Positions 1 through 64,000 of a DNA stretch of 64,000 bases are shown piece by piece. The stretch lies in NCBI RefSeq assembly GCF_000426185.1, contig NZ_AUEW01000001.1:744001-808000 (forward strand). Reading direction: 5' to 3'. The position numbers were made by a program, and so were the translations under genes. Under the pieces are notes generated by a model. That model saw only the letters and a list, made by a program, of their open reading frames with translations. It was not told the DNA's origin and ran no database searches. How positions within the stretch are numbered: the first letter of the stretch is position 1; the number at the start of each line of letters is the position of its first letter. The stretch is from Cellulomonas sp. URHD0024 (GTDB lineage Bacteria; Actinomycetota; Actinomycetes; Actinomycetales; Cellulomonadaceae).

Positions 1-730
1 CCGGGTCGCCAGCGCGCAGGTCGAGAAGCACGGTCGAGGCGAGCCGTCCGGCGAGCGAGGAGTCGTCGGTCCCCGGTCCGACCACGACGACGGAGCGCGC
101 CTCCAGGAGCATCCGCACGGAACGCGCCTCCGCGCGGTGCTCGCGGTCGGCCATCACGGCGAGCGAGCGGTCGGTCGGGTCGATGTCGAACCCGAGCGCG
201 ACGACGCCGTCCTCGGTGCGTTGCCGCACGACGTAGCCGGCCTCGCGGAACACGGCGATCATCCGACCGTTCTGCGGCAGCACCTCGGCGACGAACCGTC
301 CGACCCCCCGCTCACGAGCCGCCGCGGCCAGGTGCTCGAGCAGCACCGATCCGAGCCCCCGGCCCTGGTGCGCGTCGGCGACGTTGAACGCGACCTCCGC
401 GTCGTCGTCGTCGATGCGGTCGTACCGCGCGACCCCGATGATCTGGTCGGTCCCCCCGACGTTCGCGACCGCGACCAGCGCCACCCGGGCGACGTGGTCC
501 ACCGTCACCAACCGCTGCAGGTCCCGCTCGGACAGCCGATCCATGGCGGCGAAGAACCGCAGGTAGGTAGAGCGCTCGGACTGGGCGACGTGGAACGCCT
601 GCAGCGCGTCGGCGTCGCTGGGCAGGATGGGCCGGATGTGCGTGGTGGACCCGTCGTGCAGCACGACGTCCGCCTCCCACCCGGCCGGGTAGGCGGAACC
701 CTCATCGGCCCCGCCGGCGACGTCTGCCAT
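1..730 (-). CDS. GNAT acetyltransferase / acyl-CoA synthetase (ADP-forming-type) fusion, N-terminal part only
   Basis: The frame is open from an ATG at 730 to the left edge, so only the first 243 residues are visible. Residues about 22-185 form a GNAT N-acetyltransferase; the acetyl-CoA loop HQGRGLG is at 121-127 and a second GNAT motif (LPQNGRMIAVFREAGY) follows. Near residue 212 the text ARSVVVVGPG begins what looks like the Rossmann-type CoA-binding domain of NDP-forming acetate-CoA ligases. This order (GNAT first, then ligase-like domains) is a known actinobacterial and proteobacterial lysine-acetyltransferase architecture, so protein acetylation is the likely role. The glycine pattern of the CoA-binding start is weaker than usual, so a degenerate ligase domain is possible; the missing part would decide. 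A TAGCCT -10 element lies 7 nt before the ATG, pointing to a leaderless transcript. Confidence 0.75.
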   Translation of the reverse strand, partial: MADVAGGADEGSAYPAGWEADVVLHDGSTTHIRPILPSDADALQAFHVAQSERSTYLRFFAAMDRLSERDLQRLVTVDHVARVALVAVANVGGTDQIIGVARYDRIDDDDAEVAFNVADAHQGRGLGSVLLEHLAAAARERGVGRFVAEVLPQNGRMIAVFREAGYVVRQRTEDGVVALGFDIDPTDRSLAVMADREHRAEARSVRMLLEARSVVVVGPGTDDSSLAGRLASTVLLDLRAGDP

Positions 731-737
731 GTCCGTC

Positions 738-743
738 AGGCTA
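738..743 (-). promoter_or_regulatory. -10 element TAGCCT, leaderless start of the GNAT fusion gene
   Basis: TAGCCT (TAnnnT) on the minus strand with exactly 7 nt to the ATG at 730, which places transcription start at or next to the start codon. No -35 consensus is recognisable. Confidence 0.5.
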
Positions 744-843
744 GTGCGACGCCCTGCGCGCCGCGGCCTGTCGGCGCCGGTCCGGGGCACGGACGGTCCA
801 CAATGGTCGCCGCACCGCAGTCCTGCCCCGAGGAGCATCAACG

Positions 844-3318
844 ATGGCGCGTCGCCCCGCGACCCCCGACGTCCCACCCGACGACGTCGTCGAACGCATC
901 GTCGACATCGACGTCGCGACGGAGATGGAGGGCTCGTTCCTCGAGTACGCGTACTCCGTCATCTACTCCCGCGCCCTGCCGGACGCCCGCGACGGGCTCA
1001 AGCCGGTGCAGCGCCGCATCCTCTTCCAGATGTCGGAGATGGGTCTGCGCCCGGACCGTCCGTACGTGAAGTCGGCGCGCGTCGTCGGCGACGTCATGGG
1101 CCGGCTGCACCCGCACGGCGACACGGCGATCTACGACGCCATGGTCCGGCTCGCGCAGCCGTTCTCGCTGCGCCTGCCCCTGATCGACGGCCACGGCAAC
1201 TTCGGTTCGCTCGACGACGGACCGGCCGCACCCCGGTACACCGAGGCCCGGATGGCGCCCGCCGCTCTGGCCATGACGACGGGCCTCGACGAGGACGTCG
1301 TCGACTTCGTCCCGAACTACGACAACAAGCTGACCCAGCCGGAGGTTCTCCCCGCGGCGATCCCCAACCTGCTGGTCAACGGCGCGGCCGGGATCGCCGT
1401 CGGCATGGCGACGAACATGGCGCCGCACAACCTCGTCGAGGTCGTCGCGGCGGCTCGCCACCTCGTCCTGCACCCGGACGCGACGCTCGAGGACCTGCTG
1501 CGGTTCGTGCCCGGCCCCGACCTGCCGTCGGGTGGCAAGATCGTCGGCCTCGACGGCGTGCGCGACGCCTACCGGACGGGCCGTGGAGCGTTCCGGACCC
1601 GCGCGACCGCCCGCATCGAGAACGTGACGCCCAAGCGCAAGGGCATCGTCATCACCGAGCTGCCGTACGGCGTCGGACCCGAGAAGGTCATCGAGAAGGT
1701 CAAGGAGGGCGTCCAGACCAAGAAGCTCACGGGCATCTCGGACGCGATCGACCTCACGGACCGGACGCACGGGCTGCGGCTCGTCATCGAGATCAAGACG
1801 GGCTTCGTCCCGGAGGCCGTGCTCGAGCAGCTCTACCGGTTCACGCCGCTGGAGGACTCGTTCTCGATCAACAACGTCGCGCTCGTCGACGGACAGCCGA
1901 AGACCCTCGGCCTGCGCGAGCTCCTCGTCGTATGGGTCGAGCACCGGCTGGTCGTCGTACGACGGCGCTCGGAGTTCCGGCTGGCCAAGCGGCTCGAGCG
2001 CCTGCACCTGGTCGAGGGCCTGCTCGTCGCGATCGTCGACATCGACGAGGTCATCCAGGTCATCCGCACGTCGGACGACGCCGACACCGCGCGAGCACGG
2101 CTTCGCAGCGTCTTCGACCTGTCCGAGCCACAGGCCGAGTACATCCTGGAGCTGCGGCTGCGCCGCCTGACCCGGTTCTCGCGGATCGAGCTGGAGAAGG
2201 AGCAGGAGCAGCTCGCCGCGGAGATCGCCGAGCTGCGCGAGATCCTGGCCGACGACGCACGGCTCCGCGCGCTCGTCTCGGAGGAGATGGCCGACGTCGC
2301 CGCGACCTACGGCACGCCGCGCCGGACGATCCTGCTGGAGTCCGCCGGGGGCACGTCCATCACAGGCGCGCCCGCAGCGCGCGGTTCTGCGGCACCCCTC
2401 GAGATCGCGGACACTCCCTGCTGGGTGCTTCTGTCCGGGACCGGCCTGCTCGCCCGGACCGCGTCCGAGGAGCTCCCGACCCGCGTCGACGGTGCCCGTC
2501 GCGCGAAGCACGACGTCGTCTCGGGCACCGTGCTGACCTCCGCGCGGGCCGAGCTCGGCGTCGTCACGTCGCAGGGCCGGATCGTGCGCGTCTCGGTGCT
2601 CGACCTGCCCGCACTGCCACCGACGGACGGCACCCCGAGCCTCTCCGGTGGTGTGCCGCTCGGCGAGGTCGTGACGCTCCTGCCGCGCGAGCGCGTGGTG
2701 GGGCTGGCGTCACTGGCCGCCGACTCGCCCACCCTTGCGCTGGCTACGGCCCAGGGCACGGTCAAGCGCGTCGCGTCCGGCGACGTCCCGGGCAACCGGG
2801 ACGCGTGGGAGACGATCGCGCTCAGGGACGGCGACGAGGTGGTGGGCGCGGTCACGGTCGGTGACACCGACGAGCTCGTGCTCGTGGCGTCGGACGCCTC
2901 GCTCCTGCACTTCCCCGCGTCGGCCGTGCGACCTCAGGGCCGTGCCGCGGGCGGCATGGCCGGGATCAAGCTCGCAGCCGGTCAGAGGGTCGTGGCGTTC
3001 GGCGCCGTTCGAGCCGACCAGACCGCCACGGCCGTCGTCGTGACCGTCGCCGGCGCCTCCGGTGCGCTGCCGGGGACCCAGGCCGGCTCCGCCAAGGTCA
3101 GCCCCTTCGAGGTGTACCCCGCCAAGGGCAGAGCCACGGGAGGCGTCCGCGCACACCGGTTCCTGCGCAACGAGGACGCCCTGATCCTCGCGTGGGTCGG
3201 CGACGCACCCGCCTGGGCCACGGGATCAGCCGGTCAGCCGATCGAGCTGCCCGCGCTCGACCCGCGACGCGACATGTCGGGAACGCCGCTCAGCGCACCG
3301 GTACACGCGGTCGGCTGA
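844..3318 (+). CDS. parC: DNA topoisomerase (ATP-hydrolysing) subunit A, topoisomerase IV/ParC-like
   Basis: Type IIA topoisomerase subunit A, 824 aa, which cuts and rejoins DNA with the B subunit. The N-terminal winged-helix/tower region shows [18 protein letters not shown], the quinolone-determining segment [17 protein letters not shown] (Thr94 and Asp98 match E. coli GyrA Ser83 and Asp87), and the catalytic tyrosine Tyr132 in PRYTEARM. Residues about 500 onward form the C-terminal pinwheel; the GyrA box is degenerate ([11 protein letters not shown]), which favours a decatenating topoisomerase IV role over gyrase. The partner-like B subunit is at 5679-7805 on the other strand. Streptomyces has a similar parC/parE set near hrdB, as here. 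The start is fixed by GAGGAG at 830-835, 8 nt before the ATG. The last 29 bases overlap the convergent YhhN gene. Choice of ParC over a second GyrA is inference. Confidence 0.9.
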
Positions 3319-4075
3319 GCGTCCGCGCGGCGCGCACCATGAGGACCACGTTGTCGGGCATCGCGTGCCGGCTCACGACCGGCCGCGCGGTCGGCTCCGG
3401 GGCACGGCGCTGCTGCATGTTGCGAAGCACGACCGCGGCCGCGATCAGCGCCTGGGCGGCCACGTAGGTCACCATGACCCAGAAGTCGTGCTGCGGAAGG
3501 TGGAACGACGGGACGAACTCGTCCAGCGCGATCAAGCCGTCGGAGATCAGGAACACGGCACCCCCGACGCCGGCCATGCGTCCGACGCCGGTGGACAGCA
3601 CCGCCATCGCGGTCAGGCAACCGCCGTACACCGCGACGGGGATCGCCAGCGATCCCGCGCCGTTCGCACAGACCCCGACCATGCCGACCAGAACGGCCGC
3701 GTACGGCAGCAGGAGCACCGGGCGTCGGTGCAGCACGGAACGTCGCGCGTCCGGCGCGAAGGCGACGACGAACGCCACCTGGGCGAGCAGGAAGAACCCG
3801 ACCATGACCAGGAATGCTGCGTCGTCCGCGACGAACGACGGCACGAGGTCGCCCAGCCACGAGAACCCGAGCGCGACGAGCGTCCAGGTCACCAGGTGGC
3901 CGCGCGGCCAACGGGTCGCAGCAACGAGAGCCCCTGCCAGCACGGGCATGAGCGCCCACTGGGTGACCTGGGCGACGCCCTCGGCCCCGACCCACTCGGC
4001 GCCGACCTGCACGAGCGCGACGACGACGAAGACCGCGACCCAGATGCGCGCGACCCAGGACAACGTCCGTCCCAC
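3290..4075 (-). CDS. YhhN family integral membrane protein (lysoplasmalogenase-like)
   Basis: 261 aa, about eight predicted membrane segments. YhhN/TMEM86 family signatures are visible: [11 protein letters not shown] with an acidic residue in a membrane-edge loop, [14 protein letters not shown], and [17 protein letters not shown] near the C terminus. Animal homologues hydrolyse the vinyl-ether bond of lysoplasmalogens; bacterial members are mostly uncharacterised, so the substrate here is unknown. GTG start with a strong AGGAGGT Shine-Dalgarno 5 nt upstream. The C-terminal tail after residue 225 is Arg-rich and polar, which looks cytoplasmic. It overlaps the 3' end of parC by 29 bp tail to tail and may be the last gene of a parE-DUF2200-GNAT-YhhN run. 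Confidence 0.8.
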
Positions 4076-4116
4076 GACGACCTCCTCGACGCCGGACGAC
4101 GTCGACCGGCAGCAGT

Positions 4117-4153
4117 GTGGCGGGACATCGTCGTCCCGCCGCGCCCGATGCTA
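4117..4153 (-). promoter_or_regulatory. Candidate promoter (TAGCAT) and 5' leader hairpin of the YhhN gene
   Basis: On the minus strand TAGCAT (4148-4153) fits TAnnnT. Start at about 4141 would make the transcript begin with a hairpin whose arms GGCGGGAC and GTCCCGCC (4119-4126, 4133-4140) are extended by two pairs, followed by the Shine-Dalgarno. The hairpin could instead end transcription from the GNAT gene upstream (4198-5235). Confidence 0.35.
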
Positions 4154-4197
4154 GCCCGCCCAGACCCGCCCCGTGCCACCCAGCCGGGTGAGGTGTG

Positions 4198-5235
4198 TCA
4201 GAGGTTGATCGCGAACATCGTGGAGCTGCGGAAGACCGCGTAGCCGAGATTCGTGTACAGCCGGTGCGCGCCCGACTGGTTCGCGGTGTCGACGCCGAGC
4301 TCGGCGAACTCGATCCCGTCGGCCTTGTAGACCGCCATCGCGGTGCTCAGGAGCGCCCCGGCCAGCCCCCTTCCGCGCCAGGCCCGCCGGACGCCGAGCA
4401 GATCGGTATAGCCGGCGCTGTACCCCGAGATCTCCCAGTCCTGCTCGTAGCGACCCGAGAACAGGTAGCCCGCCACCTCGCCCGTGGCGTCGTCGACCGC
4501 GACGAAGCTCCAGGTCGGGGCGAACATGCTCCGACCCTGCGCCCATTCGTCGACCGTCCGCGGCTCGCTGCCCCAGTGGTCCGCGAACGCCTCGTTGTGC
4601 GCGAGGCGAACCTGGTCGTCCAGCTCGGTGGACCAGGGGACGATGGTGAGCCCCTCGGGCGCCGGGACGTCCGGGAGCGGATCGCCCAGCGGGCGCCTCA
4701 TCTCGGCGTAGAACCGCGCGGCCGCGAAGCCGCCGGCACGCAGGAGGCGGACGGTGGCCGTGGCGTCGTCGTCGACGAAGACCGCCAGACGTGCGGGCAG
4801 CTCCTTGCCGGACTCAGCGATCTTCTGCCGCCCGCGCCCCGCCGACCATGCCAGGAGCTCGCGACCGATCCCCTGGCCACGCCACTGGGGGTCGACTCCA
4901 CCGTCCAGGAAGGCCCGCACCACCCGGGTGTCCCCGGGCGGCTGGTTCACCTGCGCGTACGCGCGGATGCGCCCGTCGGCGTCGACCCCTGTGAGGGTGT
5001 CACGCTCGTGGTCCTTCCAGTCGCCGTCGAACCGCTCGTCCACCTCGTCCTGCGAGCTGCGGTAGGGAAGGTGGTCGGCCTCCTCGACAGCGTTGACCAG
5101 GCGCGTGAGCTCCGGGACGTCGTCCCGGGTCAACGGGCGCCAGGTCAGGTGGGCGAGGCCGTCGAGCGACGGTAGCTCGGTGGGTGCTGCGACACGCTCG
5201 ACGATGGAAGCCTCGATGGGGTTCACGGTGTTCAC
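4198..5235 (-). CDS. Tandem GNAT-domain N-acetyltransferase
   Basis: 345 aa from the GTG at 5235. Two GNAT folds in tandem: the first has DPQWRGQGIGRELLAW, the second has RRAWRGRGLAGALLSTAM with a following ELGVDTANQSGAHRLYTNLGY, a typical C-terminal GNAT strand-helix. The tandem layout and the start of the first domain (LTWRPLTRDDVPELTRLVNAVE) resemble MshD, mycothiol synthase, but also many uncharacterised actinobacterial tandem GNATs; I would not assign mycothiol synthesis from this. Start is uncertain: GTG 5235, GTG 5226 and TTG 5280 are in frame and none has a strong Shine-Dalgarno. It lies 58 nt downstream of DUF2200 on the same strand. Confidence 0.75.
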   Translation of the reverse strand: MNTVNPIEASIVERVAAPTELPSLDGLAHLTWRPLTRDDVPELTRLVNAVEEADHLPYRSSQDEVDERFDGDWKDHERDTLTGVDADGRIRAYAQVNQPPGDTRVVRAFLDGGVDPQWRGQGIGRELLAWSAGRGRQKIAESGKELPARLAVFVDDDATATVRLLRAGGFAAARFYAEMRRPLGDPLPDVPAPEGLTIVPWSTELDDQVRLAHNEAFADHWGSEPRTVDEWAQGRSMFAPTWSFVAVDDATGEVAGYLFSGRYEQDWEISGYSAGYTDLLGVRRAWRGRGLAGALLSTAMAVYKADGIEFAELGVDTANQSGAHRLYTNLGYAVFRSSTMFAINL

Positions 5236-5293
5236 GATCCCGTCGCCAGCAGCGCAGAGCAACCGAAAACGGTGAGCCAAACCGCCGGTCGTC

Positions 5294-5656
5294 CTAAGAG
5301 CCGGCTCCGCCGCGCAGGATCGACGTCATCTTCTTGCCCTTCGCGACCTCGTCGACGAGCTTGTCCAGGTAGCGGATCTTCTGCTCGAGCGGGTCCTCGA
5401 TCTCCTCGACCCGCATGCCGCAGATGACGCCCGTGATCTGGGAGGCGTGCGGGTTCCATGCGGGAGCCCGCGCGAAGAAGGTCTCGAGGTCGGTCTCGTC
5501 GACGATCGCCTGCTCGAGGCCGGCCGCGTCGTACCCCGTGAGCCACGTGATGACCTCGTCCACCTCGTGCCTGCCGTGGTTCTTCCGCTCGACCTTCTGC
5601 ACGTAGAGCGGGTAGATGCGGGCAAAGCTCATGCCGAAGAGTCGACTGGTGGACAT
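5294..5656 (-). CDS. DUF2200 family protein
   Basis: 120 aa, single DUF2200 domain over almost the whole length (RLFGMSFARIYPLYVQKVERKN at the start, EVDEVITWLTGYDAAGLE in the middle, DKLVDEVAKGKKMTSILRG at the end). The family is small, soluble and of unknown function. GGAGG precedes the ATG at a usual spacing. The gene begins 22 nt after the parE stop on the same strand, so co-transcription with the topoisomerase subunit is likely. Nothing in the sequence indicates an activity. Confidence 0.85.
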   Translation of the reverse strand: MSTSRLFGMSFARIYPLYVQKVERKNHGRHEVDEVITWLTGYDAAGLEQAIVDETDLETFFARAPAWNPHASQITGVICGMRVEEIEDPLEQKIRYLDKLVDEVAKGKKMTSILRGGAGS

Positions 5657-5678
5657 GTCCGCCTCCGTCGTCAGGGGC

Positions 5679-7805
5679 TCAGGCGTCGATGCGGCTGCGG
5701 TCCAGCCCGTCGGCCCCGTCGATGATGAAGTCCTTGCGGGGTGCGACGTCCGAGCCCATCAGCAGCTCGAACGTCTGCTCGGCCTTCTCGGCACCGGCCA
5801 CCGTGACGCGGCGCAGCGTGCGGTGCCGGGGGTCCATGGTGGTCTCGGCCAGCTGGTCGGCGTCCATCTCACCCAGGCCCTTGTAGCGCTGGATGTCGTC
5901 CTTGTAGCGCTTGCCGGCCCGGTCGAGCTTCTTCAGCGTCGCGGCGAGCTCGGCCTCCGAGTAGGTGTAGACGTACTCGTTCTTTCGCCCGCCGCCACCG
6001 ATCACCTCGATCCGGTGCAGAGGGGGCACCGCCGCGTACACCCGACCGTCCTCCACCAGCGGTCGCATGTACCGGAACAGGAGGGTGAGCAGCAGGGTGC
6101 GGATGTGCGCACCGTCCACGTCGGCGTCGGTCATCAGCACGATTTTCCCGTAGCGCGCCGCCTCCAGGTCGAACGTGCGGCCCGACCCCGCGCCGACTAC
6201 CTGGATGATCGCGGCGCACTCGGCGTTCTTGAGCATGTCCGAGACGGACGCCTTCTGGACGTTGAGGATCTTGCCGCGGATGGGCAGCAGCGCCTGGAAG
6301 TCCGAGCTGCGGGCCAGCTTGGCCGTGCCGAGCGCGCTGTCGCCCTCGACGATGAACAGCTCGCTGCGGCCGACGTCGTCGGACCGGCAGTCGGCGAGCT
6401 TGGCGGGCAGTGAGCTGGTCTCGAGCGCATTCTTGCGACGCGAGATCTCCTTCTGCTTGCGTGCAGACAGGCGTGCACGCATCTCGCCGACGATCTTGTC
6501 CAGCAGCAGCGACGACTGTGCCTTGTGGTCGCGCTTCGGCGAGGAGAAGATCGCCCCGAGCTCGGTGTCGATGACGCGAGCGACGATCGCCCGGACCGGT
6601 CCGGTGCCCAGGACCTCCTTCGTCTGCCCCTCGAACTGCGGCTCGGCCAGGCGGACCGTGACCACGGCAGTCATCCCTGCGAGCACGTCCTCCTTGTCGA
6701 TCCGCTCGGAGGTGTCCTTCGCGGAGATCTTCAACCGGCGCGCGTTCACCTCGACCTGCTTGCGCAGCGTCCGCAGCAGACCGGCCTCGAAGCCCGCGAG
6801 GTGCGTCCCGCCCTTCGGCGTCGAGATGATGTTGACGAAGCTGCGGACCTCGGTGTCGTACCCGGTCCCCCAGCGCAGCGCCACGTCCACCTCGCACAGC
6901 CGCGACACCTCCTGCGCCGACATGTGGCCGCGCTCGTCCAGCACGGGAACCGTCTCGTGGAACGTGCCCGACCCGGTGAGCCGCCAGGTGTCGGTGACCG
7001 CCGGGTCCGGCGCGAGGTGCTCGACGAAGTCGACGACGCCGCCGCTGTGCAGGAACGTCTCCTCGTGCGGGCCGTCGGCGCCGGGCGTCCCGGCGACACC
7101 GCGCTCGTCGCGGACCATCAGCGTCAGGCCCGGCACCAGGAAGCTGGTCTGCCGCGCACGCGTGACGAGCTCGTCGTAGGCGAACACCGCCGTCTTCGGG
7201 AAGATCTGCGGGTCCGCCCAGTACCGCACGCGTGTGCCCGTCCTGGCCCGCGCCACCTTGGCGCCCAGCTCGAGCGACGATCCGGAGACGAAGGGCTCGA
7301 AGACCGAGTCCGGGCCGATGCCGCCTCGGTCGTCGAACGTTCCCGGTTCGCCCCGTCGGAACGTCATCCGGTGCGTGCGGCCGTTGCGGTCGACCTCGAC
7401 GTCGAGGCGCGAGGACAGGGCGTTGACCACGGAGGCACCGACGCCGTGGAGCCCGCCGGACGCGCCGTACGAGCCCCCACCGAACTTCCCTCCGGCGTGC
7501 AGCTTCGTGTACACGACCTCGACTCCGGTCAGGCCGGTCTTGGGCTCGACGTCGACCGGCACACCGCGTCCGTTGTCACGCACCTCGACCGAGCCGTCCG
7601 CGTGCAGCACGATGTCGATGCGGTCGCCGTAGCCTGCGAGGGCCTCGTCGACCGAGTTGTCGATGATCTCCCACAGGCAGTGCATCAGGCCGCGACTGTC
7701 GGTGGTGCCGATGTACATACCGGGGCGCTTGCGCACCGCCTCGAGGCCTTCCAGCACCGACAGGTGCCGGGCCGTGTAGCCGGACTGCGAGGAGGTCGTG
7801 GTCAC
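5679..7805 (-). CDS. parE: DNA topoisomerase (ATP-hydrolysing) subunit B, topoisomerase IV/ParE-like
   Basis: 708 aa ATPase subunit partnering the ParC-like protein. GHKL ATPase motifs: EIIDNSVDEALAGY, VRDNGRGVPVD and GGLHGVGASVVNALSS. Transducer domain follows. TOPRIM metal site: ELFIVEGDSALGTAKLARS with Glu, and LMTDADVDGAHIRTLLL with the DxD pair; the C-terminal ParE/GyrB signature is RYKGLGEMDADQLAETTMDP. The EGDSALG variant replaces the usual EGDSAGG and, as I recall, is typical of the second actinobacterial subunit-B family. I place the start at GTG 7805 (VTTTSSQSGYTARHLSVLEGLEAVRKRPGMYIG): TACCAT lies 6 nt upstream. An upstream in-frame TTG at 7883 would add 26 residues unlike the family. 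The neighbours (DUF7455, sigma factor) match the Streptomyces hrdB-parE region. Confidence 0.92.
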   Translation of the reverse strand: MTTTSSQSGYTARHLSVLEGLEAVRKRPGMYIGTTDSRGLMHCLWEIIDNSVDEALAGYGDRIDIVLHADGSVEVRDNGRGVPVDVEPKTGLTGVEVVYTKLHAGGKFGGGSYGASGGLHGVGASVVNALSSRLDVEVDRNGRTHRMTFRRGEPGTFDDRGGIGPDSVFEPFVSGSSLELGAKVARARTGTRVRYWADPQIFPKTAVFAYDELVTRARQTSFLVPGLTLMVRDERGVAGTPGADGPHEETFLHSGGVVDFVEHLAPDPAVTDTWRLTGSGTFHETVPVLDERGHMSAQEVSRLCEVDVALRWGTGYDTEVRSFVNIISTPKGGTHLAGFEAGLLRTLRKQVEVNARRLKISAKDTSERIDKEDVLAGMTAVVTVRLAEPQFEGQTKEVLGTGPVRAIVARVIDTELGAIFSSPKRDHKAQSSLLLDKIVGEMRARLSARKQKEISRRKNALETSSLPAKLADCRSDDVGRSELFIVEGDSALGTAKLARSSDFQALLPIRGKILNVQKASVSDMLKNAECAAIIQVVGAGSGRTFDLEAARYGKIVLMTDADVDGAHIRTLLLTLLFRYMRPLVEDGRVYAAVPPLHRIEVIGGGGRKNEYVYTYSEAELAATLKKLDRAGKRYKDDIQRYKGLGEMDADQLAETTMDPRHRTLRRVTVAGAEKAEQTFELLMGSDVAPRKDFIIDGADGLDRSRIDA

Positions 7806-7811
7806 GGCCCG

Positions 7812-7817
7812 ATGGTA
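7812..7817 (-). promoter_or_regulatory. -10 element TACCAT, leaderless start of parE
   Basis: TACCAT on the minus strand ends 6 nt before the GTG at 7805; there is no Shine-Dalgarno-like stretch between them. This supports both the promoter and the start-codon choice. Confidence 0.45.
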
Positions 7818-8032
7818 TCCGCCGGCCCCGACAAGACCCGGCGCCATGCCGTCCTGCGTCGTGGCGGGACCTCGGACGACCACCTTCTGTCGCTATCTCG
7901 CCGTTTGCCCTGTTACGTCAGATCTCGATTTGTTTCGGCATGGTCACAGTCCACTACGCGGTGAGCGAACCACCCGCTCCCGGTGCCATCAAACCGGGAA
8001 CGAGATGGTTGTATGGATCTGTGACGGGCACC

Positions 8033-8242
8033 ATGACGCAACCACTGACCGCGGCCGACCGCTGCGACCGCTGCGGCGCGCAGGCCTATGTCCGGGTGAT
8101 CCTCCCGGTCGGAGAGCTGCTGTTCTGCGCGCACCACGCGCGCGAGCACGCACCGAAGTTCGCCGAGCTGGCCACCCACGTGCAGGACGAGACCGACCGG
8201 CTGCTTGCCGAGCACGGTGCCGGAGCCGGCGCAGCGACCTGA
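8033..8242 (+). CDS. DUF7455 small zinc-ribbon-like protein
   Basis: 69 aa. CDRCGAQAYVRV near the N terminus and FCAHHAREHAPKF in the middle give a CxxC plus CxxH set that could bind one zinc. The family is conserved in actinobacteria and, as I recall, sits between the principal sigma factor and parE, exactly as here. Function unknown. The start ATG at 8033 gives MTQPLTAADRCDRCG, the usual family N terminus; a GTG at 8021 is also in frame. The longer in-frame reading from 7940 has atypical residues and is unlikely to be translated. A strong bidirectional hairpin follows. Confidence 0.8.
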   Translation: MTQPLTAADRCDRCGAQAYVRVILPVGELLFCAHHAREHAPKFAELATHVQDETDRLLAEHGAGAGAAT

Positions 8243-8265
8243 GCGCGCGCGCCACAGACGAGGCG

Positions 8266-8297
8266 ACGAGGCCCGGACCGCAAGGTCCGGGCCTCGT
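8266..8297. terminator. Bidirectional intrinsic terminator between DUF7455 and YciI genes
   Basis: Perfect 14-bp stem, ACGAGGCCCGGACC (8266-8279) pairing with 8284-8297, closed by a GCAA tetraloop (GNRA class). It is followed on the plus strand by CCCGTTTCTGCT rather than a true U-tract. It lies between convergent genes. Confidence 0.8.
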
Positions 8298-8311
8298 CCC
8301 GTTTCTGCTGC

Positions 8312-8590
8312 TCAGGCCAGGACGTCGGTCCAGGCGTGCACCCGGTAGCGCGAGACCACGCCGTGCACGACGAACGGGTCCTTGGCCGCGAACTCCTCCG
8401 CGGCCTCGCGGCTCACGAGGATCGCCATGGCACCGTTGACCTCGGGCTGCTCGAAGGTGCCGACCGCCAACAGCAGGCCGCGGTCGGCGAAGTCCTGGAC
8501 CTGCACGCTGTGCGCCGCGTAGTGCACAGGGGCGAGCGTCAGGACGTCCGGTCCCGAGTCGTAGACCAGGACGTACCGGACCTGGCTCAT
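8312..8590 (-). CDS. YciI-like protein
   Basis: 92 aa, ferredoxin-like YciI/YCII fold: YVLVYDSGPD at the start, HSVQVQDFADRGLLLAVGTFE in the middle and DPFVVHGVVSRYRVHAWTDVLA at the end. The family's conserved His and Asp around the dimer groove are present (the DPF and H positions). Function in the family is mostly unknown; some members are dehydrohalogenase or muconolactone-isomerase-like. The ATG overlaps the stop of an upstream 62-aa reading frame by ATGA, so translation is probably coupled to it. Confidence 0.8.
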   Translation of the reverse strand: MSQVRYVLVYDSGPDVLTLAPVHYAAHSVQVQDFADRGLLLAVGTFEQPEVNGAMAILVSREAAEEFAAKDPFVVHGVVSRYRVHAWTDVLA

Positions 8591-8775
8591 GCCTGGACCG
8601 CCTCGGCGCGCTCGACCACGCGGGCGAAGGTCATTGCCCGGCCACACAGGTCGCTACCGCGCACGGCCGTCGCCTGCTGGACCGGTGGTGCGGCGAGCGC
8701 GACCGGCGCAGCTTCACGCGCTCGCACTGTCGTCCTCCGGTGCGCGATCGCCGGTCGGAGGCCAGGACTACCCAT
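8587..8775 (-). CDS. Small hypothetical protein coupled to YciI
   Basis: 62 aa, Ala- and Arg-rich, with no recognisable domain, membrane segment or signal peptide. Two things support translation: GGAGGT at an ideal distance before the ATG, and a 4-nt ATGA overlap with the YciI start. Third positions are mostly G/C but not strongly biased. It may be a leader peptide whose job is to deliver ribosomes to yciI rather than a functional protein. I do not recognise it. Confidence 0.45.
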   Translation of the reverse strand: MGSPGLRPAIAHRRTTVRAREAAPVALAAPPVQQATAVRGSDLCGRAMTFARVVERAEAVQA

Positions 8776-8846
8776 GATTCACCTCCGGTAGGCCGTGTCG
8801 ACAGTCAACCGTCGGTCCCGGCTCACCGCTAGTCGAGACGTGCGCT

Positions 8847-9521
8847 CTAGGCTGCCCCCACGGCCGCCACCTGGTCGACGGCGAAGTCGGCCCACTCGGG
8901 GCCGGCCGCGAGGTCACGGGCCTGCTCCACCGCCACAGCCAGCGCCGCCTCACGTTGCTCGGGCGAGCCGTGCATAGGCTGCCCGCAGACGAACGTCACG
9001 TCGGTGATGCCGATGAACCCGAAGATGGCCCGCAGGTAGGGCTCCATGAAGTCGTAGGAGTGCATCGGTCCGCCGGCCGAGTAGTCGCTGCCACGGGTGG
9101 AGGCGACGACCAGCTTCTTGCCCAGCACCATCGGCTCCGGGTACCCCGTCGAGCCGTACCGGAACGTGTACCCCGGCTGGACGATGCAGTCGATGTAGTA
9201 CTTGAGCGCGTACGGGATGCTCAGGTTCCACATGGGCGCCGTGATCAGGTACGCGTCAGCCGCCTGGAAGTGCGCGATCAACGACTCGACGTGGGACCAC
9301 GCCTCCGCGTGCCCCGGGTCGATCGGGCGCCCGACCAGCAGGTCGTACTTCGCCTCGATGTTCCCGCCCTCCATGGAGGGCAGATCGTGGTCGTACAGGT
9401 CGATGACCTCGACGGTGACGTCCGGACGGTGGTCACGGAGGCCGGTGATGAACGCCTCCGACGCCTTGAGGGTGTTGGACTCCCCGTGTCGAGGAGACGC
9501 GATGATGTGCAGCAGCTTCAT
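8847..9521 (-). CDS. azoR: FMN-dependent NADH azoreductase (AzoR family)
   Basis: 224 aa flavodoxin-fold quinone/azo reductase. SPRHGESNT (residues about 9-17) is the FMN-phosphate loop; PMWNLSIPYALKYYID is the AzoR core motif next to the isoalloxazine; TRGSDYSAGGP precedes the C-terminal strand. Length is close to the usual 200-210 aa with a slightly longer tail. Such enzymes reduce quinones and azo dyes with NAD(P)H in the cytoplasm and are often induced by thiol or quinone stress. The 213-nt upstream region holds a nested inverted repeat (9617-9661) that could be the operator. It is a single gene, separated from the sigma-factor gene by that region. Confidence 0.88.
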   Translation of the reverse strand: MKLLHIIASPRHGESNTLKASEAFITGLRDHRPDVTVEVIDLYDHDLPSMEGGNIEAKYDLLVGRPIDPGHAEAWSHVESLIAHFQAADAYLITAPMWNLSIPYALKYYIDCIVQPGYTFRYGSTGYPEPMVLGKKLVVASTRGSDYSAGGPMHSYDFMEPYLRAIFGFIGITDVTFVCGQPMHGSPEQREAALAVAVEQARDLAAGPEWADFAVDQVAAVGAA

Positions 9522-9616
9522 GTCCGGCCCCTAGCGCAGCGAGGGTGATGGGCGACCAACCAGCGGCCGGAAGGCGATCGCGACCGCTCCGCCTCTCAGG
9601 TCGAATTTAGGAGCTT

Positions 9617-9661
9617 CATGTTTCACGTCGTATCCAGCGCTGTATCCACGGCATGAACATG
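9617..9661. promoter_or_regulatory. Nested inverted repeat upstream of azoR, putative operator
   Basis: Outer arms CATGTT (9617-9622) and AACATG (9656-9661) and an inner perfect palindrome CAGCGCTG (9635-9642) share the same centre within half a base. GTATCC is directly repeated at 9630 and 9642. The stretch is AT-richer than its surroundings and lies about 100 nt before the azoR start. Confidence 0.4.
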
Positions 9662-9675
9662 TGGCGTCGCCGCAA

Positions 9676-9715
9676 CGTGACGAGGCCCGGACCAGGTGGT
9701 CCGGGCCTCGTCACG
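9676..9715. terminator. Intrinsic terminator after the sigma-factor gene
   Basis: 18-bp perfect stem (9676-9693 with 9698-9715) and AGGT loop. It contains the same ACGAGGCCCGGACC arm as the hairpin at 8266. It ends 19 nt from the rpoD stop codon on the minus strand. Confidence 0.8.
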
Positions 9716-9734
9716 ACATCAGGCTGTGTGCGTG

Positions 9735-11312
9735 TCAGTCCAGGTAGTCGCGCAGCACCTGCGAGCGCGACGGGTGACGCAGCTTCGACATGGTCTTCGA
9801 CTCGATCTGCCGGATCCGCTCACGCGTGACCCCGTACACCTTGCCGATCTCGTCGAGCGTCTTCGGCTGGCCGTCGGTCAGGCCGAAACGCATCGACACC
9901 ACGCCGGCCTCGCGCTCCGAGAGCGTGTCGAGCACCTGGTGCAGCTGCTCCTGCAGGAGCGTGAAGCTCACGGCGTCGGCCGGGACGACAGCCTCGGAGT
10001 CCTCGATGAGGTCACCGAACTCGCTGTCGCCGTCCTCGCCCAGGGGTGTGTGCAGCGAGATCGGCTCGCGGCCGTACTTCTGGACCTCGACGACCTTCTC
10101 GGGCGTCATGTCCAGCTCCTTGGCCAGCTCCTCCGGCGTGGGCTCGCGGCCCAGGTCCTGGAGCATCTGGCGCTGGACGCGCGCGAGCTTGTTGATGACC
10201 TCGACCATGTGCACCGGGATACGGATGGTGCGCGCCTGGTCGGCCATCGCGCGGGTGATCGCCTGCCGGATCCACCAGGTCGCATACGTCGAGAACTTGT
10301 AGCCCTTGGTGTAGTCGAACTTCTCGACCGCGCGGATGAGGCCGAGGTTGCCCTCCTGGATCAGGTCCAGGAACAGCATGCCGCGACCGGTGTACCGCTT
10401 GGCCAGCGACACGACGAGTCGCAGGTTCGCCTCGAGCAGGTGGTTCTTGGCGCGTCGACCGTCGTTCGCGATCCACTCGAGCTCGCGCTTGATCTTGGGC
10501 TCCATCGCGACGCCCGCGTTCAGCCGCTCGTCGGCGAACAGGCCGGCCTCGATCCGCTTGGCCAGGTCCACCTCCTGCTCGGCGTTCAGCAGCGCGACCT
10601 TGCCGATCTGCTTCAGGTAGTCCTTGACCGGGTCAGCGGTCGCACCTGCGGTGACGACCTGCTGCGCCGGAGCATCGTCGTCGTCGGCGTCGGAGTAGAC
10701 GAAACCGCTGTCCTCGGACTCTTCCTCCTTGGCGGCGGGCTTCTTCTCACCGTCCTCCGACTCGTCGTCCTCGTCTGCTGCCTCGACCGCCTCGACGACC
10801 TCGATCACCTCGGCGACGACGTCCACGACCTCGATGTCCTCGATGTCGATCTCTTCGGCGTCGACTGGCTCGTCCTCGGACGACTCGGTGTCGGCGTTCA
10901 CGGCCGCTGCCTTGGCGGCCGGGGCGGCCTTGGCGCGCGTGGTCCTGGGCTTCGGGGCAGCGGGCGCGTCGCCTGTCGGGTCGGCAGCCGCGGTCGCGCG
11001 ACGACGCGTCGTCGTCGCGGTCGCGTCCTCGGCGGCCACGACAGCCTTGGCGGCGGGACGTGCCTTCGCGCTCGTGGCGGCGGCCACGCGGGCAGGCTTG
11101 GCGGTGGGCTCCGTGACGCCGATGCCGGCCGTGGCGAGGCCGCGGACGACAGCGCGCAGGCGCTTGGCGTCCTGGACGTCAGCCTGCTCGCACGCGGTGC
11201 GCAACTCCTCGGCACCGACCATGCCGTGCGTGCGGCCGCGAAGGACGAGCTCCTGCAGGGCAGGGTGCTCGAACTCACGCGGAAGAGCTGGGTGCGGGGT
11301 CTGGGACGACAC
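9735..11312 (-). CDS. rpoD: Principal RNA polymerase sigma factor (RpoD/HrdB/SigA)
   Basis: 525 aa. Residues about 1-70 carry a short region-1.1-like part; about 70-225 is a low-complexity linker, first Ala/Lys/Arg-rich, then strongly Asp/Glu-rich, as in actinobacterial housekeeping sigmas. Region 1.2 starts at [31 protein letters not shown]; region 2 has [26 protein letters not shown] and the -10-reading helix [21 protein letters not shown]; region 3 has [18 protein letters not shown]; region 4.2 is [32 protein letters not shown], ending LRDYLD. GTG start with AAAGG 8 nt upstream. It is monocistronic, with its own -10 and a strong terminator. It should read the TAnnnT elements found across this window. 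Confidence 0.97.
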
Positions 11313-11364
11313 GAACGACCTTTCGGCAAGGCGACACCGGGAGGGGCCGGGCGTCTAGATAGAT

Positions 11365-11370
11365 ATTGTA
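11365..11370 (-). promoter_or_regulatory. -10 element TACAAT of rpoD
   Basis: TACAAT, the closest match to TATAAT in this region, in a small AT-rich patch about 53 nt before the GTG at 11312. No clear -35 hexamer. Confidence 0.5.
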
Positions 11371-11513
11371 CCGACCCCGCGAGCGTCTCGCCGTAATCTG
11401 GGGGCACGACCAGGCGACCGCCAGGGCGGATCTCACGGGGTTCACGGTCACAACGAACGAGAGCCGCGAGAGATTCCCGTTCCCTGGGGCCGGGCGCGTC
11501 GCTCGCTCGGGGG

Positions 11514-11903
11514 TCAGCTGGGCTTGACCGTGAGAACCGGACAGGACGCGTCGAACAGGACTCGCTGTGCGTTGGCGCCGAGGATGAGCTTTCCGACTGG
11601 GCTGCGGCGACGAAGACCCAGGACGATCAGCTGAGCGCCGACCTGCTCGGCCGTCGAGATCAGATCGTCAGCGACGTCGCCGCTCTCGAGCAGCAGGACC
11701 TCGTGCTCGACGCCCGTCTCGGCGAGGTGTGCTCGCACCTGGTCGAGATCCGCCTCGATGACGGCGCGCTCGGAGTCGGGTTCGCCCGGACGCGCGCTGA
11801 CCACCACGACGACCGGCGTCTGACGCCGACGCGCCTCGTCGACCGCCGCCGCCAGAGCCGACCGACCTTCCGGGGTGGCCAGGTAGCCCACCACGATTCC
11901 CAT
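11514..11903 (-). CDS. Universal stress protein (UspA family)
   Basis: 129 aa. The N-terminal strand MGIVVGYLATPEG and the C-terminal nucleotide-binding segment LIVLGLRRRSPVGKLILGANAQRVLFDASCPVLTVK match the ATP-binding class of UspA proteins (Gly-rich loop spaced before the last helix). Stand-alone single domain. Start ATG 11903 is chosen over an upstream in-frame start because GGGAGAAG lies at the right distance and the family begins here. A TACGTT -10 candidate at 11941-11946 would give a leader of about 30 nt. Specific role unknown. Confidence 0.88.
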   Translation of the reverse strand: MGIVVGYLATPEGRSALAAAVDEARRRQTPVVVVVSARPGEPDSERAVIEADLDQVRAHLAETGVEHEVLLLESGDVADDLISTAEQVGAQLIVLGLRRRSPVGKLILGANAQRVLFDASCPVLTVKPS

Positions 11904-11940
11904 CGGCTTCTCCCGTCCACGGCGACACGGCCCTTCGGTG

Positions 11941-11946
11941 AACGTA
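11941..11946 (-). promoter_or_regulatory. Candidate -10 element TACGTT of the usp gene
   Basis: TACGTT on the minus strand in otherwise GC-rich DNA, about 38 nt upstream of the ATG at 11903, which has its own Shine-Dalgarno. Confidence 0.3.
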
Positions 11947-12020
11947 CCCGAGGCCGGCTCGGACCACGAGCGCATCGTCCGGCACGTCGAACCCCCCGAC
12001 GACGAACGCCCGCCTGCCGG

Positions 12021-13139
12021 TCAGCCGGAACGTCGCACCCAGCCCGGAGGTACCGCCGCGCCGAGGGCGTCGTCGAGGAGCGCGGCCAACCGGTATCCCG
12101 ACTCGGCGTCGAGAGCACCGTCGAGCAGGACGCGCGCCCGTGCACCGTCCCCGCGCCACCACGACAGGAGAGCGAGCAAGGTCAGCGCGGGCGCCTGGAC
12201 GCCCACGCGCCCGTGGGCGACGACCCCTTCCAGTGCCGCCTCGTGCACCGCCGTCGCGGGTTCCGGCGGGGTGACCGCATGCGCCGGGTCGATGATCCTC
12301 GCCATCGCCGCACCGAGTGCGCTCTCGACGTCCTCGGCATCGCCAGCGACCGAACGCTCCGGGAGGTCACCGGTCCCTGGGACGAGGGCGACGAGGATCG
12401 CGTCGCGGACCCGGCGATCGTCGAGCCCGGCCTCGAGCCTCCCCCACGGAACACGTGTGCCGGGTCCGTCGGGCATGGACATCCGTCGCACGACCTCACG
12501 CCATGCCATGACCGAGTCGACCCGCCACGACGCCAGGGTCAGTGGGCCACCCACCAACGCCTCTTCTCGATGGGACTCCCAGCGACGACGAGCCCTCGCG
12601 ACCGTCCGGCGACGCTCTGCGCCGGCGGAGCGGATCCGCGCGATGTCCTCGCGTGAGTCCGCTACCGCGGAGCCGGCGAGCACCAGCTGCGCGCCGATCT
12701 GCGTACTGTCGAGGTCGAGCAGGGGTCGGCCTCCCGGGGGGCAACAGTCGTCGACGCAGTCGAGGGACAGGTACCCGGAGCTCGTCACGACCCACACCGG
12801 GACGTCCCCGAGAGACGGCTCGGCGGCGTCACGGAAGCACTGGGCAGCACGCTGCGCGGGGCCGACATCGCGGCGCGGGTCGTCGTCCGTGTAGAGCACC
12901 AGCACCCCACGCTCGGCGTCGTCGCGGCCCAGGTACGCCAGCAGGCGACGGGCGAGCGCGGGACCCTCCTGGGGGTCGGCCAGGTGCGGTAGGTCGACCC
13001 GCACGACCAGGCCGACCCTGCCGCGCGGCGCCCGAAGACTGATGGCAACGGCACTGTCCCGCGGCCTGAAGCCGAGGCGATGAGGCACGAGGGCGAGCAG
13101 CTCGCGTGCCTCGGTCATCCGAACTGTGGTGATCTCCAT
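12021..13139 (-). CDS. DUF4192 domain-containing protein
   Basis: 372 aa, DUF4192 over nearly the full length. The typical opening (TEARELLALVPHRLGFRPRDSAVAISL) and a later acidic DDCCPPGGRPL cluster are present, the latter with paired cysteines in the middle of the protein. The C-terminal half contains helical, tetratricopeptide-like text (LTLLALLSWWRGDGARARVLLDGALDAE) as in many members. The family is common in actinobacteria and has no known function. Start may be ATG 13139 or GTG 13145; neither has a strong Shine-Dalgarno. The gene stands alone between usp and a divergent lipoprotein gene. Confidence 0.8.
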   Translation of the reverse strand: MEITTVRMTEARELLALVPHRLGFRPRDSAVAISLRAPRGRVGLVVRVDLPHLADPQEGPALARRLLAYLGRDDAERGVLVLYTDDDPRRDVGPAQRAAQCFRDAAEPSLGDVPVWVVTSSGYLSLDCVDDCCPPGGRPLLDLDSTQIGAQLVLAGSAVADSREDIARIRSAGAERRRTVARARRRWESHREEALVGGPLTLASWRVDSVMAWREVVRRMSMPDGPGTRVPWGRLEAGLDDRRVRDAILVALVPGTGDLPERSVAGDAEDVESALGAAMARIIDPAHAVTPPEPATAVHEAALEGVVAHGRVGVQAPALTLLALLSWWRGDGARARVLLDGALDAESGYRLAALLDDALGAAVPPGWVRRSG

Positions 13140-13269
13140 GGGCACAGCCCACCCGCCCGCAGGGTCGTGCGGTGGCGAGTGACGCAATCTGTGTGCGAAC
13201 CCCGCCGGTGCGGGGGTGTGGTCGCCTCGACGACGCCCGTCGGATGACCGGCCGCACGGGTGGGCCCGC

Positions 13270-13275
13270 TAACCT
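13270..13275 (+). promoter_or_regulatory. -10 element TAACCT, leaderless start of the lipoprotein gene
   Basis: TAACCT ends 6 nt before the ATG at 13282; no ribosome-binding site. Confidence 0.55.
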
Positions 13276-13281
13276 GGCCCG

Positions 13282-13815
13282 ATGCCCAGCCGGTCCACGC
13301 CTGTCGCGCGCGCCGCAGCAGTTGCTGCGCTCGTCGCGACCATGCTGTGCGTGGCGGGCTGCTCGACCAGCAACCCCGGGACGGGACCGGCCGCTGGGTC
13401 GACGGCCGTGACCGCGTCACCGGCCCCGACCGAGACCCTGCTCCCTGGGGCCGACAGCACGCACTCCGCAGTGGGTGAGGTCGTCGCCGGGTTCCCCGTC
13501 GACCTGGTCCCGGTCCCCGCGGGCGCCGAGGTGCTGGTCTCGTCGGCCGAACCGGTGCAGGGCACCGACCTCACCGAGATCAGCCTCAACCTGCGCTCCG
13601 AGCAGGACACGGCCGCCCTGCTCGCCGCGGTCGGCGCACCGCTCCTCGCAGCCGGTTTCGTGGAGGGAACTCCCCCGGCCCCGGAGCCCGGTCTCGCCGC
13701 GCAGTCCACGTTCACCCGTGGTGACGGTTCGGAGCTGCTCCTCGTCGGGATCCTCGACCGGGACGACCAGCGCACCCTCACGCTCGGTGGTCGGGTGCGC
13801 ACCACGTCGCCGTAG
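13282..13815 (+). CDS. Hypothetical lipoprotein
   Basis: 177 aa. Signal peptide with Arg near the start, hydrophobic AAVAALVATMLCVAG and lipobox CVAGC, so Cys27 would be lipidated. The mature part begins with a Ser/Thr/Pro/Ala linker, then a compact domain of about 110 residues rich in Val/Leu strands (PVDLVPVPAGAEVLVSSAEPV). I recognise no named family. Its TAG stop is part of the -10 of the next gene, idsA, 11 nt downstream. Confidence 0.8.
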   Translation: MPSRSTPVARAAAVAALVATMLCVAGCSTSNPGTGPAAGSTAVTASPAPTETLLPGADSTHSAVGEVVAGFPVDLVPVPAGAEVLVSSAEPVQGTDLTEISLNLRSEQDTAALLAAVGAPLLAAGFVEGTPPAPEPGLAAQSTFTRGDGSELLLVGILDRDDQRTLTLGGRVRTTSP

Positions 13816-13818
13816 GCT
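13813..13818 (+). promoter_or_regulatory. -10 element TAGGCT overlapping a stop codon, leaderless start of idsA
   Basis: TAGGCT ends 7 nt before the GTG at 13826. Its first three bases are the stop codon of the lipoprotein gene. Confidence 0.5.
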
Positions 13819-13825
13819 GCCCCGC

Positions 13826-14947
13826 GTGACTCTCTCGGCCCCCAGCCTCGTCGACGCCGACGACGTCCGCGATCGCGTCGACGCGGTCCTGGCACGCCAC
13901 GTCGCCCAGCTGCGCACGGTCCTGGCCGGCGCGAGCGACGACGCCGACCGCCTCGCCGATGCAGTAGCCCTGATGCTCTCCGGCGGCAAGCGTCTACGAG
14001 CCGCGTTCTGCTACTGGTCGTGGCGGGCACACGGCGGTCCGGCGGGCGGTCCCGAGGCAGACGCCGTGATCCAGGTCGGAGCCGCGCTCGAGCTGTTCCA
14101 GGCCGCGGCACTCTTCCATGACGACGTGATGGACGACTCGGACACCCGGCGCGGCTTTCCCGCTGCCCACCGCGCGTTCGCCCGCCTGCATGGGGAGCAC
14201 GCACTGACAGGCGACCCCGACCGCTTCGGCATGTCGGCGGCGATCCTCCTCGGCGACCTGACCCTCGTCGCCAGTGAGCAGGAGTTCGCCAGCGCCCTCG
14301 CGACTCAACCGGCGCAGCGGGCGGCGCGGGCGCGGGCGGTCTTCGACCTCATGCGCACCGAAGTCACGGTCGGGCAGTACCTCGACGTCCTCGCTCAGGC
14401 ACTCCCGTGGGGCGACGATCCCGAGCGGGACGAGGTCCGCTCCCGCGAGGTCATCCGCGCGAAGGCGGCGCGGTACAGCGTCGAGCACCCGATCACGCTC
14501 GGCGCCGCGCTCGCGGACGCGGACGACGCCGAGCTGGCTGCGTGCCGGCAGCTCGGACTGCCACTTGGCGAGGCGTTCCAGCTGCGGGACGACCTGCTCG
14601 GCGTCTTCGGCGACCCTGCCACCACAGGAAAGCCCGCCGGCGACGACCTTCGTGAGGGCAAGCGCACCGTGCTGACCGCCCGCGCGGTCGCACGGGCACG
14701 TGCGGTCGGCGACGAGGCGACGGTGACGCTGCTGCGTACGCGCTTGGGCGATCGCGCCCTGACCGAGGCGGACGTGACCCAGCTGGCCGAGGCGATCCAG
14801 GCCACCGGGGCGCCGGACGACATGGAGCAGCTCATCGACTCGCTCGCCACCGTCGCCTTCGGGCTGATGGATGCACGCGGCTGGCCGGAGCCGGCGCGGA
14901 GCCAGCTGGTGGGCCTGGCGCATGCGGCGGTCGACCGACTCGCCTGA
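13826..14947 (+). CDS. idsA: Polyprenyl (geranylgeranyl) diphosphate synthase
   Basis: 373 aa all-trans prenyltransferase. First aspartate-rich motif DDVMD (in LFHDDVMDDSDTRRG), second motif DDLLGVFGD, and LMLSGGKRLRAAF for the IPP-binding Lys/Arg. It elongates allylic diphosphates with IPP. Residues just before the first DDxxD (ALELFQAAALFH) set chain length; small residues there suggest a product of C20 or longer, but I cannot fix it. Start GTG 13826 gives the usual N-terminal length. Synteny with Rv2173 (idsA2) next to Rv2175c and pknL supports the name, from memory. Confidence 0.9.
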   Translation: MTLSAPSLVDADDVRDRVDAVLARHVAQLRTVLAGASDDADRLADAVALMLSGGKRLRAAFCYWSWRAHGGPAGGPEADAVIQVGAALELFQAAALFHDDVMDDSDTRRGFPAAHRAFARLHGEHALTGDPDRFGMSAAILLGDLTLVASEQEFASALATQPAQRAARARAVFDLMRTEVTVGQYLDVLAQALPWGDDPERDEVRSREVIRAKAARYSVEHPITLGAALADADDAELAACRQLGLPLGEAFQLRDDLLGVFGDPATTGKPAGDDLREGKRTVLTARAVARARAVGDEATVTLLRTRLGDRALTEADVTQLAEAIQATGAPDDMEQLIDSLATVAFGLMDARGWPEPARSQLVGLAHAAVDRLA

Positions 14948-15001
14948 GGAGGCGCTGCCCGCCGCTCATGATCACCGCGGTCGACGGGCACTCGCGGACG
15001 C

Positions 15002-15415
15002 TCAGAGCTCGGCGGCAGCCAGCCGTCTGATCTCGGTCTTGCGCCCGGACCGAAGTGCGTCGATAGGAGTCCCGGGCAGCGCAGCCTGCTCGGTGAAGAG
15101 CCACTCGATCGCGTCCTCGTCGGAGAACCCGGCATCGGCGAGAACGGTGAGCGTCCCCTGGAGGGATGCGAGGACCGTCCACGGCTCGTGCGCATCTGGC
15201 TGCGTGGGCTGTGCAGGGTTCGCCAGGTGGCCCGGCACCAGGAACGACGCGGGGATCGAGAAGACCCGGGGATCGCCGCGACGGGTGCCCACGACACGTC
15301 GCTCCTGGACGATGCGGCGGACCTTCGAGGGATCGGTGCCGAGGCGTTCGGCGACATCGGGGACGGTGAGCCACTCGGCTACAAGGAGGTCCAGGGCGTC
15401 TGCAGATGCGTTCAC
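15002..15415 (-). CDS. Rv2175c-type DNA-binding protein (PknL substrate family)
   Basis: 137 aa. N-terminal winged helix-turn-helix of the excisionase/MerR-like type (WLTVPDVAERLGTDPSKVRRIVQERRVVGTRR) followed by the Rv2175c C-terminal domain (TLTVLADAGFSDEDAIEWLFTEQAALPGTPIDALRSG). In M. tuberculosis Rv2175c is phosphorylated by the neighbouring kinase PknL on an N-terminal Thr, which lowers DNA binding. Here the N-terminal tail is absent: the GTG at 15415 is the first possible start after an in-frame TAA, and TACTCT lies 6 nt upstream. So that control site is not conserved. It is convergent with idsA and separated from pknL by the LysM gene. Confidence 0.85.
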   Translation of the reverse strand: MNASADALDLLVAEWLTVPDVAERLGTDPSKVRRIVQERRVVGTRRGDPRVFSIPASFLVPGHLANPAQPTQPDAHEPWTVLASLQGTLTVLADAGFSDEDAIEWLFTEQAALPGTPIDALRSGRKTEIRRLAAAEL

Positions 15416-15421
15416 CCGACC

Positions 15422-15427
15422 AGAGTA
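15422..15427 (-). promoter_or_regulatory. -10 element TACTCT, leaderless start of the Rv2175c-type gene
   Basis: TACTCT on the minus strand, 6 nt from the GTG at 15415; an in-frame TAA lies just upstream. Confidence 0.5.
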
Positions 15428-15493
15428 CGCATCCGTGAATTACACCTCGGCAATTCGGGCGGGCGCTTTCCACGCGGGATTCCGTGGGCTACC

Positions 15494-15545
15494 GTCACAT
15501 TTTGTCACTCCTGTCACACAGGTCACTTCTCTTAACTTTCGTCAC
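15494..15545 (+). promoter_or_regulatory. Phased GTCAC repeat array with TAACTT -10 upstream of the LysM gene
   Basis: GTCAC occurs at 15494, 15504, 15513, 15522 and 15541, i.e. steps of 10, 9, 9 and 19 bp, all on one strand. TAACTT (15533-15538) is the likely -10, with transcription start near 15545 and the ATG at 15560. The third and fourth repeats cover the -35 position. Direct GTCAC-type 9-bp repeats are, from memory, the reported MtrA binding motif in mycobacteria, and MtrA controls muralytic genes. Binding by MtrA here is inference. Confidence 0.5.
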
Positions 15546-15559
15546 ACGAGGTGTCGCCC

Positions 15560-16720
15560 ATGTCCCAGTCCGTCGCAGCCCGGTCGGTCGGTCTTCGCCG
15601 AGTCGCCACCAGCACCGGCGCCCTCGCGCTGGTCGCCGTCGCCGCGACGGCCACGGCTGGCGCTGCCCATGCCGACGAGCAGTACACGGTCCGCTCGGGT
15701 GACACCGTCGGCCACATCGCCGCTCGTCACGGCAGCAGTGTCGGCGCCATCGCGCGGGCGAACGCACTGGCGGACGCCGGCCGGATCCGGATCGGCCAGG
15801 TCCTCACCATCCCGAGCAGCGTGCAGGCCCCGGCCGTCGCCGTCACCCGCGCACCGGCGGCCGCCAGCTACAGGGTCGTGGCCGGCGACAACGTCAGTCG
15901 GATCGCCGCGCGGTTCGGCACCACCGTCCAGGCGATCGTCGCCGCGAACGGCTTGGACCGACGCGCGATGATCCGGATCGGGCAGACGCTCACCGTCCCC
16001 GGAGCGGCAGCCGCGCCGGCACCTGCCGCAGCCGCCGCACCCGCGGCACCCACGGCGGTCGCGAAGGCCGCCGGCTCCGTCACGTACACCGTCCGACCCG
16101 GGGACACCGTCTCGGCCGTGGCGACGAAGCTCGGGTCCTCGGTCGCCGCCATCGTCGCGGCGAACCACCTCGACGCACGGGCGTTCATCCGCATCGGTCA
16201 GGCCCTCACCGTCCCGGTGGCAGCGGCACCCGCCGTCGTCGGCAACACGTTCGCCGGTCGCACGTACTCCGCTCCGGTCGTCGCGGCGGCCAACGCGAAC
16301 CTGTCCGCGCTGCGGGGGGCGCCGGTCCCGTCGAAGGCGCAGATGCAGGCGAAGATCGCGGCCACCGCGCGGTCGATGGGTGTCGACCCCGCGCTCGCGC
16401 AGGCTGTCGCCTTCCAGGAGTCGGGTTTCAACCACGCAGTGGTCTCCCCCGCCAACGCCATCGGCGCCATGCAGATCATCCCCAGCTCGGGCGCCTGGGC
16501 ATCAGAGCTCGTCGGACGCCCGCTGAACCTGCTCGACCCCGACGACAACGCCGTCGCGGGCGTGGCCATCCTGCGCTCGCTGGTGAAGTCGGCTCCGGAC
16601 CTGCCCACAGCGATCGCCGGGTACTACCAGGGCGCAACGTCCGTGAAGCGGAACGGCATGTTCGCCGACACACGCATCTACGTCGCCAACGTGCAGACCC
16701 ACATGACGCGCTTCCGCTGA
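15560..16720 (+). CDS. Secreted protein with three LysM repeats and a lytic transglycosylase (SLT) domain
   Basis: 386 aa. Signal peptide (RRVATSTGALALVAVAATATAGAAHA, cleavage after AHA). Three LysM domains, each starting Y-x-V/T-V-R/V-x-G-D (YTVRSGDTVGHIA, YRVVAGDNVSRIA, YTVRPGDTVSAVA), separated by Ala/Pro linkers. The C-terminal about 150 residues are an SLT/goose-lysozyme-like domain: catalytic Glu in VAFQESGFNHAVVSPANAIGAMQI, then PDLPTAIAGYYQGA. It should bind and cut peptidoglycan outside the membrane. ATG 15560 is preceded by GAGGTG at 7 nt; an in-frame GTG at 15551 is less likely. It lies between the Rv2175c-type gene and the PASTA kinase. Confidence 0.9.
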   Translation: MSQSVAARSVGLRRVATSTGALALVAVAATATAGAAHADEQYTVRSGDTVGHIAARHGSSVGAIARANALADAGRIRIGQVLTIPSSVQAPAVAVTRAPAAASYRVVAGDNVSRIAARFGTTVQAIVAANGLDRRAMIRIGQTLTVPGAAAAPAPAAAAAPAAPTAVAKAAGSVTYTVRPGDTVSAVATKLGSSVAAIVAANHLDARAFIRIGQALTVPVAAAPAVVGNTFAGRTYSAPVVAAANANLSALRGAPVPSKAQMQAKIAATARSMGVDPALAQAVAFQESGFNHAVVSPANAIGAMQIIPSSGAWASELVGRPLNLLDPDDNAVAGVAILRSLVKSAPDLPTAIAGYYQGATSVKRNGMFADTRIYVANVQTHMTRFR

Positions 16721-16738
16721 GAGTCGGACCTGCGCCCG

Positions 16739-16744
16739 TACACT
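16739..16744 (+). promoter_or_regulatory. -10 element TACACT, leaderless start of pknL
   Basis: TACACT ends 7 nt before the GTG at 16752. The gene has its own promoter although the LysM gene ends only 31 nt upstream. Confidence 0.55.
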
Positions 16745-16751
16745 CCTGCGA

Positions 16752-18773
16752 GTGGGAACAACCGTCACCGATCCGCTCGTCGGCCGCCTGGTCGACAGCC
16801 GGTACGAGGTCGTGTCCCGCATCGCCCGCGGGGGCATGGCCACCGTCTACCTCGCTGTGGACCGGCGCCTCGACCGGGATGTCGCACTGAAGGTCATGCA
16901 TGCGCACCTGGCGGAGGGAGCGTCGGGAGCCGACTTCGTCGCCCGGTTCCGCCGCGAGGCGCGCACCGCCGCCCGGCTCACGCACCCCGGCCTCGTCGCC
17001 GTGTACGACCAGGGGCTCGACGGCGAGACCAGCTACCTGACGATGGAGTACGTCGACGGCGCCAACCTGCGTCGCTACCTCGGCGAACGGGGCGCCCTGA
17101 CGGTCGGGGACGCGTTCCGGATCGGTGAGTGCGTGCTCGATGCCCTCGCGACGGCGCACCGCGGCGAGCTCGTGCACCGGGACATCAAGCCCGAGAACGT
17201 CCTCCTCGCCACCGATGGCCGGGTCAAGCTGGCCGACTTCGGTCTCGCCCGCGCCGTCACCGAGGTGACGTCGACCACGACGGGAACAGTGCTCGGGACC
17301 GTCGCCTACCTGGCGCCTGAACTGGTCACCCGTGGCCTCAGTGATGCACGCACCGATGTCTACGCGTGCGGCATCCTGCTGTTCGAGATGCTGACCGGCC
17401 GCCAGCCGTTCACCGGCGACACACCCATCCAGGTGGCCTTCCAGCACGTCTACAACGACGTCCCGGCCCCCTCTGAGCTCGTCGACTGGCTCCCCATCGA
17501 GGTCGACGAGGTCGTGCGTTCCCTCGCGGCACGCGACCCGGACGACCGCCCGCTCGACGCAGGCGCGGCGCTGGCGCTCCTACGCCGGACACGGCTCGCG
17601 CTCGATGAGGAGACACTCGATCGGCACGCCGACGTGGCGCCGTCGATCGTCCTGCCGGCGGCGACGGATCCCGACGAGACGGACCTCGGTCCCGATCTGG
17701 AACCGGACGTCGCCGACGACGACGTGCCGGGTGAGCTCGCCGCCGACCAGGCGGAGACGACACAGCTGGTCTCCGATGCGCGCGGCGCGACCGTCGCCCT
17801 TCCGATCGGCCTCGGCGTCAGTGCGGCAGAGCTCGCCTCGGGCGGCCTGCCAGACCCGGCCCGACGGCGGCACCTCGTGCGCTGGATCGTCGCTCTGGGT
17901 GTGCTGGCCGCCATGGTCGCCGGCGGCTGGTGGTGGTACGGCCAGGAGGGGCCGGGCGCGTACACCGCGGTCCCGACGATCGTCCGGCAGGACGAGGCAC
18001 ATGCGACGCAGATCCTCGAGCGGGCGGGGCTCCGGGGAAAGTCGACGAAGGACTTCAGCTCGGCACCGATCGACGAGGTGTTCGCGACCGACCCCGGAGA
18101 GGGCAGTCGGATCCGCAAGGGCGCGACGGTCGCGTTCGTCGTGTCGAGAGGGCCGGATCTGGTGGTCGTGCCCGGCGGGGTCGTCGGGGCGTTGCAGGCC
18201 GACGCGGCCAAGGTGCTCACCGACGCGGGTCTCAAGGTCCAGTACACCGACCCGGCCAACGCGGACGACGTCGCCGCCGGCAAGGTTCTCAGCGCGACAC
18301 TGCCGGACGGGAGCGACGTCGTCCCGGACGCCAAGGTCAACCGGAACACGCTCGTGACGCTCACGATCTCGGACGGACCCGCCGCGGTCACGATCACCTC
18401 GGTGGTCAACCTGACCGTGGCCGATGCGACGAAGCTCGTCGCAGCCGATGCCCTGAAGATCGCCCCGACGGAGGTGTTCAACGACGCCGTGCCCAAGGGG
18501 ATCATCATCGACCAGTCACCCGCGCCGGCGACCGCAGGCCACCGGACTGACACGATCTCCGTGCACGTCTCGAAGGGCCCGGAGCTGTTCCCGGTCCCCG
18601 ACGTGAACCACCAGGGCGTCGACGCAGCGACCAGGACGCTCACCGAAGCCGGGTTCCAGGTCAAGACCAAGAAGGCGGCCGCCTACTTCGGTCTGGGTTT
18701 CGTCGTCGGCCAGAGTCCCTCGGGTGGCGACATGGCCCCGAAGGACGCGGTCATCACGCTGTCCATCACCTAG
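16752..18773 (+). CDS. pknL: PASTA-domain Ser/Thr protein kinase (PknL/PknB type)
   Basis: 673 aa. Kinase domain about residues 15-280: Gly loop IARGGMATVYLA, Lys in VALKVM, HRDIKPEN, DFGLARAV, GTVAYLAPEL, DVYACGILLFEML. All catalytic residues are present and two Thr/Ser-rich activation-loop sites follow DFG (TEVTSTTTGTVLGT). An acidic juxtamembrane stretch and one membrane helix (WIVALGVLAAMVAGGWWWY) lead to four extracellular PASTA repeats, which bind muropeptides or lipid II in homologues. It is likely a membrane sensor of cell-wall state. The family has 4-5 PASTA domains, so it is full length. The neighbouring LysM enzyme and Rv2175c-type protein are natural partners. Confidence 0.93.
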   Translation: MGTTVTDPLVGRLVDSRYEVVSRIARGGMATVYLAVDRRLDRDVALKVMHAHLAEGASGADFVARFRREARTAARLTHPGLVAVYDQGLDGETSYLTMEYVDGANLRRYLGERGALTVGDAFRIGECVLDALATAHRGELVHRDIKPENVLLATDGRVKLADFGLARAVTEVTSTTTGTVLGTVAYLAPELVTRGLSDARTDVYACGILLFEMLTGRQPFTGDTPIQVAFQHVYNDVPAPSELVDWLPIEVDEVVRSLAARDPDDRPLDAGAALALLRRTRLALDEETLDRHADVAPSIVLPAATDPDETDLGPDLEPDVADDDVPGELAADQAETTQLVSDARGATVALPIGLGVSAAELASGGLPDPARRRHLVRWIVALGVLAAMVAGGWWWYGQEGPGAYTAVPTIVRQDEAHATQILERAGLRGKSTKDFSSAPIDEVFATDPGEGSRIRKGATVAFVVSRGPDLVVVPGGVVGALQADAAKVLTDAGLKVQYTDPANADDVAAGKVLSATLPDGSDVVPDAKVNRNTLVTLTISDGPAAVTITSVVNLTVADATKLVAADALKIAPTEVFNDAVPKGIIIDQSPAPATAGHRTDTISVHVSKGPELFPVPDVNHQGVDAATRTLTEAGFQVKTKKAAAYFGLGFVVGQSPSGGDMAPKDAVITLSIT

Positions 18774-18802
18774 CGCGTCCCGGCCGACCGGCCAGGACGC
18801 GC
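18773..18802. terminator. Bidirectional terminator between pknL and aroG
   Basis: Stem GCGTCC (18775-18780) with GGACGC (18795-18800), one mismatch, then GGCC/GGCC around a GACC loop. It is extended outward by two pairs and starts at the last base of the pknL stop codon, between convergent genes. Confidence 0.6.
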
Positions 18803-18812
18803 CAGGGAGGAC

Positions 18813-20168
18813 TCAGCTCGCTGCGCGGAGAAGCTCGACCACCTGGAACGCCATCTCGAGGGACTGCTGGTGGTTCAGTCGAGGGTCGACCAGCGTCTCG
18901 TAGCGGCGCGACAGGCCCTCGTCGTCGATCTCCTCGGTGCCGCCCAGGACCTCTGTGACGTCGTCGCCGGTGAGCTCGATGTGCAGACCGCCCGGGACCG
19001 TCCCCAGTGCGCGGTGCACCTCGAAGAAGCCGGCCACCTCGTCCATGACGTCCGAGAACCGGCGCGTCTTGTACCCGGATGCCGAGGTGATCCCGTTGCC
19101 GTGCATCGGGTCGCACACCCAGGTGACGGGACGGCCGTCAGCCGTCACCTTCTCGACGAGCGCAGGCAGCAGGTCGCGGACCTTGCCGGCGCCCATGCGC
19201 GTGATGAAGGTGATGCGTCCGGCCTCGCCGCTCGGGTTGAGCTTGTCGATGAGCGCGAGGGCGTCGTCGCCTGTGGTCGTCGGGCCGAGCTTGATGCCGA
19301 GCGGGTTCTGCACGCGGGAGAAGTAGTCGACGTGCGCGCCGTCGAGCTGACGCGTCCGCTCCCCGATCCAGACGAAGTGTCCGGAGCAGTCGTAGGGCAG
19401 GCCGGTGCGCGAGTCGATCCGCGTGAGCGGTCGCTCGTAGTCGAGCAGCAGACCCTCGTGGCTCGCGAAGAACTCGACGGTGCGCAGGGCGTCGAAGTCC
19501 GCGCCGCAGGCGGCCATGAAGCGGATCGCGCGGTCGATCTCCGCCGCGATCTCCTCGTAGCGCGAGTACGCCGGGTTGGCCATGAAGCCGCGGTTCCACT
19601 CGTGGACCCGAAGCAGCGACGCGAAGCCGCCGGTGGTGAACGCACGGATCAGGTTCAGCGTCGACGAGGACGTGTGGTACGCCTCGAGCAGCCGCTGCGG
19701 GTCCGGCGTGCGCGCCTCGGGCGTGAACTCGAACCCGTTGATGATGTCGCCGCGGAACGCAGGCAGCGTGACTCCGTCGCGGGTCTCGCTGTCCGACGAG
19801 CGGGGCTTGGCGTACTGCCCGGCCATCCGGCCCATCTTGATGACCGGGAGGCTCGCGCCGTAGGTCAGGACGACCGCCATCTGGAGGATCGTCTTGATCT
19901 TGTTGCGGATGTTGTCCGCCGTCGCCTCGCCGAACGTCTCGGCGCAGTCACCGCCCTGCAGGAGGAACGCCTCACCACGGCCGGCCGCGGCCAGCTGCGA
20001 TCGCAGCGCGTCGGCCTCGCCCGCGAACACCAGTGGCGGCACCGTGGCGAGCTTGTCCGTGACGCGAGCAAGTGCAGCCGCATCCGGCCACTGCGGCTGC
20101 TGGACCGGGGACATGGACCGCCAGGCATCCAGCCCGGCGACGACCTGGGGATCCGGCTCGACCGTCAT
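18813..20168 (-). CDS. aroG: Class II 3-deoxy-7-phosphoheptulonate synthase (DAHP synthase)
   Basis: 451 aa plant-type AroA-II enzyme, first step of the shikimate pathway (PEP plus erythrose-4-phosphate). Family text covers the whole length: LATVPPLVFAGEADALRSQL, LLQGGDCAETF with the metal-binding Cys, FRGDIINGFEFTPEARTPDP, ASHEGLLLDYERPLTR, CSGHFVWIGERTRQLDGAHVDYFSR, GPTTTGDDALALIDKLNPSG and WVCDPMHGNGI. It is close in length to M. tuberculosis AroG (Rv2178c). The ATG at 20168 overlaps the stop of pfp by ATGA, so translation is coupled to a glycolytic enzyme. No tryptophan-attenuator-like leader is visible. Confidence 0.95.
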   Translation of the reverse strand: MTVEPDPQVVAGLDAWRSMSPVQQPQWPDAAALARVTDKLATVPPLVFAGEADALRSQLAAAGRGEAFLLQGGDCAETFGEATADNIRNKIKTILQMAVVLTYGASLPVIKMGRMAGQYAKPRSSDSETRDGVTLPAFRGDIINGFEFTPEARTPDPQRLLEAYHTSSSTLNLIRAFTTGGFASLLRVHEWNRGFMANPAYSRYEEIAAEIDRAIRFMAACGADFDALRTVEFFASHEGLLLDYERPLTRIDSRTGLPYDCSGHFVWIGERTRQLDGAHVDYFSRVQNPLGIKLGPTTTGDDALALIDKLNPSGEAGRITFITRMGAGKVRDLLPALVEKVTADGRPVTWVCDPMHGNGITSASGYKTRRFSDVMDEVAGFFEVHRALGTVPGGLHIELTGDDVTEVLGGTEEIDDEGLSRRYETLVDPRLNHQQSLEMAFQVVELLRAAS

Positions 20169-21385
20169 GAGTGGCTCGCCGGCACGAGGTCCTGACCGAT
20201 GTCCGCAAGGAGCTCGCCGAACCACGGCTGCGACACGTCGAACGCCTTGCCGCCCGCGATGCGCGGGAACTCGATCGCCCGCAGCACGTCGCCCTGCTCC
20301 TCGTCGTGCCCGATCACGCCGGACTCCCCGCGCAGCGCGCAGTCGACCGCCAGGTCCGTCATCGACTTGATGAGCCGCAGGTCCTCGGCGTTCGCGGCCG
20401 CAGCGCGGGAGTAGTACCCGGACTTCTGGACCATGACCTTCTCGGCGCCCAGCTTCTCGGCGAACTGCTTGGCGAACCACTGACCGGGGTTGATCGTGTC
20501 GAGGCGCACGTGGCCGAACGCGTCGCGCCCCACCTCGGTGCCGGAGGCCTCGAGCTGGTCGACGATCTCGTGCATGCCCGCACCCTCGGACAGGAAGATG
20601 TTGACGTTGCCCTGCGAGTCCATGACCTGCTTCAGACGCGCCGCCTCGGCGTCGATGTCCAGCGCCAGCTCCGGCAGGAACACCGCGTGGATGTCCCAGC
20701 GCTCGCGCGTCAGGCCGATGCCGGGAACCCACTCCTGCGCGTCGAGCCACCTGCGGTAGTCGGCGGCCGCGGCTGCGGTCAGCCACCCACAGTGCCGGCC
20801 CATAACCTCGTGCACGATCAGCATGCGCGGACCCGAACGGTGCTCGCCGATGATGTTCGCGGCGAACCCTGCGGCCTCCTCGGCGGCGGTCCACGCGCCG
20901 AGCGACTGCTTGATGGGCACCACGTCGTTGTCGATCGTCTTGGGCAGACCGACGACCGTGAGCTCGTAGCCGTTGTCGTGCAGGTAGGCCGCGAGGTCGG
21001 CCGCCGTGGTGTTCGTGTCATCGCCACCGATGGTGTGCAGGACGTCGACGCCGTCGGCCTTCAGGCGCTCGGCCGCAACCTGCAGCGGGTCCTCGCCCTC
21101 CTTCACGAGACCGCGCTTCACGCAGTCAGCCGCGTTGGTGAGCTTGACGCGCGAGTTGCCGATGGGCGACCCGCCGAACTTGTGCAGGATCCCGGCCTTC
21201 GCCCGAGTCTCCTCGTCGATGACGATCTTGTCGCCGCGCAGAAGGCCGTAGTACCCGTGCTCGTACGCGATGATCTCGATGTCGGGAGCGATCTCCGTGT
21301 AGCGCTCGATGAGCCCGCCTACGGCGGACGACAGGCACGGAGCGAAGCCACCCGCGGTCAGGAGGGCGACGCGACGAACCGACAT
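20165..21385 (-). CDS. pfp: PPi-dependent (or PPi-type) 6-phosphofructokinase
   Basis: 406 aa. Sugar-phosphate and phosphoryl-donor motifs: IGGDDTNTTAADLA and LPKTIDNDVVPIKQSLG. The Asp in GGDD and the Lys in PKTIDND are the residues that distinguish pyrophosphate-dependent enzymes from ATP-dependent ones (which have GG.G and PGTIDND). Also VMGRHCGWLTAAAA and LSEGAGMHEIVDQLE. It interconverts fructose-6-phosphate and fructose-1,6-bisphosphate with PPi and is reversible. Start ATG 21385 is fixed by AGAGGTG at 7 nt. It overlaps aroG by ATGA downstream. Confidence 0.93.
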   Translation of the reverse strand: MSVRRVALLTAGGFAPCLSSAVGGLIERYTEIAPDIEIIAYEHGYYGLLRGDKIVIDEETRAKAGILHKFGGSPIGNSRVKLTNAADCVKRGLVKEGEDPLQVAAERLKADGVDVLHTIGGDDTNTTAADLAAYLHDNGYELTVVGLPKTIDNDVVPIKQSLGAWTAAEEAAGFAANIIGEHRSGPRMLIVHEVMGRHCGWLTAAAAADYRRWLDAQEWVPGIGLTRERWDIHAVFLPELALDIDAEAARLKQVMDSQGNVNIFLSEGAGMHEIVDQLEASGTEVGRDAFGHVRLDTINPGQWFAKQFAEKLGAEKVMVQKSGYYSRAAAANAEDLRLIKSMTDLAVDCALRGESGVIGHDEEQGDVLRAIEFPRIAGGKAFDVSQPWFGELLADIGQDLVPASHS

Positions 21386-21459
21386 GAGACACACCTCTCG
21401 TTGAAACCTGTGGCGCAGCTCCCCGCAGGGATCGCCAGGACGACGCCCACGCGGGCGCA

Positions 21460-21480
21460 CGGTCGGCTCGACGCCGACCG
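21460..21480 (-). terminator. Short hairpin just after the acyltransferase stop
   Basis: 8-bp perfect stem CGGTCGGC (21460-21467) with 21473-21480, loop TCGAC, two bases past the stop codon on the minus strand. It may only attenuate read-through into pfp. Confidence 0.4.
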
Positions 21481-21482
21481 GG

Positions 21483-22283
21483 TCATCCTACTGACGTCTC
21501 AGGCTCGCCCTCCGGCGGTACCGGAACCTGGACGTCCGGCACGGGTCGACCGCCCGGCGCGGAAGGCAGGTGGTCGGCCGAGTCGCCCGCCGCTGCGGGG
21601 TGGCCGGTCGCGATGCGCGCCTTCTGGGTGGCCGCGTAGACGTCGACATACTCCTGCCCCGACAGGGCCATGATCGCGTACATGATCTCGTCGGTCACCG
21701 AGCGCAGGATGAACCGGTCGTTCTCCATCCCCTGGTACCGGCTGAAGTCGAGCGGCTCGCCGATCACCATGCCGATCCGCATGACCTTGGGGATCCGCCG
21801 CCCGGGTGGCTGCGCCACATCCGTGCCGACCATCGCCACCGGGACCACGGGCGCGCCGGACTCCAGCGCGAGGCGCGCGATGCCCGTCTTCCCGCGGTAG
21901 AGGCGGCCGTCGGGGCTACGCGTCCCTTCGGGGTAGATACCGAACAGGTCGCCCTCGCGGAGCCGTCGCAGACCCGTGCGCAGCGCGGCCTCGCTCGCCT
22001 TGCCGCCCCCGCGATCCACCGGGATCGTCCCGACACCACGCATGAACCCTGCCGTCAACCGACCCTTGACGCCCGCACCCGTGAAGTACTCCTGCTTGCC
22101 GATGAAGACGAGCTCGCGGTCGAGAACCAGGGGCAGGAAGAACGAGTCGATGACCGCGAGGTGGTTGCTCGCCAGGATCGCGCCACCTTCTTCGGGCACG
22201 TTCTCGGCGCCGCGCACCCAGGGACGGTAGACGAGGTGCAGCAGCGGACCGACGAAGACCCGCTTCATCAACCAGTAGAACAA
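21483..22283 (-). CDS. 1-acyl-sn-glycerol-3-phosphate acyltransferase (PlsC family)
   Basis: 266 aa. Acyltransferase block I NHLAVID (His and Asp catalytic), block II-like AFMRGVGTIPVDRG, block III YPEGTRSPDGRLYRGKTG and block IV GAPVVPVAMVGT. It acylates lysophosphatidic acid or a similar acceptor at the membrane. The last 35 residues are a Pro/Gly-rich tail beyond the domain. Start is TTG 22283: AGAGGTG lies 6-7 nt upstream, while the next in-frame ATG (residue 6) has none. It corresponds in synteny to M. tuberculosis Rv2182c. Acceptor unknown. Confidence 0.88.
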   Translation of the reverse strand: MFYWLMKRVFVGPLLHLVYRPWVRGAENVPEEGGAILASNHLAVIDSFFLPLVLDRELVFIGKQEYFTGAGVKGRLTAGFMRGVGTIPVDRGGGKASEAALRTGLRRLREGDLFGIYPEGTRSPDGRLYRGKTGIARLALESGAPVVPVAMVGTDVAQPPGRRIPKVMRIGMVIGEPLDFSRYQGMENDRFILRSVTDEIMYAIMALSGQEYVDVYAATQKARIATGHPAAAGDSADHLPSAPGGRPVPDVQVPVPPEGEPETSVG

Positions 22284-22384
22284 CGGTTCACCTCTCGACC
22301 CGACCCACGGACTGTGCGTTCACTCGTTGCTGAGCTCGCACGTGCAGAGCCCCCACGTGCCACGCCGACCGCTGTGCACGACTC

Positions 22385-22390
22385 TAGAGT
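22385..22390 (+). promoter_or_regulatory. -10 element TAGAGT, leaderless start of the 22397 gene
   Basis: TAGAGT ends 6 nt before the ATG at 22397. Two CACGTG palindromes (22339, 22354) lie upstream in the divergent region. Confidence 0.5.
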
Positions 22391-22396
22391 GCTCCT

Positions 22397-22939
22397 ATGG
22401 CACCTCGCCCCGACGACCCTGACGACGGCGTCCCGTCGCAGGGCGCTGACGTCCCGGACGAGACCGACCCACCGTCCGACGAGGACGTCTGGAACGGCAT
22501 CGTCGCGCAGCTCGGGGACCTCGCAGGGTACGACGGAACCGCGCCCGTGGAGCCTGAGGCCGCCACCCCGCTCGAGTTCCCGGTAGCCCCGTGGATCGCG
22601 GAGTCGCGTGTCGTGCGCCCGGCGCCGGACCTCTCCGGACGCGACTGGGAGGGATCCGCGCAGTTCGACGAGGCGGAGGCCACCGTCGACTCCGAGGAGC
22701 ATTTCGTCCCGCCGGACCCGGGTCCGGTCCTCGGCGGTGACCCCCTCCTGACGATGGCGTGGATCGCCGCGGTGGGCATGCCGCTGTTCCTGCTGATCGT
22801 GGTCATCGCGTGGCCTACCGCTCCGGCCGCGCTGATCCAGGCGGCCGCGGTCGTGTTCGTGCTCGGTGTCGGTGTCCTGCTCTGGCGCATGCCGAACCGC
22901 CGGGAGCCAGGGGACGACGACACGGGTGCCGTCGTCTGA
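22397..22939 (+). CDS. Conserved actinobacterial membrane protein
   Basis: 180 aa. N-terminal about 115 residues are acidic and Pro-rich (a soluble tail with EEHFVPPDPGPVLGGDPLLTMAW at its end), then two membrane helices (AAVGMPLFLLIVVIAW and ALIQAAAVVFVLGVGVLLW) and a short polar tail. I recall this arrangement next to ROK glucokinase genes in other actinobacteria but know no function. It ends 4 nt from the convergent glucokinase stop. Confidence 0.75.
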   Translation: MAPRPDDPDDGVPSQGADVPDETDPPSDEDVWNGIVAQLGDLAGYDGTAPVEPEAATPLEFPVAPWIAESRVVRPAPDLSGRDWEGSAQFDEAEATVDSEEHFVPPDPGPVLGGDPLLTMAWIAAVGMPLFLLIVVIAWPTAPAALIQAAAVVFVLGVGVLLWRMPNRREPGDDDTGAVV

Positions 22940-22943
22940 CAGG

Positions 22944-23888
22944 TCAGACCCGCGCAAGATCCGCGGCGCCGACCATCCCGGCGTCGTTGCCCATCGAGGC
23001 GACCACGAGTGCGGCCTCGGGGCGGTGCCCTCTCGCCGAGAGCTGCTCGGCGAAGCCGCGACGCGCGGGCGCGAGCAGCAGGTCACCGGCCGCAGCCACG
23101 CCGCCGCCCACGACGATCAGCGCCGGGTCGAGCAGTGCGGTCACGGACGCCGCTCCCTCACCGACCCACTTTCCGAGCTCGGCGAGCAGCTCGACAGCCA
23201 GCGGGTCGCCCTCCTGGGCTGCCTGGGTGATCTGCGGTCCGGTGAGGCGTTCCGCGTCGCCGCCGGCAAGCTCGAGCAGCCGCGTCGCCCGGTCGGGCTG
23301 GATGATCACGATCGCCTGGGCGTCCCGTACGAGCGCGCTGCCCGAGGCGTACTGCTCCCAGCAGCCCTCGTGCCCGCAGCCGCAGTAGTGACCACCGGGG
23401 ACGACCCGCATGTGGCCGATCTCGGCGGCCACACCCCACGCACCACGGACGAGCTTGCCGTCGGTGACGATCGCGCCGCCCAGGCCGGTGCCCACCGTCA
23501 GCATCAGCATGTCGTCGACGTCGCGGCCGGCACCGAACCGGAACTCGGCCCAGCCCGCTGCGTTCGCGTCGTTCTCGACGACGATCGTGATGTCGTCCTG
23601 GATGAGCGACGCCACGCGCTCGCGCAGCGGGTAGTCGCGCCACGCGATGTTGGGAGCGAAGAGCACGGACGAACGGTCGGCCGAGACGAACCCGGCGGCC
23701 GCGAGACCCATCGCCCGGATCTCGTACGACGCGCTGAGCTCCGCGTACACGTCGGCGATCGCCTTGTCGATTCCGGCGGCGTCGTCCGGAGAGGTGTCGC
23801 GTCGGGTCTGCGCGAGGATCTCGCCGTCCTCGTCCACGACACCCGCCGCGATCTTCGTCCCGCCGATGTCCACACCGATGGCGTGCAT
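22944..23888 (-). CDS. glkA: ROK family glucokinase
   Basis: 314 aa. N-terminal ATP site GVDIGGTKIAAGVVD, catalytic and sugar-binding ENDANAAGWAE, GTGLGGAIV, and the ROK zinc site GHYCGCGHEGCWEQYASG (CxCGxxGCxE plus His). It phosphorylates glucose in the cytoplasm; in Streptomyces the orthologue also mediates carbon catabolite repression. Start ATG 23888 gives the canonical MHAIGVDIGGT; AGGAG lies 11 nt upstream. A TAGCGT -10 candidate (23948-23953) would give a leader of about 53 nt. Only a glucokinase role is supported directly. Confidence 0.93.
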   Translation of the reverse strand: MHAIGVDIGGTKIAAGVVDEDGEILAQTRRDTSPDDAAGIDKAIADVYAELSASYEIRAMGLAAAGFVSADRSSVLFAPNIAWRDYPLRERVASLIQDDITIVVENDANAAGWAEFRFGAGRDVDDMLMLTVGTGLGGAIVTDGKLVRGAWGVAAEIGHMRVVPGGHYCGCGHEGCWEQYASGSALVRDAQAIVIIQPDRATRLLELAGGDAERLTGPQITQAAQEGDPLAVELLAELGKWVGEGAASVTALLDPALIVVGGGVAAAGDLLLAPARRGFAEQLSARGHRPEAALVVASMGNDAGMVGAADLARV

Positions 23889-23947
23889 GTTTTCGTGTGC
23901 TCCTACGCGTTCGTGCCGTGCTCGGGACCGTCCGGTTGCGGTCCTCC

Positions 23948-23953
23948 ACGCTA
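23948..23953 (-). promoter_or_regulatory. Candidate -10 element TAGCGT of glkA
   Basis: TAGCGT on the minus strand about 60 nt before the ATG at 23888. Confidence 0.35.
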
Positions 23954-24032
23954 GCCGCACGGCGCGCCTCGGTGCGCACCCGTCCGACCACCGTTCCCGA
24001 CCGCGACGCGAGCGTACCGAACCTGCCCGGAT

Positions 24033-24055
24033 GTCACGTGCGCGTCACGTATCCT
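24033..24055 (+). promoter_or_regulatory. GTCACGT direct repeat and TATCCT -10 of the acyl-CoA ligase gene
   Basis: GTCACGT at 24033-24039 and 24044-24050 (11 bp apart); the last T begins TATCCT (24050-24055). Start near 24061 gives a 30-nt leader with GGAG before the ATG at 24090. Confidence 0.4.
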
Positions 24056-24089
24056 CGTCGCACACTTCGCCACTGTCACTGGAGCCAGC

Positions 24090-25904
24090 ATGGACGAGTT
24101 CCGAACTCCCCTGCGTCTCGAGGTCGACCCCTCGAACAACCTGAACGACCTGCTCGCCGACCGCGTGACGGGAACCCCCGACCGCGTCGTCATCGAGCAC
24201 AAGGCGCAGGCGGGCGGCCCGTGGATCCCCCTGACAGCGCAGGAGTTCGACGCGGAGATCGTCGCCGTCGCCAAGGGCCTCGTCGCTCGCGGCGTCGAGC
24301 CCGGGGACCGGGTCGGGATCATGTCGCACACCCGCTACGAGTGGTCCCTGCTGGACTGGGCCGTCTGGGCCGTCGGCGCCGTGCCGGTGCCGCTCTACGA
24401 GACGTCCTCCGCCGAGCAGGTGCTCTGGATCCTCACCGACGCGGACGTCTCGCTCCTGGTCGTCGAGACCGCCGCGCACGCCGCGACGGTCGAGGAGGTC
24501 CGTGCGGACGCGCCGACCCTGCGCGAGGTGCTGCTGCTCGACGACGGCGCGATCGAGACGATCCTGGCGGGCGCGGACTCGGTTCCCGACGAGGAGATCG
24601 CCCGACGCCGCGGACTCGCGGCGCTCTCGGACGTCGCCACGGTCATCTACACCTCGGGCACCACCGGCCGCCCGAAGGGCGTCGAGCTGACGCACGGCAA
24701 CTTCTACGAGCTCACCGTCAACACCGTCGCCGACCTGTACGAGGTCGTCGGCGAGCCCGGCGCACGCACGCTGCTCTTCATGCCGCTGGCCCACGTGTTC
24801 GCCCGGTTCATCGAGGTGCTCTGCATCCCGGCGGGCGCGGTCCTCGGGCACACGCCGGACACCTCGACGCTGATCGAGGATCTGGCGTCCTTCCGGCCGT
24901 CGTTCATCCTCGCCGTGCCGCGCGTGTTCGAGAAGGTCTACAACTCCGCCGAGCAGAAGGCCGCTGCAGGTGGCAAGAGCGCGATCTTCCAGCGCGCCGC
25001 GAAGACGTCCATTGTGTACTCACGCGCGCTTGACACGCCGCGCGGGCCGAGCCCGTGGCTCAGGCTCCAGCACAAGGTGGCCGACGTCCTGGTGCTCAAG
25101 CGCCTGCGTGCGGCGCTCGGTGGCAACGCGAAGTACGCCATCTCCGGAGGCGCTCCGCTCGGCGAACGCCTGGGTCACTTCTACCGCGGCCTCGGGCTGA
25201 ACGTCCTGGAGGGCTACGGCCTGACCGAGACCACCGCACCGGCGACCGTGAACCGTCCTGGCAAGGGAACCAAGATCGGGACCGTCGGTGTCCCGATGCC
25301 CGGCACGTCGATCCGGATCGCCGACGACGGTGAGGTCGAGGTCAAGGGCATCCCGGTGTTCCGCGGCTACCACGCCAACGACGTGGCGACGCGCGAGTCT
25401 CTGGTGGACGGCTGGTTCCGCACGGGGGACCTGGGTGCGCTCGACGACGAGGGCTACCTGCGGATCACCGGGCGCAAGAAGGAGATCATCGTCACGGCCG
25501 CCGGCAAGAACGTCGCGCCCGCAGTCCTGGAGGACCGGCTCCGCGCGCACCCGCTGATCAGCCAGGTCGTCGTCGTCGGCGACCAGCGTCCGTTCATCGG
25601 TGCGCTGATCACCTTGGATCCGGAGGGCGTCCCGGGCTGGCTGGCGGGCCACGGCAAGCCCGAGATGACCGTCGCCCAGGCGGCAACCGACCCCGACGTG
25701 CTCGCGTCGCTCGACCTGGCGGTCGAGAAGGCCAACAAGGCCGTCTCACGTGCCGAGTCGATCCGCAAGTACCGCATCCTGGGCGAGGACCTCACGATCG
25801 CGAACGGCTACCTCACCCCGAAGCTCAGCATCCGTCGCACCCAGGTGCTCAAGGACTTCGCGGACGAGGTGGACGCGCTCTACGCATCGCCCGCAGGCAG
25901 CTGA
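24090..25904 (+). CDS. Long-chain fatty-acid-CoA ligase (AMP-forming; FadD15-like)
   Basis: 604 aa ANL-superfamily adenylating enzyme. P-loop-like IYTSGTTGRPKGVELTH (about residues 190-206), A5 motif GYGLTETTAP, WFRTGDLGALDDEGYL and the A10-type lysine region near RKYRILGEDLTIANGYLTPKLSIRR. LPLAHVFARF and the long insertion after VFEKVYN are typical of long-chain ligases (FadD15/FACS). It activates fatty acids for lipid synthesis or beta-oxidation at the cytosolic membrane face. GGAG precedes the ATG. It corresponds in synteny to Rv2187. Chain length is not readable. Confidence 0.92.
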   Translation: MDEFRTPLRLEVDPSNNLNDLLADRVTGTPDRVVIEHKAQAGGPWIPLTAQEFDAEIVAVAKGLVARGVEPGDRVGIMSHTRYEWSLLDWAVWAVGAVPVPLYETSSAEQVLWILTDADVSLLVVETAAHAATVEEVRADAPTLREVLLLDDGAIETILAGADSVPDEEIARRRGLAALSDVATVIYTSGTTGRPKGVELTHGNFYELTVNTVADLYEVVGEPGARTLLFMPLAHVFARFIEVLCIPAGAVLGHTPDTSTLIEDLASFRPSFILAVPRVFEKVYNSAEQKAAAGGKSAIFQRAAKTSIVYSRALDTPRGPSPWLRLQHKVADVLVLKRLRAALGGNAKYAISGGAPLGERLGHFYRGLGLNVLEGYGLTETTAPATVNRPGKGTKIGTVGVPMPGTSIRIADDGEVEVKGIPVFRGYHANDVATRESLVDGWFRTGDLGALDDEGYLRITGRKKEIIVTAAGKNVAPAVLEDRLRAHPLISQVVVVGDQRPFIGALITLDPEGVPGWLAGHGKPEMTVAQAATDPDVLASLDLAVEKANKAVSRAESIRKYRILGEDLTIANGYLTPKLSIRRTQVLKDFADEVDALYASPAGS

Positions 25905-25908
25905 CGGG

Positions 25909-26130
25909 TCACATCGCCCGCACCATCCGCAGCGGTGGCACGAGCCCTGAGGCGGCGAGCACCTCGATCGCCCGCTGCTCGTCCGCACCGAGCTCGGTGT
26001 GCTGGCTGTGCTCGGTGTGCCCTGCAGGCTGGGTGGGCGACCTCGGACGGACCGGGATGGTCAGGAACGTCACGACGCAGTCCGCGCACGCGGCGCCGCG
26101 CTCGGTGCAGGTGTCGCAGTCGATGATCAT
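25909..26130 (-). CDS. Small CxxC/CxxC protein
   Basis: 73 aa. Cys5-x2-Cys8 and Cys15-x2-Cys18 (IIDCDTCTERGAACADC) form a likely zinc ribbon or knuckle, followed by a hydrophobic VVTFLTI strand and a short helix at the end. Convergent with the acyl-CoA ligase (4 nt apart) and downstream of the NYN gene's stop in the same direction. TAGCGT sits 7 nt before the ATG, so the start is well supported. Function unknown; metal binding is inference. Confidence 0.7.
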   Translation of the reverse strand: MIIDCDTCTERGAACADCVVTFLTIPVRPRSPTQPAGHTEHSQHTELGADEQRAIEVLAASGLVPPLRMVRAM

Positions 26131-26137
26131 GCGCCGG

Positions 26138-26143
26138 ACGCTA
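26138..26143 (-). promoter_or_regulatory. -10 element TAGCGT, leaderless start of the CxxC protein gene
   Basis: TAGCGT on the minus strand, 7 nt before the ATG at 26130. Confidence 0.5.
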
Positions 26144-26166
26144 GCGACGGCCACCGACAGTCGGTC

Positions 26167-27474
26167 TCACAGGTGCTGGATCCGCGCCACGAGAGTGCTC
26201 GAGGGGACCACCCACGCACCGTCCGCCTCGACGTCCCGGACCACTTCCTGGTCGCTCGTGACCACGACCAGCACCCGTCCGGGCGGCTCGGCGTGCACGA
26301 GGCGGCGGATCAGGTCGTCTGCAATCTCCCCGACGGCGAACAGGACCCGAACCCCTCGCGGCTGCCCCCCGGTCGCGCCCTGCCCTTCCTGACCGTCGAA
26401 GCAGACAGTGACCTCGGCCCCCGTGCGTGCCGCGACCGCCGCGAGTCCGTCGACGAGCCGACGCCGCTGCTCGGCGAGCGTCAGCCCCGCGAAGCCCGTC
26501 TTCGAGACGTTGTAGCCGTCCACGATCAGGTGCGCCCACGGTTGGCGCAGGAGCTCCTCGAGGAGGGCGGGGTCGTCGACGGAGCGTCCGCGCGAACCCG
26601 GCCGAGGAGCGGTGCGTCCCGAGCCCTCGTCGGTCCGCCCGACGAGGTCGGCGGGCCTCTCCCCCGCCGGCGGGAGGGCGAGCTCCGAGCGCAGCCCGCT
26701 CGCCGCGTCGACGATCGTGTCCAGCAGGAGCCGGACCCGTGCATCGGCGAGCTTGCGAGCGGCCCGCAGCTCCGCGCGAGCCGCCGTGCGTTCCGCCGCC
26801 GCGGCGCGTCGCTCGTCGACCGCCGACCGCAGGTCCTCGTCGGCGCGGGACCGGGCGAGCTCGACGGCGTTCAGCATGGCCTGCGCCTCGTCGGCCGCCC
26901 TCCGGCCCTCGCTGCGCGCGCGGTCGGCATCCGAACGCAGTCGGCGCAGCTCGCGCTGCAGTGCGGAGAGCTGATCCTGCGCGGAACGCGCGTCCTGCGT
27001 CGCCGACGTCAGGTCCGCGCGCAGGCGCTCGGCTTCGGCCTGTGACCGAGCCAGGCTCACGCGCAGCTGTGCGACCTCGCCGTCGTCCGGCGCCGCCACG
27101 CCCGCCGGCACCAGGCTCCGCCAGACCCCGTCACCCATGAGCCATGCACCTGCGGCGGCCTGCAGGGACTGCTCCGGGTGGCCGTCGACGAGCTGCGCCG
27201 CAAGGTCGGGGTTCGCCTGCGCCCACACCCGCGCGACGCTGCTGCGGAAGCCGTCCTCCTGCAGCAGCGCGGTCCACAGCGGCCCCGCCCCGGCGGACGC
27301 CCGACGTCGTGGCGCGAACCGGTGGACAGCCCGCAGCGGTGCAGGGACGGCGACGGGCTCGAAGCCACCGAGTGCGTCCGAGGCGATCTGGACGAGGGCG
27401 GACCGCAGCGTCGGCGGGACGTCCGACCGGTCGTCGGGCACGCTCGCCGCGTCCTCGAGGTCGATGCCGGTCAT
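26167..27474 (-). CDS. NYN (PIN-like) domain RNA-binding protein with coiled coil
   Basis: 435 aa. Residues about 1-130 are a helical N-terminal domain; about 135-250 is a charged Arg/Glu/Ala coiled coil; an Arg/Pro linker follows; the C-terminal about 150 residues are a YacP/NYN nuclease-fold domain: HLIVDGYNVSKTGF, VTVCFDGQEG, VRVLFAVGEIADDLIRRLV and VVTSDQEVVRDVEADGAWVVPSSTLV. The conserved Asp residues of NYN (DGYN, FDG, ADD, TSDQ) are all there, so RNA cleavage is possible. TAGGGT lies 6 nt before the ATG. It is back to back with the DEDDh nuclease gene (77 nt between starts). Confidence 0.85.
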   Translation of the reverse strand: MTGIDLEDAASVPDDRSDVPPTLRSALVQIASDALGGFEPVAVPAPLRAVHRFAPRRRASAGAGPLWTALLQEDGFRSSVARVWAQANPDLAAQLVDGHPEQSLQAAAGAWLMGDGVWRSLVPAGVAAPDDGEVAQLRVSLARSQAEAERLRADLTSATQDARSAQDQLSALQRELRRLRSDADRARSEGRRAADEAQAMLNAVELARSRADEDLRSAVDERRAAAAERTAARAELRAARKLADARVRLLLDTIVDAASGLRSELALPPAGERPADLVGRTDEGSGRTAPRPGSRGRSVDDPALLEELLRQPWAHLIVDGYNVSKTGFAGLTLAEQRRRLVDGLAAVAARTGAEVTVCFDGQEGQGATGGQPRGVRVLFAVGEIADDLIRRLVHAEPPGRVLVVVTSDQEVVRDVEADGAWVVPSSTLVARIQHL

Positions 27475-27480
27475 CCCAGC

Positions 27481-27486
27481 ACCCTA
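27481..27486 (-). promoter_or_regulatory. -10 element TAGGGT, leaderless start of the NYN gene
   Basis: TAGGGT on the minus strand, 6 nt before the ATG at 27474; its partner promoter for the divergent gene is at 27539. Confidence 0.55.
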
Positions 27487-27538
27487 GGTGGCGACACACC
27501 CACCGGTGCGCCGCGGGTGCCGTGTCGGTGACCGTCTG

Positions 27539-27544
27539 TAGCGT
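27539..27544 (+). promoter_or_regulatory. -10 element TAGCGT, leaderless start of the DEDDh/GIY-YIG gene
   Basis: TAGCGT ends 7 nt before the ATG at 27552. Confidence 0.55.
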
Positions 27545-27551
27545 CCGCCCC

Positions 27552-29435
27552 ATGTCGTCCGTCCGTCGCCTGCGCCCCGTCCGGGCGGACACGACCCCGG
27601 GGCCCGACGCGAGAGCGCACCAGCCCACCCTCGAGGATCTCGGCACACCGCTGTCGGACGTGACGTTCGTCGTGGTCGACCTCGAGACGACGGGCGGGAC
27701 CCCGTCGGACTGCGCGATCACGGAGATCGGTGCGGTCAAGGTGCGCGGTGGCGAGGTGCTCGGCGAGTTCCAGACGCTGGTGGACCCGGGCGGCCCGGTG
27801 CCTCCCTTCATCCAGGTGCTCACCGGCATCACCACCACGATGCTCATCGGTGCGCCGCCCATCGAGGAGGTCCTGCCGAGCTTCCTCGAGTTCTCCCGCG
27901 GTGCCGTTCTCGTCGCCCACAACGCCCCGTTCGACATCGGGTTCCTCAAGGCTGCCGCTGCGCGCACCGGGCACGCCTGGCCGGGCAACAAGGTCCTGGA
28001 CACGGTCCGACTCGCCCGTCGGGTGGTCACCCGCGACGAGGTGCCGAACCACAAGCTGTCCTCGCTGGCCGCCCTGTTCCACGCGACCGTGACACCCAAC
28101 CACCGGGCGCTCGCGGACGCTCAGGCGACGGTCGACGTCCTGCACGCGCTCCTCGGCCGGATGGCCCCGCTCGGCATCACGCACCTCGAGGACCTCGCGA
28201 CGGCGACGGACCCCGTCCCGCAGGACGTACGTCGCAAGCGCACGCTCGCCGACGGCCTGCCCGACTGTCCGGGGGTCTACCTGTTCCGCGGCCCCGGCGA
28301 GGAGGTGCTCTACGTCGGCACGTCCACCACATCGCTCCGGCAGCGCGTCCGCAGCTACTTCACGTCAGCGGAGAAGCGCGGCCGGATGATCGAGATGGTG
28401 CGCGTGGCACACCGGGTGGACCCCATCCCGTGCGCCACCGCACTGGAGGCGCGCGTCCGCGAGCTGCGACTCATCGCGGCCCACTCCCCCCGCTACAACA
28501 GGCGGTCCCGCTTTCCCGAGCGCATGCCGTGGGTGCGGCTCACGTCCGAGCCGTACCCGAGGCTGTCCGTCGTGCGCGAGGTGAAGGCGGACGACGGCGC
28601 GAGCTACATCGGTCCGTTCTCGTCCGGCGCCACGGCACAGCTGGCCCTCGAGGCGTTGCACGAGACGTTCCCGATCCGCCAGTGCACGCGCAGGCTGCCG
28701 CTGGTCGCACCGGTCGGTGCCTCCGCGTGCGTGCTCGCCGACATGGGGAGGTGCAGCGCGCCGTGCATCCAGGAGGCGCCCGACTACGCCGCGACCGTCG
28801 CGTCGGTCCGGCACGCGATGCTCGCTGATGCGGACGCCGTGGTCGTCGCGCACGCAGGCCGCATCTCGGCGCTCGTCGGCCAGGAGCGTTTCGAGGAGGC
28901 CGCCACCGTGCGCGACCGCCTTGGCGCGTTCCTGCGCGGTGCCGCCCGCGCGCAACGGTTCGCCCCCCTCGCAGCGTGCTCGGAGCTCGTGGCAGCACGC
29001 CGGACGGACGACGGCGGCTGGGAGGTCGTGCTCGTCCGCTACGGCCGTCTCGCGGGCACGGCGCGGGTCGACCGGCGCACCGACCCGCGTCCCGCGATCG
29101 GCGCTCTTCAGGCGTCGGGTGAGCACGTCGAGGCCTCCGTGGCACCCGCCCCGGCGGCGCATCCGGAGGAGACGGACCTGGTCCTCGCGTGGCTCGACCA
29201 GCCCGGGGTCCGCCTCGTGGAGGTCGCGAGCACGTGGGCCTATCCGCTGCGCTCGGCCCTGCGCCTGAAGGACCCCGCAGCCGCGATCGCGATCGTGCCC
29301 CGACCTGACGGTGGGTTCGTGCTCCACCCGGCGGAGGCGCTCGGAGAGCGTCCGCCGACCGTGCTCAGCGGCGAGCTCGACGCCGCAGACGCGCAGGTCC
29401 TGCCCACCGGCGTACGGCGTCCTCGCACGGCATGA
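27552..29435 (+). CDS. DEDDh 3'-5' exonuclease fused to a UvrC/Cho-type GIY-YIG nuclease
   Basis: 627 aa. Residues about 37-200: DnaQ-like exonuclease, VVDLETTGG (Exo I), HNAPFDIGFL (Exo II), HRALADAQAT (Exo III, DEDDh His). Residues about 230-310: GIY-YIG domain, PGVYLFRGPGEEVLYVGTSTTSLRQRVRSYF. The rest carries UvrC-like text (YIGPFSSGATAQLALEALHETFPIRQCTRR, RCSAPCIQE, a UVR-like FEEAATVRDRLGAF). So it joins an exonuclease to an incision nuclease and probably acts in nucleotide-excision or related repair. It corresponds to Rv2191 by synteny. It overlaps the next gene's possible start by ATGA. Confidence 0.9.
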   Translation: MSSVRRLRPVRADTTPGPDARAHQPTLEDLGTPLSDVTFVVVDLETTGGTPSDCAITEIGAVKVRGGEVLGEFQTLVDPGGPVPPFIQVLTGITTTMLIGAPPIEEVLPSFLEFSRGAVLVAHNAPFDIGFLKAAAARTGHAWPGNKVLDTVRLARRVVTRDEVPNHKLSSLAALFHATVTPNHRALADAQATVDVLHALLGRMAPLGITHLEDLATATDPVPQDVRRKRTLADGLPDCPGVYLFRGPGEEVLYVGTSTTSLRQRVRSYFTSAEKRGRMIEMVRVAHRVDPIPCATALEARVRELRLIAAHSPRYNRRSRFPERMPWVRLTSEPYPRLSVVREVKADDGASYIGPFSSGATAQLALEALHETFPIRQCTRRLPLVAPVGASACVLADMGRCSAPCIQEAPDYAATVASVRHAMLADADAVVVAHAGRISALVGQERFEEAATVRDRLGAFLRGAARAQRFAPLAACSELVAARRTDDGGWEVVLVRYGRLAGTARVDRRTDPRPAIGALQASGEHVEASVAPAPAAHPEETDLVLAWLDQPGVRLVEVASTWAYPLRSALRLKDPAAAIAIVPRPDGGFVLHPAEALGERPPTVLSGELDAADAQVLPTGVRRPRTA

Positions 29436-29443
29436 TGTCGAGC

Positions 29444-29725
29444 ATGCTCACCGCCATCGTGCTCATCGACTCGGACGCCGCACGGATCCCGGAGGTCGCT
29501 GCCGCGATCGCCGACATCACGGGCGTCAGCGAGGTCTATTCCGTCACCGGCGAGGTCGACCTCGTCGCCATGGTCCGCGTCCGCGAGCACGACCACCTCG
29601 CCGACGTCATCGCCGACAAGATCAGCAAGGTCGACGGCGTCCTGCGCACCCAGACCTACATCGCGTTCAGGACGTACAGCCAGCACGACCTGGAGCAGGC
29701 GTTCTCGTTGGGACTCGAGGACTAG
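29444..29725 (+). CDS. Stand-alone Lrp/AsnC ligand-binding (RAM) domain protein
   Basis: 93 aa from ATG 29444 (MLTAIVLIDSDAARIPEVAAAIADITGVSEVYSVTGEVDLVAMV). It is a single alpha-beta RAM/ACT-like domain without the helix-turn-helix of full Lrp proteins, so it should oligomerise and bind a small ligand but not DNA by itself. The GEVDLVAMVRV strand and the GV-x-x-T-x-T-x-I-A-F ending are family hallmarks. An in-frame ATG at 29432 overlaps the exonuclease stop (ATGA) and could be used for coupling. Ligand and partner unknown. Confidence 0.82.
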   Translation: MLTAIVLIDSDAARIPEVAAAIADITGVSEVYSVTGEVDLVAMVRVREHDHLADVIADKISKVDGVLRTQTYIAFRTYSQHDLEQAFSLGLED

Positions 29726-29876
29726 CAGGCGGGCCCACGGGACGGGTGCTGGACGGTCGGGGCTCTCGTCCGCGAGCCGCACGTGCCCGCGCTGCCCGGC
29801 GGGTCGGACCGCTTGCTGCGGATCTGGCCTGCCGCTCCAGCCTCCTGCGCTGCGGCACGAGCTGGCCCGGGAGGTC

Positions 29877-30923
29877 TCAGCCCGCGCTGGCGGCCCGCCA
29901 CCGCGCGAGCACGTCGGCGGCCCGCCCGCTGTCCAGCGACTCCCGTGCGTGCCCGGCGCCGGCCACCAGCCGATCGGTGAGCGAGCCGGCGTCCGTCCCC
30001 GGCAGCGTGCCATCGGCGACCAGGGCGGCTGCGGTGTTGAGCACGACGGTCTCCCGCACGGGCCCGTGCTCACCGTCGAGGAGTCGGCGCGCGACGTCGG
30101 CGTTGTAGTCCGCCTTCGCGCCCCGCAGCGACTCGAGCTGGATCCGGGCGACGCCGAGGTCCGTCCAGTCGACGAGGGAGTCCTGCACCTCGCCGTCGCG
30201 GACCTCCCAGAGCCGGGTCGGCCCGGTGGGTGCGATCTCGTCGAGCCCGTCCTCGCCACGGAACACGAGCGCACTCGCGCCCCGACCGGCGAGCACGCCC
30301 GCCATGAGCGGAGCCATCCGGGCGTCGGCAACGCCGATCGCGGCGGACCCCGGCTGCGCCGGGTTGGTCAGCGGTCCGAGGAAGTTGAACGCCGTCCCGA
30401 TGCCGAGCTCGCTGCGCGCCGGTGCGGTGTGCCGGAACGACGGGTGGAACATCTGCGCGAAGCAGAAGGTGATGCCGACCTCGGTCGCGATCTCGGCGAC
30501 CCGCGCCGGCGGATGGTCGAGACGGATGCCGAGCGCCTCGAGCACGTCGGCGGAGCCGGAGGACGACGACGCGGCCCGGTTCCCGTGCTTGACCACGGTG
30601 AGCCCCGCGCCGGCGACCACGAGCGCCGACATCGTCGAGATGTTGACCGTGTGGGAGCGGTCGCCGCCGGTGCCCACGATGTCGATGGTCCGCCCCGGAA
30701 CAGCGATGCGGACGGCGTGCTCGAGCATCGTGTCGGCCAGGCCCGTGAGCTCGGTGACCGTCTCGCCCTTGGTCTTCAGGGCGATGAGGAAGGCGGCGAC
30801 CCGAGGGGTCGACGCCTCACCGCTCATGATCTCGCCCATCGCCCACGCGGTCTGCTCGGAGGTGAGGTCCCGCCGGTCGACGAGGGTGGCGAAGAGGTCC
30901 GACCAGGTCGGAGCGTCGGTCAT
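29877..30923 (-). CDS. trpD: Anthranilate phosphoribosyltransferase
   Basis: 348 aa. Glycine-rich PRPP loop DIVGTGGDRSHTVNIST, KHGNRAASSSSGSADVLEALG (anthranilate and PRPP site), and FAQMFHPSFRHTAPARSELGIGTAFNFLGPLTNPA, the family signature. It transfers phosphoribose to anthranilate, the second committed step to tryptophan. It stands outside a trp operon, as in M. tuberculosis (Rv2192c) and Streptomyces. The ATG overlaps the stop of a receiver-like gene (ATGA), an unusual coupling. Convergent with the Lrp-like gene across a 151-nt gap in which I see no clear structure. Confidence 0.95.
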   Translation of the reverse strand: MTDAPTWSDLFATLVDRRDLTSEQTAWAMGEIMSGEASTPRVAAFLIALKTKGETVTELTGLADTMLEHAVRIAVPGRTIDIVGTGGDRSHTVNISTMSALVVAGAGLTVVKHGNRAASSSSGSADVLEALGIRLDHPPARVAEIATEVGITFCFAQMFHPSFRHTAPARSELGIGTAFNFLGPLTNPAQPGSAAIGVADARMAPLMAGVLAGRGASALVFRGEDGLDEIAPTGPTRLWEVRDGEVQDSLVDWTDLGVARIQLESLRGAKADYNADVARRLLDGEHGPVRETVVLNTAAALVADGTLPGTDAGSLTDRLVAGAGHARESLDSGRAADVLARWRAASAG

Positions 30924-31348
30924 CGGGCGACGGCCCGAGCCTCGACGAGCGCCGCGACGGCCGCGTGCAGCTCGACCGGGTCGAGCGGCCGGCTGACGAC
31001 CGCCTCCGCGTTGGACCACGAGGCGAGCCAGGCGTCCTGCGGGCGACCGGTGAGCACCAGGACGGGCGGGCACTGGTAGATCTCGTCCTTGAGCTGGCGG
31101 GCGAGCCCCATGCCCCCGACCTTGTCGGCCTCGCCGTCGAGGATCAGCAGATCCAGCCCACCGGCCTCCGTGCTCGAGACGACGGCGGAGGCGGTCGCGA
31201 CCTCGACCCACTCGATGTCCGGTGCGCCCCGACGCAGGCGTCGTCCGACGGCCAGCCGCACCTGCTCGCGCGCGTCCACGTCGTCGCTGTACAGAAGGAT
31301 CCGCGGTGCCGCCGGGACGGCTGCGTTCTCGGGCTGGCCGGTGCTCAT
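30920..31348 (-). CDS. Stand-alone receiver-like (response regulator) protein
   Basis: 142 aa. CheY-like fold: RILLYSDDVDARE (acidic pair D22/D23), LLILDGEADKVGG (candidate phosphoacceptor D71), VLVLTGRPQ (T100) and SRPLDPVELHAAV, where the conserved Lys is Arg120. There is no output domain. The Lys to Arg change suggests weak or altered phospho-signalling, but receiver structure is clear. Start is ATG 31348 (AGGA upstream; GTG 31360 also in frame). It is coupled to trpD by ATGA. No histidine kinase is nearby. Role unknown. Confidence 0.75.
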   Translation of the reverse strand: MSTGQPENAAVPAAPRILLYSDDVDAREQVRLAVGRRLRRGAPDIEWVEVATASAVVSSTEAGGLDLLILDGEADKVGGMGLARQLKDEIYQCPPVLVLTGRPQDAWLASWSNAEAVVSRPLDPVELHAAVAALVEARAVAR

Positions 31349-31655
31349 GGAGGTCCTCACTCATCGTCGACGTGCGTCCGAGGGGAATCTTGGCACGGGT
31401 CGTCGCGAGGCGGTGAGGAGCAACACGTCTCGAGCCGCCGACACATAGCACGAGCACCGCGACGCGCCGGTCTCCGGGTCGGTACACCCATCGTCGTCAG
31501 GGCCTGAGGACGGGTCCCGACGACGACCGTCTGCCGCGTGATCCCGCGCCCCACGGCCGCCTCTGCCGTACCGGCCACCCCACGGATCCTGACGATGTGA
31601 CATTTACCCGCCGACACCGCGCCGTTCCAATGGCCCACGGCGGGGCCGGGTCAGC
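31349..31655. other. Longest gene-free stretch (divergent region before ctaE) with a strong hairpin
   Basis: Between the receiver-like gene (minus) and ctaE (plus). It contains a 15-position stem at 31492-31506/31511-31525 with an AGGA loop, one mismatch and two pairs that are G-U only if transcribed on the plus strand. Small reading frames here are Arg-rich and have no ribosome-binding site, so I count none as a gene. No other clear element. Confidence 0.5.
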
Positions 31656-31661
31656 CATAAT
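31656..31661 (+). promoter_or_regulatory. -10-like element CATAAT upstream of ctaE
   Basis: CATAAT (one mismatch to TATAAT) ends 7 nt before the GTG at 31669, the same geometry as the leaderless promoters elsewhere in the window. Confidence 0.45.
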
Positions 31662-31668
31662 GGCCAAC

Positions 31669-32307
31669 GTGTCGACCGCAACGGCTGCCCCCCGCACCAG
31701 CCCACACGTGAGCGTGAACCGTCCGAACCCAGTGTCGGTAGGGACGATCGTGTGGCTGGCCAGCGAGCTCATGTTCTTCGCCGGCCTCTTCGCCATGTAC
31801 TTCACGCTGCGATCCGCAGCGCCTGACGAGTGGACGTTCTGGACCGCGAAGCTGAACATCCCGTTCGCCACGGCCAACACGATCGTCCTGGTGCTCTCGT
31901 CCGTGACCTGCCAGGCCGGAGTGTTCGCGGCCGAGCGGTTCCAGCCGGTGCGCAGCGGGTCGCTGCTGAACGTTCGCCGGTGGGGCATGAACGAGTGGAT
32001 GACCCTCACCTACGTGATGGGCTCGGTCTTCGTCGCGGGCCAGATCTTCGAGTACGCGAACCTCGTCCGCGAGGGCCTGACGCTGTCGTCCAGCCCCTAT
32101 GGCTCGGTGTTCTACCTGACGACCGGCTTCCACGGTCTGCACGTGCTCGGCGGACTCATCGCGTTCATCTTCCTGCTCGGTCGCTCGTTCAGCGCGAAGC
32201 GCTTCGGCCACCACGAGGCGACGACCGCGATCGTCGTCTCGTACTACTGGCACTTCGTCGACGTCGTCTGGATCGCGCTGTTCGCCATGATCTACCTGCT
32301 CAAGTAG
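31669..32307 (+). CDS. ctaE: Cytochrome c oxidase subunit III
   Basis: 212 aa, five membrane helices. [29 protein letters not shown] is the actinobacterial subunit III start; [17 protein letters not shown] and [29 protein letters not shown] end it. It is part of the aa3 oxidase in the plasma membrane. I choose GTG 31669 because of the CATAAT element 7 nt upstream and the usual N-terminal length; ATG 31660 is in frame. First gene of ctaE-qcrCAB, the same order as Rv2193-2196. Confidence 0.93.
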
Positions 32308-32375
32308 CACCGGTGGGCGTCGCCGCCCGCCAGAGCTGAACCCCCATCCCCAACGTGCGAGACGAGGATCGATCC

Positions 32376-33161
32376 GTGAAGGCACTCGCAGCCCGCAGGC
32401 AGGATCGGCGCGCGCCGATCGTGCTGCTCCTGCTGGCGCTGCTGCTCACCGGTGCGCTGTACGCGGTGCTGGCACCGACATCAGCGGGCGCGGCGACCGT
32501 GAAGGCGGACGCCACCGACATCGCCACCGGTGAGAAGCTGTTCCAAGCCAACTGCGCCACGTGCCACGGACCGTCGGCGGCAGGCACCGCAAGTGGTCCC
32601 TCGTTGATCGGCGTCGGCGCCGCAGCCGTGGACTTCCAGGTGGGAACCGGTCGCATGCCGGCGCAGATGAACGGCCCGCAGATCGAGGCCAAGCCGGTCC
32701 AGTTCGAGCAGGAGGAGATCAACCAGCTGGCGGCGTACGTGGCGTCGCTCGGTGCGGGGCCTGCCATCCCGACCGCGGAGATGGTCGACCCCAAGCTGGG
32801 CGACGCTTCGAACGGGATGGCGATCTTCCGCACCAACTGCGCGATGTGCCACAACGCGGTCGGCGCCGGTGGCGCACTTTCGCAGGGCAAGTTCGCGCCC
32901 AAGCTGTGGGACACGACGCCGACGCACATCTACGAGGCGATGCTCACCGGCCCGCAGTCGATGCCGGTGTTCAACGACGCGAACATCACGCCGGAGGAGA
33001 AGCGCGACGTCATCGCGTTCATCGACCAGCAGGGCGGCGCGTCCCCGGGCGGCCTGACCCTCGGCGCCCTCGGCCCTGTCAGTGAAGGCCTCTGGGCGTG
33101 GGTGGTCGGGCTCGGCCTGCTCATCGGCGCAGCGGTCTGGATCGGAGCGAAGTCCTCGTGA
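32376..33161 (+). CDS. qcrC: Dihaem cytochrome cc subunit of the bcc complex
   Basis: 261 aa. N-terminal membrane anchor (IVLLLLALLLTGALYAVLA), two class I haem c domains with CATCH and CAMCH, and a C-terminal membrane helix (LWAWVVGLGLLIGAAVWIG). Met ligands are visible after each (RMPAQMN, QSMPVFN). In actinobacteria this subunit passes electrons straight to the CuA site of the aa3 oxidase without a soluble cytochrome c. GTG 32376 has GAGGAT upstream; in-frame starts further up lack the family N terminus. Its stop overlaps qcrA by GTGA. Confidence 0.94.
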   Translation: MKALAARRQDRRAPIVLLLLALLLTGALYAVLAPTSAGAATVKADATDIATGEKLFQANCATCHGPSAAGTASGPSLIGVGAAAVDFQVGTGRMPAQMNGPQIEAKPVQFEQEEINQLAAYVASLGAGPAIPTAEMVDPKLGDASNGMAIFRTNCAMCHNAVGAGGALSQGKFAPKLWDTTPTHIYEAMLTGPQSMPVFNDANITPEEKRDVIAFIDQQGGASPGGLTLGALGPVSEGLWAWVVGLGLLIGAAVWIGAKSS

Positions 33162-34201
33162 GCATTCACGACCCGGCCCCCGAGGCCACGACCGACAACT
33201 CGCTGATCCTCCGCGAGGACGGCACCTACCCCGAGCGGTTCGAGGACCCCGGCCACCCGGAGCACCACGACCGCATGGGTGACCTGGACCCCAAGGCGAA
33301 CAAGAAGGCCGAGCGTCAGGTCGTCTTCCTGTTCGTGATCTCGATCCTCGCCACCATCGGCTTCCTGATCGCGTACTTCGCGGTCCCGCCGGGCGACCAG
33401 CCGCACACGATCCTGCGGTCGAACCTGCTCCTCGGCCTCGGCCTGGCCGTATCCCTTCTGGGCATCGGGATCGCCGCTGTCCACTGGGGCAAGGCCCTGA
33501 TGAACGATCACGAGAAGGCCGAGGACCGGCACGAGCAGCGCAGTTCCGACGACACCCGTGCGGCTGCCGTCGAGGTGCTCAAGGAAGGCGCTGCGGACTC
33601 GGCGATCGGTCGTCGCGGGCTCCTGCAAGGCACCATGATCGGGGCGCTCGCACTCTTCCCGCTGGCGATCGTCGTGCCGATCGTCGGCAATGTCGGCGGC
33701 GACTGGGACGTCAGCAAGTTCAAGTACACGATGTGGCGCAAGGGCACCCGACTCACGACGGACCCGACGGGCCGGCCGATCAAGGCGTCGGACGTGACCA
33801 TCGGGTCGATCTTCCACGTCCAGCCGGACAAGCTCGACGAGCAGGAGCACCCGCTCGACGAGAAGGCGAAGTCGATCGTGCTCCTGGTCCGACTCGATCC
33901 TGAGGATCTCAAAGAATCCGAGGACAAGAAGAGTTGGTCCTACAACGGGATCGTCGCATACTCGAAGATCTGCACCCATGTGGGATGTCCGGTCGCGCTG
34001 TACGAGCAGCAGACTCACCACCTCCTGTGCCCGTGCCACCAGTCAACGTTCGACGTGGCAGACGGAGCAAAGGTCGTGTTCGGACCGGCGAAGCGGCCCT
34101 TGCCGCAGCTGCCGATCACCGTCGATGACGAGGGCTATCTGATCGCACAGAGCGATTTCCATGAACCCGTCGGCCCGAGCTTCTGGGAGCGACTCACGTG
34201 A
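33158..34201 (+). CDS. qcrA: Rieske iron-sulfur subunit of the bcc complex
   Basis: 347 aa. Three membrane helices (FLFVISILATIGFLIAYFAV, LLLGLGLAVSLLGIGIAAVHW, GALALFPLAIVVPIVG), an actinobacterial feature, then the Rieske domain on the outer face: CTHVGCPV and CPCHQSTFD hold the two Cys and two His ligands of the [2Fe-2S] cluster and the disulfide cysteines. GRRGLLQGTM before the third helix looks like a Tat twin-arginine site. GTG start overlaps the qcrC stop; the qcrB GTG overlaps its own stop. Confidence 0.95.
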   Translation: MSIHDPAPEATTDNSLILREDGTYPERFEDPGHPEHHDRMGDLDPKANKKAERQVVFLFVISILATIGFLIAYFAVPPGDQPHTILRSNLLLGLGLAVSLLGIGIAAVHWGKALMNDHEKAEDRHEQRSSDDTRAAAVEVLKEGAADSAIGRRGLLQGTMIGALALFPLAIVVPIVGNVGGDWDVSKFKYTMWRKGTRLTTDPTGRPIKASDVTIGSIFHVQPDKLDEQEHPLDEKAKSIVLLVRLDPEDLKESEDKKSWSYNGIVAYSKICTHVGCPVALYEQQTHHLLCPCHQSTFDVADGAKVVFGPAKRPLPQLPITVDDEGYLIAQSDFHEPVGPSFWERLT

Positions 34202-35949
34202 CGACGACATCAACCCCCTCTCCTGTCGAGAAGATTGCTGCCGGCACCGCGGACTACCTCGACCAGCGCACCGGCCTCGGCACCGCCGTCAAGGTCTTCG
34301 CGCGAAAGATCTTCCCCGACCACTGGTCGTTCCTGCTCGGTGAGATCGCGCTGTACAGCTTCATCACCATCCTGATCTCGGGCGTCTTCCTCACCCTGTT
34401 CTTCGTCCCGAGCATGAACGAGGTGACGTACGACGGTCCGTGGGTGGCCCTTCAGGGACAGCACATGTCGGAGGCGTTCGCCTCGACGTTGAGGCTCTCG
34501 TTCGAGGTGCGCGGTGGCCTGCTCATGCGGCAGATCCACCACTGGGCCGCGCTGATCTTCATGGCCTCGATCGTCACGCACATGATGCGGGTGTTCTTCA
34601 CGGGAGCGTTCCGCAAGCCTCGCGAGCTCAACTGGCTCGTCGGCTTCACGCTGATGATCCTCGGGCTCGCCGCGGGCTTCACCGGCTACTCGCTCCCCGA
34701 CGACGTGCTCTCGGGCAACGGCCTGCGGATCACCGACGGTGTGGTGCGGTCCATCCCGGTCATCGGCAGCTATATCTCGTACTTCCTGTTCGGCGGCGAG
34801 TTCCCGGGTGAGGTGCTCATCCCGCGCATGTTCACCGTGCACATCCTCCTGATTCCCGGCATCATCCTTGCGCTGATCGGGCTGCACCTGTTCTTCGTCG
34901 TGCTGCACAAGCACACGCAGTACCCGGGGTCCGGACGAAGCAACAAGAATGTCGTCGGCTACCCGCTCTTCCCGATCTACGTAGCCAAGGCCGGCGGTTA
35001 CTTCTTCATCGTCTTCGGTGTCATCGCGTTGATGGCGGCGACGATGTCGATCAACCCGGTCTGGAACTACGGCCCGTTCGATCCGTCGATCGTCTCCGCG
35101 GGCGCCCAACCCGACTGGTACATGTTGTTCCTCGAGGGTGCGCTGCGCATGATGCCCGGCTTCGCCGAGGTCGTCATCGGTCAGTACACGCTGTCGCTGA
35201 ACGTCCTCATCCCTGCCGTGGTCGTCCCCGGGATCTTGTTCACCACACTCGCGCTCTACCCGTTCATCGAGGCGTTCGCGACGGGTGACCGCAAGGAGCA
35301 CCACGTGCTCGACCGCCCGAGGAACCGACCGTTCCGGACCGCGTTCGGCGTGTCGCTCCTGACTGCGTTCTTCGTGCTCATCCTCGCCGGTTCCAACGAC
35401 CTGATCGCCACCCACTTCCACCTGTCGATCAACGACATCACGTGGACGTTCCGGGCCCTGGTCTTCCTCGGACCCTGGTTCGCCTTCTGGATCACCAAGC
35501 GCATCTGCCTCGGCCTGCAGCGCAAGGACCGCGAGCTCGTCCTGCACGGCCACGAGACCGGTCGCATCGTCCGGTTCGCCAACGGCGAGTACATCGAGGT
35601 GCACAAGCCCCTCGACGCGCACGAGCGGTGGCTGCGGGTGCAGCACGACAACACTCGTCCGCTGGAGATCGAGCCAGCCGAGGACTCACGCGGCGTGCGC
35701 CGCAAGGGATACCGGCTGGACCGCATGCGGCAGCGCCTCTCGGAGACGTTCTACGAGGACCGCATCGAGCCGGTCACGCCCGCCGAGCTCGTCGCCGCGC
35801 ACTCCCACGGAGAGCACGACGCGATCGGGAGCGGCGAGCCCGCCCCTGCCGAGCTGACAAGCGCGGGCACCCAGGCCGGCGTCGTCGGCGGTGGCCAGCA
35901 CCTCGTGGATCCGAAGGACGAGACTGCCCCTGACGGGCGGAATCACTGA
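34198..35949 (+). CDS. qcrB: Cytochrome b subunit of the bcc complex
   Basis: 583 aa. Eight or nine membrane helices with the four haem-b histidines in the QIHHWAALIFMASIVTH and PRMFTVHILLIPGIILALIGLHLFFVVLHKH segments, the quinol-site PDWY motif (AQPDWYMLFLEGALRMMP) and a long polar C-terminal extension of about 130 residues, typical of actinobacteria. It oxidises menaquinol and, with qcrA and qcrC, forms the supercomplex with aa3. GTG start overlaps the qcrA stop. A terminator follows. Confidence 0.95.
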   Translation: MTTTSTPSPVEKIAAGTADYLDQRTGLGTAVKVFARKIFPDHWSFLLGEIALYSFITILISGVFLTLFFVPSMNEVTYDGPWVALQGQHMSEAFASTLRLSFEVRGGLLMRQIHHWAALIFMASIVTHMMRVFFTGAFRKPRELNWLVGFTLMILGLAAGFTGYSLPDDVLSGNGLRITDGVVRSIPVIGSYISYFLFGGEFPGEVLIPRMFTVHILLIPGIILALIGLHLFFVVLHKHTQYPGSGRSNKNVVGYPLFPIYVAKAGGYFFIVFGVIALMAATMSINPVWNYGPFDPSIVSAGAQPDWYMLFLEGALRMMPGFAEVVIGQYTLSLNVLIPAVVVPGILFTTLALYPFIEAFATGDRKEHHVLDRPRNRPFRTAFGVSLLTAFFVLILAGSNDLIATHFHLSINDITWTFRALVFLGPWFAFWITKRICLGLQRKDRELVLHGHETGRIVRFANGEYIEVHKPLDAHERWLRVQHDNTRPLEIEPAEDSRGVRRKGYRLDRMRQRLSETFYEDRIEPVTPAELVAAHSHGEHDAIGSGEPAPAELTSAGTQAGVVGGGQHLVDPKDETAPDGRNH

Positions 35950-35975
35950 TCCTGAGCAAGAGTTGTCCGAGGAGT

Positions 35976-36006
35976 CGGGCGGCTCGCCGTCACGGCGAGC
36001 CGCCCG
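35976..36006 (+). terminator. Intrinsic terminator of ctaE-qcrCAB
   Basis: 14-bp perfect stem CGGGCGGCTCGCCG (35976-35989) with 35993-36006, loop TCA, followed by CTTCTTCGTTTCTC, the most T-rich tail of any hairpin in the window. Confidence 0.85.
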
Positions 36007-36063
36007 CTTCTTCGTTTCTCAGGGGCGGACAGTCCCACACCGACGCAGGAGAGGTACTCACGC

Positions 36064-36690
36064 ATGGCTGACTACTCGCTTCCGGATCTGCCCTACGACT
36101 ACGCGGCGCTCGAGCCGCACATCTCGGGGCGCATCATGGAGCTGCACCATGACAAGCACCACGCGGCCTACGTCGCCGGCGCCAACACGGCGCTCGAGAA
36201 GCTCGCCGCGGCACGCGACGCCGACGACTTCGCCGCGGTGAACCTCCACGAGAAGAACCTCGCCTTCAACCTGGGCGGGCACGTCAACCACTCGGTGTTC
36301 TGGCAGAACCTCTCCCCCGAGGGTGGCGACAGGCCCACCGGCGAGCTGGGCGCCGCGATCGACGAGTTCTTCGGCTCGTTCGACGCGTTCCAGAAGCACT
36401 TCGCCGCGAACGCGATCGGCATCCAAGGCTCTGGCTGGTCGATCCTCGCGTGGGACTCGATCGGCCAGAAGCTCGTCATCGTGCAGCTCTACGACCAGCA
36501 GAGCAACATCGCTCTCGGCCTCGTCCCGGTCGTCGTGCTCGACATGTGGGAGCACGCGTTCTACCTGGACTACGTCAACGTCAAGGCGGACTACGTCAAG
36601 GCGTGGTGGAACATCGTGAGCTGGTCGGACGCCGCGGCTCGTTTCGAGCGCGCGCGCACGCAGACCTCCGGGCTGATCGTCGCCCTCTAG
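36064..36690 (+). CDS. sodA: Superoxide dismutase (Fe/Mn family)
   Basis: 208 aa. Metal ligands: His28 in MELHHDKHH, the His of GHVNHSVFW, and Asp plus His in [12 protein letters not shown]. The [13 protein letters not shown] segment with its Gln resembles mycobacterial Fe-type SodA, but Fe versus Mn cannot be settled by eye. It has no signal peptide. GGAGAGG precedes the ATG. Its own terminator follows. It removes superoxide and sits directly next to the respiratory-complex genes. Confidence 0.95.
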
Positions 36691-36716
36691 CCCTCTCTAC
36701 GCCCCGCACAACGCCT

Positions 36717-36750
36717 GTGGGCCCGCACTCGTCGTCGAGTGCGGGCCCAC
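36717..36750. terminator. Bidirectional terminator between sodA and the META lipoprotein
   Basis: 15-bp perfect stem GTGGGCCCGCACTCG (36717-36731) with 36736-36750, loop TCGT. Confidence 0.8.
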
Positions 36751-36763
36751 GGCCGTCGTGCGC

Positions 36764-37162
36764 TCAGGAGACCTTCTCGAGCGTTCCGATCTTCTTGTCG
36801 CTGTCCCCCAGGACCGTCATGGTCTTGCCGTCGATCGTTGCCGACGTCGCTCCGGACAACCAGGTGTCGACGTCGCCGCACGCCATCATCGTGGCGGTGA
36901 ACGGCCCGAGCTCGACCGTCGAGCCACTGATCTTCCAGGTCCCGTTCAGCTGGTTGCACCCGTCGGACCCGCTGACCGTCCCGTTCTTGAGGAACAGGAG
37001 GTCGACCAAGGGCTTGGAGTCCGGCTCGTTCCACTGTCCCGTGACGTCGGTGGACTTCAGGGAAGAGCCGGAGGAGTCGTCGCCGGCGCAGGCGGTCAAG
37101 GCCGCCCCCGCCAGCGCGACAAGGAGGATGGTTCGAGCCACGACTGCGCGAGGATGCCTCAT
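36764..37162 (-). CDS. META domain lipoprotein (HslJ-like)
   Basis: 132 aa. Signal peptide with lipobox LTAC (Cys25 lipidated), Ser/Asp linker, then a META domain: VTGQWNEPDSKPLVDLLFLKNGTVSGSDGCNQLNGTWKISG and FTATMMACGDVDTWLSGATS, with the conserved GCN and MAC cysteines that can form a disulfide. In Gram-negatives HslJ contributes to novobiocin resistance; in actinobacteria the role is unknown. TAGCGT lies 7 nt before the ATG. It lies between sodA and the cta genes. Confidence 0.85.
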   Translation of the reverse strand: MRHPRAVVARTILLVALAGAALTACAGDDSSGSSLKSTDVTGQWNEPDSKPLVDLLFLKNGTVSGSDGCNQLNGTWKISGSTVELGPFTATMMACGDVDTWLSGATSATIDGKTMTVLGDSDKKIGTLEKVS

Positions 37163-37169
37163 GCCGTCG

Positions 37170-37175
37170 ACGCTA
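37170..37175 (-). promoter_or_regulatory. -10 element TAGCGT, leaderless start of the META lipoprotein gene
   Basis: TAGCGT on the minus strand, 7 nt before the ATG at 37162. Confidence 0.55.
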
Positions 37176-37224
37176 GCAGGGCGAAATCCCTGCTCACACG
37201 GGCTGGAACACCCAGGTGAGGACG

Positions 37225-37623
37225 TCAGTGCGCGTGCTGCCCGCGAGAGAACTCGAAGACCCAGCCGACGAGTCCGATGACACCCAGGGCGACGCCGATG
37301 CCGACGAGCCAGAAGTCGATGGCGAGCCCCGCGAACGCGATCGCGGCGGCCACACCGAGGACGAGCGGCCACCAGCTCCACGGGCTGTACACACCCTGGT
37401 CGCCGGCGCCCTGCTCGATCTGACCGTTCGGGTCGTCCTCGGGGCGTTCGTCGATGCGGCGGCCCAGCAGCGCGAAGTACGCGCCGATCATGCCGACCAG
37501 ACCACCCACGAGCGGGATGCCGACGGTCCCGACCGCCTCGCCACCGCTCCACCAGGCGTAGATCAGACCGACCGGTACGAAGAAGAGAACTCCGTAGAGG
37601 AAGAGCTTGGTCTCGAGCTTCAT
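37225..37623 (-). CDS. ctaF: Cytochrome c oxidase subunit IV (actinobacterial)
   Basis: 132 aa. Four membrane helices ([77 protein letters not shown]). The [11 protein letters not shown] motif is diagnostic of CtaF. It is a structural subunit of the aa3 oxidase in the supercomplex. ATG overlaps the ctaD stop by ATGA, so it is last in ctaC-ctaD-ctaF. Confidence 0.93.
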
Positions 37624-39431
37624 CGCGTCTCGTCCTCGTCCGTTCCGGCTCCGTCATCCACGATCGTCGCTGTGGACTGCTCGGGCTCGCCGGTCCCGTG
37701 CATGATCCGATCGCGGGCGACGCTCTGCTGGCCGCGGCGGTCCGACTCCCAGTCGAGCACAGGGTTGGGATCCGGCTCGACGAAGTCCATGGCAGCCACC
37801 TCAGGGTGGTGCAGGTCGAACGCCGGACGCTCCGAACGGATACGTGGCAGCGACGTGAAGTTGTGCCGCGGGGGCGGGCAGCTGGTGGCCCACTCGAGCG
37901 AGGCGCCGTAACCCCACGGGTCGTCGACGGTCACGAGCGGGGCGTTGCGCCAGGTCGTGTACACGTTCCAGAGGAAGGGCAGCGTCGACGCGGCGAGGAT
38001 GACGGCGCCGATCGTCGAGACCTGGTTCATCGTCGTGAAGCCGTCTGCTGGCGAGTAGTCGGCGTACCGGCGCGGCATGCCCTTCACACCCAGCCAGTGC
38101 TGGATGAGGAAGGTGGTGTGGAAGCCGATGAACAGCATCCAGAAGTGCACCTTGCCGAGGCGCTCGTCGAGCATCCGGCCGGTCATCTTGGGCCACCAGA
38201 AGTAGAACCCGGCGAACATGGCGAACACCACGGTTCCGAAGACCACGTAGTGGAAGTGGGCGACGACGAAGTACGAGTCCGACAGCTGGAAGTCGAGCGC
38301 CGGGCTGGACAGGATGATGCCCGTCAGACCGCCGAACAGGAACGTGACAAGGAAGCCGATCGTCCACAGCATGGGCGTCTCGAACGTGATCTTGCCCCGC
38401 CACATCGTGCCGATCCAGTTGAAGAACTTCACACCGGTGGGCACCGCGATCAGCATCGTCATGAACGAGAAGAACGGCAGCAGGACCGATCCGGTGACGT
38501 ACATGTGGTGCGCCCAGACGGTCACCGACAGGGCGGCGATGGCGATCGTGGCGTACACCAGACCGCGGTAGCCGAAGATCGGTTTGCGGCTGAACACCGG
38601 CAGGATCTCGGTCACGATGCCGAAGAACGGCAGCGCGATGATGTAGACCTCCGGGTGCCCGAAGAACCAGAACAGGTGCTGCCAGAGGATGGCGCCGCCG
38701 TTCTCGGGGTTGAACACCTGGGCGCCGAACCGTCGGTCCGCGCCGAGCGCGAACAGTGCCGAGGCGAGCGGCGGGAACGCCATGAGCACGAGCAGCGACG
38801 TCACCAGGGTGTTCCAGGTGAAGATCGGCATGCGGAACATGGTCATTCCGGGGGCGCGCATGGTGACGATCGTCGTGATGAAGTTGACGGCACCCAGGAT
38901 CGTGCCGAAGCCGGCGAGCGCCAGCCCGAACACCCAGAGGTCTCCACCGAGCCCCGGTGAGTAGACCGTGTTGGACAGCGGCGCGTAGGCGAACCATCCG
39001 AACGACGCGGCGCCCTGGGGTGTGAAGAAGCCGAACCCGGCGATCGTGCCGCCGAAGAAGAAGAACCAGTACGCGAGCATGTTCAGCCGCGGGAACGCGA
39101 CGTCGGGCGCACCGATCTGCAGAGGCATGATCACGTTGGCGAACCCGGCGAACAGGGGCGTCGCGAACAGCAGCAGCATGATCGTGCCGTGCATGGTGAA
39201 CGCCTGGTTGTACTGCTCCTTCGACTGGAACACCTGCATGCCCGGGTCGAAGAGCTCCGCGCGGATGAGCAGCGCGAGGGTGCCGCCGACGGCGAACCAG
39301 ACGAACGACGTGATCAGGTAGAGGTACCCGATCGTCTTGTGGTCGGTGGAGGTGATCCACTTGATCACCGTGCGGCCTAGCGTCTGGCGCGACGGCGCCA
39401 GTCCGGGGATGTGCTCCGCGACGGCAGCCAT
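37620..39431 (-). CDS. ctaD: Cytochrome c oxidase subunit I
   Basis: 603 aa, twelve membrane helices. CuB/haem site [15 protein letters not shown] (His-Tyr crosslink pair), AHHMYVTG (CuB His pair), and haem ligands in [14 protein letters not shown] and [13 protein letters not shown]- and D-channel residues are visible. The polar C-terminal tail of about 60 residues is typical of actinobacteria. It reduces O2 and pumps protons. TGATG overlap with the ctaC stop. Confidence 0.96.
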
Positions 39432-40315
39432 CAGTTCTCGCCTTCCTTCGCCGCGTCGGGCGCGGTGTCCTGCTGGCGGCTGTACTCGAGTCCGAGCGAG
39501 CCTTCCTGGCCCTTCTCCTGGAGCTCCTTGATGTGTGTGTCGTACTCCTCGCGCGAGACCACGTTGACGTTGAACAGCATCGACGAGTGGTACTCACCGC
39601 AGAGCTCGGCGCACTTGCCCTCGTAGAAGCCGATCACCCTCGGCGTGAGCTGGAAGGAGTTCGTCTTGCCGGGGATGACGTCCATCTTCATGAGGAAGTC
39701 GGGCACCCAGAACGAGTGGATGACGTCGCGCGAGTTGAGCGTGAACGTGACCGACTCGTCGACGGGGAGCCAGAGCGTGACCTGGTCACGCAGCACGCCC
39801 GTGCCGGCGCTGCCGACGTCCTGCGCGTGCTGGCCGGTCTCGTACGCGTCGTCGTCGAGGTAGTTGAAGTCCCAGCTCCACTGCTTGCCGATGACCTGCA
39901 CGTGGTTCTCGGTCTTCGCCGACGTGTCGACGAGCGCCGTCGTGTCGCGGTTCGTGTAGTAGAACAGCACGCCGACCATGATGATCGGCAGGATCACGTA
40001 CATGATCTCGAGCGGCACGTGGTACCGGAGCTGCACCGGGAGGGTGTCGTCCGCCTTGCGCTTCCGGTAGACGGTGACGCACCACAGGATCAGGCCCCAG
40101 GTGATGACGCCGACGATGAGCGCGGCGATCCAGGAGCCGACCCACAGGCTCGTGATCCGACCGGTCTGGTTGGTGATCTCGTGCTCCGACGAGCCAGGCA
40201 GGAAGCCTCGCTCCACCTGCTCGGAGCATCCGCTCAGGAGGACGACGGCGACAGCAAGCAGACCAGCCAGGACCAGCGCTGGCCGCCGCGTGCGGCGGGG
40301 GGTGTCCGGGTGCAA
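39431..40315 (-). CDS. ctaC: Cytochrome c oxidase subunit II (lipoprotein)
   Basis: 294 aa. Signal peptide with lipobox LLSGC (Cys30 lipidated), two membrane helices, then a cupredoxin domain with the CuA site [12 protein letters not shown] and the upstream VIHSFWVP His. Electrons arrive here from the cytochrome cc subunit. TTG start at 40315, supported by GAGAGG about 9 nt upstream and by the family N terminus. A TAGGCT -10 candidate (40397-40402) would give a leader of about 75 nt. Confidence 0.94.
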
Positions 40316-40396
40316 CGGGGGGACCTCTCACTCGCGTCCCGTCGGCGCTCCCATGGTGCGGTGGCGTCGTCCGGGACCTTCGTCCTCGACTGGTGC

Positions 40397-40402
40397 AGCC
40401 TA
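40397..40402 (-). promoter_or_regulatory. Candidate -10 element TAGGCT of ctaC-ctaD-ctaF
   Basis: TAGGCT on the minus strand in the 256-nt divergent region; start near 40390, then a leader of about 75 nt with a Shine-Dalgarno before the TTG at 40315. Confidence 0.35.
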
Positions 40403-40559
40403 GCGCCCCGGGCCGCGCGTTTCGTGCTGGGCTCGACTCTTGACGACGCCGTGTCAGCACGACGTTCGTCACGTCAGGCCCCGGTCCGCACGGGGGGTGC
40501 ACAGCCCGGCGGGCCGTCCGGGAGGACCGTCTCCCGCCTGGTCACGCGCCTCGCGGGGT

Positions 40560-40565
40560 TAACGT
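40560..40565 (+). promoter_or_regulatory. -10 element TAACGT, leaderless start of the NifS-fold gene
   Basis: TAACGT ends 6 nt before the GTG at 40572. Confidence 0.55.
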
Positions 40566-40571
40566 GCCTCC

Positions 40572-41759
40572 GTGAGCACGAGTGGTGAACGCGAGACGAC
40601 CCGACCGCGCGAGGCGCCCGTTGTGACCGACACCACTGTCGGGCGGGTCGTCCTCGACGCCGGCGGGCACGCTCCGCTGCTCGCGGAGGCCCGCGCCGCG
40701 TTCGTCGAGGCGCTGGACCAGGGGTGGGCGGACCCGCGCAGGCTGCATGCAGAGGGTCGGCGGGCTCGCATGCTGCTCGACGGCGCACGGGAGGCGATCG
40801 CCGCAGTCGTGGGCGTCCGGACGCAGGACGTCGACCTGTCTCCGTCGCACACCGCTGCGCTCCACGCGGCTGTTCGATCGGTGGCGCGGGGTCGTCGTCG
40901 CGTGGGTGGCGACATCGTCGTGGGCGCCGTCGAGCGCGCGGCCGTGCTGAATGCCGCCGATTTCGCCGGCCACCGGGTCACGGTGCCCGTCGACTCGACC
41001 GGTCGGGTGGATGCGCTCGCCTTCGCCGACGTCGTCCGCCTGCCTGGGGTAGCACTCGCGGCCCTGCAGCACGCGAACGGGGAGGTGGGCACGCTCCAGC
41101 CCGTCGGGGCCGTCCATGACGCTGCGCGCACAGCCGGTGTCCCGCTGCTCGTCGATGCGGGCGCGAGCCTCGGACACGTCGACGTGGGTGATGCCTGGGA
41201 CCTGCTCGCCGGCGACTCGGGCGACTGGGGAGGTCCCGGAGGGCTCGGGGTGCTCGTCACACGCGCCGGGGTGCGTCGCTCCCCCGACTGGCCCGACGAC
41301 GAGGACCGCTGGTTCCCCGGGGGCGTCAGCGTCCCCGCTGCGCTCGCCGCGGCCGTGGCACTGCAGGTGGCCACCGGTGCGCCGGACGACGTCCGCCGGC
41401 GCGAGCTGATCGACACGGTGCGCACGCGGGTGGCTGCCGAGGTCCCCGACGTCGATGTCGTGGGCGATGCCGTGGAGCGACTCCCCCACGTCCTGACCTT
41501 CTCCTGCCTCTATGTCGAGGGGGAGGCGCTCCTGGGCGCGCTGGACGCACGCGGGTTCGCGGTCGGATCCGGGTCGGCGTGCACGTCGAGCGCGCTCGAA
41601 CCGAGCCACGTCCTTGCCGCCATGGGGGCCCTCACCCACGGCAACATCCGCCTCGCGCTACCCCGCGGCGCACGCTCGGCAGAGGTGGGCAGATTCCTGG
41701 ACGAGCTGCCGGGCATCGTCGCGGCGGTGCGGGAGTCGTGGGGGGTCACAGCGCTGTGA
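40572..41759 (+). CDS. NifS/cysteine-desulfurase-fold protein without any lysine (probable pseudoenzyme)
   Basis: 395 aa, class V aminotransferase fold: LQHANGEVGTLQPVGA, LLVDAGASLGHVDV (Asp195 equals the PLP-pyridine Asp) and a cysteine loop VGSGSACTSS (Cys337). Aligned without gaps to the IscS segment DLMSFSGHKIYGPKGIG, residues 210-226 read DLLAGDSGDWGGPGGLG: the His is Gly217 and the PLP Lys is Asp218. The PLP-stacking His (EHxAV) is Arg122 and the PLP Gln is Ala198. There is no lysine in the whole protein, so no internal aldimine can form. The product is probably not a classical desulfurase; it may be a sulfur-transfer scaffold. It overlaps a TusA gene by GTGA. Leaderless start at GTG 40572. 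Fold assignment is firm, function is not. Confidence 0.8.
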   Translation: MSTSGERETTRPREAPVVTDTTVGRVVLDAGGHAPLLAEARAAFVEALDQGWADPRRLHAEGRRARMLLDGAREAIAAVVGVRTQDVDLSPSHTAALHAAVRSVARGRRRVGGDIVVGAVERAAVLNAADFAGHRVTVPVDSTGRVDALAFADVVRLPGVALAALQHANGEVGTLQPVGAVHDAARTAGVPLLVDAGASLGHVDVGDAWDLLAGDSGDWGGPGGLGVLVTRAGVRRSPDWPDDEDRWFPGGVSVPAALAAAVALQVATGAPDDVRRRELIDTVRTRVAAEVPDVDVVGDAVERLPHVLTFSCLYVEGEALLGALDARGFAVGSGSACTSSALEPSHVLAAMGALTHGNIRLALPRGARSAEVGRFLDELPGIVAAVRESWGVTAL

Positions 41760-41977
41760 TCGTCGTCGACGCCCGTGGGTTGCGCTGCCCGGCACCGGTG
41801 ATCCGGCTCGCCCGGGCCGCGAAGGACGCACCGGTGGGCAGCACGTTGACGGTGCTCGCGACCGATCCGGCGGCGGTGCACGACGTACCGGCCTGGGCCC
41901 GGATGCGCGGCCACGTCATGGTCGAGGCGACTCAGGCGGACGGCGTCCACTCGCTCACGGTCCGCACCCAGGCATGA
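41756..41977 (+). CDS. TusA/SirA family sulfur carrier
   Basis: 73 aa. VDARGLRCPAPVIRLARAAKDAPVGSTLTVLATDPAAVHDVPAWARMRGH: the CPxP motif holds the persulfide-carrying Cys, and ATDPAAVHDVP is the second family motif. It relays sulfane sulfur between desulfurases and acceptors. GTG overlaps the NifS-fold stop (GTGA), so the two are co-translated. Convergent with erpA across a terminator. Confidence 0.9.
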   Translation: MIVVDARGLRCPAPVIRLARAAKDAPVGSTLTVLATDPAAVHDVPAWARMRGHVMVEATQADGVHSLTVRTQA

Positions 41978-42011
41978 GAAAGGGCCCCAGCCACGAGCCG
42001 GGGCCCTTCTC
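41976..42011. terminator. Bidirectional terminator between the TusA gene and erpA
   Basis: Stem AAGGGCCCC... with GGGGCCCTT (left arm about 41976-41988, right arm 42000-42011, one bulged A); on the minus strand it follows the erpA stop, on the plus strand it overlaps the TusA stop. Confidence 0.7.
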
Positions 42012-42018
42012 AGGCAGA

Positions 42019-42369
42019 TCAGCTGAACGAGCCGCCGCACGCGCAGGCGCTGCCGGCGTTCGGGTTGTCGATCGTGAAGCCCTGCTTCTCGATCGTGTCG
42101 GCGAAGTCGATCGTCGCACCCTCGAGGTACGGGACGCTCATGCGGTCCACGACGACCTCGACGCCGTCGTAGTCCTTGACGGCATCACCGTCGAGGACGC
42201 GCTCGTCGAAGTACAGCTGGTAGATCAGGCCCGAGCATCCACCGGGCTGGACGGCGACACGAAGACGCAGGTCATCGCGGCCTTCCTGCTCCAGGAGGCT
42301 GCGCACCTTCCCGGCGGCGACGTCGGTGAGGAGGACGCCGTGCGTCGTGGTCTGCGTGGTCTCGCTCAT
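42019..42369 (-). CDS. erpA: A-type iron-sulfur carrier (ErpA/IscA/HesB)
   Basis: 116 aa. VLLTDVAAGKVRSLL, the first ligand Cys in VQPGGCSGLIYQLYFDE, and the CACGGSFS end with two more Cys. It carries Fe-S clusters to apo-proteins such as the Rieske subunit and NadA, both encoded within 9 kb. ATG 42369 is fixed by GGAGAG at 6 nt; an upstream in-frame start at 42438 adds unlike residues. TACCCT at 42462-42467 is a -10 candidate. It corresponds to Rv2204c. Confidence 0.92.
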   Translation of the reverse strand: MSETTQTTTHGVLLTDVAAGKVRSLLEQEGRDDLRLRVAVQPGGCSGLIYQLYFDERVLDGDAVKDYDGVEVVVDRMSVPYLEGATIDFADTIEKQGFTIDNPNAGSACACGGSFS

Positions 42370-42461
42370 AGTCTCTCCAGTGGGCTCACGGGATGGTGCG
42401 TCTGCGCAATCGGCCTTGGACCGTCTGCGTAACAGCACCCGGCGCCGAGTTGTTCCCCTCC

Positions 42462-42467
42462 AGGGTA
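42462..42467 (-). promoter_or_regulatory. Candidate -10 element TACCCT of erpA
   Basis: TACCCT on the minus strand about 95 nt before the ATG at 42369; leader about 85 nt with a Shine-Dalgarno. Confidence 0.35.
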
Positions 42468-42519
42468 CGTCTCCCCCGCGCGATCATCGGTGTGCGGTGC
42501 GTCGCACCACGAGTGCGAG

Positions 42520-43713
42520 CTACCGCGACCACGTCCGAGCGACCCGGGTCGTGCGGGCGGCGAGAGTCTGCGCCGGGGCCTCCAGTGCCGCGCGCACCTC
42601 GTCCGGCGTCTCGCCGACGGCGTACGCCGCGGTGATCCCCGCGGCTGACAGTTCGCGTCGACCGACGAGCACCTCGCCGGCGAGCACGATCGTCGGGACC
42701 GCGTGCGCGAGCGCTCGGGACGCGACCTCGGTCGCCGCCTTACCGTGCAGCGACTGCCAGTCGAACCGCCCCTCGCCGGTCACGACGACGTCCGCCTCCG
42801 CGATCCGCGCGTCGAGGCCGACGGCCTCGGCGACGAATCCCGACCCGGGCACGAGGCGGCCCCCGACGAGGCCGAGCCCGAAGCCCAGGCCCCCCGCGGC
42901 GCCTGCTCCGGGCGCGGTGGTCAGGCGCGTCGTCGCCGACGTGGCTCGCGCACCGGCCATGAGGTCGGGACGGATCGCGTCCCCGAGCGCCGAGGTCGCG
43001 ACGTGGGCGAAGTCCGACAGCGCACGCTCGAGCGCCTGGGCCTGGAGCGGTGTTGCACCCTTCTGCGGCGCGAACCCGGCACTCGCGCCCTGCAACCCGA
43101 GCAGCGGGACGTCCACGTCGGTCGCGACGACGAGGTCCACTCTGCGGAGGCGGTCACGGAGTGCTCGCAGGCCCGCGAGGTCGTCTTCCGTGACGGCGCC
43201 CAGGGGTGCGCCGCCACATGCCAGAGCGGTCGCCGAGACGCCCGGGACACCAAGTGCCTCCGCAAGCCCGACGAGAGCGCCCGCACCGGCGTCGTTCGTC
43301 GCCGACCCCCCGAGGCCGACCACGATCCGGGCTGCGCCGGCCGCGAGGGCTGCGGCCACCAGCTCGCCCACCCCGCGGGTCGTGGTCCGGCCGGGGTCGC
43401 GTCGGTCGACGGGCACCAGCGGCAGCCCGATGGCTTGCGCCGACTCCAGGTAGGCCGTCGCGCCGACGAGCAGGAAGACGGCCGGAACCTGCTCACCCAC
43501 CGGGGACGTCACGGTGACCGGCACCAGCGAACCGCCCAGGGCGCGGTGCAGCGTCGCGACGAACCCTGGGCCCCCGTCGGACAGCGGGCAGGTGAGCACG
43601 TCGTCGTGCGGCGCGACCGCGCGCCAGGCACCGGCGATCGCGTCGGCCGCCTCGTCGGCGGTCAGGCTCGAGCCGAAGCTGTCGGGGGCGATGAGGACGC
43701 GCACGCCGTGCAT
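42520..43713 (-). CDS. Glycerate 2-kinase (GlxK family)
   Basis: 397 aa, full-length GlxK fold: VLIAPDSFGSSLTADEAADAI at the start, CPLSDGGPGFV, SAQAIGLPLVP, GLGGSATNDAGAGAL, CAGAP-like GGAPLGAVTEDDL, and VVTGEGRFDWQSLHGKA. In the N-terminal motif the usual Lys (DSFK) is Gly; as I recall, M. tuberculosis Rv2205c shows the same change, so this is a subfamily trait. It likely phosphorylates glycerate. It is upstream of erpA on the same strand with a 150-nt gap. Confidence 0.85.
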   Translation of the reverse strand: MHGVRVLIAPDSFGSSLTADEAADAIAGAWRAVAPHDDVLTCPLSDGGPGFVATLHRALGGSLVPVTVTSPVGEQVPAVFLLVGATAYLESAQAIGLPLVPVDRRDPGRTTTRGVGELVAAALAAGAARIVVGLGGSATNDAGAGALVGLAEALGVPGVSATALACGGAPLGAVTEDDLAGLRALRDRLRRVDLVVATDVDVPLLGLQGASAGFAPQKGATPLQAQALERALSDFAHVATSALGDAIRPDLMAGARATSATTRLTTAPGAGAAGGLGFGLGLVGGRLVPGSGFVAEAVGLDARIAEADVVVTGEGRFDWQSLHGKAATEVASRALAHAVPTIVLAGEVLVGRRELSAAGITAAYAVGETPDEVRAALEAPAQTLAARTTRVARTWSR

Positions 43714-43760
43714 CGTGGCACGGCTGGACCGCGTCGGCTCTCAGCAACGGGCCCGTGTGC

Positions 43761-43766
43761 GAGGAT
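43761..43766 (+). promoter_or_regulatory. -10-like element GAGGAT upstream of nadA
   Basis: GAGGAT ends 6 nt before the GTG at 43773, the leaderless geometry, but the first base pair is not TA, so this is weaker than the others. Confidence 0.3.
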
Positions 43767-43772
43767 CGGCGC

Positions 43773-44975
43773 GTGAGCGTCACCACGGATCGCAGCACCT
43801 TTTCCGAGCCGGCTCCGTCGGCCCTGCTGCTGCTCGGGCGCGGCATCGACCTCGCCTCCGAGCGCGGGGTCGAGTGTGTCGGCGACCTTCCGGCAGCCAG
43901 CGACCCGGACCTCGTCGAACGGGCACGCGTCGCCCGCGCCGCGCTGGGAACCCGCGCGTTCGTGCTCGGCCACCACTACCAGCGCGACGAGGTCATCGAC
44001 TTCGCCGACGTCACCGGCGACTCGTTCAAGCTCGCGCGGGAAGCCGCCGCACGGCCGGAGGCGGAGTTCATCCTCTTCTGCGGCGTGCACTTCATGGCCG
44101 AGTCGGCCGACATCCTGACGTCCGACCACCAGCAGGTCATCCTCCCGGACCTCGCGGCCGGCTGCTCGATGGCGGACATGGCGGCGATCGACCAGGTGGA
44201 GGACGCCTGGGACGTGCTCGTGGACGCGGGGATCGCCGACGCCACGGTGCCGGTCACGTACATGAACTCGACGGCTGCCATCAAGGCGTTCACCGGACGT
44301 CACGGGGGCACCATCTGCACGTCGTCGAACGCGCACGTGGCGCTGCGGTGGGCGTTCGACCAGGTCGGCGGGGTGGGCGGCGGCGGCAAGGTGCTGTTCA
44401 TGCCCGACCAGCACCTCGGCCGGAACACGGCCGTGCTGCAGCTCGGGCTCTCCTTGGACGACTGCGTGGTGTTCGACCCGCGCAAGCCTGGCGGCGGGCT
44501 GACCACGCAGCAGCTGCGGGACGCCCGGATGATCCTGTGGCGCGGGCACTGCTCGGTCCACGGACGTTTCTCGGAGCGCAACGTCACCGACATCCGGGCG
44601 GCGGTCCCCGACGTGACGGTCCTCGTGCACCCCGAGTGCAAGCACGAGGTCGTCACCGCTGCGGACCTGGTGGGCTCGACGGAGTACATCATCAAGGCGT
44701 TGGACGCGGCCGAGCCCGGCACGTCGTGGGCGATCGGCACCGAGCTGAACCTCGTGCGTCGTCTCGCGACCGCACACCCGGACAAGAACATCCACTACCT
44801 CGACTCGACGGTCTGCTTCTGCTCGACCATGAACCGGATCGATCTGCCGCACCTCGTCTGGGCCATGGAGTCGCTGCTGGCCGGTCGCACCGTCAACCAG
44901 ATCGTCGTCGACGCCGACGTCGCGCACTGGGCGCGGGTGGCCCTCGACCAGATGCTCGCACTGCCCGGGTACTGA
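43773..44975 (+). CDS. nadA: Quinolinate synthase A
   Basis: 400 aa. Three-fold pseudo-repeated NadA with the [4Fe-4S] cysteines in FCGVHFMAESADIL, HPECKHEVV and CFCSTMNR. LGHHYQRDEVIDFADVTGDSFKLAR is the start of the core. It condenses iminoaspartate with DHAP to quinolinate for NAD. The usual partners nadB and nadC are not adjacent; instead a PfpI-like and an ABM-domain gene follow in the same operon (1 nt gap, then ATGA overlap). Confidence 0.94.
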   Translation: MSVTTDRSTFSEPAPSALLLLGRGIDLASERGVECVGDLPAASDPDLVERARVARAALGTRAFVLGHHYQRDEVIDFADVTGDSFKLAREAAARPEAEFILFCGVHFMAESADILTSDHQQVILPDLAAGCSMADMAAIDQVEDAWDVLVDAGIADATVPVTYMNSTAAIKAFTGRHGGTICTSSNAHVALRWAFDQVGGVGGGGKVLFMPDQHLGRNTAVLQLGLSLDDCVVFDPRKPGGGLTTQQLRDARMILWRGHCSVHGRFSERNVTDIRAAVPDVTVLVHPECKHEVVTAADLVGSTEYIIKALDAAEPGTSWAIGTELNLVRRLATAHPDKNIHYLDSTVCFCSTMNRIDLPHLVWAMESLLAGRTVNQIVVDADVAHWARVALDQMLALPGY

Positions 44976-44976
44976 C

Positions 44977-45576
44977 GTGTCCACGGGGAACGGGCTGCGC
45001 GTCGGCATCTTCGTGTTCGACGGCGCCGAGGAGCTGGACGTCGTCGGACCCTACGAGGTGCTGAAGTACTGGGCGGACCACTCCGAGCTGCACCCCGAGG
45101 TCCTGACGTTCTCGCAGGACGGTGGCGGCGTGGTGTGCGCCAAGGGCCTCCGGCTGGTGCCCGACGCCTCCGTGGCAGCCCTCGGACCGCTGCACGTCCT
45201 GGTCTACCCCGGCGGCCACGGGACACGTCTCCTGCTGCGTCAGCCGGAGCACCTGGCGTGGGTGCACGCGATGCGCGCGACCACTCCGGTCCTTGCCAGC
45301 GTCTGCACCGGCGCACTCGTCTACGCGGCCGCCGGTCTCCTGAGCGGTCGCCCCGCGACCACGCACTGGGCGGCGTTCGACGAGCTGCTCGAGCTCGAAC
45401 CGGACGTGCTCGCCGACACCGAGGCCCGGTTCGTCGACGACGGCGACCTCGTCACGTCGGCCGGGGTGTCGGCCGGGATCGACCTGGCGCTGCATCTCGT
45501 CGCGCGCCTCGAGTCCGTCGACGTGGCACGCGACGTCCGCCGCGGCATCCAGTACGACCCGCAGCCCCCGGTATGA
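44977..45576 (+). CDS. DJ-1/PfpI family (glutamine amidotransferase-fold) protein
   Basis: 199 aa. VGIFVFDGAEELDVVGPYEVL is the InhA/isonitrile-hydratase-like start; HVLVYPGGHGTR precedes the nucleophile elbow SVCTGALVYAAAGLLSGRPATTHWAAFDEL, where Cys and the following Thr-His region are the usual active site; it ends DLVTSAGVSAGIDLALHLVARL. No AraC DNA-binding domain is attached, so it is an enzyme or a stand-alone sensor; candidates are isonitrile hydratase or a glyoxalase-type chaperone. GTG start is 1 nt after nadA. Confidence 0.82.
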   Translation: MSTGNGLRVGIFVFDGAEELDVVGPYEVLKYWADHSELHPEVLTFSQDGGGVVCAKGLRLVPDASVAALGPLHVLVYPGGHGTRLLLRQPEHLAWVHAMRATTPVLASVCTGALVYAAAGLLSGRPATTHWAAFDELLELEPDVLADTEARFVDDGDLVTSAGVSAGIDLALHLVARLESVDVARDVRRGIQYDPQPPV

Positions 45577-45896
45577 GCGACCTGCTCGCCGCCCCGGTGC
45601 TCGAGCACGCCCTGCTGCCGGTCAGGGCCGGCCAGCACGAGGCATTCGAGCGTGCGCTGGAGCAGGCGCTGCCCCTCCTCGCCGAGATCCCCGGCTTCCG
45701 CGGGGTGCGGGTCTCACGGAGCGTCGAGAGCCCCGGCTCCTACCTGCTGCTCATGGGTTGGGAGTCGGTCGAGGCGCACACCGTCGGCTTCCGCGGCTCG
45801 CCGCAGTACGCCCGGTGGCGCGATCTTCTGCACCACTTCTACGACCCGTTCCCGGTCGTCGAGCACTTCGTCGTGGTGGACACCCTTCAGGCCTGA
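45573..45896 (+). CDS. Antibiotic biosynthesis monooxygenase (ABM) domain protein
   Basis: 107 aa, one ferredoxin-like ABM domain: VLEHALLPVRAGQHEAFERALEQALPLLAEIPGFRGVRVSRSVESPGSYLLLMGWESVEAH and a HHFYDPFPVVEHF end. Members are quinone or tetracenomycin-type monooxygenases, haem-degrading enzymes or stress proteins. Start overlaps the PfpI-like stop by ATGA, so it is co-translated. It ends inside the convergent M20 gene (10-bp overlap). Substrate unknown. Confidence 0.8.
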   Translation: MSDLLAAPVLEHALLPVRAGQHEAFERALEQALPLLAEIPGFRGVRVSRSVESPGSYLLLMGWESVEAHTVGFRGSPQYARWRDLLHHFYDPFPVVEHFVVVDTLQA

Positions 45897-47248
45897 GCAA
45901 GCTTCTCGAGCAGGAGCGCCTCGGCGAGCACCACCTTGGCCAGCTCTGCGAGGTGCACCGACTCGTTCGCTCCGTGCGCTCGACTGTCCGGGTCCTCCAC
46001 GCCTGTGACCAGGATGGATGCCTTCGGGAACACGTCGAGCAGCTCGGCGATGAACGGGATCGATCCCCCCACGCCGATGTCGACCGGCTCAATCCCCCAC
46101 GACTGGGCGAAGGCCCACCGTGCAGCCTGCATCGCGGGCGAGTCGGTCGGCGCCTGGAACGGCTTGCCGGCCTCGCCGTCGGTGACGGTGACGTGGGCGC
46201 CGAACGGCGCGTGGTCGAGCAGGTGGGTGCGCAGCGCGGCCATCGCCGCCGTGGGGTCCTGACCGGGCGGGATGCGCACGGAGAGCTTGGCCGAGGCGCG
46301 CGGCGTGATCGTGTTCGACGCGGTCGCGACCCGGGGTGCGTCGAGACCGATGACACCGATCGCGGGCCGCGTCCAGAGTCGAGCCGTGATCGGCCCGGTA
46401 CCGGCCAGTCGGACGCCGTCGAGCACACCAGCGTCGGCTCGGAACGCGGCCTCGTCGTAGTCGACGGTCGGGTCGGGCGCGCGCACCAGCCCGGCGACGG
46501 CGACGTCGCCGGCATCGTCGTGCAACGTCGCGATCAGGCGAGCCAGCAGGGTGGGCGCATCGAGGACTGCTCCGCCGAACATGCCCGAGTGCACCGCGTG
46601 GTCGAGCACGGCCACCTCGACGACGCAGTCGACCAGCCCGCGCAGCGACGTCGTCAGTCCCGGAACTCCTACGGCCCAGTTGTTCGAGTCGGCGACCACG
46701 ATGACGTCGGCAGCGAGCAGGTCCCGGTGGGCGGTGAGGAAGGGCAGGAACGTGGGCGAGCCGATCTCCTCCTCGCCCTCGACGAACACCGTCACACCGA
46801 CCGCGAGCTCGTCACCGAGCACGCGCAACGCTCCGACGTGCGCCATGACCCCGGACTTGTCGTCGGCAGCGCCACGCCCGTAGAGCCGGCCGGCGCGCTC
46901 CGTCGGCACGAACGGCGGGCTCTGCCAGTCGGCGTCCTCGCCGGGTGGCTGGACGTCGTGGTGCGCGTAGAGCAGGACGGTCGGGGCACCGACAGGTCCC
47001 GGGCGTCGGCCGACGACCGCCGGCGCGCCCCCGTCCACCTGCAGGACCTGGACGTCGTCGAAGCCGACCCCGCGCAGGAGGCCCGCGACCGCATCCGCGC
47101 TCGCCACGACGTGCGCCTGGTCGAACTCCGCGTTCGACACGCTGGGTATCCGCACCAGCGCCTCGAGATCTGCGCGCAGGGCACCGAAGAGGTCCGTCGT
47201 CCGCAGACGCAACGCCTCGGTCCGTTCGTCGGAAGCGATGTCAGTCAC
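45887..47248 (-). CDS. M20 family metallo-dipeptidase (CNDP/ArgE-DapE-like)
   Basis: 453 aa. Dizinc ligands: YAHHDVQPPG (His), GRGAADDKSG (bridging Asp), EGEEEIGS (catalytic Glu and Glu ligand), VVADSNNW (Asp) and RAHGANESV (His). The lid/dimerisation domain lies between (VPGLTTSLRGLVDCVVEVAVLDHAVHSG). Cytosolic dipeptidase or amino-acid deacylase; the CNDP/Cys-Gly-type is most likely. Leaderless GTG start 8 nt after TAGCGT, in a promoter shared with the DUF3043 gene (32-bp intergenic). Confidence 0.9.
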   Translation of the reverse strand: MTDIASDERTEALRLRTTDLFGALRADLEALVRIPSVSNAEFDQAHVVASADAVAGLLRGVGFDDVQVLQVDGGAPAVVGRRPGPVGAPTVLLYAHHDVQPPGEDADWQSPPFVPTERAGRLYGRGAADDKSGVMAHVGALRVLGDELAVGVTVFVEGEEEIGSPTFLPFLTAHRDLLAADVIVVADSNNWAVGVPGLTTSLRGLVDCVVEVAVLDHAVHSGMFGGAVLDAPTLLARLIATLHDDAGDVAVAGLVRAPDPTVDYDEAAFRADAGVLDGVRLAGTGPITARLWTRPAIGVIGLDAPRVATASNTITPRASAKLSVRIPPGQDPTAAMAALRTHLLDHAPFGAHVTVTDGEAGKPFQAPTDSPAMQAARWAFAQSWGIEPVDIGVGGSIPFIAELLDVFPKASILVTGVEDPDSRAHGANESVHLAELAKVVLAEALLLEKLAQA

Positions 47249-47256
47249 GGTTCAGC

Positions 47257-47262
47257 ACGCTA
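47257..47262 (-). promoter_or_regulatory. -10 element TAGCGT, leaderless start of the M20 gene
   Basis: TAGCGT on the minus strand, 8 nt before the GTG at 47248; the divergent -10 is 7 bp away. Confidence 0.5.
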
Positions 47263-47268
47263 CTCGAC

Positions 47269-47274
47269 TACCCT
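47269..47274 (+). promoter_or_regulatory. -10 element TACCCT, leaderless start of the DUF3043 gene
   Basis: TACCCT ends 6 nt before the GTG at 47281. Confidence 0.55.
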
Positions 47275-47280
47275 GGCGTC

Positions 47281-47856
47281 GTGCCCGGACGCAGCAATGA
47301 CCAGCAGCCCGCCTTGTCGGAGGGCCCGAGCGAGCCCGTGGGCAAGGGGCGACCGACGCCGAAGCGCAAGGAGGCCGAGGCGGCCAACAAGCGTCCCCTG
47401 GTGAGCACGGACCGCAAGGGCGCGAACCGTGCACAGGCCGACGACCGCAAGAAGCAGCGGAGCCTCGAGTACCAGGCGATGCAGACCGGCGACGAGAAGC
47501 ACATGCCGCTCAAGGACCGCGGCCCGCAGCGGCGGTTCATGCGCGATGTCGTCGACGCCCGCTGGAACCTCGGCGAGTTCGTGCTCCCGGTCGCCGTGGC
47601 GCTCATCGTCCTCCAGTTCGCGTTCCAGCAGACGCCCATCGCCTTCGGCGCGATCCTGGCGCTGTACGCCTACATGATCCTGTTCTCGATCGACTCCTGG
47701 TTCCTGTGGCGCAGCACGAAGAAGCGTCTGAAGGCGAAGTTCGGCGCCGACGTCGCGCTCAAGGGCGCGCCGTTCTACACGGTGACGCGAGCGCTCCAGA
47801 TCCGCCGGTCCCGCCTGCCGAAGCCCCAGGTGAAGCGCGGCCAGTACCCCAGCTAG
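47281..47856 (+). CDS. DUF3043 membrane protein
   Basis: 191 aa. Highly charged cytosolic N-terminal region (GKGRPTPKRKEAEAANKRPLVSTDRK), then RGPQRRFMRDVVDARWNLGEF, two membrane helices (VLPVAVALIVLQFAFQQTPIAFGAILALYAYMILFSI) and a basic tail. The family is actinobacterial, orthologue Rv2206, function unknown. Leaderless start; the TAG stop forms the start of the next gene's -10. Confidence 0.85.
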   Translation: MPGRSNDQQPALSEGPSEPVGKGRPTPKRKEAEAANKRPLVSTDRKGANRAQADDRKKQRSLEYQAMQTGDEKHMPLKDRGPQRRFMRDVVDARWNLGEFVLPVAVALIVLQFAFQQTPIAFGAILALYAYMILFSIDSWFLWRSTKKRLKAKFGADVALKGAPFYTVTRALQIRRSRLPKPQVKRGQYPS

Positions 47857-47859
47857 GGT
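47854..47859 (+). promoter_or_regulatory. -10 element TAGGGT overlapping a stop codon, leaderless start of the aldo-keto reductase gene
   Basis: TAGGGT ends 6 nt before the ATG at 47866; its TAG is the DUF3043 stop. GAGGA is only 1 nt from the ATG, too close to act as a Shine-Dalgarno. Confidence 0.5.
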
Positions 47860-47865
47860 CGAGGA

Positions 47866-48876
47866 ATGGTTTCCTACCGCTTCCTCGGCCGCTCCGGCCT
47901 CAAGATCACCGAGATCACCTACGGCAACTGGCTCACGCACGGTTCGCAGGTGGAGAACGACACCGCGAAGGCGTGTGTCCGGGCCGCGCTCGACGCGGGC
48001 ATCACGAGCTTCGACACCGCGGACGTCTACGCGAACACCAAGGCCGAGAGCGTCCTCGGCGAGGCGCTCAAGGGCGAACGGCGTGCCAGTCTGGAGATCT
48101 TCACCAAGGTCTACTGGCCGACCGGCCCCGGCGGCGCAAACGACTCGGGCCTGTCCCGCAAGCACATCCTCGAGTCGATCGACGGTTCGCTGCAGCGCCT
48201 GCAGACCGACTACGTCGATCTGTACCAGGCACACCGATATGACCAGTCCACGCCGCTCGAGGAGACGATGCAGGCGTTCGCGGACGTCGTCCGTGCCGGC
48301 AAGGCTCTCTACATCGGGGTCAGCGAGTGGACCGCGGACCAGATCCGTGCCGGGCACGCCCTGGCCCAGGAGCTCGGCATCCACCTGGTCTCGAACCAGC
48401 CGCAGTACTCGGCCCTCTGGCGGGTCATCGAGGGCGAGGTGGTCCCGACGTCGGCCGAGCTCGGCCTCTCGCAGATCGTCTGGTCCCCCGTCGCGCAGGG
48501 TGTGCTCACCGGCAAGTACCTGCCCGATCAGCCCGTGCCCGCCGGGTCGCGGGCTACCGACGAGAAGGGGGGCGCAGGGTTCATCGGGCGCATCCTCGCT
48601 CGCCCGCAGGTGCTCCCGCGCGTCCAGAAGCTGCGGCCCGTCGCGGACGAGCTCGGCCTCACGATGGCTCAGCTGGCCGTCGCCTGGGTGCTCCAGAACA
48701 CGAACGTCGCCTCCGCCATCATCGGCGCCTCTCGTCCCGAGCAGGTCACGGAGAACGTCAAGGCGTCCGGCGTCGTCATCCCGCCCGAGCTCCTCAAGCG
48801 CATCGACACGGTCCTGGGCGACTCGGTCGTCAACGACCCCGCCGAGACGGCCCTGGGCGCGCCGGGTCCGCGCTGA
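47866..48876 (+). CDS. Aldo-keto reductase (Kv-beta/Tas-like subfamily)
   Basis: 336 aa TIM barrel. FRFLGRSGLKI-type start, SFDTADVYANTKAESVLG (catalytic Asp and Tyr), EIFTKVYWPTG (Lys), DLYQAHRYDQSTPLEETM (His), and the NADP-binding IGASRPEQVTENVKAS. The EITYGNWLTHG and KYLPDQPVPAGSRA texts are of the voltage-gated-K-beta-like reductase group. NADPH-dependent carbonyl reduction; substrate unknown. Ends 3 bp from the convergent YczE gene. Confidence 0.9.
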   Translation: MVSYRFLGRSGLKITEITYGNWLTHGSQVENDTAKACVRAALDAGITSFDTADVYANTKAESVLGEALKGERRASLEIFTKVYWPTGPGGANDSGLSRKHILESIDGSLQRLQTDYVDLYQAHRYDQSTPLEETMQAFADVVRAGKALYIGVSEWTADQIRAGHALAQELGIHLVSNQPQYSALWRVIEGEVVPTSAELGLSQIVWSPVAQGVLTGKYLPDQPVPAGSRATDEKGGAGFIGRILARPQVLPRVQKLRPVADELGLTMAQLAVAWVLQNTNVASAIIGASRPEQVTENVKASGVVIPPELLKRIDTVLGDSVVNDPAETALGAPGPR

Positions 48877-48879
48877 TCC

Positions 48880-49515
48880 TCAGACCGGCACGACGGCCGG
48901 CTCCGCAGCCGCGGCGTCGGCCGTCGGCACGGTGAACCGCGGCAGGAACACGTGCACGAGCGGTCCGATGGCCACCGCGTACAGCACCGTGGCAGGCCCG
49001 AAGGTGCCCCCGAGGATCCATCCGGCGGAGATCACGACGACCTCGATCCCGGTGCGGACGAGCCGGATCGACCAGCCCGTCCGCGCGACCAGACCCGTCA
49101 TCAGCCCGTCGCGCGGACCCGGCCCGAGGCGGGCGCCGACGTAGAGACCGGTCGCCAGGCCGTTGAGGACGATCCCGGCGACCGCCAGCGCGCCGCGCGC
49201 ACCGAGGGGCAGCGGGTCGGGCAGCCGGTCGAGAACGCCGAGGAACGGGTCGACGAGGATGCTGATCACCGCGACGTTGGCCACCGTCCCGATACCCGGG
49301 CGCTGACGCAGCGGGATCCAGCAGGTCAGGACGACGACGCCGGTCAGCAGCGTCACCATCCCGAACGACAGACCCGTGTGCGCGACGATCCCCTGGGTCA
49401 GCACGTCCCACGGCATGGAGCCCAGCCCGGCGTGCACGACCATCGCGATCGACGCCGCGTAGAGCACGAGCCCACCGAGGAGCTGCCCGGACCTGCGGGT
49501 CACCGGAAGTTCCAT
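48880..49515 (-). CDS. YczE/YyaS/YitT family membrane protein
   Basis: 211 aa, about five membrane helices. LGSMPWDVLTQGIVAHTGLSFGMVTLLTGVVVL and GLYVGARLGPGPRDGLMTGLVARTGWSIRLVRTGIEV are hallmark YczE segments. Likely a small-molecule transporter or permease; members often lie beside MocR regulators. ATG 49515 overlaps the last codons of a 46-aa upstream ORF; GTG 49524 is in frame too. Divergent from the MocR-type gene across the promoter at 49641-49703. Confidence 0.85.
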   Translation of the reverse strand: MELPVTRRSGQLLGGLVLYAASIAMVVHAGLGSMPWDVLTQGIVAHTGLSFGMVTLLTGVVVLTCWIPLRQRPGIGTVANVAVISILVDPFLGVLDRLPDPLPLGARGALAVAGIVLNGLATGLYVGARLGPGPRDGLMTGLVARTGWSIRLVRTGIEVVVISAGWILGGTFGPATVLYAVAIGPLVHVFLPRFTVPTADAAAAEPAVVPV

Positions 49516-49640
49516 TCGGTCCACCCGTACCGCGGCTCACGCTGCGGTCGAGGACGACGCCGACGCCGCATCGCCGTCGTGGCGGTCACGATCGACGCTG
49601 TCAGCACGAGTATCAGAATAATCGATAGCCACATGTCCAT
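49500..49640 (-). CDS. Small single-pass membrane protein (46 aa)
   Basis: MDMWLSIILILVLTASIVTA then [16 protein letters not shown] and an aromatic tail ending WTEWNFR. One membrane helix with a strongly basic C-terminal side, so N-out/C-in is expected. It overlaps the YczE start by 16 nt in a different frame, which suggests coupled translation. It starts 63 nt from the divergent mocR ATG. Shorter than typical gene-calling limits. I do not know the protein; it may be a subunit or leader of YczE. Confidence 0.5.
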   Translation of the reverse strand: MDMWLSIILILVLTASIVTATTAMRRRRRPRPQREPRYGWTEWNFR

Positions 49641-49679
49641 GGTCGCCAAGCCTGCGCGGCGATTGGCCTTCCTGGACAT

Positions 49680-49701
49680 AGCCACTTGTGCAAGAGTGGC
49701 T
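49680..49701. promoter_or_regulatory. Palindromic operator overlapping the mocR start region
   Basis: AGCCACT (49680-49686) and AGTGGCT (49695-49701), 8 nt apart, perfect arms. The right arm ends 2 nt before the mocR ATG at 49704 and covers the -10-like AAGAGT (49692-49697), so a bound protein would block mocR transcription and could affect the divergent microORF/YczE promoter. Confidence 0.55.
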
Positions 49702-49703
49702 CC

Positions 49704-51164
49704 ATGACGATGACCGACCTGCCGGCCGACCGCCGGATCAGCGGCCGGCGGCTGCAGTCCGTGCTCGGTGCCTGGCAGCGTCCCGGCCCGGCCTACATCG
49801 CTCTCGCGGACGCGCTGCGTGCGGCGATCCTGTCGGGCTCGGTTCCCCTCAGCACCCGCCTGCCGAGCGAACGCGAGCTCGCTGAGGCCGCCGGGATCTC
49901 CCGGACCACCACCACGGCCACGTACGGACTGCTTCGCGACGAGGGCTACCTGGCCAGTCGGCGCGGCTCCGGCACCGTCACCACGCTGCCGAGCGATCGC
50001 GGCGCACGAGGGACGTTCCCGAAGCCCCACGACGACGAGCCGGGCGTCGTGGACCTGTCGATGGCGGCTCCGTCGGCCCCGTCCGTGCTGCACAGCGCCT
50101 ACCTCGCGGCACTCGACGCACTCCCCCGTCACCTGACGGGGACCGGGTACGCGCCCCTCGGGCTGACCGTCCTGCGCGAGGCCATCGCCGCGTGGTACTC
50201 GGTCCGCGGCACACCCACGACGCCGGACCAGATCCTGGTGACCACGGGTGCGCAGCAGGCGATCCACCTCCTCGTGCACGCCCACGCCGGCCCGGGTGAC
50301 CGTGTCGTCGTCGAGCACCCCACCTACCCGCACGCGATCGAGGTGGTCCGGGGCGCCGGCGCGCGTCCGGTGCCCGTGCCGTCCGGGGAGCGTGGGCTCG
50401 ACATCGACCTGCTCGAGTCGACCATCCGCCAGGTCGCCCCCCGGCTCGTGTACCTGGTGCCCGACCATCGCAACCCGACGGGCACCTCGCTCGACGACGA
50501 CGAGCGCGCCGCCGTGCGCGCGTTGGCTCGGCGGTACCGCACGACCGTCGTCGGCGACGAGGTCCTGACCGAGCTGACGATCGACGGGCCCGCACCCTCG
50601 TCGTTCGCCGGCGACGGGACCGGGTCGGCGTTCGTCGTCTCTATCGGGTCGGCGTCCAAGTCGTTCTGGGGCGGCTTGCGGGTCGGCTGGGTCCGCGGTC
50701 ACCCGGACCTCGTGGCCCGGCTGGCCTCGGCGCGTGCGACCGTCGACATCGGCACGCCGCTGCTCGAGCAGCTCGTGGTCGCCGAGCTTCTCGCGCGGCC
50801 CGTGGACCTGCTCGACCGCCGACGCGCCGTCCTGCGCGAGCACCGCGACCTCCTGGCCGGCCTGCTGCTCGACCGGCTGCCCTCCTGGCACTTCGAGCTC
50901 CCGCGCGGCGGCCTGTCGCTGTGGGTCGATCTGGGCGCACCGGCCTCCAGCGCACTCGCCGCGATCTCGGTCCGGCACGGCGTGCGGATCGTGCCCGGGA
51001 CGGCCTTCGGCGTGGACGGCAGCTTCGAGCAGAACCTGCGGGTCCCGTTCACGACGTCCCATGACGAGCTGCGCCGCGGCGTCGCGGCGCTCGCGGACGC
51101 GTGGGCGAACCTCGGCATCACCGAGCCGGGCCGCGGTGCGGCCCGCGTGCACGCCATGGTCTAG
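49704..51164 (+). CDS. MocR-type regulator (GntR winged helix fused to a class I aminotransferase)
   Basis: 486 aa. N-terminal GntR helix-turn-helix: LADALRAAILSGSVPLSTRLPSERELAEAAGISRTTTTATYGLLRDEGYLASRRGSGTV. The C-terminal aminotransferase fold keeps PLP residues: TTGAQQAIHLLVHAHAGPGD, PDHRNPTGTSL, DEV and SIGSASKSFWGGLRVGW (Lys binds PLP). MocR proteins sense PLP or an aminated ligand and control nearby genes. It is divergent from YczE and a small membrane protein, a pairing I recall in other actinobacteria. A palindrome covers its start region, suggesting autoregulation. Confidence 0.92.
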   Translation: MTMTDLPADRRISGRRLQSVLGAWQRPGPAYIALADALRAAILSGSVPLSTRLPSERELAEAAGISRTTTTATYGLLRDEGYLASRRGSGTVTTLPSDRGARGTFPKPHDDEPGVVDLSMAAPSAPSVLHSAYLAALDALPRHLTGTGYAPLGLTVLREAIAAWYSVRGTPTTPDQILVTTGAQQAIHLLVHAHAGPGDRVVVEHPTYPHAIEVVRGAGARPVPVPSGERGLDIDLLESTIRQVAPRLVYLVPDHRNPTGTSLDDDERAAVRALARRYRTTVVGDEVLTELTIDGPAPSSFAGDGTGSAFVVSIGSASKSFWGGLRVGWVRGHPDLVARLASARATVDIGTPLLEQLVVAELLARPVDLLDRRRAVLREHRDLLAGLLLDRLPSWHFELPRGGLSLWVDLGAPASSALAAISVRHGVRIVPGTAFGVDGSFEQNLRVPFTTSHDELRRGVAALADAWANLGITEPGRGAARVHAMV

Positions 51165-51373
51165 GTGTAGGGCAGCGTCAGCGTCGGTGTCGCCTGCGTG
51201 CCTTCGTGCAGCAGGCGGACCGCGTGCACGCCCTGCGCAGCGAGGGTGCGCCAGTGCTCCCCCAGCCACTGCTCGGCGTCGTACTGGGTGGTGAAGACGG
51301 GGCTCACCGGGCTGCTGACCGGCTCGGTGTCCGCACCGTCGAACCGCCACTCCCACTGCGGCCGGAGCACCAT
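51161..51373 (-). CDS. Conserved small protein downstream of pyrD
   Basis: 70 aa, rich in Trp and acidic residues (LRPQWEWRFDGAD, FTTQYDAEQWLGEHWRTLAAQGVHAVRLLHEG). It looks like a compact globular domain; no known family. ATG 51373 overlaps the pyrD stop (TGATG), so co-translation with pyrD is likely. Its TAG stop shares the CTAG palindrome with the TAG of the convergent mocR gene. Confidence 0.75.
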   Translation of the reverse strand: MVLRPQWEWRFDGADTEPVSSPVSPVFTTQYDAEQWLGEHWRTLAAQGVHAVRLLHEGTQATPTLTLPYT

Positions 51374-52437
51374 CACGCGACCGCCCTGCGTTGCGCGGGC
51401 GATCGGAGGGCCTGGTCGGCACCGAGCGCGCGGCTGATGCGGGACGGCCAGAACGGGCCCTGGTAGATCAGGCCCGTGTAGGCCTGGACCAGGGTCGCGC
51501 CGACGGCGACGTACTCGCGCGCGTCCGCCGCCGTCGTGATGCCGCCGACGCCGACGATCACCGCCTCCGGGCCAAGCCTGTTGCGCAGGCGTGCGACCAC
51601 GTCCAGCCCGCGGGCCAGCACGGGCGGACCCGACAGGCCACCCGCGCCGAGGTCGTGGGCGATCGTGGTGTTCACCGCGACGATCCCCTCGAGCCCGAGC
51701 TCGGCCGCGAGCTCGGCAACGGCGTCGACGTCCTCGTCGGACAGGTCCGGCGCGATCTTCACCAGGAGCGGGACCGCAGGCTTGCCCGCCGCCGCGGTCG
51801 CCTCGTCGGCCGCGACACGCGTCGCCTCCAGGATCGGGCGCAGCGCCTCGACGGACTGCAGGTCACGCAGGCCCGGTGTGTTCGGGGAGGAGACGTTGAC
51901 CACGAGGTAGTCCGCATAGGGAGCCAGCCGTCCGGCGCTCGCCGCGTAGTCGACAGGCGCCTGCTCGGTCGGCGTGACCTTGGTCTTGCCGATGTTCACC
52001 CCGACCACGAGCCGACGACCTGCCGGAGTCGCACGCAGCCGGCGCAGGCGCGCTGCCACCTCGGCGGAACCCTCGTTGTTGAAGCCCATCCTGTTGCGCA
52101 GTGCGCGCTGCTCGAGCACCCGCCACAGCCGCGGCGGCTCGTTCCCCGGTTGGGGGTGCGCGGTCACCGTCCCCACCTCGACGAAGCCGAATCCCAGCAT
52201 CGTCATGCCGAGGATGCCCTGGGCGTTCTTGTCGAACCCGGCGGCGAGGCCGAACCGGGACGGGAAACGACGGCCGAACACCTGGACCGCACCCTGTGCC
52301 GGCGGCGCGAACACGCGGGCGACGAGTCCTCGCAGCAGCGGGACACGCGCGACCCCACGGATCAGGCCGAACGAGAGCTCGTGCGCACGCTCGGGGTCCA
52401 TGCGGCGGAATACGACGTCGAAGAGCAGGCGGTACAC
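51373..52437 (-). CDS. pyrD: Dihydroorotate dehydrogenase (quinone), class 2
   Basis: 354 aa. N-terminal membrane-associated helices (YRLLFDVVFRRMDPERAHELSF), FMN site GLAAGFDKNAQGI, catalytic Ser in VNVSSPNTPGLRDLQ, LLVKIAPDLSDEDVDAVAE, and NTTI and VGVGGITTAADAREYVAVGATLVQAYTGLIYQGP at the end. It oxidises dihydroorotate with menaquinone, linking pyrimidine synthesis to the respiratory chain. GTG start with TAGGGT 7 nt upstream (leaderless). Confidence 0.96.
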   Translation of the reverse strand: MYRLLFDVVFRRMDPERAHELSFGLIRGVARVPLLRGLVARVFAPPAQGAVQVFGRRFPSRFGLAAGFDKNAQGILGMTMLGFGFVEVGTVTAHPQPGNEPPRLWRVLEQRALRNRMGFNNEGSAEVAARLRRLRATPAGRRLVVGVNIGKTKVTPTEQAPVDYAASAGRLAPYADYLVVNVSSPNTPGLRDLQSVEALRPILEATRVAADEATAAAGKPAVPLLVKIAPDLSDEDVDAVAELAAELGLEGIVAVNTTIAHDLGAGGLSGPPVLARGLDVVARLRNRLGPEAVIVGVGGITTAADAREYVAVGATLVQAYTGLIYQGPFWPSRISRALGADQALRSPAQRRAVA

Positions 52438-52444
52438 GCACTCA

Positions 52445-52450
52445 ACCCTA
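52445..52450 (-). promoter_or_regulatory. -10 element TAGGGT, leaderless start of pyrD
   Basis: TAGGGT on the minus strand, 7 nt before the GTG at 52437; its last bases overlap the stop codon of the upstream membrane-protein gene (TAG at 52448-52450). Confidence 0.55.
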
Positions 52451-52846
52451 GGTGGTCTCCGCGGGTCGGCCGGTCCGCCAGAGCCAGAGCAGCCCGAGGA
52501 ACGGCAAGATCACCGGGATGTAGCCGTAGCCCTGTCCGAACGCCGACCACACGGTCTCGTCAGGGAAGTCGTCGACGACGGTCAGGGACAGGACACCCAC
52601 CGTCAGGACGCCGACGAGCTCGATGCTCACCGCCCACCACGCGGCAGTCCGCCAGTCCTTCGCCAGGGCGATCGTGGCGACGATGTAGACCAGTCCCGCG
52701 GCGAGCGAGAGCAGGTAGGCGACGGGCGCCTCGTGGAGCTTCGTCGCGACTTGGTAGAGGCCGCGTGCAGTCGCGGCCAGCGCGAGGATGCCGTAGACGG
52801 CGACGAGCAGGCGTCCCGGTCCGCTGGCGGTCGAACGGGTCTTCAC
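52448..52846 (-). CDS. Conserved membrane protein (four helices)
   Basis: 132 aa. GPGRLLVAVYGILALAATARGLYQVATKLHEAPVAYLLSLAAGLVYIVATIALAKD, AAWWAVSIELVGVLTVGVLSLT and GYGYIPVILPFLGLLWLW give about four helices. It resembles a family of short actinobacterial integral membrane proteins of unknown function. GTG overlaps the stop of the upstream gene (GTGA); pyrD follows downstream. Confidence 0.8.
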   Translation of the reverse strand: MKTRSTASGPGRLLVAVYGILALAATARGLYQVATKLHEAPVAYLLSLAAGLVYIVATIALAKDWRTAAWWAVSIELVGVLTVGVLSLTVVDDFPDETVWSAFGQGYGYIPVILPFLGLLWLWRTGRPAETT

Positions 52847-53202
52847 ACGGTCCCCCAGATCTGCAGGAGTCGGTACTCCAGGAATGCGACGGTCAGTGCG
52901 CCGACGAGCAGCACGACGCTGCTCCACCGGGTGCGCTCCGCGAAGGCCCACGCTGCGGCGATCGGCAGGATGAGCAGCTGCGTCAGGACGTACCCCCACA
53001 GGAGCACCCCGTCGACGTCCGGAGCCTGGGTGGCGGCAAGGACTCCGGCGACGATCGCCTGGACCACGAGCACCGCCTCGACCACCGCACCGCCCCACAG
53101 CTGACGCAGGACCACGGCGCGGTCGCGCACGACGAACCACAGGGCCCAGGCGCCGAGCACGGCGCACAGGCCGACGACGAGCAGCGCGAGGGGGACGATC
53201 AC
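52843..53202 (-). CDS. Conserved membrane protein (about four helices)
   Basis: 119 aa. VPLALLVVGLCAVLGAWALWFVVRDRAVVLRQLWGGAVVEAVLVVQAIVAGVLA, VDGVLLWGYVLTQLLILPIAAAWAF and SSVVLLVGALTVAFLEYRLLQIW. Coupled to the next gene by GTGA. Both may form a complex of unknown function. GTG start 8 nt from TACGGT, in a short divergent promoter with pepA. Confidence 0.8.
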   Translation of the reverse strand: MIVPLALLVVGLCAVLGAWALWFVVRDRAVVLRQLWGGAVVEAVLVVQAIVAGVLAATQAPDVDGVLLWGYVLTQLLILPIAAAWAFAERTRWSSVVLLVGALTVAFLEYRLLQIWGTV

Positions 53203-53210
53203 GGTGCCCC

Positions 53211-53216
53211 ACCGTA
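53211..53216 (-). promoter_or_regulatory. -10 element TACGGT upstream of the 53202 gene
   Basis: TACGGT on the minus strand, 8 nt before the GTG at 53202, in a 41-bp divergent gap. Confidence 0.4.
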
Positions 53217-53230
53217 CCGGCGCGCCGACC

Positions 53231-53236
53231 TATAGT
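53231..53236 (+). promoter_or_regulatory. -10 element TATAGT, leaderless start of pepA
   Basis: TATAGT ends 7 nt before the GTG at 53244, a close match to TATAAT. Confidence 0.6.
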
Positions 53237-53243
53237 CGGACGC

Positions 53244-54719
53244 GTGACCGTGACGCTGACCTCACAGGACCCTGCCCGCCTCGTCGTCGACGCCCTGGTC
53301 GTCGCCGTCAGCCAGCAGGACGGCGCACCCGTCGTCCTCGGCGCCGACCAGCTGCCCAAGGAGCTTCGTACGCTCCTGGCGTCGTCTGCGTCGGCCCTCG
53401 GCGTCACCGGCGCTGCAGACGAGGTCCGTCGGCTGCCCGGCACCGGCCTCGTCGCCCCGGTGCTCGTCCTGACGGGGGTCGGCGCCGGCCCGCTCACACC
53501 GGAGGCCCTGCGCCGGGCGGCCGGTGCCGCGACCCGCGACCTCGCCGGAACCGCGAGCGTGGGCCTCGCACTTCCCGCCGACGACGCCGAGTCCGTGGCG
53601 GCCGTCGCCGAGGGCGCCCTCCTCGGCGCGTACTCCTACACGCGCTACAGCGCCTCGGCGAAGGCGCCCGTCGGGGAGATCCAGATCGTCACCAAGCACC
53701 CGCGCGACCGAGCCGCCAAGGCTGCGGTCGACCGGGCCTCGGTGGTCGCTGCCGCGGTGCACGGCACCCGCGACCTGGTGAACACCGCTCCGAACGACCT
53801 CTACCCCGCGGCGTTCGCAGACCTCGCCAAGGCTGCGGTCAAGGACTCGGGCGCCAAGGGTCTGCGGGTCACGGTCGTCGACGACAAGGCGTTGCTCGCG
53901 GGCGGGTACGGCGGTCTCACGGGCGTCGGACAGGGCTCGTCGCGCGGTCCGCGGCTGGTCAAGGTCGCCTACTCGCCGTCGCGCGCCAAGGGCAAGGTCG
54001 CGCTCGTCGGCAAGGGCATCACGTTCGACTCGGGCGGCATCTCGATCAAGCCGGCCGCGGGCATGGAGGCGATGAAGTCCGACATGGCCGGTGCGGCCGC
54101 CGTGCTGCACACGGTCGTCGCGGCGGCTCGTCTCGAGCTCCCCGTCGCGGTCACGGGTTGGCTCTGCCTGGCGGAGAACATGCCGTCCGGGACCGCCCAG
54201 CGGCCGTCGGACGTCATCACGATCCGCGGCGGCAAGACCGTCGAGGTGCTCAACACGGATGCCGAGGGCCGCCTGGTGCTGGCCGACGGGCTCGTCGAGG
54301 CGGTCGGCGAGAAGCCGGACGTGGTCCTCGACATCGCGACCCTCACGGGCGCGCAGGTCATCGCGCTCGGCCACCGCGTGTCCGCGGTGATGGGCACGGA
54401 CGACGTGCGAGCCGAGGTCGTCGCGGCCGCAGGCGCGTCCGGTGAGCAGTTCTGGCCGATGCCGCTGCCTGCCGACCTGCGCGCCGGGCTGAAGTCCAAG
54501 GTCGCCGACATCGCCAACATCAGCGACCGGTTCGGCGGCATGCTCACCGCGGGGATCTTCCTGCAGGAGTTCGTCGGTCAGACGCCGTGGGCGCACCTGG
54601 ACATCGCCGGTCCGGCGTACAACGAGCGCAGCGCCCATGGGTACACCGCCGTCGGCGGCACGGGCGTCGGCGTCCGCACGATGCTGAGCCTCATCGAAGG
54701 CCGGGTCCCGCAGGCCTAG
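53244..54719 (+). CDS. pepA: Leucyl aminopeptidase (M17)
   Basis: 491 aa. N-terminal about 170-residue macro-like domain, then the dizinc peptidase domain: GKGITFDSGGISIKPAAGMEAMKSDMAGAAA (Lys and Asp ligands), WLCLAENMPSGTAQRPSDVITIRGGKTVEVLNTDAEGRLVLADGL (NTDAEGRL signature, catalytic Arg), and a C-terminal LDIAGPAYNERSAHGYTAVGGTGVGVRTM. Hexameric cytosolic enzyme releasing N-terminal residues, active toward Cys-Gly in some organisms. Orthologue of Rv2213 by synteny. GTG start with TATAGT 7 nt upstream. Confidence 0.95.
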   Translation: MTVTLTSQDPARLVVDALVVAVSQQDGAPVVLGADQLPKELRTLLASSASALGVTGAADEVRRLPGTGLVAPVLVLTGVGAGPLTPEALRRAAGAATRDLAGTASVGLALPADDAESVAAVAEGALLGAYSYTRYSASAKAPVGEIQIVTKHPRDRAAKAAVDRASVVAAAVHGTRDLVNTAPNDLYPAAFADLAKAAVKDSGAKGLRVTVVDDKALLAGGYGGLTGVGQGSSRGPRLVKVAYSPSRAKGKVALVGKGITFDSGGISIKPAAGMEAMKSDMAGAAAVLHTVVAAARLELPVAVTGWLCLAENMPSGTAQRPSDVITIRGGKTVEVLNTDAEGRLVLADGLVEAVGEKPDVVLDIATLTGAQVIALGHRVSAVMGTDDVRAEVVAAAGASGEQFWPMPLPADLRAGLKSKVADIANISDRFGGMLTAGIFLQEFVGQTPWAHLDIAGPAYNERSAHGYTAVGGTGVGVRTMLSLIEGRVPQA

Positions 54720-54729
54720 GAACCGGCTG

Positions 54730-55074
54730 TCAGACGCCGTTGGCGCGCTTCCGCAGGATGCGCTGGCGGGAGTTGTAGTCGCGGACGCGCTGCGGGTAGC
54801 CGGTGCGCTGCACGTCGTAGATCGGGATGCTCATCTCGCGCGCGATCTCCGCGGCGGCCTCACCGTCCGGCACGCGTCGACGCGTCCACTCCCCGTCCGT
54901 CGCGACGAGCATCACGGTGGTGGGCGTGGAGTTGGTGCGCGGTTCGACGTACGCCTCCACCCCGACCCGGGTGAGGATGAACTCCTTGAGGTGCGCGACC
55001 GTGGCGTCTCGGGCGGAACGGTCGGTCGGTGCGTCGTTGGCCGGCGGGTGCTTCCGACGAGAGAACAGGCCCAT
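54730..55074 (-). CDS. Conserved hypothetical protein
   Basis: 114 aa. Basic N-terminal GLFSRRKHPPAND, a central VGVEAYVEPRTNSTPTTVMLVATDGEWTRRRVPDGEAAAEIAREMSIPIYDVQRTGYP, and a basic tail. Mixed alpha-beta, no membrane segment, no motif I know. It is convergent with pepA (10 nt) and divergent from lpd. Starts with TACCCT 8 nt before the ATG. Confidence 0.7.
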   Translation of the reverse strand: MGLFSRRKHPPANDAPTDRSARDATVAHLKEFILTRVGVEAYVEPRTNSTPTTVMLVATDGEWTRRRVPDGEAAAEIAREMSIPIYDVQRTGYPQRVRDYNSRQRILRKRANGV

Positions 55075-55082
55075 GCCGCCTG

Positions 55083-55088
55083 AGGGTA
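55083..55088 (-). promoter_or_regulatory. -10 element TACCCT upstream of the 55074 gene
   Basis: TACCCT on the minus strand, 8 nt before the ATG at 55074. Confidence 0.4.
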
Positions 55089-55124
55089 CATTCCGCGCCC
55101 CTGCGGGGCCTGTGACGCACCAGA

Positions 55125-55154
55125 CGGAACAGCAGTCATGGGACGACTGTTCCG
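55125..55154. promoter_or_regulatory. 30-bp nested dyad between the 55074 gene and lpd
   Basis: Arms CGGAACAG (55125-55132) and CTGTTCCG (55147-55154) are perfect inverted repeats; inside, GTC (55135-55137) and GAC (55142-55144) share the same centre. It lies about 105 nt before the lpd start and 50 nt before the divergent gene. Operator of unknown regulator, or an RNA hairpin. Confidence 0.5.
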
Positions 55155-55259
55155 AGGGTCACATGAGCGCGCCGAGCGTCCGGGTCGTTCGGGACCTGCG
55201 GGGATGACAAGATGGTCGGCGAGCTTGAGACCACCCGTCTGCGTATGAGGAGTCTGCAC

Positions 55260-56645
55260 GTGGCCGACACCAACGGCACCGCTTTCGACATCGTCGTCCT
55301 GGGCGGAGGCAGCGGCGGCTACGCGGCTGCGCTCCGGGCCGCCCAGCTGGGGAAGTCCGTCGCACTTGTCGAGGCCGACAAGGTCGGCGGCACCTGCCTG
55401 CACGTGGGCTGCATCCCCACCAAGGCGCTGCTGCACGCCGCCGAGCTGGCCGACCACGCCCGCGAGGGCGCGCACTACGGCGTCCACACCACGCTCGAGA
55501 AGATCGACATGGCGGGCGTCAACGAGTACAAGGCGACCGTGATCGGCCGCCTGTACAAGGGACTGCAGGGCCTCATCAAGTCCCGCAACATCACCGTCTT
55601 CGAGGGCTACGGCAAGCTCGTCGCCAAGGACACGGTCGAGGTCGACGGCCAGCGCATCACCGGTCAGAACATCATCCTCGGCACCGGCTCCTACGCGCGG
55701 ACCCTGCCCGGCCTCGAGATCGGCGGCCGAGTCATCACGTCCGACCAGGCGCTGCAGCTCGACTGGGTGCCCAAGTCCGTGATCGTGCTCGGCGGCGGCG
55801 TCATCGGCTCCGAGTTCGCCTCCGTCTGGAAGTCCTTCGGGGCCGACGTCACGATCATCGAGGCGCTCCCGCACCTCGTCGCGAACGAGGACGAGGCGCT
55901 GTCCAAGGCGTTCGAGCGCCAGTTCCGCAAGCGCGGCATCACGTTCAACCTCGGCGTCCGGTTCGCCGGCGTCACGCAGGACGACAACGGCGTGCACGTC
56001 TCGCTCGAGGACGGCAAGACGTTCGACGCCGAGCTCCTGCTCGTCGCCGTCGGCCGCGGTCCCCGGACCTCGGGCCTCGGCTACGAGGACCAGGGCATCA
56101 CGCTCGACCGCGGGTTCGTCATCACGAACGACCGCCTCCACACGGGCGTCGGCAACATCTACGCCGTCGGCGACATCGTGCCCGGCCTGCAGCTGGCGCA
56201 CCGCGGGTTCGCCCAGGGCATCTTCGTCGCCGAGGAGATCGCCGGGCTCAACCCGGCGACGATCGTCGAGTCGGGAATCCCCCGCGTGACGTACTCCGAC
56301 CCCGAGGTCGCGTCGGTGGGCCTCACGGAGGCACGCGCCAAGGAGGTGCACGGTGCAGACAACGTCGAGATCCTCGAGTACAACCTCGGCGGCAACGGCA
56401 AGAGCCAGATCCTGGGCACGCAGGGCTTCGTGAAGCTCGTCCGCCAGAAGGACGGCCCCGTCATCGGCGTCCACATGATCGGCGCGCGCGTCGGCGAGCT
56501 CATCGGAGAGGGCCAGCTCATCGTGAACTGGGAGGCCTACCCCGAGGACGTCGCCTCGCTCGTGCACGCACACCCGACGCAGAACGAGGCTCTCGGAGAG
56601 GCGCACCTCGCCCTCGCCGGCAAGCCGCTGCACGCCCACAACTGA
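55260..56645 (+). CDS. lpd: Dihydrolipoyl dehydrogenase
   Basis: 461 aa. FAD site FDIVVLGGGSGGYAAALRAAQLG, redox-active disulfide GGTCLHVGCIPTKALLH, NAD site VIVLGGGVIGSEFASVWKSFGADVTIIE, GDIVPGLQLAHRGFAQG and the catalytic His-Glu AHPTQNEALGE near the end. E3 of the pyruvate and 2-oxoglutarate dehydrogenase complexes. GTG 55260 has GAGGAG at 7-8 nt; an in-frame start at 55212 would add unlike residues. The E2 gene follows 30 nt downstream. Confidence 0.95.
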   Translation: MADTNGTAFDIVVLGGGSGGYAAALRAAQLGKSVALVEADKVGGTCLHVGCIPTKALLHAAELADHAREGAHYGVHTTLEKIDMAGVNEYKATVIGRLYKGLQGLIKSRNITVFEGYGKLVAKDTVEVDGQRITGQNIILGTGSYARTLPGLEIGGRVITSDQALQLDWVPKSVIVLGGGVIGSEFASVWKSFGADVTIIEALPHLVANEDEALSKAFERQFRKRGITFNLGVRFAGVTQDDNGVHVSLEDGKTFDAELLLVAVGRGPRTSGLGYEDQGITLDRGFVITNDRLHTGVGNIYAVGDIVPGLQLAHRGFAQGIFVAEEIAGLNPATIVESGIPRVTYSDPEVASVGLTEARAKEVHGADNVEILEYNLGGNGKSQILGTQGFVKLVRQKDGPVIGVHMIGARVGELIGEGQLIVNWEAYPEDVASLVHAHPTQNEALGEAHLALAGKPLHAHN

Positions 56646-56675
56646 CCACACGATTCGAAGGAGACACGAGCGGTC

Positions 56676-58520
56676 ATGTCCGACAACGTGCAGCTGCCCG
56701 CCCTCGGTGAGTCCGTCACCGAAGGCACCGTCACCCGCTGGCTGAAGAACGTCGGCGACACGGTGGAGGTCGACGAGCCGCTGCTCGAGATCTCGACCGA
56801 CAAGGTCGACACCGAGATCCCGTCGCCGTTCGCCGGGGTCCTCGAGCAGATCCTGGTCCAGGAGGACGAGACCGTCGAGGTCGGCGCGACGCTGGCCGTG
56901 ATCGGCTCCGGCTCCGGTTCGCAGTCGGGTTCCGACGAGGGGTCGTCGGCCTCCGGCGAGGGATCGTCGGCTCCCGCCGAGGCTGAGGCGCCCGCCGAGG
57001 CTGAGGCGCCTGCGGAGCAGGCACCCGCCGAGGAGTCCGCCGCCGAGGTCTCACCCGTGCAGTCGACCGAGGAGCACGAGGAGCCCGCTGCGGCTCCGGC
57101 GGCGTCGTCGGACGGCGGTGGCACCGGCGAGAACGTCACCCTTCCCGCACTGGGCGAGTCCGTCACCGAGGGCACCGTCACGCGTTGGCTCAAGAGCGTC
57201 GGCGACACGGTCGAGGTCGACGAGCCGCTGCTCGAGATCTCCACCGACAAGGTCGACACCGAGATCCCGTCGCCGTTCGCCGGGGTGCTCGAGCAGATCC
57301 TGGTCCAGGAGGACGAGACCGTCGAGGTCGGCGCGACGCTGGCCGTCATCGGCTCCGGTTCGGGTGGATCCGGCTCCGCTTCGTCGGCACCGGCCGAGGC
57401 TGCACCGGCACCCCAGCCCGTGTCCGCACCCGCCGCTGCCGAGCCTGCCCCGGAGCCGCAGACGGCGCCCGAGCCGTCGGCGGAGCAGGAGTCGGCCGCG
57501 CCCGCTCCTGCACCCGCCACCCCGGCACCGGTCCCCGCGACCCCTGCTCCGGTCCCGGCGACCCCTCCGGCGGCGCCCCAGGCCTCCGGCAGCTACCTCA
57601 CCCCGCTCGTCCGCAAGCTCGCGGCCGAGAAGGGCGTCGACGTCTCGACCCTCGCCGGGACCGGCGTCGGTGGGCGCATCCGCAAGGAGGACGTCCTCGA
57701 TGCGGCAGCCCAGGCAGAGGCCGCGGCCAAGGCGGCGGCTGCGCCGGCACCCGCTCCGGCTCCTGCTGCCCCGCAGAAGTCCGCTGCTGCCGTCGTCTCA
57801 CCGCTGCGCGGGACGACCGAGAAGGCCAGCCGGCTCCGGCAGATCATCGCCGAGCGCATGGTCGACGCACTGCACTCGCAGGCGCAGCTGACCACGGTCG
57901 TGGAGGTGGACGTCACCAAGATCGCGCGCCTGCGGGCCAAGGCCAAGGGTGAGTTCTCCGCACGCGAGGGCGTCAACCTCACGTTCCTGCCGTTCTTCGT
58001 GCTCGCGGCGATCGAGAGCCTCAAGGCATACCCGAAGATCAACGGCGTCCTCGAGGGCAACACGATCACGTACCACGGCGAGGAGAACGTCGGCATCGCG
58101 GTCGACACCGAGCGTGGCCTCCTGGTCCCGGTCATCCGCGACGCCGGAGACCTCAACCTCGCCGGTATCGCCCGCAAGATCGTCGACCTCGCCGGTCGCA
58201 CCCGCCAGAACAAGGTGACCCCGGACGAGCTCAGCGGTGCCACGTTCACGGTGACCAACACCGGCTCGGGCGGGGCGATCATCGACACGCCGATCGTCCC
58301 GGGCGGGACGTCGGCGATCCTCGGAACCGGAGCGATCGTCAAGCGCCCGGTCGTCATCCTGGACGCGGACGGCGCCGAGGTCATCGCCATCCGCTCGATG
58401 TGCTACCTCTCGCTGTCCTACGACCACCGCCTGGTCGACGGTGCGGACGCGTCCCGCTACCTGAGCGCGGTCAAGGCCCGTCTCGAGGAGGGTGCGTTCG
58501 ATTCCGAGGTCGGTCTCTGA
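56676..58520 (+). CDS. sucB: Dihydrolipoyllysine acyltransferase (E2) with two lipoyl domains
   Basis: 614 aa. Two almost identical lipoyl domains, each with the lipoylated Lys in [17 protein letters not shown] (Lys in TDKVD); long Ala/Pro/Glu linkers; a peripheral subunit-binding domain ([33 protein letters not shown]); and a C-terminal catalytic domain with [16 protein letters not shown]. In actinobacteria this E2 (DlaT/SucB type) serves the pyruvate or combined PDH/ODH complex, so sucB is a conventional label. AAGGAG is 12 nt before the ATG, a longer spacing than usual. A terminator follows. Confidence 0.93.
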
Positions 58521-58538
58521 CGCCCGATGCCAGCAGGG

Positions 58539-58574
58539 CCGCGGCCCGGATCCCTTGCGGGATCCGGGCCGCGG
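58539..58574 (+). terminator. Intrinsic terminator of lpd-sucB
   Basis: 16-bp perfect stem CCGCGGCCCGGATCCC (58539-58554) with 58559-58574, loop TTGC, 19 nt past the stop. Confidence 0.8.
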
Positions 58575-58604
58575 TGCTTCGTCGCCAAGGGCACGCGTTC
58601 CGAC

Positions 58605-58692
58605 CTAGCGGCACTGGGGACGAGTGGGGCCAGCGGGACGCATGAGACACCTCATGCGTCCCAGCGCTCACTCCTGTCCCATGCGGCGCTAG
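58605..58692. repeat. 88-bp long palindrome between sucB and the epimerase gene
   Basis: Outer arms CTAGCG (58605-58610) and CGCTAG (58687-58692), an imperfect middle, and perfect inner arms GGGACGCATGAG (58635-58646) and CTCATGCGTCCC (58651-58662) with a 4-nt ACAC loop. Left and right halves are the same length (42 nt). Could be a REP/BIME-like element, a small transposable remnant or a strong RNA hairpin. Confidence 0.55.
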
Positions 58693-58781
58693 GTTCGCGC
58701 GCCGCGCGACGGACCCCGGGCGACGAGGCCGAGGTCGGTGCGACCGGACCGCCTCGACCGGCCGCGGCAACGCGTCGCCCG

Positions 58782-58787
58782 TAGGGT
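58782..58787 (+). promoter_or_regulatory. -10 element TAGGGT, leaderless start of the epimerase gene
   Basis: TAGGGT ends 7 nt before the ATG at 58795. Confidence 0.55.
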
Positions 58788-58794
58788 GAGCGCC

Positions 58795-59688
58795 ATGCAG
58801 GTCGTGGTGGCGGGGTCGCACGGGTTCATCGGTGGAGCACTGGTGCCTCAGCTCCGGCGCGACGGCCACCTGGTCCGGGTGCTGGTACGCGGGGAGACGC
58901 GCAGTCCCGACGAGATCCGGTGGGACCCGGACGCGGATCGGCTCGACCCGGCGGCTCTGGGCTGGGCGGATGCGGTGATCAACCTCGCGGGCGTCAACCC
59001 GGGCAGCCGACTGCTGACTCAGGCTCGCAAGCGGCTGATCGTCTCGTCGCGCGTGAACACCACCCGGTTGCTCTCGCGGACGCTCGCGACGCTCGAGAGG
59101 GACCGGCACCGCGTGCTGCTGCAGGCGTCCGGGATCGGCGCGTACGGCTCGCGCGGCGAGGACGAGCTCGACGAGGACGAGCCGCTGGGCACCACGTTCT
59201 TCGCCGGCGTCGTGCGCCAGTGGGAGGCCGCGACCGCGAGCGGGCAGGAGGCGGGCGTCCGGGTGGTGCACCTGCGCACGGGCGTCGTGCTCAGCTCGCA
59301 CGGCGGCGCGCTCGGGCGGTTGCTGCCGCTGATCAAGCTCGGCGTCGGAGGGCGGTTCGGAGACGGACGACAGTTCTGGCCGTGGATCACGCTCACCGAC
59401 GAGGTCCGGGCCATCGAGCACCTGCTGACCTCCGAGGTCCACGGGCCGGTCAACCTCGTGACCGCGGCCGATCGCAACGCCGACGTCGTCAGGGCGCTGG
59501 CGAAGGCGCTGCACCGTCCTGCCGTCGTGCCGGTCCCGGCGTTCGCGCTGCGCGCGGTGCTCCGCGACTTCTCGTCCGAGGTGCTGGGTTCCAACCGCGC
59601 CGTCCCGCGGGTCCTCGAGGCGGACGGTTTCCGGCCCACGCACCCCGACCTCGCGACCGCTGCACACTGGGTCGCGGCCGGCGGCTGA
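58795..59688 (+). CDS. TIGR01777 family epimerase/dehydratase-like protein
   Basis: 297 aa atypical short-chain dehydrogenase. Rossmann start VVVAGSHGFIGGALVPQLRRDGH (GxxGxxG), INLAGVN, SSRVNTTRLL, QASGIGAYGSRG, VVHLRTGVVLSSHGGALGRLLPLIKLGVGGRFGDGRQFWPWITLTDEVRAIEHLL, and a C-terminal FGSNRAV-like LGSNRAVPRVLEADGF, all typical of the TIGR01777 (YfcH/SulA) family. Cofactor and substrate are unknown in the family. Orthologue of Rv2216 by synteny. Convergent with the pseudokinase gene. Confidence 0.88.
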   Translation: MQVVVAGSHGFIGGALVPQLRRDGHLVRVLVRGETRSPDEIRWDPDADRLDPAALGWADAVINLAGVNPGSRLLTQARKRLIVSSRVNTTRLLSRTLATLERDRHRVLLQASGIGAYGSRGEDELDEDEPLGTTFFAGVVRQWEAATASGQEAGVRVVHLRTGVVLSSHGGALGRLLPLIKLGVGGRFGDGRQFWPWITLTDEVRAIEHLLTSEVHGPVNLVTAADRNADVVRALAKALHRPAVVPVPAFALRAVLRDFSSEVLGSNRAVPRVLEADGFRPTHPDLATAAHWVAAGG

Positions 59689-59691
59689 CCC

Positions 59692-60921
59692 TCAGCGTGC
59701 GGGCTCGGTGACGTCCCAGACGCGCCAGCCGTCGTCGGTCCAGCGCAGCCCGAGGACCACGGTGCGAGCCGGGTCGGGACCCGAAGCGGTCGACATCGCG
59801 GCCGTCACGGCGACGTCGGTGGTCGACCCGCGGGTGCCGTCCTCCGCGACGAGCCAGGCGTCCTGGATGTCCACGGCGAGGCCCTTCGTGCGCGCCGGGT
59901 CGAGAGCGGCCAGCAGCGCCGCGTCGACAGCATGCGCAGGTCCGTCCGCGATCTCGACCTGGGTGAGCCGATCAGCGTCCGCCTCGCCGATCGCGGCCGC
60001 GCGGATCCGGCTGAGCTCGATCGCCGCTGCGACCGGGTCCCGCTCGTCCGTCAGCGCGCTCGCCGGGGAGCCTGCGGTCGAGAGCAGCCGCCACCCGGCG
60101 AGACCGAGTCCCAGCGCCGCGACGCACACCAGCGCGAGGAACCGCGTCGGGAACCGTCGCCCGGACGAGCGTCGGGTCGGTGCGGTGGGCGGACGGCGGG
60201 CGCTCGTCAGGAGTGCGGACGAGGCGAGCGACCCGGCGTCCGGAAGCTGGAGGGCTTCGGGCTGGACGGCGTGGAAGCACGCCTCGGCCAGCATCGCCGC
60301 GTCGACCGAGGGTCGGGCGAGGGTGTCGATCAGCGCGTCGCGCAGCACGAGCCCGCCGGCCAGGAGGTGGACGTCGGCATGCGGCAGCTGCGCGATCACG
60401 ACGGCCGCCAGTGCCGCCAGGTCCTCGGCCGGCGTGGAGGCGCCGACGACGACGCCGCGCAGGTCGCCCAGGATCGGACGTCCGTCGGGCCGCACGAGGA
60501 TCGACGCCCTGTCGACCGCCCCGTGCACGAGGCCGGCGTCGTGCAGCGCGCCGAGGGCTCCCGCCACAGGGATGGCGACCGTTGCGGCCTCACCGTCGGT
60601 GAGCGGCGCTCGCGCCGCTCGGATCTGCGCCAACGAGAGCGCCTCGACATCCTCGACGAGCAGACCGACCCGGCCGGGGGTGAGCTCGGTCGCGTCGAGG
60701 AGCCGGACGAGGTGGTCGTGGCGCACCCCGCGCAACCGGGCCACGCGGGCGACGAGCGCATCGTCCTGCACGTCCGCGTCCATCGCGTGCAGCTGGACGC
60801 GGTGGCCGGTGCCGTCCACCGCGACCGCGAGCCAGCGGTCCGGGTCCAGCAGAGTGGTCGCTCGAAGACCGAGCCTGGCCAGGGCGTTCTCGACCTCAGC
60901 CGGCACCACCGTCGCATCCAT
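59692..60921 (-). CDS. Protein-kinase-like membrane protein, probable pseudokinase
   Basis: 409 aa. Residues about 15-260 follow a Ser/Thr kinase fold, but catalytic motifs are degraded: the beta3 Lys region reads HRVQLHAM, HRD is LVHGAVDRASILV (Arg, Asp and Asn lost) and DFG is ILGDLRG. An Arg-rich linker, one membrane helix (FLALVCVAALGLGLAGWRLL) and a C-terminal extracytoplasmic domain of about 110 residues (SRIRAAAIGEADADRLTQVEIADGPAHAVDAALLAALD) follow. It cannot phosphorylate by the usual chemistry; a scaffold or sensor role is possible. ATG 60921 is used; a TTG at 60933 is in frame. Confidence 0.75.
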   Translation of the reverse strand: MDATVVPAEVENALARLGLRATTLLDPDRWLAVAVDGTGHRVQLHAMDADVQDDALVARVARLRGVRHDHLVRLLDATELTPGRVGLLVEDVEALSLAQIRAARAPLTDGEAATVAIPVAGALGALHDAGLVHGAVDRASILVRPDGRPILGDLRGVVVGASTPAEDLAALAAVVIAQLPHADVHLLAGGLVLRDALIDTLARPSVDAAMLAEACFHAVQPEALQLPDAGSLASSALLTSARRPPTAPTRRSSGRRFPTRFLALVCVAALGLGLAGWRLLSTAGSPASALTDERDPVAAAIELSRIRAAAIGEADADRLTQVEIADGPAHAVDAALLAALDPARTKGLAVDIQDAWLVAEDGTRGSTTDVAVTAAMSTASGPDPARTVVLGLRWTDDGWRVWDVTEPAR

Positions 60922-60976
60922 CCCGCCATCCAAGCGAGGTCGGGTCCGGCCCGTCGGCGGTCATCCACAGGTGCGG

Positions 60977-61999
60977 TCAGGGCATGCGGACGATCCGACC
61001 CTCGTCGGCGGACAGGCGGGCGGCATCGAGCACCCGGGCGGTGCGGGCGGCGTCGAACGGGTCGACGGGCGGCGGCCCACCGTCGACGACCCACGAGGCG
61101 ACAGCGTGGTAGATGTCGACGTGCCCACCACGGGCCCGGGGCACCGGCACGCGCTCAGACCCGCGGACCAGCCACCCCTCGTGCGTCGGCTCCCCGGGCC
61201 GGCGGGTCTCCTCGTACGCGTCGTCGAGAGCGGCGAACGGCGAGGGCTCGCCCTCGAAGCTCGTCACCAGGTAGGCGCCCGCGTCGCCGAGGACTCGTGT
61301 ACGCGGTCCGGGAGCTCCGACGACCGCGCCGGCCTGCAGGTGGCTGACGACCCCGGACGTGTGCGTCAGGGCGAGGAACACGTCGTCGACGGCTGGCGTC
61401 GTGCGCGCATGGAGCTCGGCGTACACGGAGATGACCGGCCCGAAGAGCTGCGTCGCGGAGTCGACCAGGTGCGCACCGAGGTCGAGCAGGAGGCCGCCGG
61501 CGAGCGGGTCGTTCTCCTTCCACCGGTCCTGGGGCACGGGGCGGAACCTCTCCCACCGCCGCTCGAACCGGTGCACGGTCCCCAACGACCCGTCGTCGAG
61601 CAGCGACCTCAACGTGAGCTGCTCCGCGTCCCAGCGCCTGTTCTGGAACACGGTCAGCCGTCCGTCGCCGCGGGAGGCCAGCAGCTCGGCGTCGTCGGCC
61701 GTCGTCGCCAGGGGCTTGTCGACGATGACGTGCAGCCCGGCGTCGAGGGCGGCGAGGGTGTGGGCCAGGTGGTCGCCCGTGGGGCTCGCGACGACGACGA
61801 GGTCGAGGTCCGCCGCGTGCGTGAGCAGACCCGCAAGATCGGGTTCGACGACTGCGCCGGGCCAGTCGGCCTCGACCTGCTCCGCACGGTTCCGCGTGAC
61901 CACGGCGGTCACCTGCTGGCCCGCCTCCCGGAGCAGTCGGGCGTGGATGCCGCGCCCCGCTCCGCCGTACCCGACAAGTCCCACCCGGAGTGCGCCCAT
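60977..61999 (-). CDS. Gfo/Idh/MocA family oxidoreductase
   Basis: 340 aa. Rossmann domain RVGLVGYGGAGRGIHARLLREAG, VVVASPTGDHLAHTLAALDAGLHVIVDKPLATTADDAELL (the DKP motif corresponds to the EKP lysine), then the C-terminal alpha/beta domain with GGLLLDLGAHLVDSATQLFG (catalytic His). NAD(P)-dependent oxidation of a sugar or polyol; substrate unknown. Leaderless start at ATG 61999, 7 nt from TAGAGT, which lies in the last codons of the MMPL gene. Confidence 0.9.
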   Translation of the reverse strand: MGALRVGLVGYGGAGRGIHARLLREAGQQVTAVVTRNRAEQVEADWPGAVVEPDLAGLLTHAADLDLVVVASPTGDHLAHTLAALDAGLHVIVDKPLATTADDAELLASRGDGRLTVFQNRRWDAEQLTLRSLLDDGSLGTVHRFERRWERFRPVPQDRWKENDPLAGGLLLDLGAHLVDSATQLFGPVISVYAELHARTTPAVDDVFLALTHTSGVVSHLQAGAVVGAPGPRTRVLGDAGAYLVTSFEGEPSPFAALDDAYEETRRPGEPTHEGWLVRGSERVPVPRARGGHVDIYHAVASWVVDGGPPPVDPFDAARTARVLDAARLSADEGRIVRMP

Positions 62000-62004
62000 G
62001 GCGC

Positions 62005-64000
62005 TCACTCTAGGTCGGCGCCGACCGCATGCTGGCGCCGCTCGTGGGGCTCGCGGGACAGGGCGCTCGGCCACCAGCTCCGCCGATCGAGGTCGTGCAC
62101 CAGTGCCGGCACCAGCAGGCTGCGCACCACGAGCGTGTCGAGCAGCACGCCGAACGCGACGATGAAGGCGATCTGCGCGAGGAACAGCAGCGGGATGATG
62201 CCGAGCGCCGCGAACGTCGTCGCGAGCACCACACCGGCGGACGTGATGACGCCACCCGTCACCGTGAGAGCCCTGACGACCCCTGCCCGGGTGCCCACGG
62301 CGACGGACTCCTCCCGGACTCGCGTCATGAGGAAGATCGAGTAGTCGACGCCGAGCGCCACCAGGAACACGAACGCGTAGAGAGGGACGACCGGGTCGGC
62401 GCCCGGGAACCCCAGGATGTGGTTGAACACGAGCGCAGCGACACCGAGCGCGGCGGCGAACGACAGCACGTTGGCGACGAGCAGGAGCGCGGCCGCCGCC
62501 ACGGACCGCAGCAGCAGCATGAGGATGAGCCCGATGACCAGCAGGACGACCGGGACGATCACCTTGAGGTCGCCCTCGCTGGCCCTCTGCGTGTCGAGCG
62601 TCTCGGCCGCCGCACCACCGACCAGGGCCGTCGGACTCTGCTCGTGCACTGCCGCGCGAAGGTCGTCGACGACCGCGACGGCGGCCTGCGAGTCCGCGGA
62701 CGCCTCCGTCGTGACGTCGAGCCGCACGCGCCCCTCCACGACGACAGGCGGCGCATCCGGTGCGCCAGGGCGACCGCCCGTGTACGGCGCGACCGACGAG
62801 ACCCCGTCGACGCTCTCGGCCGCCGAGGTCACCGCGTCGACGTCGGCCTCGTCGACGATCACGATCGCGGGCTGCACCCCACCGGCGGGGAAGTGCTCGA
62901 CGACCACTGCCTCCCCGGCGACGGCGTCGACGTCGGTGAGGAAGACGTCGACCTGGCTCGTACCGGACGCCTTGAAGGTCGGCAGGAACGCCGCTCCGAC
63001 GCACAGGACCAGCGCGGTGAGGATCCACACGGGCCGGGCGCGGCGGCCCACGAACCGCGCGAGCCGTGCCCACAGCCCGGAACCGTCGGCCGGGTCCTGC
63101 TCGGCCACCGGGTCGACGTTCGCCTGCGCGGCGAGTGACGCCGACGTGGCGGACGGTCGCGGCGCGCGGGGCCAGAACAGGAATCGGGAGCGACGACCGC
63201 CGATCAGCAGCATCGCCGGCAGAAGGGTGAGGGCGGCGAGCATGGCCGAGGCGATACCAATCGCCGCGACGGGCCCGAGCGAGCGGTTGGACCCGAGGTC
63301 CGACAGCAGGAGGCAGAGCACTCCGGCGATCACCGTTCCGGCGCTCGCGACGATCGGCTCCACGCAGGCACGCAGCGCACGGCGCATCGCCTCGGCCGGG
63401 TGCTCGACGCGGCCGAGCTCTTCCCGGTATCGCGCGACGAGCAGCAGGGCGTAGTCCACGGAAGCGCCGACGACGAGGATCGAGAGGATTCCCTGCGACT
63501 GCCCGTTGAGGACGAGGGTGCCGTTCTTGGCGAGGTGGTAGACGACGAGTCCCGCCAGGCAGAGCGCGAACACGGCGCTGAAGATGACGACGAACGGCAG
63601 GAACGGTGAGCGGTAGACGATCACGAGGATGAGCAGCACCGCGCCGAGGGCCACGAGAAGCAGGACGCCGTCGATACCGCCGAACGCAGTCACCAGGTCG
63701 GCGACGAACCCGGCCGGCCCGGTGACCCACGCCTGGAGACCGAGCTCCCCCGCGGAACCGGCGCTCGCTCCGAGCGACTCGTCGAGGGAGGCACGCACCG
63801 CCAGGACGAACGAGTCGGTCACACCCTCGTCGCCGGCCAGCAGGTCGTCGGCCTTGGCGGCGTCGAGCGAGAAGGCGACGAGCAGCGCCTCACCGTCCTG
63901 CGACGGGACGACCGCTGGCTCGCCGACGAGGTAGTCGGACCACGTCCCGTCGTTCCCGACCGGCAGCGCCTCGTCCGGCACCGACGCGGCCCACTCCTGC
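62005..64000 (-). CDS. MMPL family RND-type transporter (N-terminal part outside the window)
   Basis: Open to the right edge; 664 visible residues, stop at 62005. Residues visible include the end of the first extracytoplasmic domain, then helices with VDYALLLVARYREELGR and GVLCLLLSDLGSNRSLGPVAAIGIASAMLAALTLLPAML (the MMPL/SSD block), a second soluble domain, and VDYSIFLMTRVREESVAVGTRAGVVRALTVTGGVITSAGVVLATTFAAL. The paired GVDYSIFLMTR/SVDYALLLVARYRE blocks are the hallmark of MMPL transporters, which export lipids or drugs using proton force. At least one N-terminal helix is missing. Cargo unknown. Confidence 0.92.
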   Translation of the reverse strand, partial: QEWAASVPDEALPVGNDGTWSDYLVGEPAVVPSQDGEALLVAFSLDAAKADDLLAGDEGVTDSFVLAVRASLDESLGASAGSAGELGLQAWVTGPAGFVADLVTAFGGIDGVLLLVALGAVLLILVIVYRSPFLPFVVIFSAVFALCLAGLVVYHLAKNGTLVLNGQSQGILSILVVGASVDYALLLVARYREELGRVEHPAEAMRRALRACVEPIVASAGTVIAGVLCLLLSDLGSNRSLGPVAAIGIASAMLAALTLLPAMLLIGGRRSRFLFWPRAPRPSATSASLAAQANVDPVAEQDPADGSGLWARLARFVGRRARPVWILTALVLCVGAAFLPTFKASGTSQVDVFLTDVDAVAGEAVVVEHFPAGGVQPAIVIVDEADVDAVTSAAESVDGVSSVAPYTGGRPGAPDAPPVVVEGRVRLDVTTEASADSQAAVAVVDDLRAAVHEQSPTALVGGAAAETLDTQRASEGDLKVIVPVVLLVIGLILMLLLRSVAAAALLLVANVLSFAAALGVAALVFNHILGFPGADPVVPLYAFVFLVALGVDYSIFLMTRVREESVAVGTRAGVVRALTVTGGVITSAGVVLATTFAALGIIPLLFLAQIAFIVAFGVLLDTLVVRSLLVPALVHDLDRRSWWPSALSREPHERRQHAVGADLE
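62007..62012 (-). promoter_or_regulatory. -10 element TAGAGT, leaderless start of the Gfo/Idh/MocA gene
   Basis: TAGAGT on the minus strand, 7 nt before the ATG at 61999, inside the final codons of the MMPL gene. Confidence 0.5.

Follow-up and report, generated by a model that had tools for sequence, protein, structure and literature searches.

The window, a stretch of 64,000 nucleotides from Cellulomonas sp. URHD0024 (contig NZ_AUEW01000001.1, positions 744,001 to 808,000), contained a gene for a 395-aa protein related to NifS and IscS, followed directly by tusA, with the stop codon of the first gene overlapping the start codon of the second (Table 1). Translation of the open reading frame gave a protein with no lysine. 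The protein matched PF00266 (Aminotran_5) with 79.9 bits against a cut-off of 21.5, and the NCBIfam desulfurase models far below their curated cut-offs, the best being TIGR03402 (NifS) with 177.9 against 530.75 bits. The closest relatives in the PDB were cysteine desulfurases. An AlphaFold2 model based on 44 sequences gave a mean pLDDT of 86.6 and a pTM of 0.86, and the top Foldseek matches of this model were IscS from Mycobacterium tuberculosis, human Nfs1 and IscS2 from Archaeoglobus fulgidus, with TM scores of 0.83–0.87. The Pfam match, the model and the Foldseek search all placed the protein in the class V aminotransferase family of fold-type I. The cysteine loop of the model was unordered or flexible, with pLDDT below 50 at residues 336–342. 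The 73-aa product of tusA contained both the PF01206 domain and the CPxP cysteine of TusA carriers, and was the only TusA of its genome. A preliminary description of the locus, as a lysine-free NifS-fold protein with Cys337 whose gene overlaps tusA by GTGA, was confirmed by the reading frames and the sequence.

Table 1. Coordinates of the genes and residues discussed in the text. Positions are those of the window, except for the TusA2 example.
Feature	Position	Strand	Basis or remark
Lysine-free IscS/NifS-fold protein (putative pseudo-desulfurase), 395 aa	40572..41759	+	ORF, GTG 40572 to TGA 41759; PF00266
Arg122 codon, position of the PLP-stacking His (E. coli His104)	40935..40937	+	Arg in 52/67 of the order clade, His in 39/39 lysine-bearing orthologues
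Asp215 codon, position of the PLP-phosphate Ser (E. coli Ser203)	41214..41216	+	Asp in 57/67 of the order clade, Ser in 39/39 lysine-bearing orthologues
Asp218 codon, position of the PLP lysine (E. coli Lys206)	41223..41225	+	Alignment
Mobile Cys loop, residues 331–341 (VGSGSACTSSA), with Cys337 (E. coli Cys328)	41562..41594	+	Cys337 in 195/195
His356 codon, residue covarying with the TusA-type partner	41637..41639	+	His in 145/145 with TusA, Gln in 28/31 with TusA2
tusA, 73 aa, RCPAP motif with Cys11	41756..41977	+	PF01206, 77.8 bits against a cut-off of 28.6
GTGA stop/start overlap (probable translational coupling)	41756..41759	+	Sequence
ctaC (cytochrome c oxidase subunit II), divergent neighbour	39431..40315	-	Conserved across the class
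erpA/HesB-type Fe-S carrier (PF01521), convergent neighbour	42019..42438	-	Pfam; neighbour in many loci
TusA2 example	L350:3040-3333 (G045:C1:316039-316329); relatives in L351-L362		GGDLGCARLLVLLR, Cys kept, no CPxP

Residue equivalences were obtained by alignment to E. coli IscS, with the sequence taken from the MG1655 record. The PLP lysine of class I cysteine desulfurases was replaced by Asp218, while the stacking histidine, the PLP glutamine and the histidine preceding the lysine were replaced by Arg122, Ala198 (E. coli Gln183) and Gly217 (E. coli His205). Gly170 occupied the position of E. coli Asn155, and His93 a position at which glycine was invariant across the lysine-bearing orthologues. 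Two active site residues were kept, Asp195 at the position of E. coli Asp180, where the aspartate of IscS binds N1 of PLP, and Arg360 at that of E. coli Arg354. The loop carrying the nucleophilic cysteine, of the SSGSACTS type in desulfurases, was retained as GSGSACTSS with Cys337. This alignment upheld the assignments that had been made for Asp218, Gly217, Arg122, Ala198, the PLP aspartate and Cys337. The only other cysteine of the protein, Cys312 (41505-41507), adjoins the conserved strand that precedes the Cys loop, and its column held Cys in 53 and Phe in 26 of 80 orthologues from named genomes.

The complete absence of lysine, also remarked in the preliminary description, was correctly counted and is partly a composition effect, as the family is GC-rich and 19 of 39 lysine-bearing orthologues had no lysine besides the catalytic one. 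The meaningful loss is that of the catalytic residue together with the PLP pocket. Since no lysine is present elsewhere in the window protein, an internal aldimine through a lysine of its own is excluded, as is a displaced catalytic lysine. The E. coli IscS variants K206A, H104Q and Q183E are each reported to be without desulfurase activity (PMC9978102), which makes such activity very unlikely in the window protein. The same report describes some PLP as retained by K206A.

The replacement was found throughout the order of the source organism (Actinomycetales), more consistently than chance would allow. Residue 218 was Asp in 159, Ser in 19, Ala in seven, Thr in five, Glu in four and Gly in one of 195 further orthologues and never Lys, while Cys337 was conserved in every one; the question raised at the outset, whether orthologues beside tusA lack the lysine and keep the cysteine, is thus answered in the affirmative within the order. 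Across 80 named genomes, including species of Cellulomonas, Isoptericola, Oerskovia, Promicromonospora, Sanguibacter, Actinotalea, Luteimicrobium and Cellulosimicrobium among others, residue 218 was Asp in 79 and Gly in one, and the cysteine was present in all 80. A sample of the genus gave matches in 59 of 61 genomes, mostly an orthologue of 65–83% identity and a second desulfurase about 38% identical; the first 29 of these orthologues all lacked the lysine and all contained Cys337. Asp218 was considered as a compensating catalytic residue and rejected, because other lineages have Ser, Ala, Thr, Glu or Gly in its place. Of 297 genomes sampled from the order, 223 lacked the gene at a threshold of E < 1e-45.

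Orthologues from other orders of the class had an intact PLP site (AVEH, DAAQ and SAHKWGGP motifs), with TusA adjacent or fused. A tree was calculated from 117 sequences with the lysine columns left out; this was a quick tree without bootstrap and with some long branches. The 67 lysine-free sequences of the order formed one clade (SH-aLRT 87), with the lysine-bearing sequences adjoining it and lying outside. The lysine state changed at least five times on the best tree, three of these changes being forced by well-supported branches. Further lysine-free sequences occurred elsewhere in the class (L061, L151-L155, L174 and L175), and these losses were apparently independent of that in the order. 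The lysine-bearing orthologues with an intact PLP site in other orders indicate that the loss in the order is secondary and old. Orthologues with the PLP lysine had been named beforehand as a finding that would speak against a PLP-less protein; they do exist outside the order, and they date the loss rather than refute the idea. The reverse state was observed in L373 and L375 (genus code f62g214), in which the PLP lysine was kept and the loop cysteine replaced (GSPSSG and GSPRSG), suggesting PLP chemistry without a persulfide in these proteins.

Selection on the lysine-free gene was estimated from close pairs (dS 0.05–0.5, NG86), which gave a median dN/dS of 0.14 and a range of 0.07–0.24. Sites conserved in lysine-bearing and relaxed in lysine-free orthologues were mostly PLP contacts, namely residues 93 and 94 (Gly-Thr in the phosphate loop), 122, 170, 217 and 218. 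The mean gain in entropy at PLP sites was 1.09 bits, compared to 0.42 bits at conservation-matched sites (P 0.00075). The Cys loop became less variable, its entropy changing by -0.19 compared to +0.39 at matched sites, and 0.02% of control draws were as low. Variable PLP sites combined with a tighter Cys loop suggest that the gene has been retained for a function that needs the Cys loop and not PLP catalysis. Among the 196 lysine-free orthologues including the window, Asp195 and Arg360 were invariant and Asn169 was present in 195; the invariance of Asp195 and Arg360 suggests that the cavity may hold another ligand, or even non-covalent PLP.

These data identify the lysine-free gene, as judged from its pattern of substitution, as a maintained protein. 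A decaying remnant without function would account for the eroded PLP site, for the slight lengthening of branches in a small number of lineages and for the absence of the gene from most sampled genomes of the order. It is ruled out, and in our estimation scarcely credible, on account of the intact frame, the low dN/dS, the invariant Cys337, the tightened Cys loop and the conserved position of the gene. The pseudogene alternative raised in the preliminary description therefore found no support.

TusA was encoded directly downstream of the lysine-free gene in 144 of the 195 further orthologues of the order, and its cysteine was retained in 96 of the 97 lysine-free loci at which TusA was read. 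Ten lysine-bearing relatives had the two proteins fused, as did one lysine-free locus; the latter (L107:1498-2964) is a natural single-chain version of the lysine-free NifS-like protein and TusA and would be useful for structure work. TusA has been lost from the locus approximately 11 times. Most genomes without an adjacent TusA contained elsewhere a divergent TusA-like protein, termed TusA2, with the pattern GGDLGCARLLVLLR...DPVAPIDLPVWC..TGH, in which the cysteine is kept and the CPxP motif is absent. The TusA2 set comprised 23 members confirmed at E < 1e-20 and eight from weaker Pfam matches of the same shape. TusA and TusA2 were nearly exclusive, with a strong TusA2 match in one (G423) of 50 TusA-bearing genomes tested. 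Neither carrier was found in 20 of the 196 lysine-free genomes, mainly those with genus codes f46g112 and f1g86, and Cys337 was still kept there; the carrier-less genomes include G042, G251, G235, G393, G525 and G368.

The column most associated with the type of partner was residue 356 (Fisher p 3.6e-31, uncorrected; next column 7.5e-16). The TusA genomes counted in Table 1 include the window, and the TusA2 genomes without Gln at this position contained Gly (one) or His (two). When phylogeny was taken into account there were six supported independent pairs, of which four to five agreed and none opposed (sign test p ~0.06–0.13), so that the link between residue 356 and the partner appears strong as a pattern and modest in independent events. 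In E. coli IscS the substitution H350R, at the equivalent position, hardly changed TusA-dependent tRNA thiolation, which is given as 98% (PMC2854127), and the effect at residue 356 may therefore be specific to the family of the lysine-free protein. Asp52 of E. coli IscS is reported to be required for TusA binding (PMC2854127), and its column was Asp or Glu in 58 of the 67 sequences of the order clade; the TusA-docking residues as a group were no better conserved than matched sites and are given little weight here. Overall, the lysine-free protein appears from these comparisons to co-evolve with TusA, and a functional tie to TusA is supported by the adjacency of the genes, the fusions in relatives and the covariation of residue 356 with the partner.

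The genes around the pair are conserved. The ctaC gene was found at 116 of 119 lysine-free and 45 of 47 lysine-bearing loci, and ctaD-ctaC (subunits I and II, 37620-40571) diverge upstream of the NifS-like/tusA pair in both the active and the lysine-free versions of the locus. The two divergent units may share a promoter region, or the pair may be linked in function to the aa3 oxidase. The conserved ctaCD neighbourhood was not accepted as showing that the pair takes part in oxidase assembly, the whole region being syntenic in the active relatives too. Elsewhere the source genome encoded a NifS beside mnmA (motif TGHKVGGP), a SufS with SufU and SufD, and a second SufS-like protein; the HK motifs were intact in all three, which have the appearance of active desulfurases.

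The conserved loss of the PLP site, the strict retention of the Cys loop, the purifying selection and the linkage to a partner are together best explained by a PLP-free pseudo-desulfurase that works through Cys337, either relaying persulfide or giving a TusA-type carrier a place to dock, a reading from sequence comparison towards which we lean, if only slightly. In such a scheme the ancestor would have been a class I cysteine desulfurase that already had TusA as its partner; its PLP lysine would have been lost when the order arose, and the PLP-free protein retained. It would dimerise like IscS and present the mobile Cys337 loop, beside which the TusA-type carrier would dock. Because a pseudo-desulfurase would be unable to make a persulfide from cysteine itself, an outside donor is proposed: Cys337 may be charged with sulfane sulfur by NifS, by SufS/SufU or by the second SufS-like protein, or else by a persulfide of low molecular weight, and may then exchange it with the carrier cysteine, which would be that of TusA2 wherever the partner has changed and that of TusA otherwise, the direction of exchange and the final recipient being likewise conjectural. 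The absence of PLP and the transfer of sulfur are both inferred here from sequence patterns. Counting against the scheme are the invariant Asp195 and Arg360, the genomes that keep Cys337 with neither carrier, the small number of independent pairs behind the link of residue 356, and the slight effect of H350R in E. coli IscS. The suggestion of a PLP-less scaffold or persulfide acceptor in the preliminary description thus stands as the best reading, in that the protein is under selection, has a conserved Cys loop and is tied to TusA; the role assigned to it retains its inferential character. The wider proposal, of a former desulfurase turned PLP-free Cys-loop transfer platform across the whole order, with a swap from TusA to TusA2 mirrored by the change of His356 to Gln, is put forward tentatively, with somewhat more doubt than confidence.

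The main rival, drawn from analogy, is that Cys337 ligates a metal or an Fe-S cluster on a partner such as TusA, ErpA or SufU, the protein being a structural scaffold rather than a sulfur relay. The IscS2 of A. fulgidus, with the same fold and the same change of Lys to Asp, is described as ligating the IscU cluster through its cysteine (PMC7585200); erpA is the convergent neighbour at many loci, and lysine-free NifS proteins are found beside an IscU-like protein in other actinobacterial classes (L386, L388 and L391). The partner in the window is however TusA, which carries persulfide rather than serving as a scaffold for clusters, and no IscU-like gene was seen at the locus. The position of erpA beside the pair also belongs to the ancestral gene order, and the A. 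fulgidus loss is separate in the tree, so that a scaffold of this kind is regarded as unlikely.

Two further explanations are judged less likely still, to an equal degree. The protein could sequester TusA, perhaps also pairing with active desulfurases, and so tune sulfur flux, with Cys337 as a redox sensor. E. coli TusA is reported to affect the balance of IscS partners and Fe-S assembly (PMC11446229, PMC11302051), the gene overlap implies a fixed ratio of the two proteins, and strict conservation of the cysteine would suit a redox switch, but sequestration alone would not need a tightly conserved Cys loop, and the cysteine is kept where TusA is gone. Alternatively, the cavity could bind a substrate derived from cysteine or another thiol on which Cys337 acts, possibly with non-covalent PLP, giving a new catalysis without a PLP aldimine. 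The near-invariance of Asp195, Arg360 and Asn169 and the residual PLP binding of E. coli K206A fit such an activity, whereas the phosphate and stacking sites are eroded and vary between lineages, where a new catalytic site would be expected to be conserved, and residue 218 itself is variable (D/S/A/T/E/G).

Automated annotation is likely to name the lysine-free gene a cysteine desulfurase, a name that in its usual sense cannot apply, and models of sulfur metabolism in Cellulomonas and its relatives would be misled. The natural before and after pairs (orthologues with and without the lysine, TusA and TusA2, His356 and Gln356) make the roles of the IscS scaffold and Cys loop testable apart from PLP chemistry. 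The preliminary description lacked the A. fulgidus precedent, ctaCD as the divergent neighbour and the fact that TusA was repeatedly lost or replaced.

The closest known system is IscS2 of A. fulgidus (PDB 4eb5, 4eb7 and 4hvk; D199K mutant 4r5f), which like the window protein has the IscS fold, an Asp in place of the PLP lysine in the same column and an intact Cys loop, and which is described as being without desulfurase activity (PMC7585200, citing Marinoni 2012, Yamanaka 2013 and Pagnier 2014). The two differ in that IscS2 has IscU as its partner, with its cysteine proposed as an Fe-S ligand, and retains the stacking histidine (AVEH) that is lost in the window protein, the locus of which has an adjacent TusA and no IscU-type gene. 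A common origin of the two was not supported, as in the quick tree IscS2 grouped with E. coli IscS and the source genome's own NifS, away from the clade. IscS1 of Methanosarcina acetivorans is mentioned as a homologue of IscS that lacks the catalytic lysine (PMC7585200); it differs in its ISC context in an archaeon, and the likeness is drawn from its description alone. Three NifS-fold genes from other actinobacterial classes (L386:1456-2637, L388:1459-2637 and L391:1558-2736), with Leu at the position of the PLP lysine (SSDLLYGP) and an intact Cys loop, directly precede an IscU-like NifU_N gene, and are an apparent bacterial counterpart of the A. fulgidus IscS2-IscU pair; the IscU-paired arrangement of lysine-free NifS was found only in these other classes.

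The complex of E. coli IscS with TusA (PDB 3lvj; PMC2854127) has in common with the window pair the fold, a Cys loop opposite the TusA cysteine and part of the TusA-docking residues, while E. coli IscS is an active PLP enzyme and its tusA gene is not adjacent. In that complex the Cys loop of one subunit is reported to face the cysteine of TusA bound to the other subunit at approximately 4 Å (PMC2854127), a geometry assumed by analogy for the window pair. E. coli Trp45 corresponds to Arg63 in the window protein and is Arg in the active relatives as well, so the TusA interfaces are not identical. The lysine-bearing actinobacterial NifS-TusA pairs and fusions (L048, L157 and L164) are orthologous and have the TusA partner and the divergent ctaC in common with the window, and differ in their intact PLP site (AVEH, DAAQ and SAHKWGGP). 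Beyond the archaeal cases, no TusA-linked or lysine-free bacterial desulfurase was found in the open-licence literature, although reports in subscription journals are possible. A PLP-free IscS was already known from A. fulgidus and has been suggested for M. acetivorans IscS1 (PMC7585200). As far as that literature shows, the bacterial, TusA-linked and order-wide version is new, with its dated loss, tightened Cys loop and exchange of partner, and it carries the PLP-free IscS proteins beyond a handful of archaea, into an entire order of bacteria with another partner.

Follow-up and report, generated by a model that had tools for sequence, protein, structure and literature searches.

Does a perfect inverted repeat that ends just short of a MocR-type regulator gene serve that regulator as an operator, and if so, is the repeat the whole site? 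The locus that raises this question lies in a 64,000-nucleotide stretch of the Cellulomonas sp. URHD0024 genome, which we refer to as the window; coordinates of the features are positions in it (Table 1).

The palindrome and its two neighbours

Read directly from the window, positions 49680–49701 are AGCCACT-TGTGCAAG-AGTGGCT, two exact arms around an 8-nt spacer. The hexamer AAGAGT overlaps the right arm, and CC (49702–49703) fills the 2 nt between the end of the palindrome and the ATG of yczR (mocR). The original prediction had described a perfect palindrome that lies over a −10-like AAGAGT and stops 2 nt short of the mocR ATG, and each of these details was borne out. We regard the ATG as well placed because the start codon has an equal offset to the operator in 47 of 55 Cellulomonas loci and because the start codon nearest the operator is in frame with the YczR protein in 54 of the 55.

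As a bare pattern, the palindrome is no rarer than chance. The window contains 15 perfect 7-8-7 palindromes, five first-order Markov simulations gave 9, 11, 15, 14 and 13, and about 0.006 are expected per 30 nt. The palindrome matters because it is conserved, not because it is rare. A search for the same arms elsewhere, which had been suggested as a check, found the exact palindrome at a single location in its own genome.

The divergent neighbours yczR and yczE both score above their curated NCBIfam cut-offs. The regulator combines a GntR-type wHTH domain (PF00392, 46.1 bits, cut-off 27) with an aminotransferase I/II domain (PF00155, 117.7 bits, cut-off 19.7); against the PdxR model it reaches 208.7 bits, below the 320 cut-off. 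Similarly, YczE reaches 14.6 bits against Pfam YitT_membrane, below the 24.3 cut-off. The best named matches of the window YczR are mostly from Cellulomonas, the closest being Cellulomonas sp. URHE0023 at 91% identity. The published marks of the YczR group are Val-Asp-Glu and Thr at the active-site floor and a Glu preceding the conserved wHTH Arg (PMC4944035). Compared by eye, without aligning to the published figure, the window protein has Glu56-Arg57, which is invariant in alignment A1, and its floor reads Val283-Gly284-Asp285-Glu286-Val287, in which Asp-Glu agrees and the Val and Thr positions differ.

Table 1. Positions of genes, boxes and promoter elements at the yczR–yczE locus, with the counts that describe them; positions refer to the window except in the last row.
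Feature	Position	Strand	Remarks
yczR, MocR-type regulator (P0001)	49704..51164	+	NF052290.2 MocR_like_YczR, 593.1 bits (cut-off 487.4)
yczE, membrane protein (P0002)	48880..49524	-	NF052291.1 membrane_YczE, 238.3 bits (cut-off 205)
Small ORF (P0003)	49500..49640	-	46 aa with a single hydrophobic stretch; probably opens the yczE operon
Box 1, TTGGCC	49663..49668	+	Third half-site; GG 55/55, C 52/55, T 47/55
Box 2, AGCCACT on + (AGTGGCT on -)	49680..49686	-	Left arm of palindrome; CCA 55/55
Box 3, AGTGGCT	49695..49701	+	Right arm of palindrome; GTGG 55/55; overlaps predicted yczR -10
Predicted yczR -10, AAGAGT (form NANAGT)	49692..49697	+	A49693 55/55, T49697 55/55
Candidate yczR -35, TTCCTG	49669..49674	+	Weak; 17-nt spacer; first two positions T 42/55, T 45/55
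Predicted yczR transcription start	49704	+	A of ATG, putatively leaderless; T at -7 and A at -11 in 47/47 start-aligned loci
Candidate -10 of yczE operon, CAGGCT	49649..49654	-	Predicted; on + strand T49653 41/55, A49649 38/55
Second small ORF, other Cellulomonas genomes	L289 1492-1650; G018:C7:35310; G024:C7:243864; G044:C1:1332641; G051:C1:1019526		

Box conservation within and outside Cellulomonas

We compared 60 Cellulomonas genomes, evenly drawn from a larger group, of which 55 gave a yczR locus with upstream sequence for alignment. In one genome (G029), yczR is split across two contigs; it stands outside the 55 loci and inside the 52 genomes with a site, described below. Only weak yczR matches were found in four (G004, G032, G047 and G053, the last 61% complete).

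The core of the palindrome, CCA-N12-TGG, occupies the operator position in all 55 yczR loci, and the invariant columns of the alignment are A49678, C49682, C49683, A49684, A49693, G49696, T49697, G49698 and G49699. Upstream, 46 of the 50 columns between 49612 and 49661 carry less than 0.5 bit. Between that stretch and the palindrome, GG at 49665–49666 is also invariant (55/55) and sits inside TGGCC or near variants. This GG belongs to a further half-site, box 1, so that the boxes run forward-reverse-forward at near-helical spacing, with the TGG of box 1 and that of box 3 in shared orientation 33 bp apart. The sole other frequent spacer, N18, occurs in 30 of the 55 loci. The palindrome thus appears to be boxes 2 and 3 of a predicted three-box operator, which is very probably YczR's own. 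The original prediction had taken the palindrome as the whole site; its sequence was exact, but it comprises two of the three boxes, and the one at 49663–49668 was missed.

Two further candidates in the same alignment were rejected. A direct repeat, ATAGCCAC(A/T)TGT, at 49625 and 49678 (53 bp apart) was considered as a spaced operator, but columns 49625–49639 carry at most 0.27 bit, and in both the window and L003 the left copy codes for the Met-x-Met-Trp with which the small ORF begins. The other candidate was a fourth box, AGTGG at the yczE −10 (minus strand; for example in L007 and L009), which was seen by eye in few loci only and is not genus-wide.

Outside the genus, the box pair is kept in 132 of 139 YczR loci (116 with N12, 15 with N11, 1 with N13) and absent in 7; these loci are not independent events, because they are related and some genomes contribute two or three of them. 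The 139 are the 144 loci above the family cut-off from the order and class searches, after removal of L062, L064 and L066, which belong to the same genus, and of L075 and L091, which are truncated by contig ends. The last match in a 240-nt zone was taken as the pair, with spacers tried in the order 12, 11, 13, 10, 14, and some calls may be due to chance: a shuffled 120-nt zone yields 3.5 to 4.6 matches per spacer among 139 loci. When the 110 nt upstream were considered, 115 of 139 loci had the N12 pair; mononucleotide shuffles averaged 4.6, and a control zone gave 2 of 137. Other spacers also exceeded the shuffles, N18 most often (46/139), then N17 (35) and N4 (30); we take these to be by-products of other conserved bases. 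Conservation upstream of orthologous mocR genes, on which the original prediction had staked its MocR-type operator at an autoregulatory position, was thus found both inside and outside the genus and supports that proposal.

Box 1 is more variable than the pair. Its TGG lies at the exact Cellulomonas distance from CCA in 72 of the 132 pair-bearing loci and not in the other 60, and in 35 of the 132, TGG[CAT] is found at none of seven distances tried. Thirteen loci have TGG[CAT] only 27 nt before CCA, 9 nt farther away, near one helical turn. These 13 fall within L167–L189, mostly in family f37, and by eye many of them carry a further GTGG about 22 nt upstream, a four-box layout that resembles what Milano et al. 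report for Streptomycetaceae (PMC4944035).

A separate set of named loci (L250–L281) has the pair in 31 of 32, one of the 32 being named Cellulomonas. Two of these come from Symbiopectobacterium, a gammaproteobacterium (L253, L254), and carry the pair with the three-box geometry seen in Cellulomonas; their YczR proteins are 48% and 46% identical to that of the window. In Actinomycetospora (L264, L280, L281), extra AGTGGCAG-like repeats can be seen by eye downstream of the usual boxes, forming a denser multi-box array.

We also asked how often the pair accompanies yczE. The pair is lacking in 5 of 33 loci where no yczE was detected versus 2 of 106 where yczE is present. In 28 of the 139 loci the pair is present and tblastn with the window protein detected no yczE in an upstream stretch of mostly 1000–1500 nt, so that yczE is perhaps not the target at every locus.

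Promoters and proposed regulation

Although no box includes A49693, this base is invariant, and together with T49697 it supplies both key positions of a NANNNT −10. In 47 of 55 loci, a NANAGT stands six nt before the start codon of yczR. For comparison, 73% of primary starts in M. tuberculosis have a TANNNT −10 (PMC3898074). These features suggest that the yczR promoter is probably leaderless. On the yczE side, aligning the loci on the start codon gave only A at −11 in 34 of 55 and T at −7 in 30 of 55; the promoter columns there are much less conserved than on the yczR side, and the −35 elements are weak. The palindrome lies near −42 and −57 relative to the predicted start of the yczE operon.

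The explanation that we hold with high confidence is a three-box YczR operator that governs both yczR and the divergent yczE operon. YczR, the product of the gene downstream, would bind the three boxes. Once bound, box 3 would cover the −10 end and abut the start site of the leaderless yczR promoter, turning yczR off; autorepression through box 3 is very likely because this box overlaps the predicted −10. Box 1 would fall between the predicted −10 and −35 of yczE, with box 2 bordering that promoter on its upstream side, and because of this arrangement the shared regulator is likely to control yczE as well, by repression or activation, most simply as a repressor. Repression by YczR could then be released or re-set by a ligand of the PLP-type aminotransferase-like domain. 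The original prediction had the palindrome repress mocR and the YczE operon alike; it does cover the mocR promoter, but the candidate yczE promoter contains box 1, and the palindrome lies upstream of it.

A sharper form of this explanation, compatible with it, seems to us possible, though less likely than not. Here YczR on the direct pair, boxes 1 and 3, would shut both promoters, and a ligand or PLP state favouring the inverted pair, boxes 2 and 3, would free or activate yczE while yczR stays off. Boxes 1 and 3, at 33 bp, are separated by roughly three turns of the helix, and box 2 would lie near −42 of the predicted yczE start. In addition, apo-PdxR favours direct repeats and PLP-PdxR inverted ones, and PdxR activates pdxST while repressing pdxR (PMC5320631). 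However, the case is one of analogy, and the yczE start on which it draws is predicted from sequence. An extended version seems rather unlikely as a whole: the three-box operator would stand between two leaderless promoters, and the choice of box pair (1 and 3 direct, 2 and 3 inverted) would decide between silencing and expression of a yczE operon that opens with a microprotein spanning the membrane once, yczR being off in both states.

Since binding of YczR at this site is itself a prediction, the boxes could instead be the operator of another regulator acting at the yczR locus. We consider this improbable, because the composite site is found only beside yczR. With up to two mismatches, it has exactly one match in 52 of the 60 genomes, each adjoining yczR when coordinates are compared, and none in the four of the 60 that lack a yczR orthologue. 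Four yczR-bearing genomes (G007, G012, G045, G058) fall below the two-mismatch cut, and a reversed control pattern had no matches in the 60 genomes. In the genome of the window, allowing three mismatches returns the yczR-side site only. Together, these counts suggest that YczR in Cellulomonas has a single target site per genome.

That the palindrome acts as an RNA hairpin or terminator, not as a protein site, is very improbable. Its arms are complementary, as such a structure needs, but a leaderless yczR start would leave them outside the yczR mRNA, they are held by base identity, CCA and GTGG being unchanged in all 55 loci, and no T-run follows the palindrome on the plus strand. A chance palindrome in a GC-rich promoter, which the count of 7-8-7 palindromes in the window would allow, is refuted by the core in all 55 genus loci and the pair in 132 of 139 others, and we give it practically no weight.

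What began as a palindrome at chance level is thus a well-supported putative operator whose extent has been corrected to three boxes. As a short operator with a single site, it would make a convenient reporter for finding the YczR ligand, which is useful because no ligand has yet been assigned to this regulator and YczE itself is scarcely characterised (PMC4944035).

Related operators and the small ORF

The YczR group was named, and its divergent yczE partner noted, by Milano et al. 2016 (PMC4944035). For YczR of Actinobacteria, those authors predicted the motif GGCCA-N12-TGGCC, accompanied by further direct repeats: one more in both Mycobacteriaceae and Streptomycetaceae, and in the latter family a fourth as well; according to their Table 1, the YczR regulogs are PdxR3 of RegPrecise. 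The window shares with their operator the regulator group, the divergent yczE, the CCA-N12-TGG core and the extra box repeat. It differs in its arms, AGCCA-N12-TGGCT, by one outer base per arm. Their third box is shown for Mycobacteriaceae and Streptomycetaceae, whereas here it occurs in Cellulomonas at fixed spacing, and the available portion of that paper mentions neither a small ORF nor a box that overlaps a leaderless −10. The window site fits as one more member of an already predicted YczR control system.

Alternating three-box operators were described in 85 MocR regulons, with a common TGG/TGT core, by Suvorova and Rodionov 2016 (PMC5320631). The likeness extends to the forward-reverse-forward order, the TGG core and a box distance near whole turns; the main text does not name YczE, and by the abstract the groups with assigned functions are mostly those for PLP, GABA, taurine and ectoine. 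Similarly, PdxR of Bacillus clausii and Corynebacterium glutamicum represses pdxR and has repeats of both kinds, direct and inverted, between pdxR and pdxST, and for GabR of Bacillus subtilis an inverted box has been proposed between the direct repeats (PMC5320631). Their targets differ from that of YczR, and PdxR is an activator of its partner operon (PMC5320631). EnuR is another MocR repressor, with two predicted operators overlapping the −10 and −35 of the target promoter, but its consensus is ATTGT-N6-ACAAT, not AGTGG, and its target is ectoine uptake and catabolism (PMC8739950). A full-text literature search, with subscription papers mostly outside its coverage, found no YczR binding study.

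The yczE operon of the window probably begins with a small ORF. By a filter-based count, ORFs of 43–80 aa with a hydrophobic stretch lie on the yczE side of the operator in 34 of the 55 genus loci (L002–L056), and yczE was detected behind 33 of the 34. A DGLGH motif is present in 21 of the 34 and absent from the window copy, which matches the profile at 3.8e-12, itself being part of that profile. In 21 pairs at 70% or higher nucleotide identity, differences are most numerous at the third codon position (326 versus 221 and 191), and codon differences are synonymous in 192 cases versus 339 others. Taken together, there is moderate support for the small ORF being coding. A family search of its members found no family matching more than 3 of 19 at E ≤0.1; the best single E values were 0.002, for DUF3311 (Pfam), and 0.032 (NCBIfam).

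The profile search also matched a second small ORF of like kind, elsewhere in each of the five Cellulomonas genomes given to it (E 1.2e-7 to 4e-11). In the genome of the window the next match reached only 0.017, and 15 other genomes had nothing better than 6e-4. In L289, this second small ORF is, by eye, divergent to an AraC/GlxA-like regulator.
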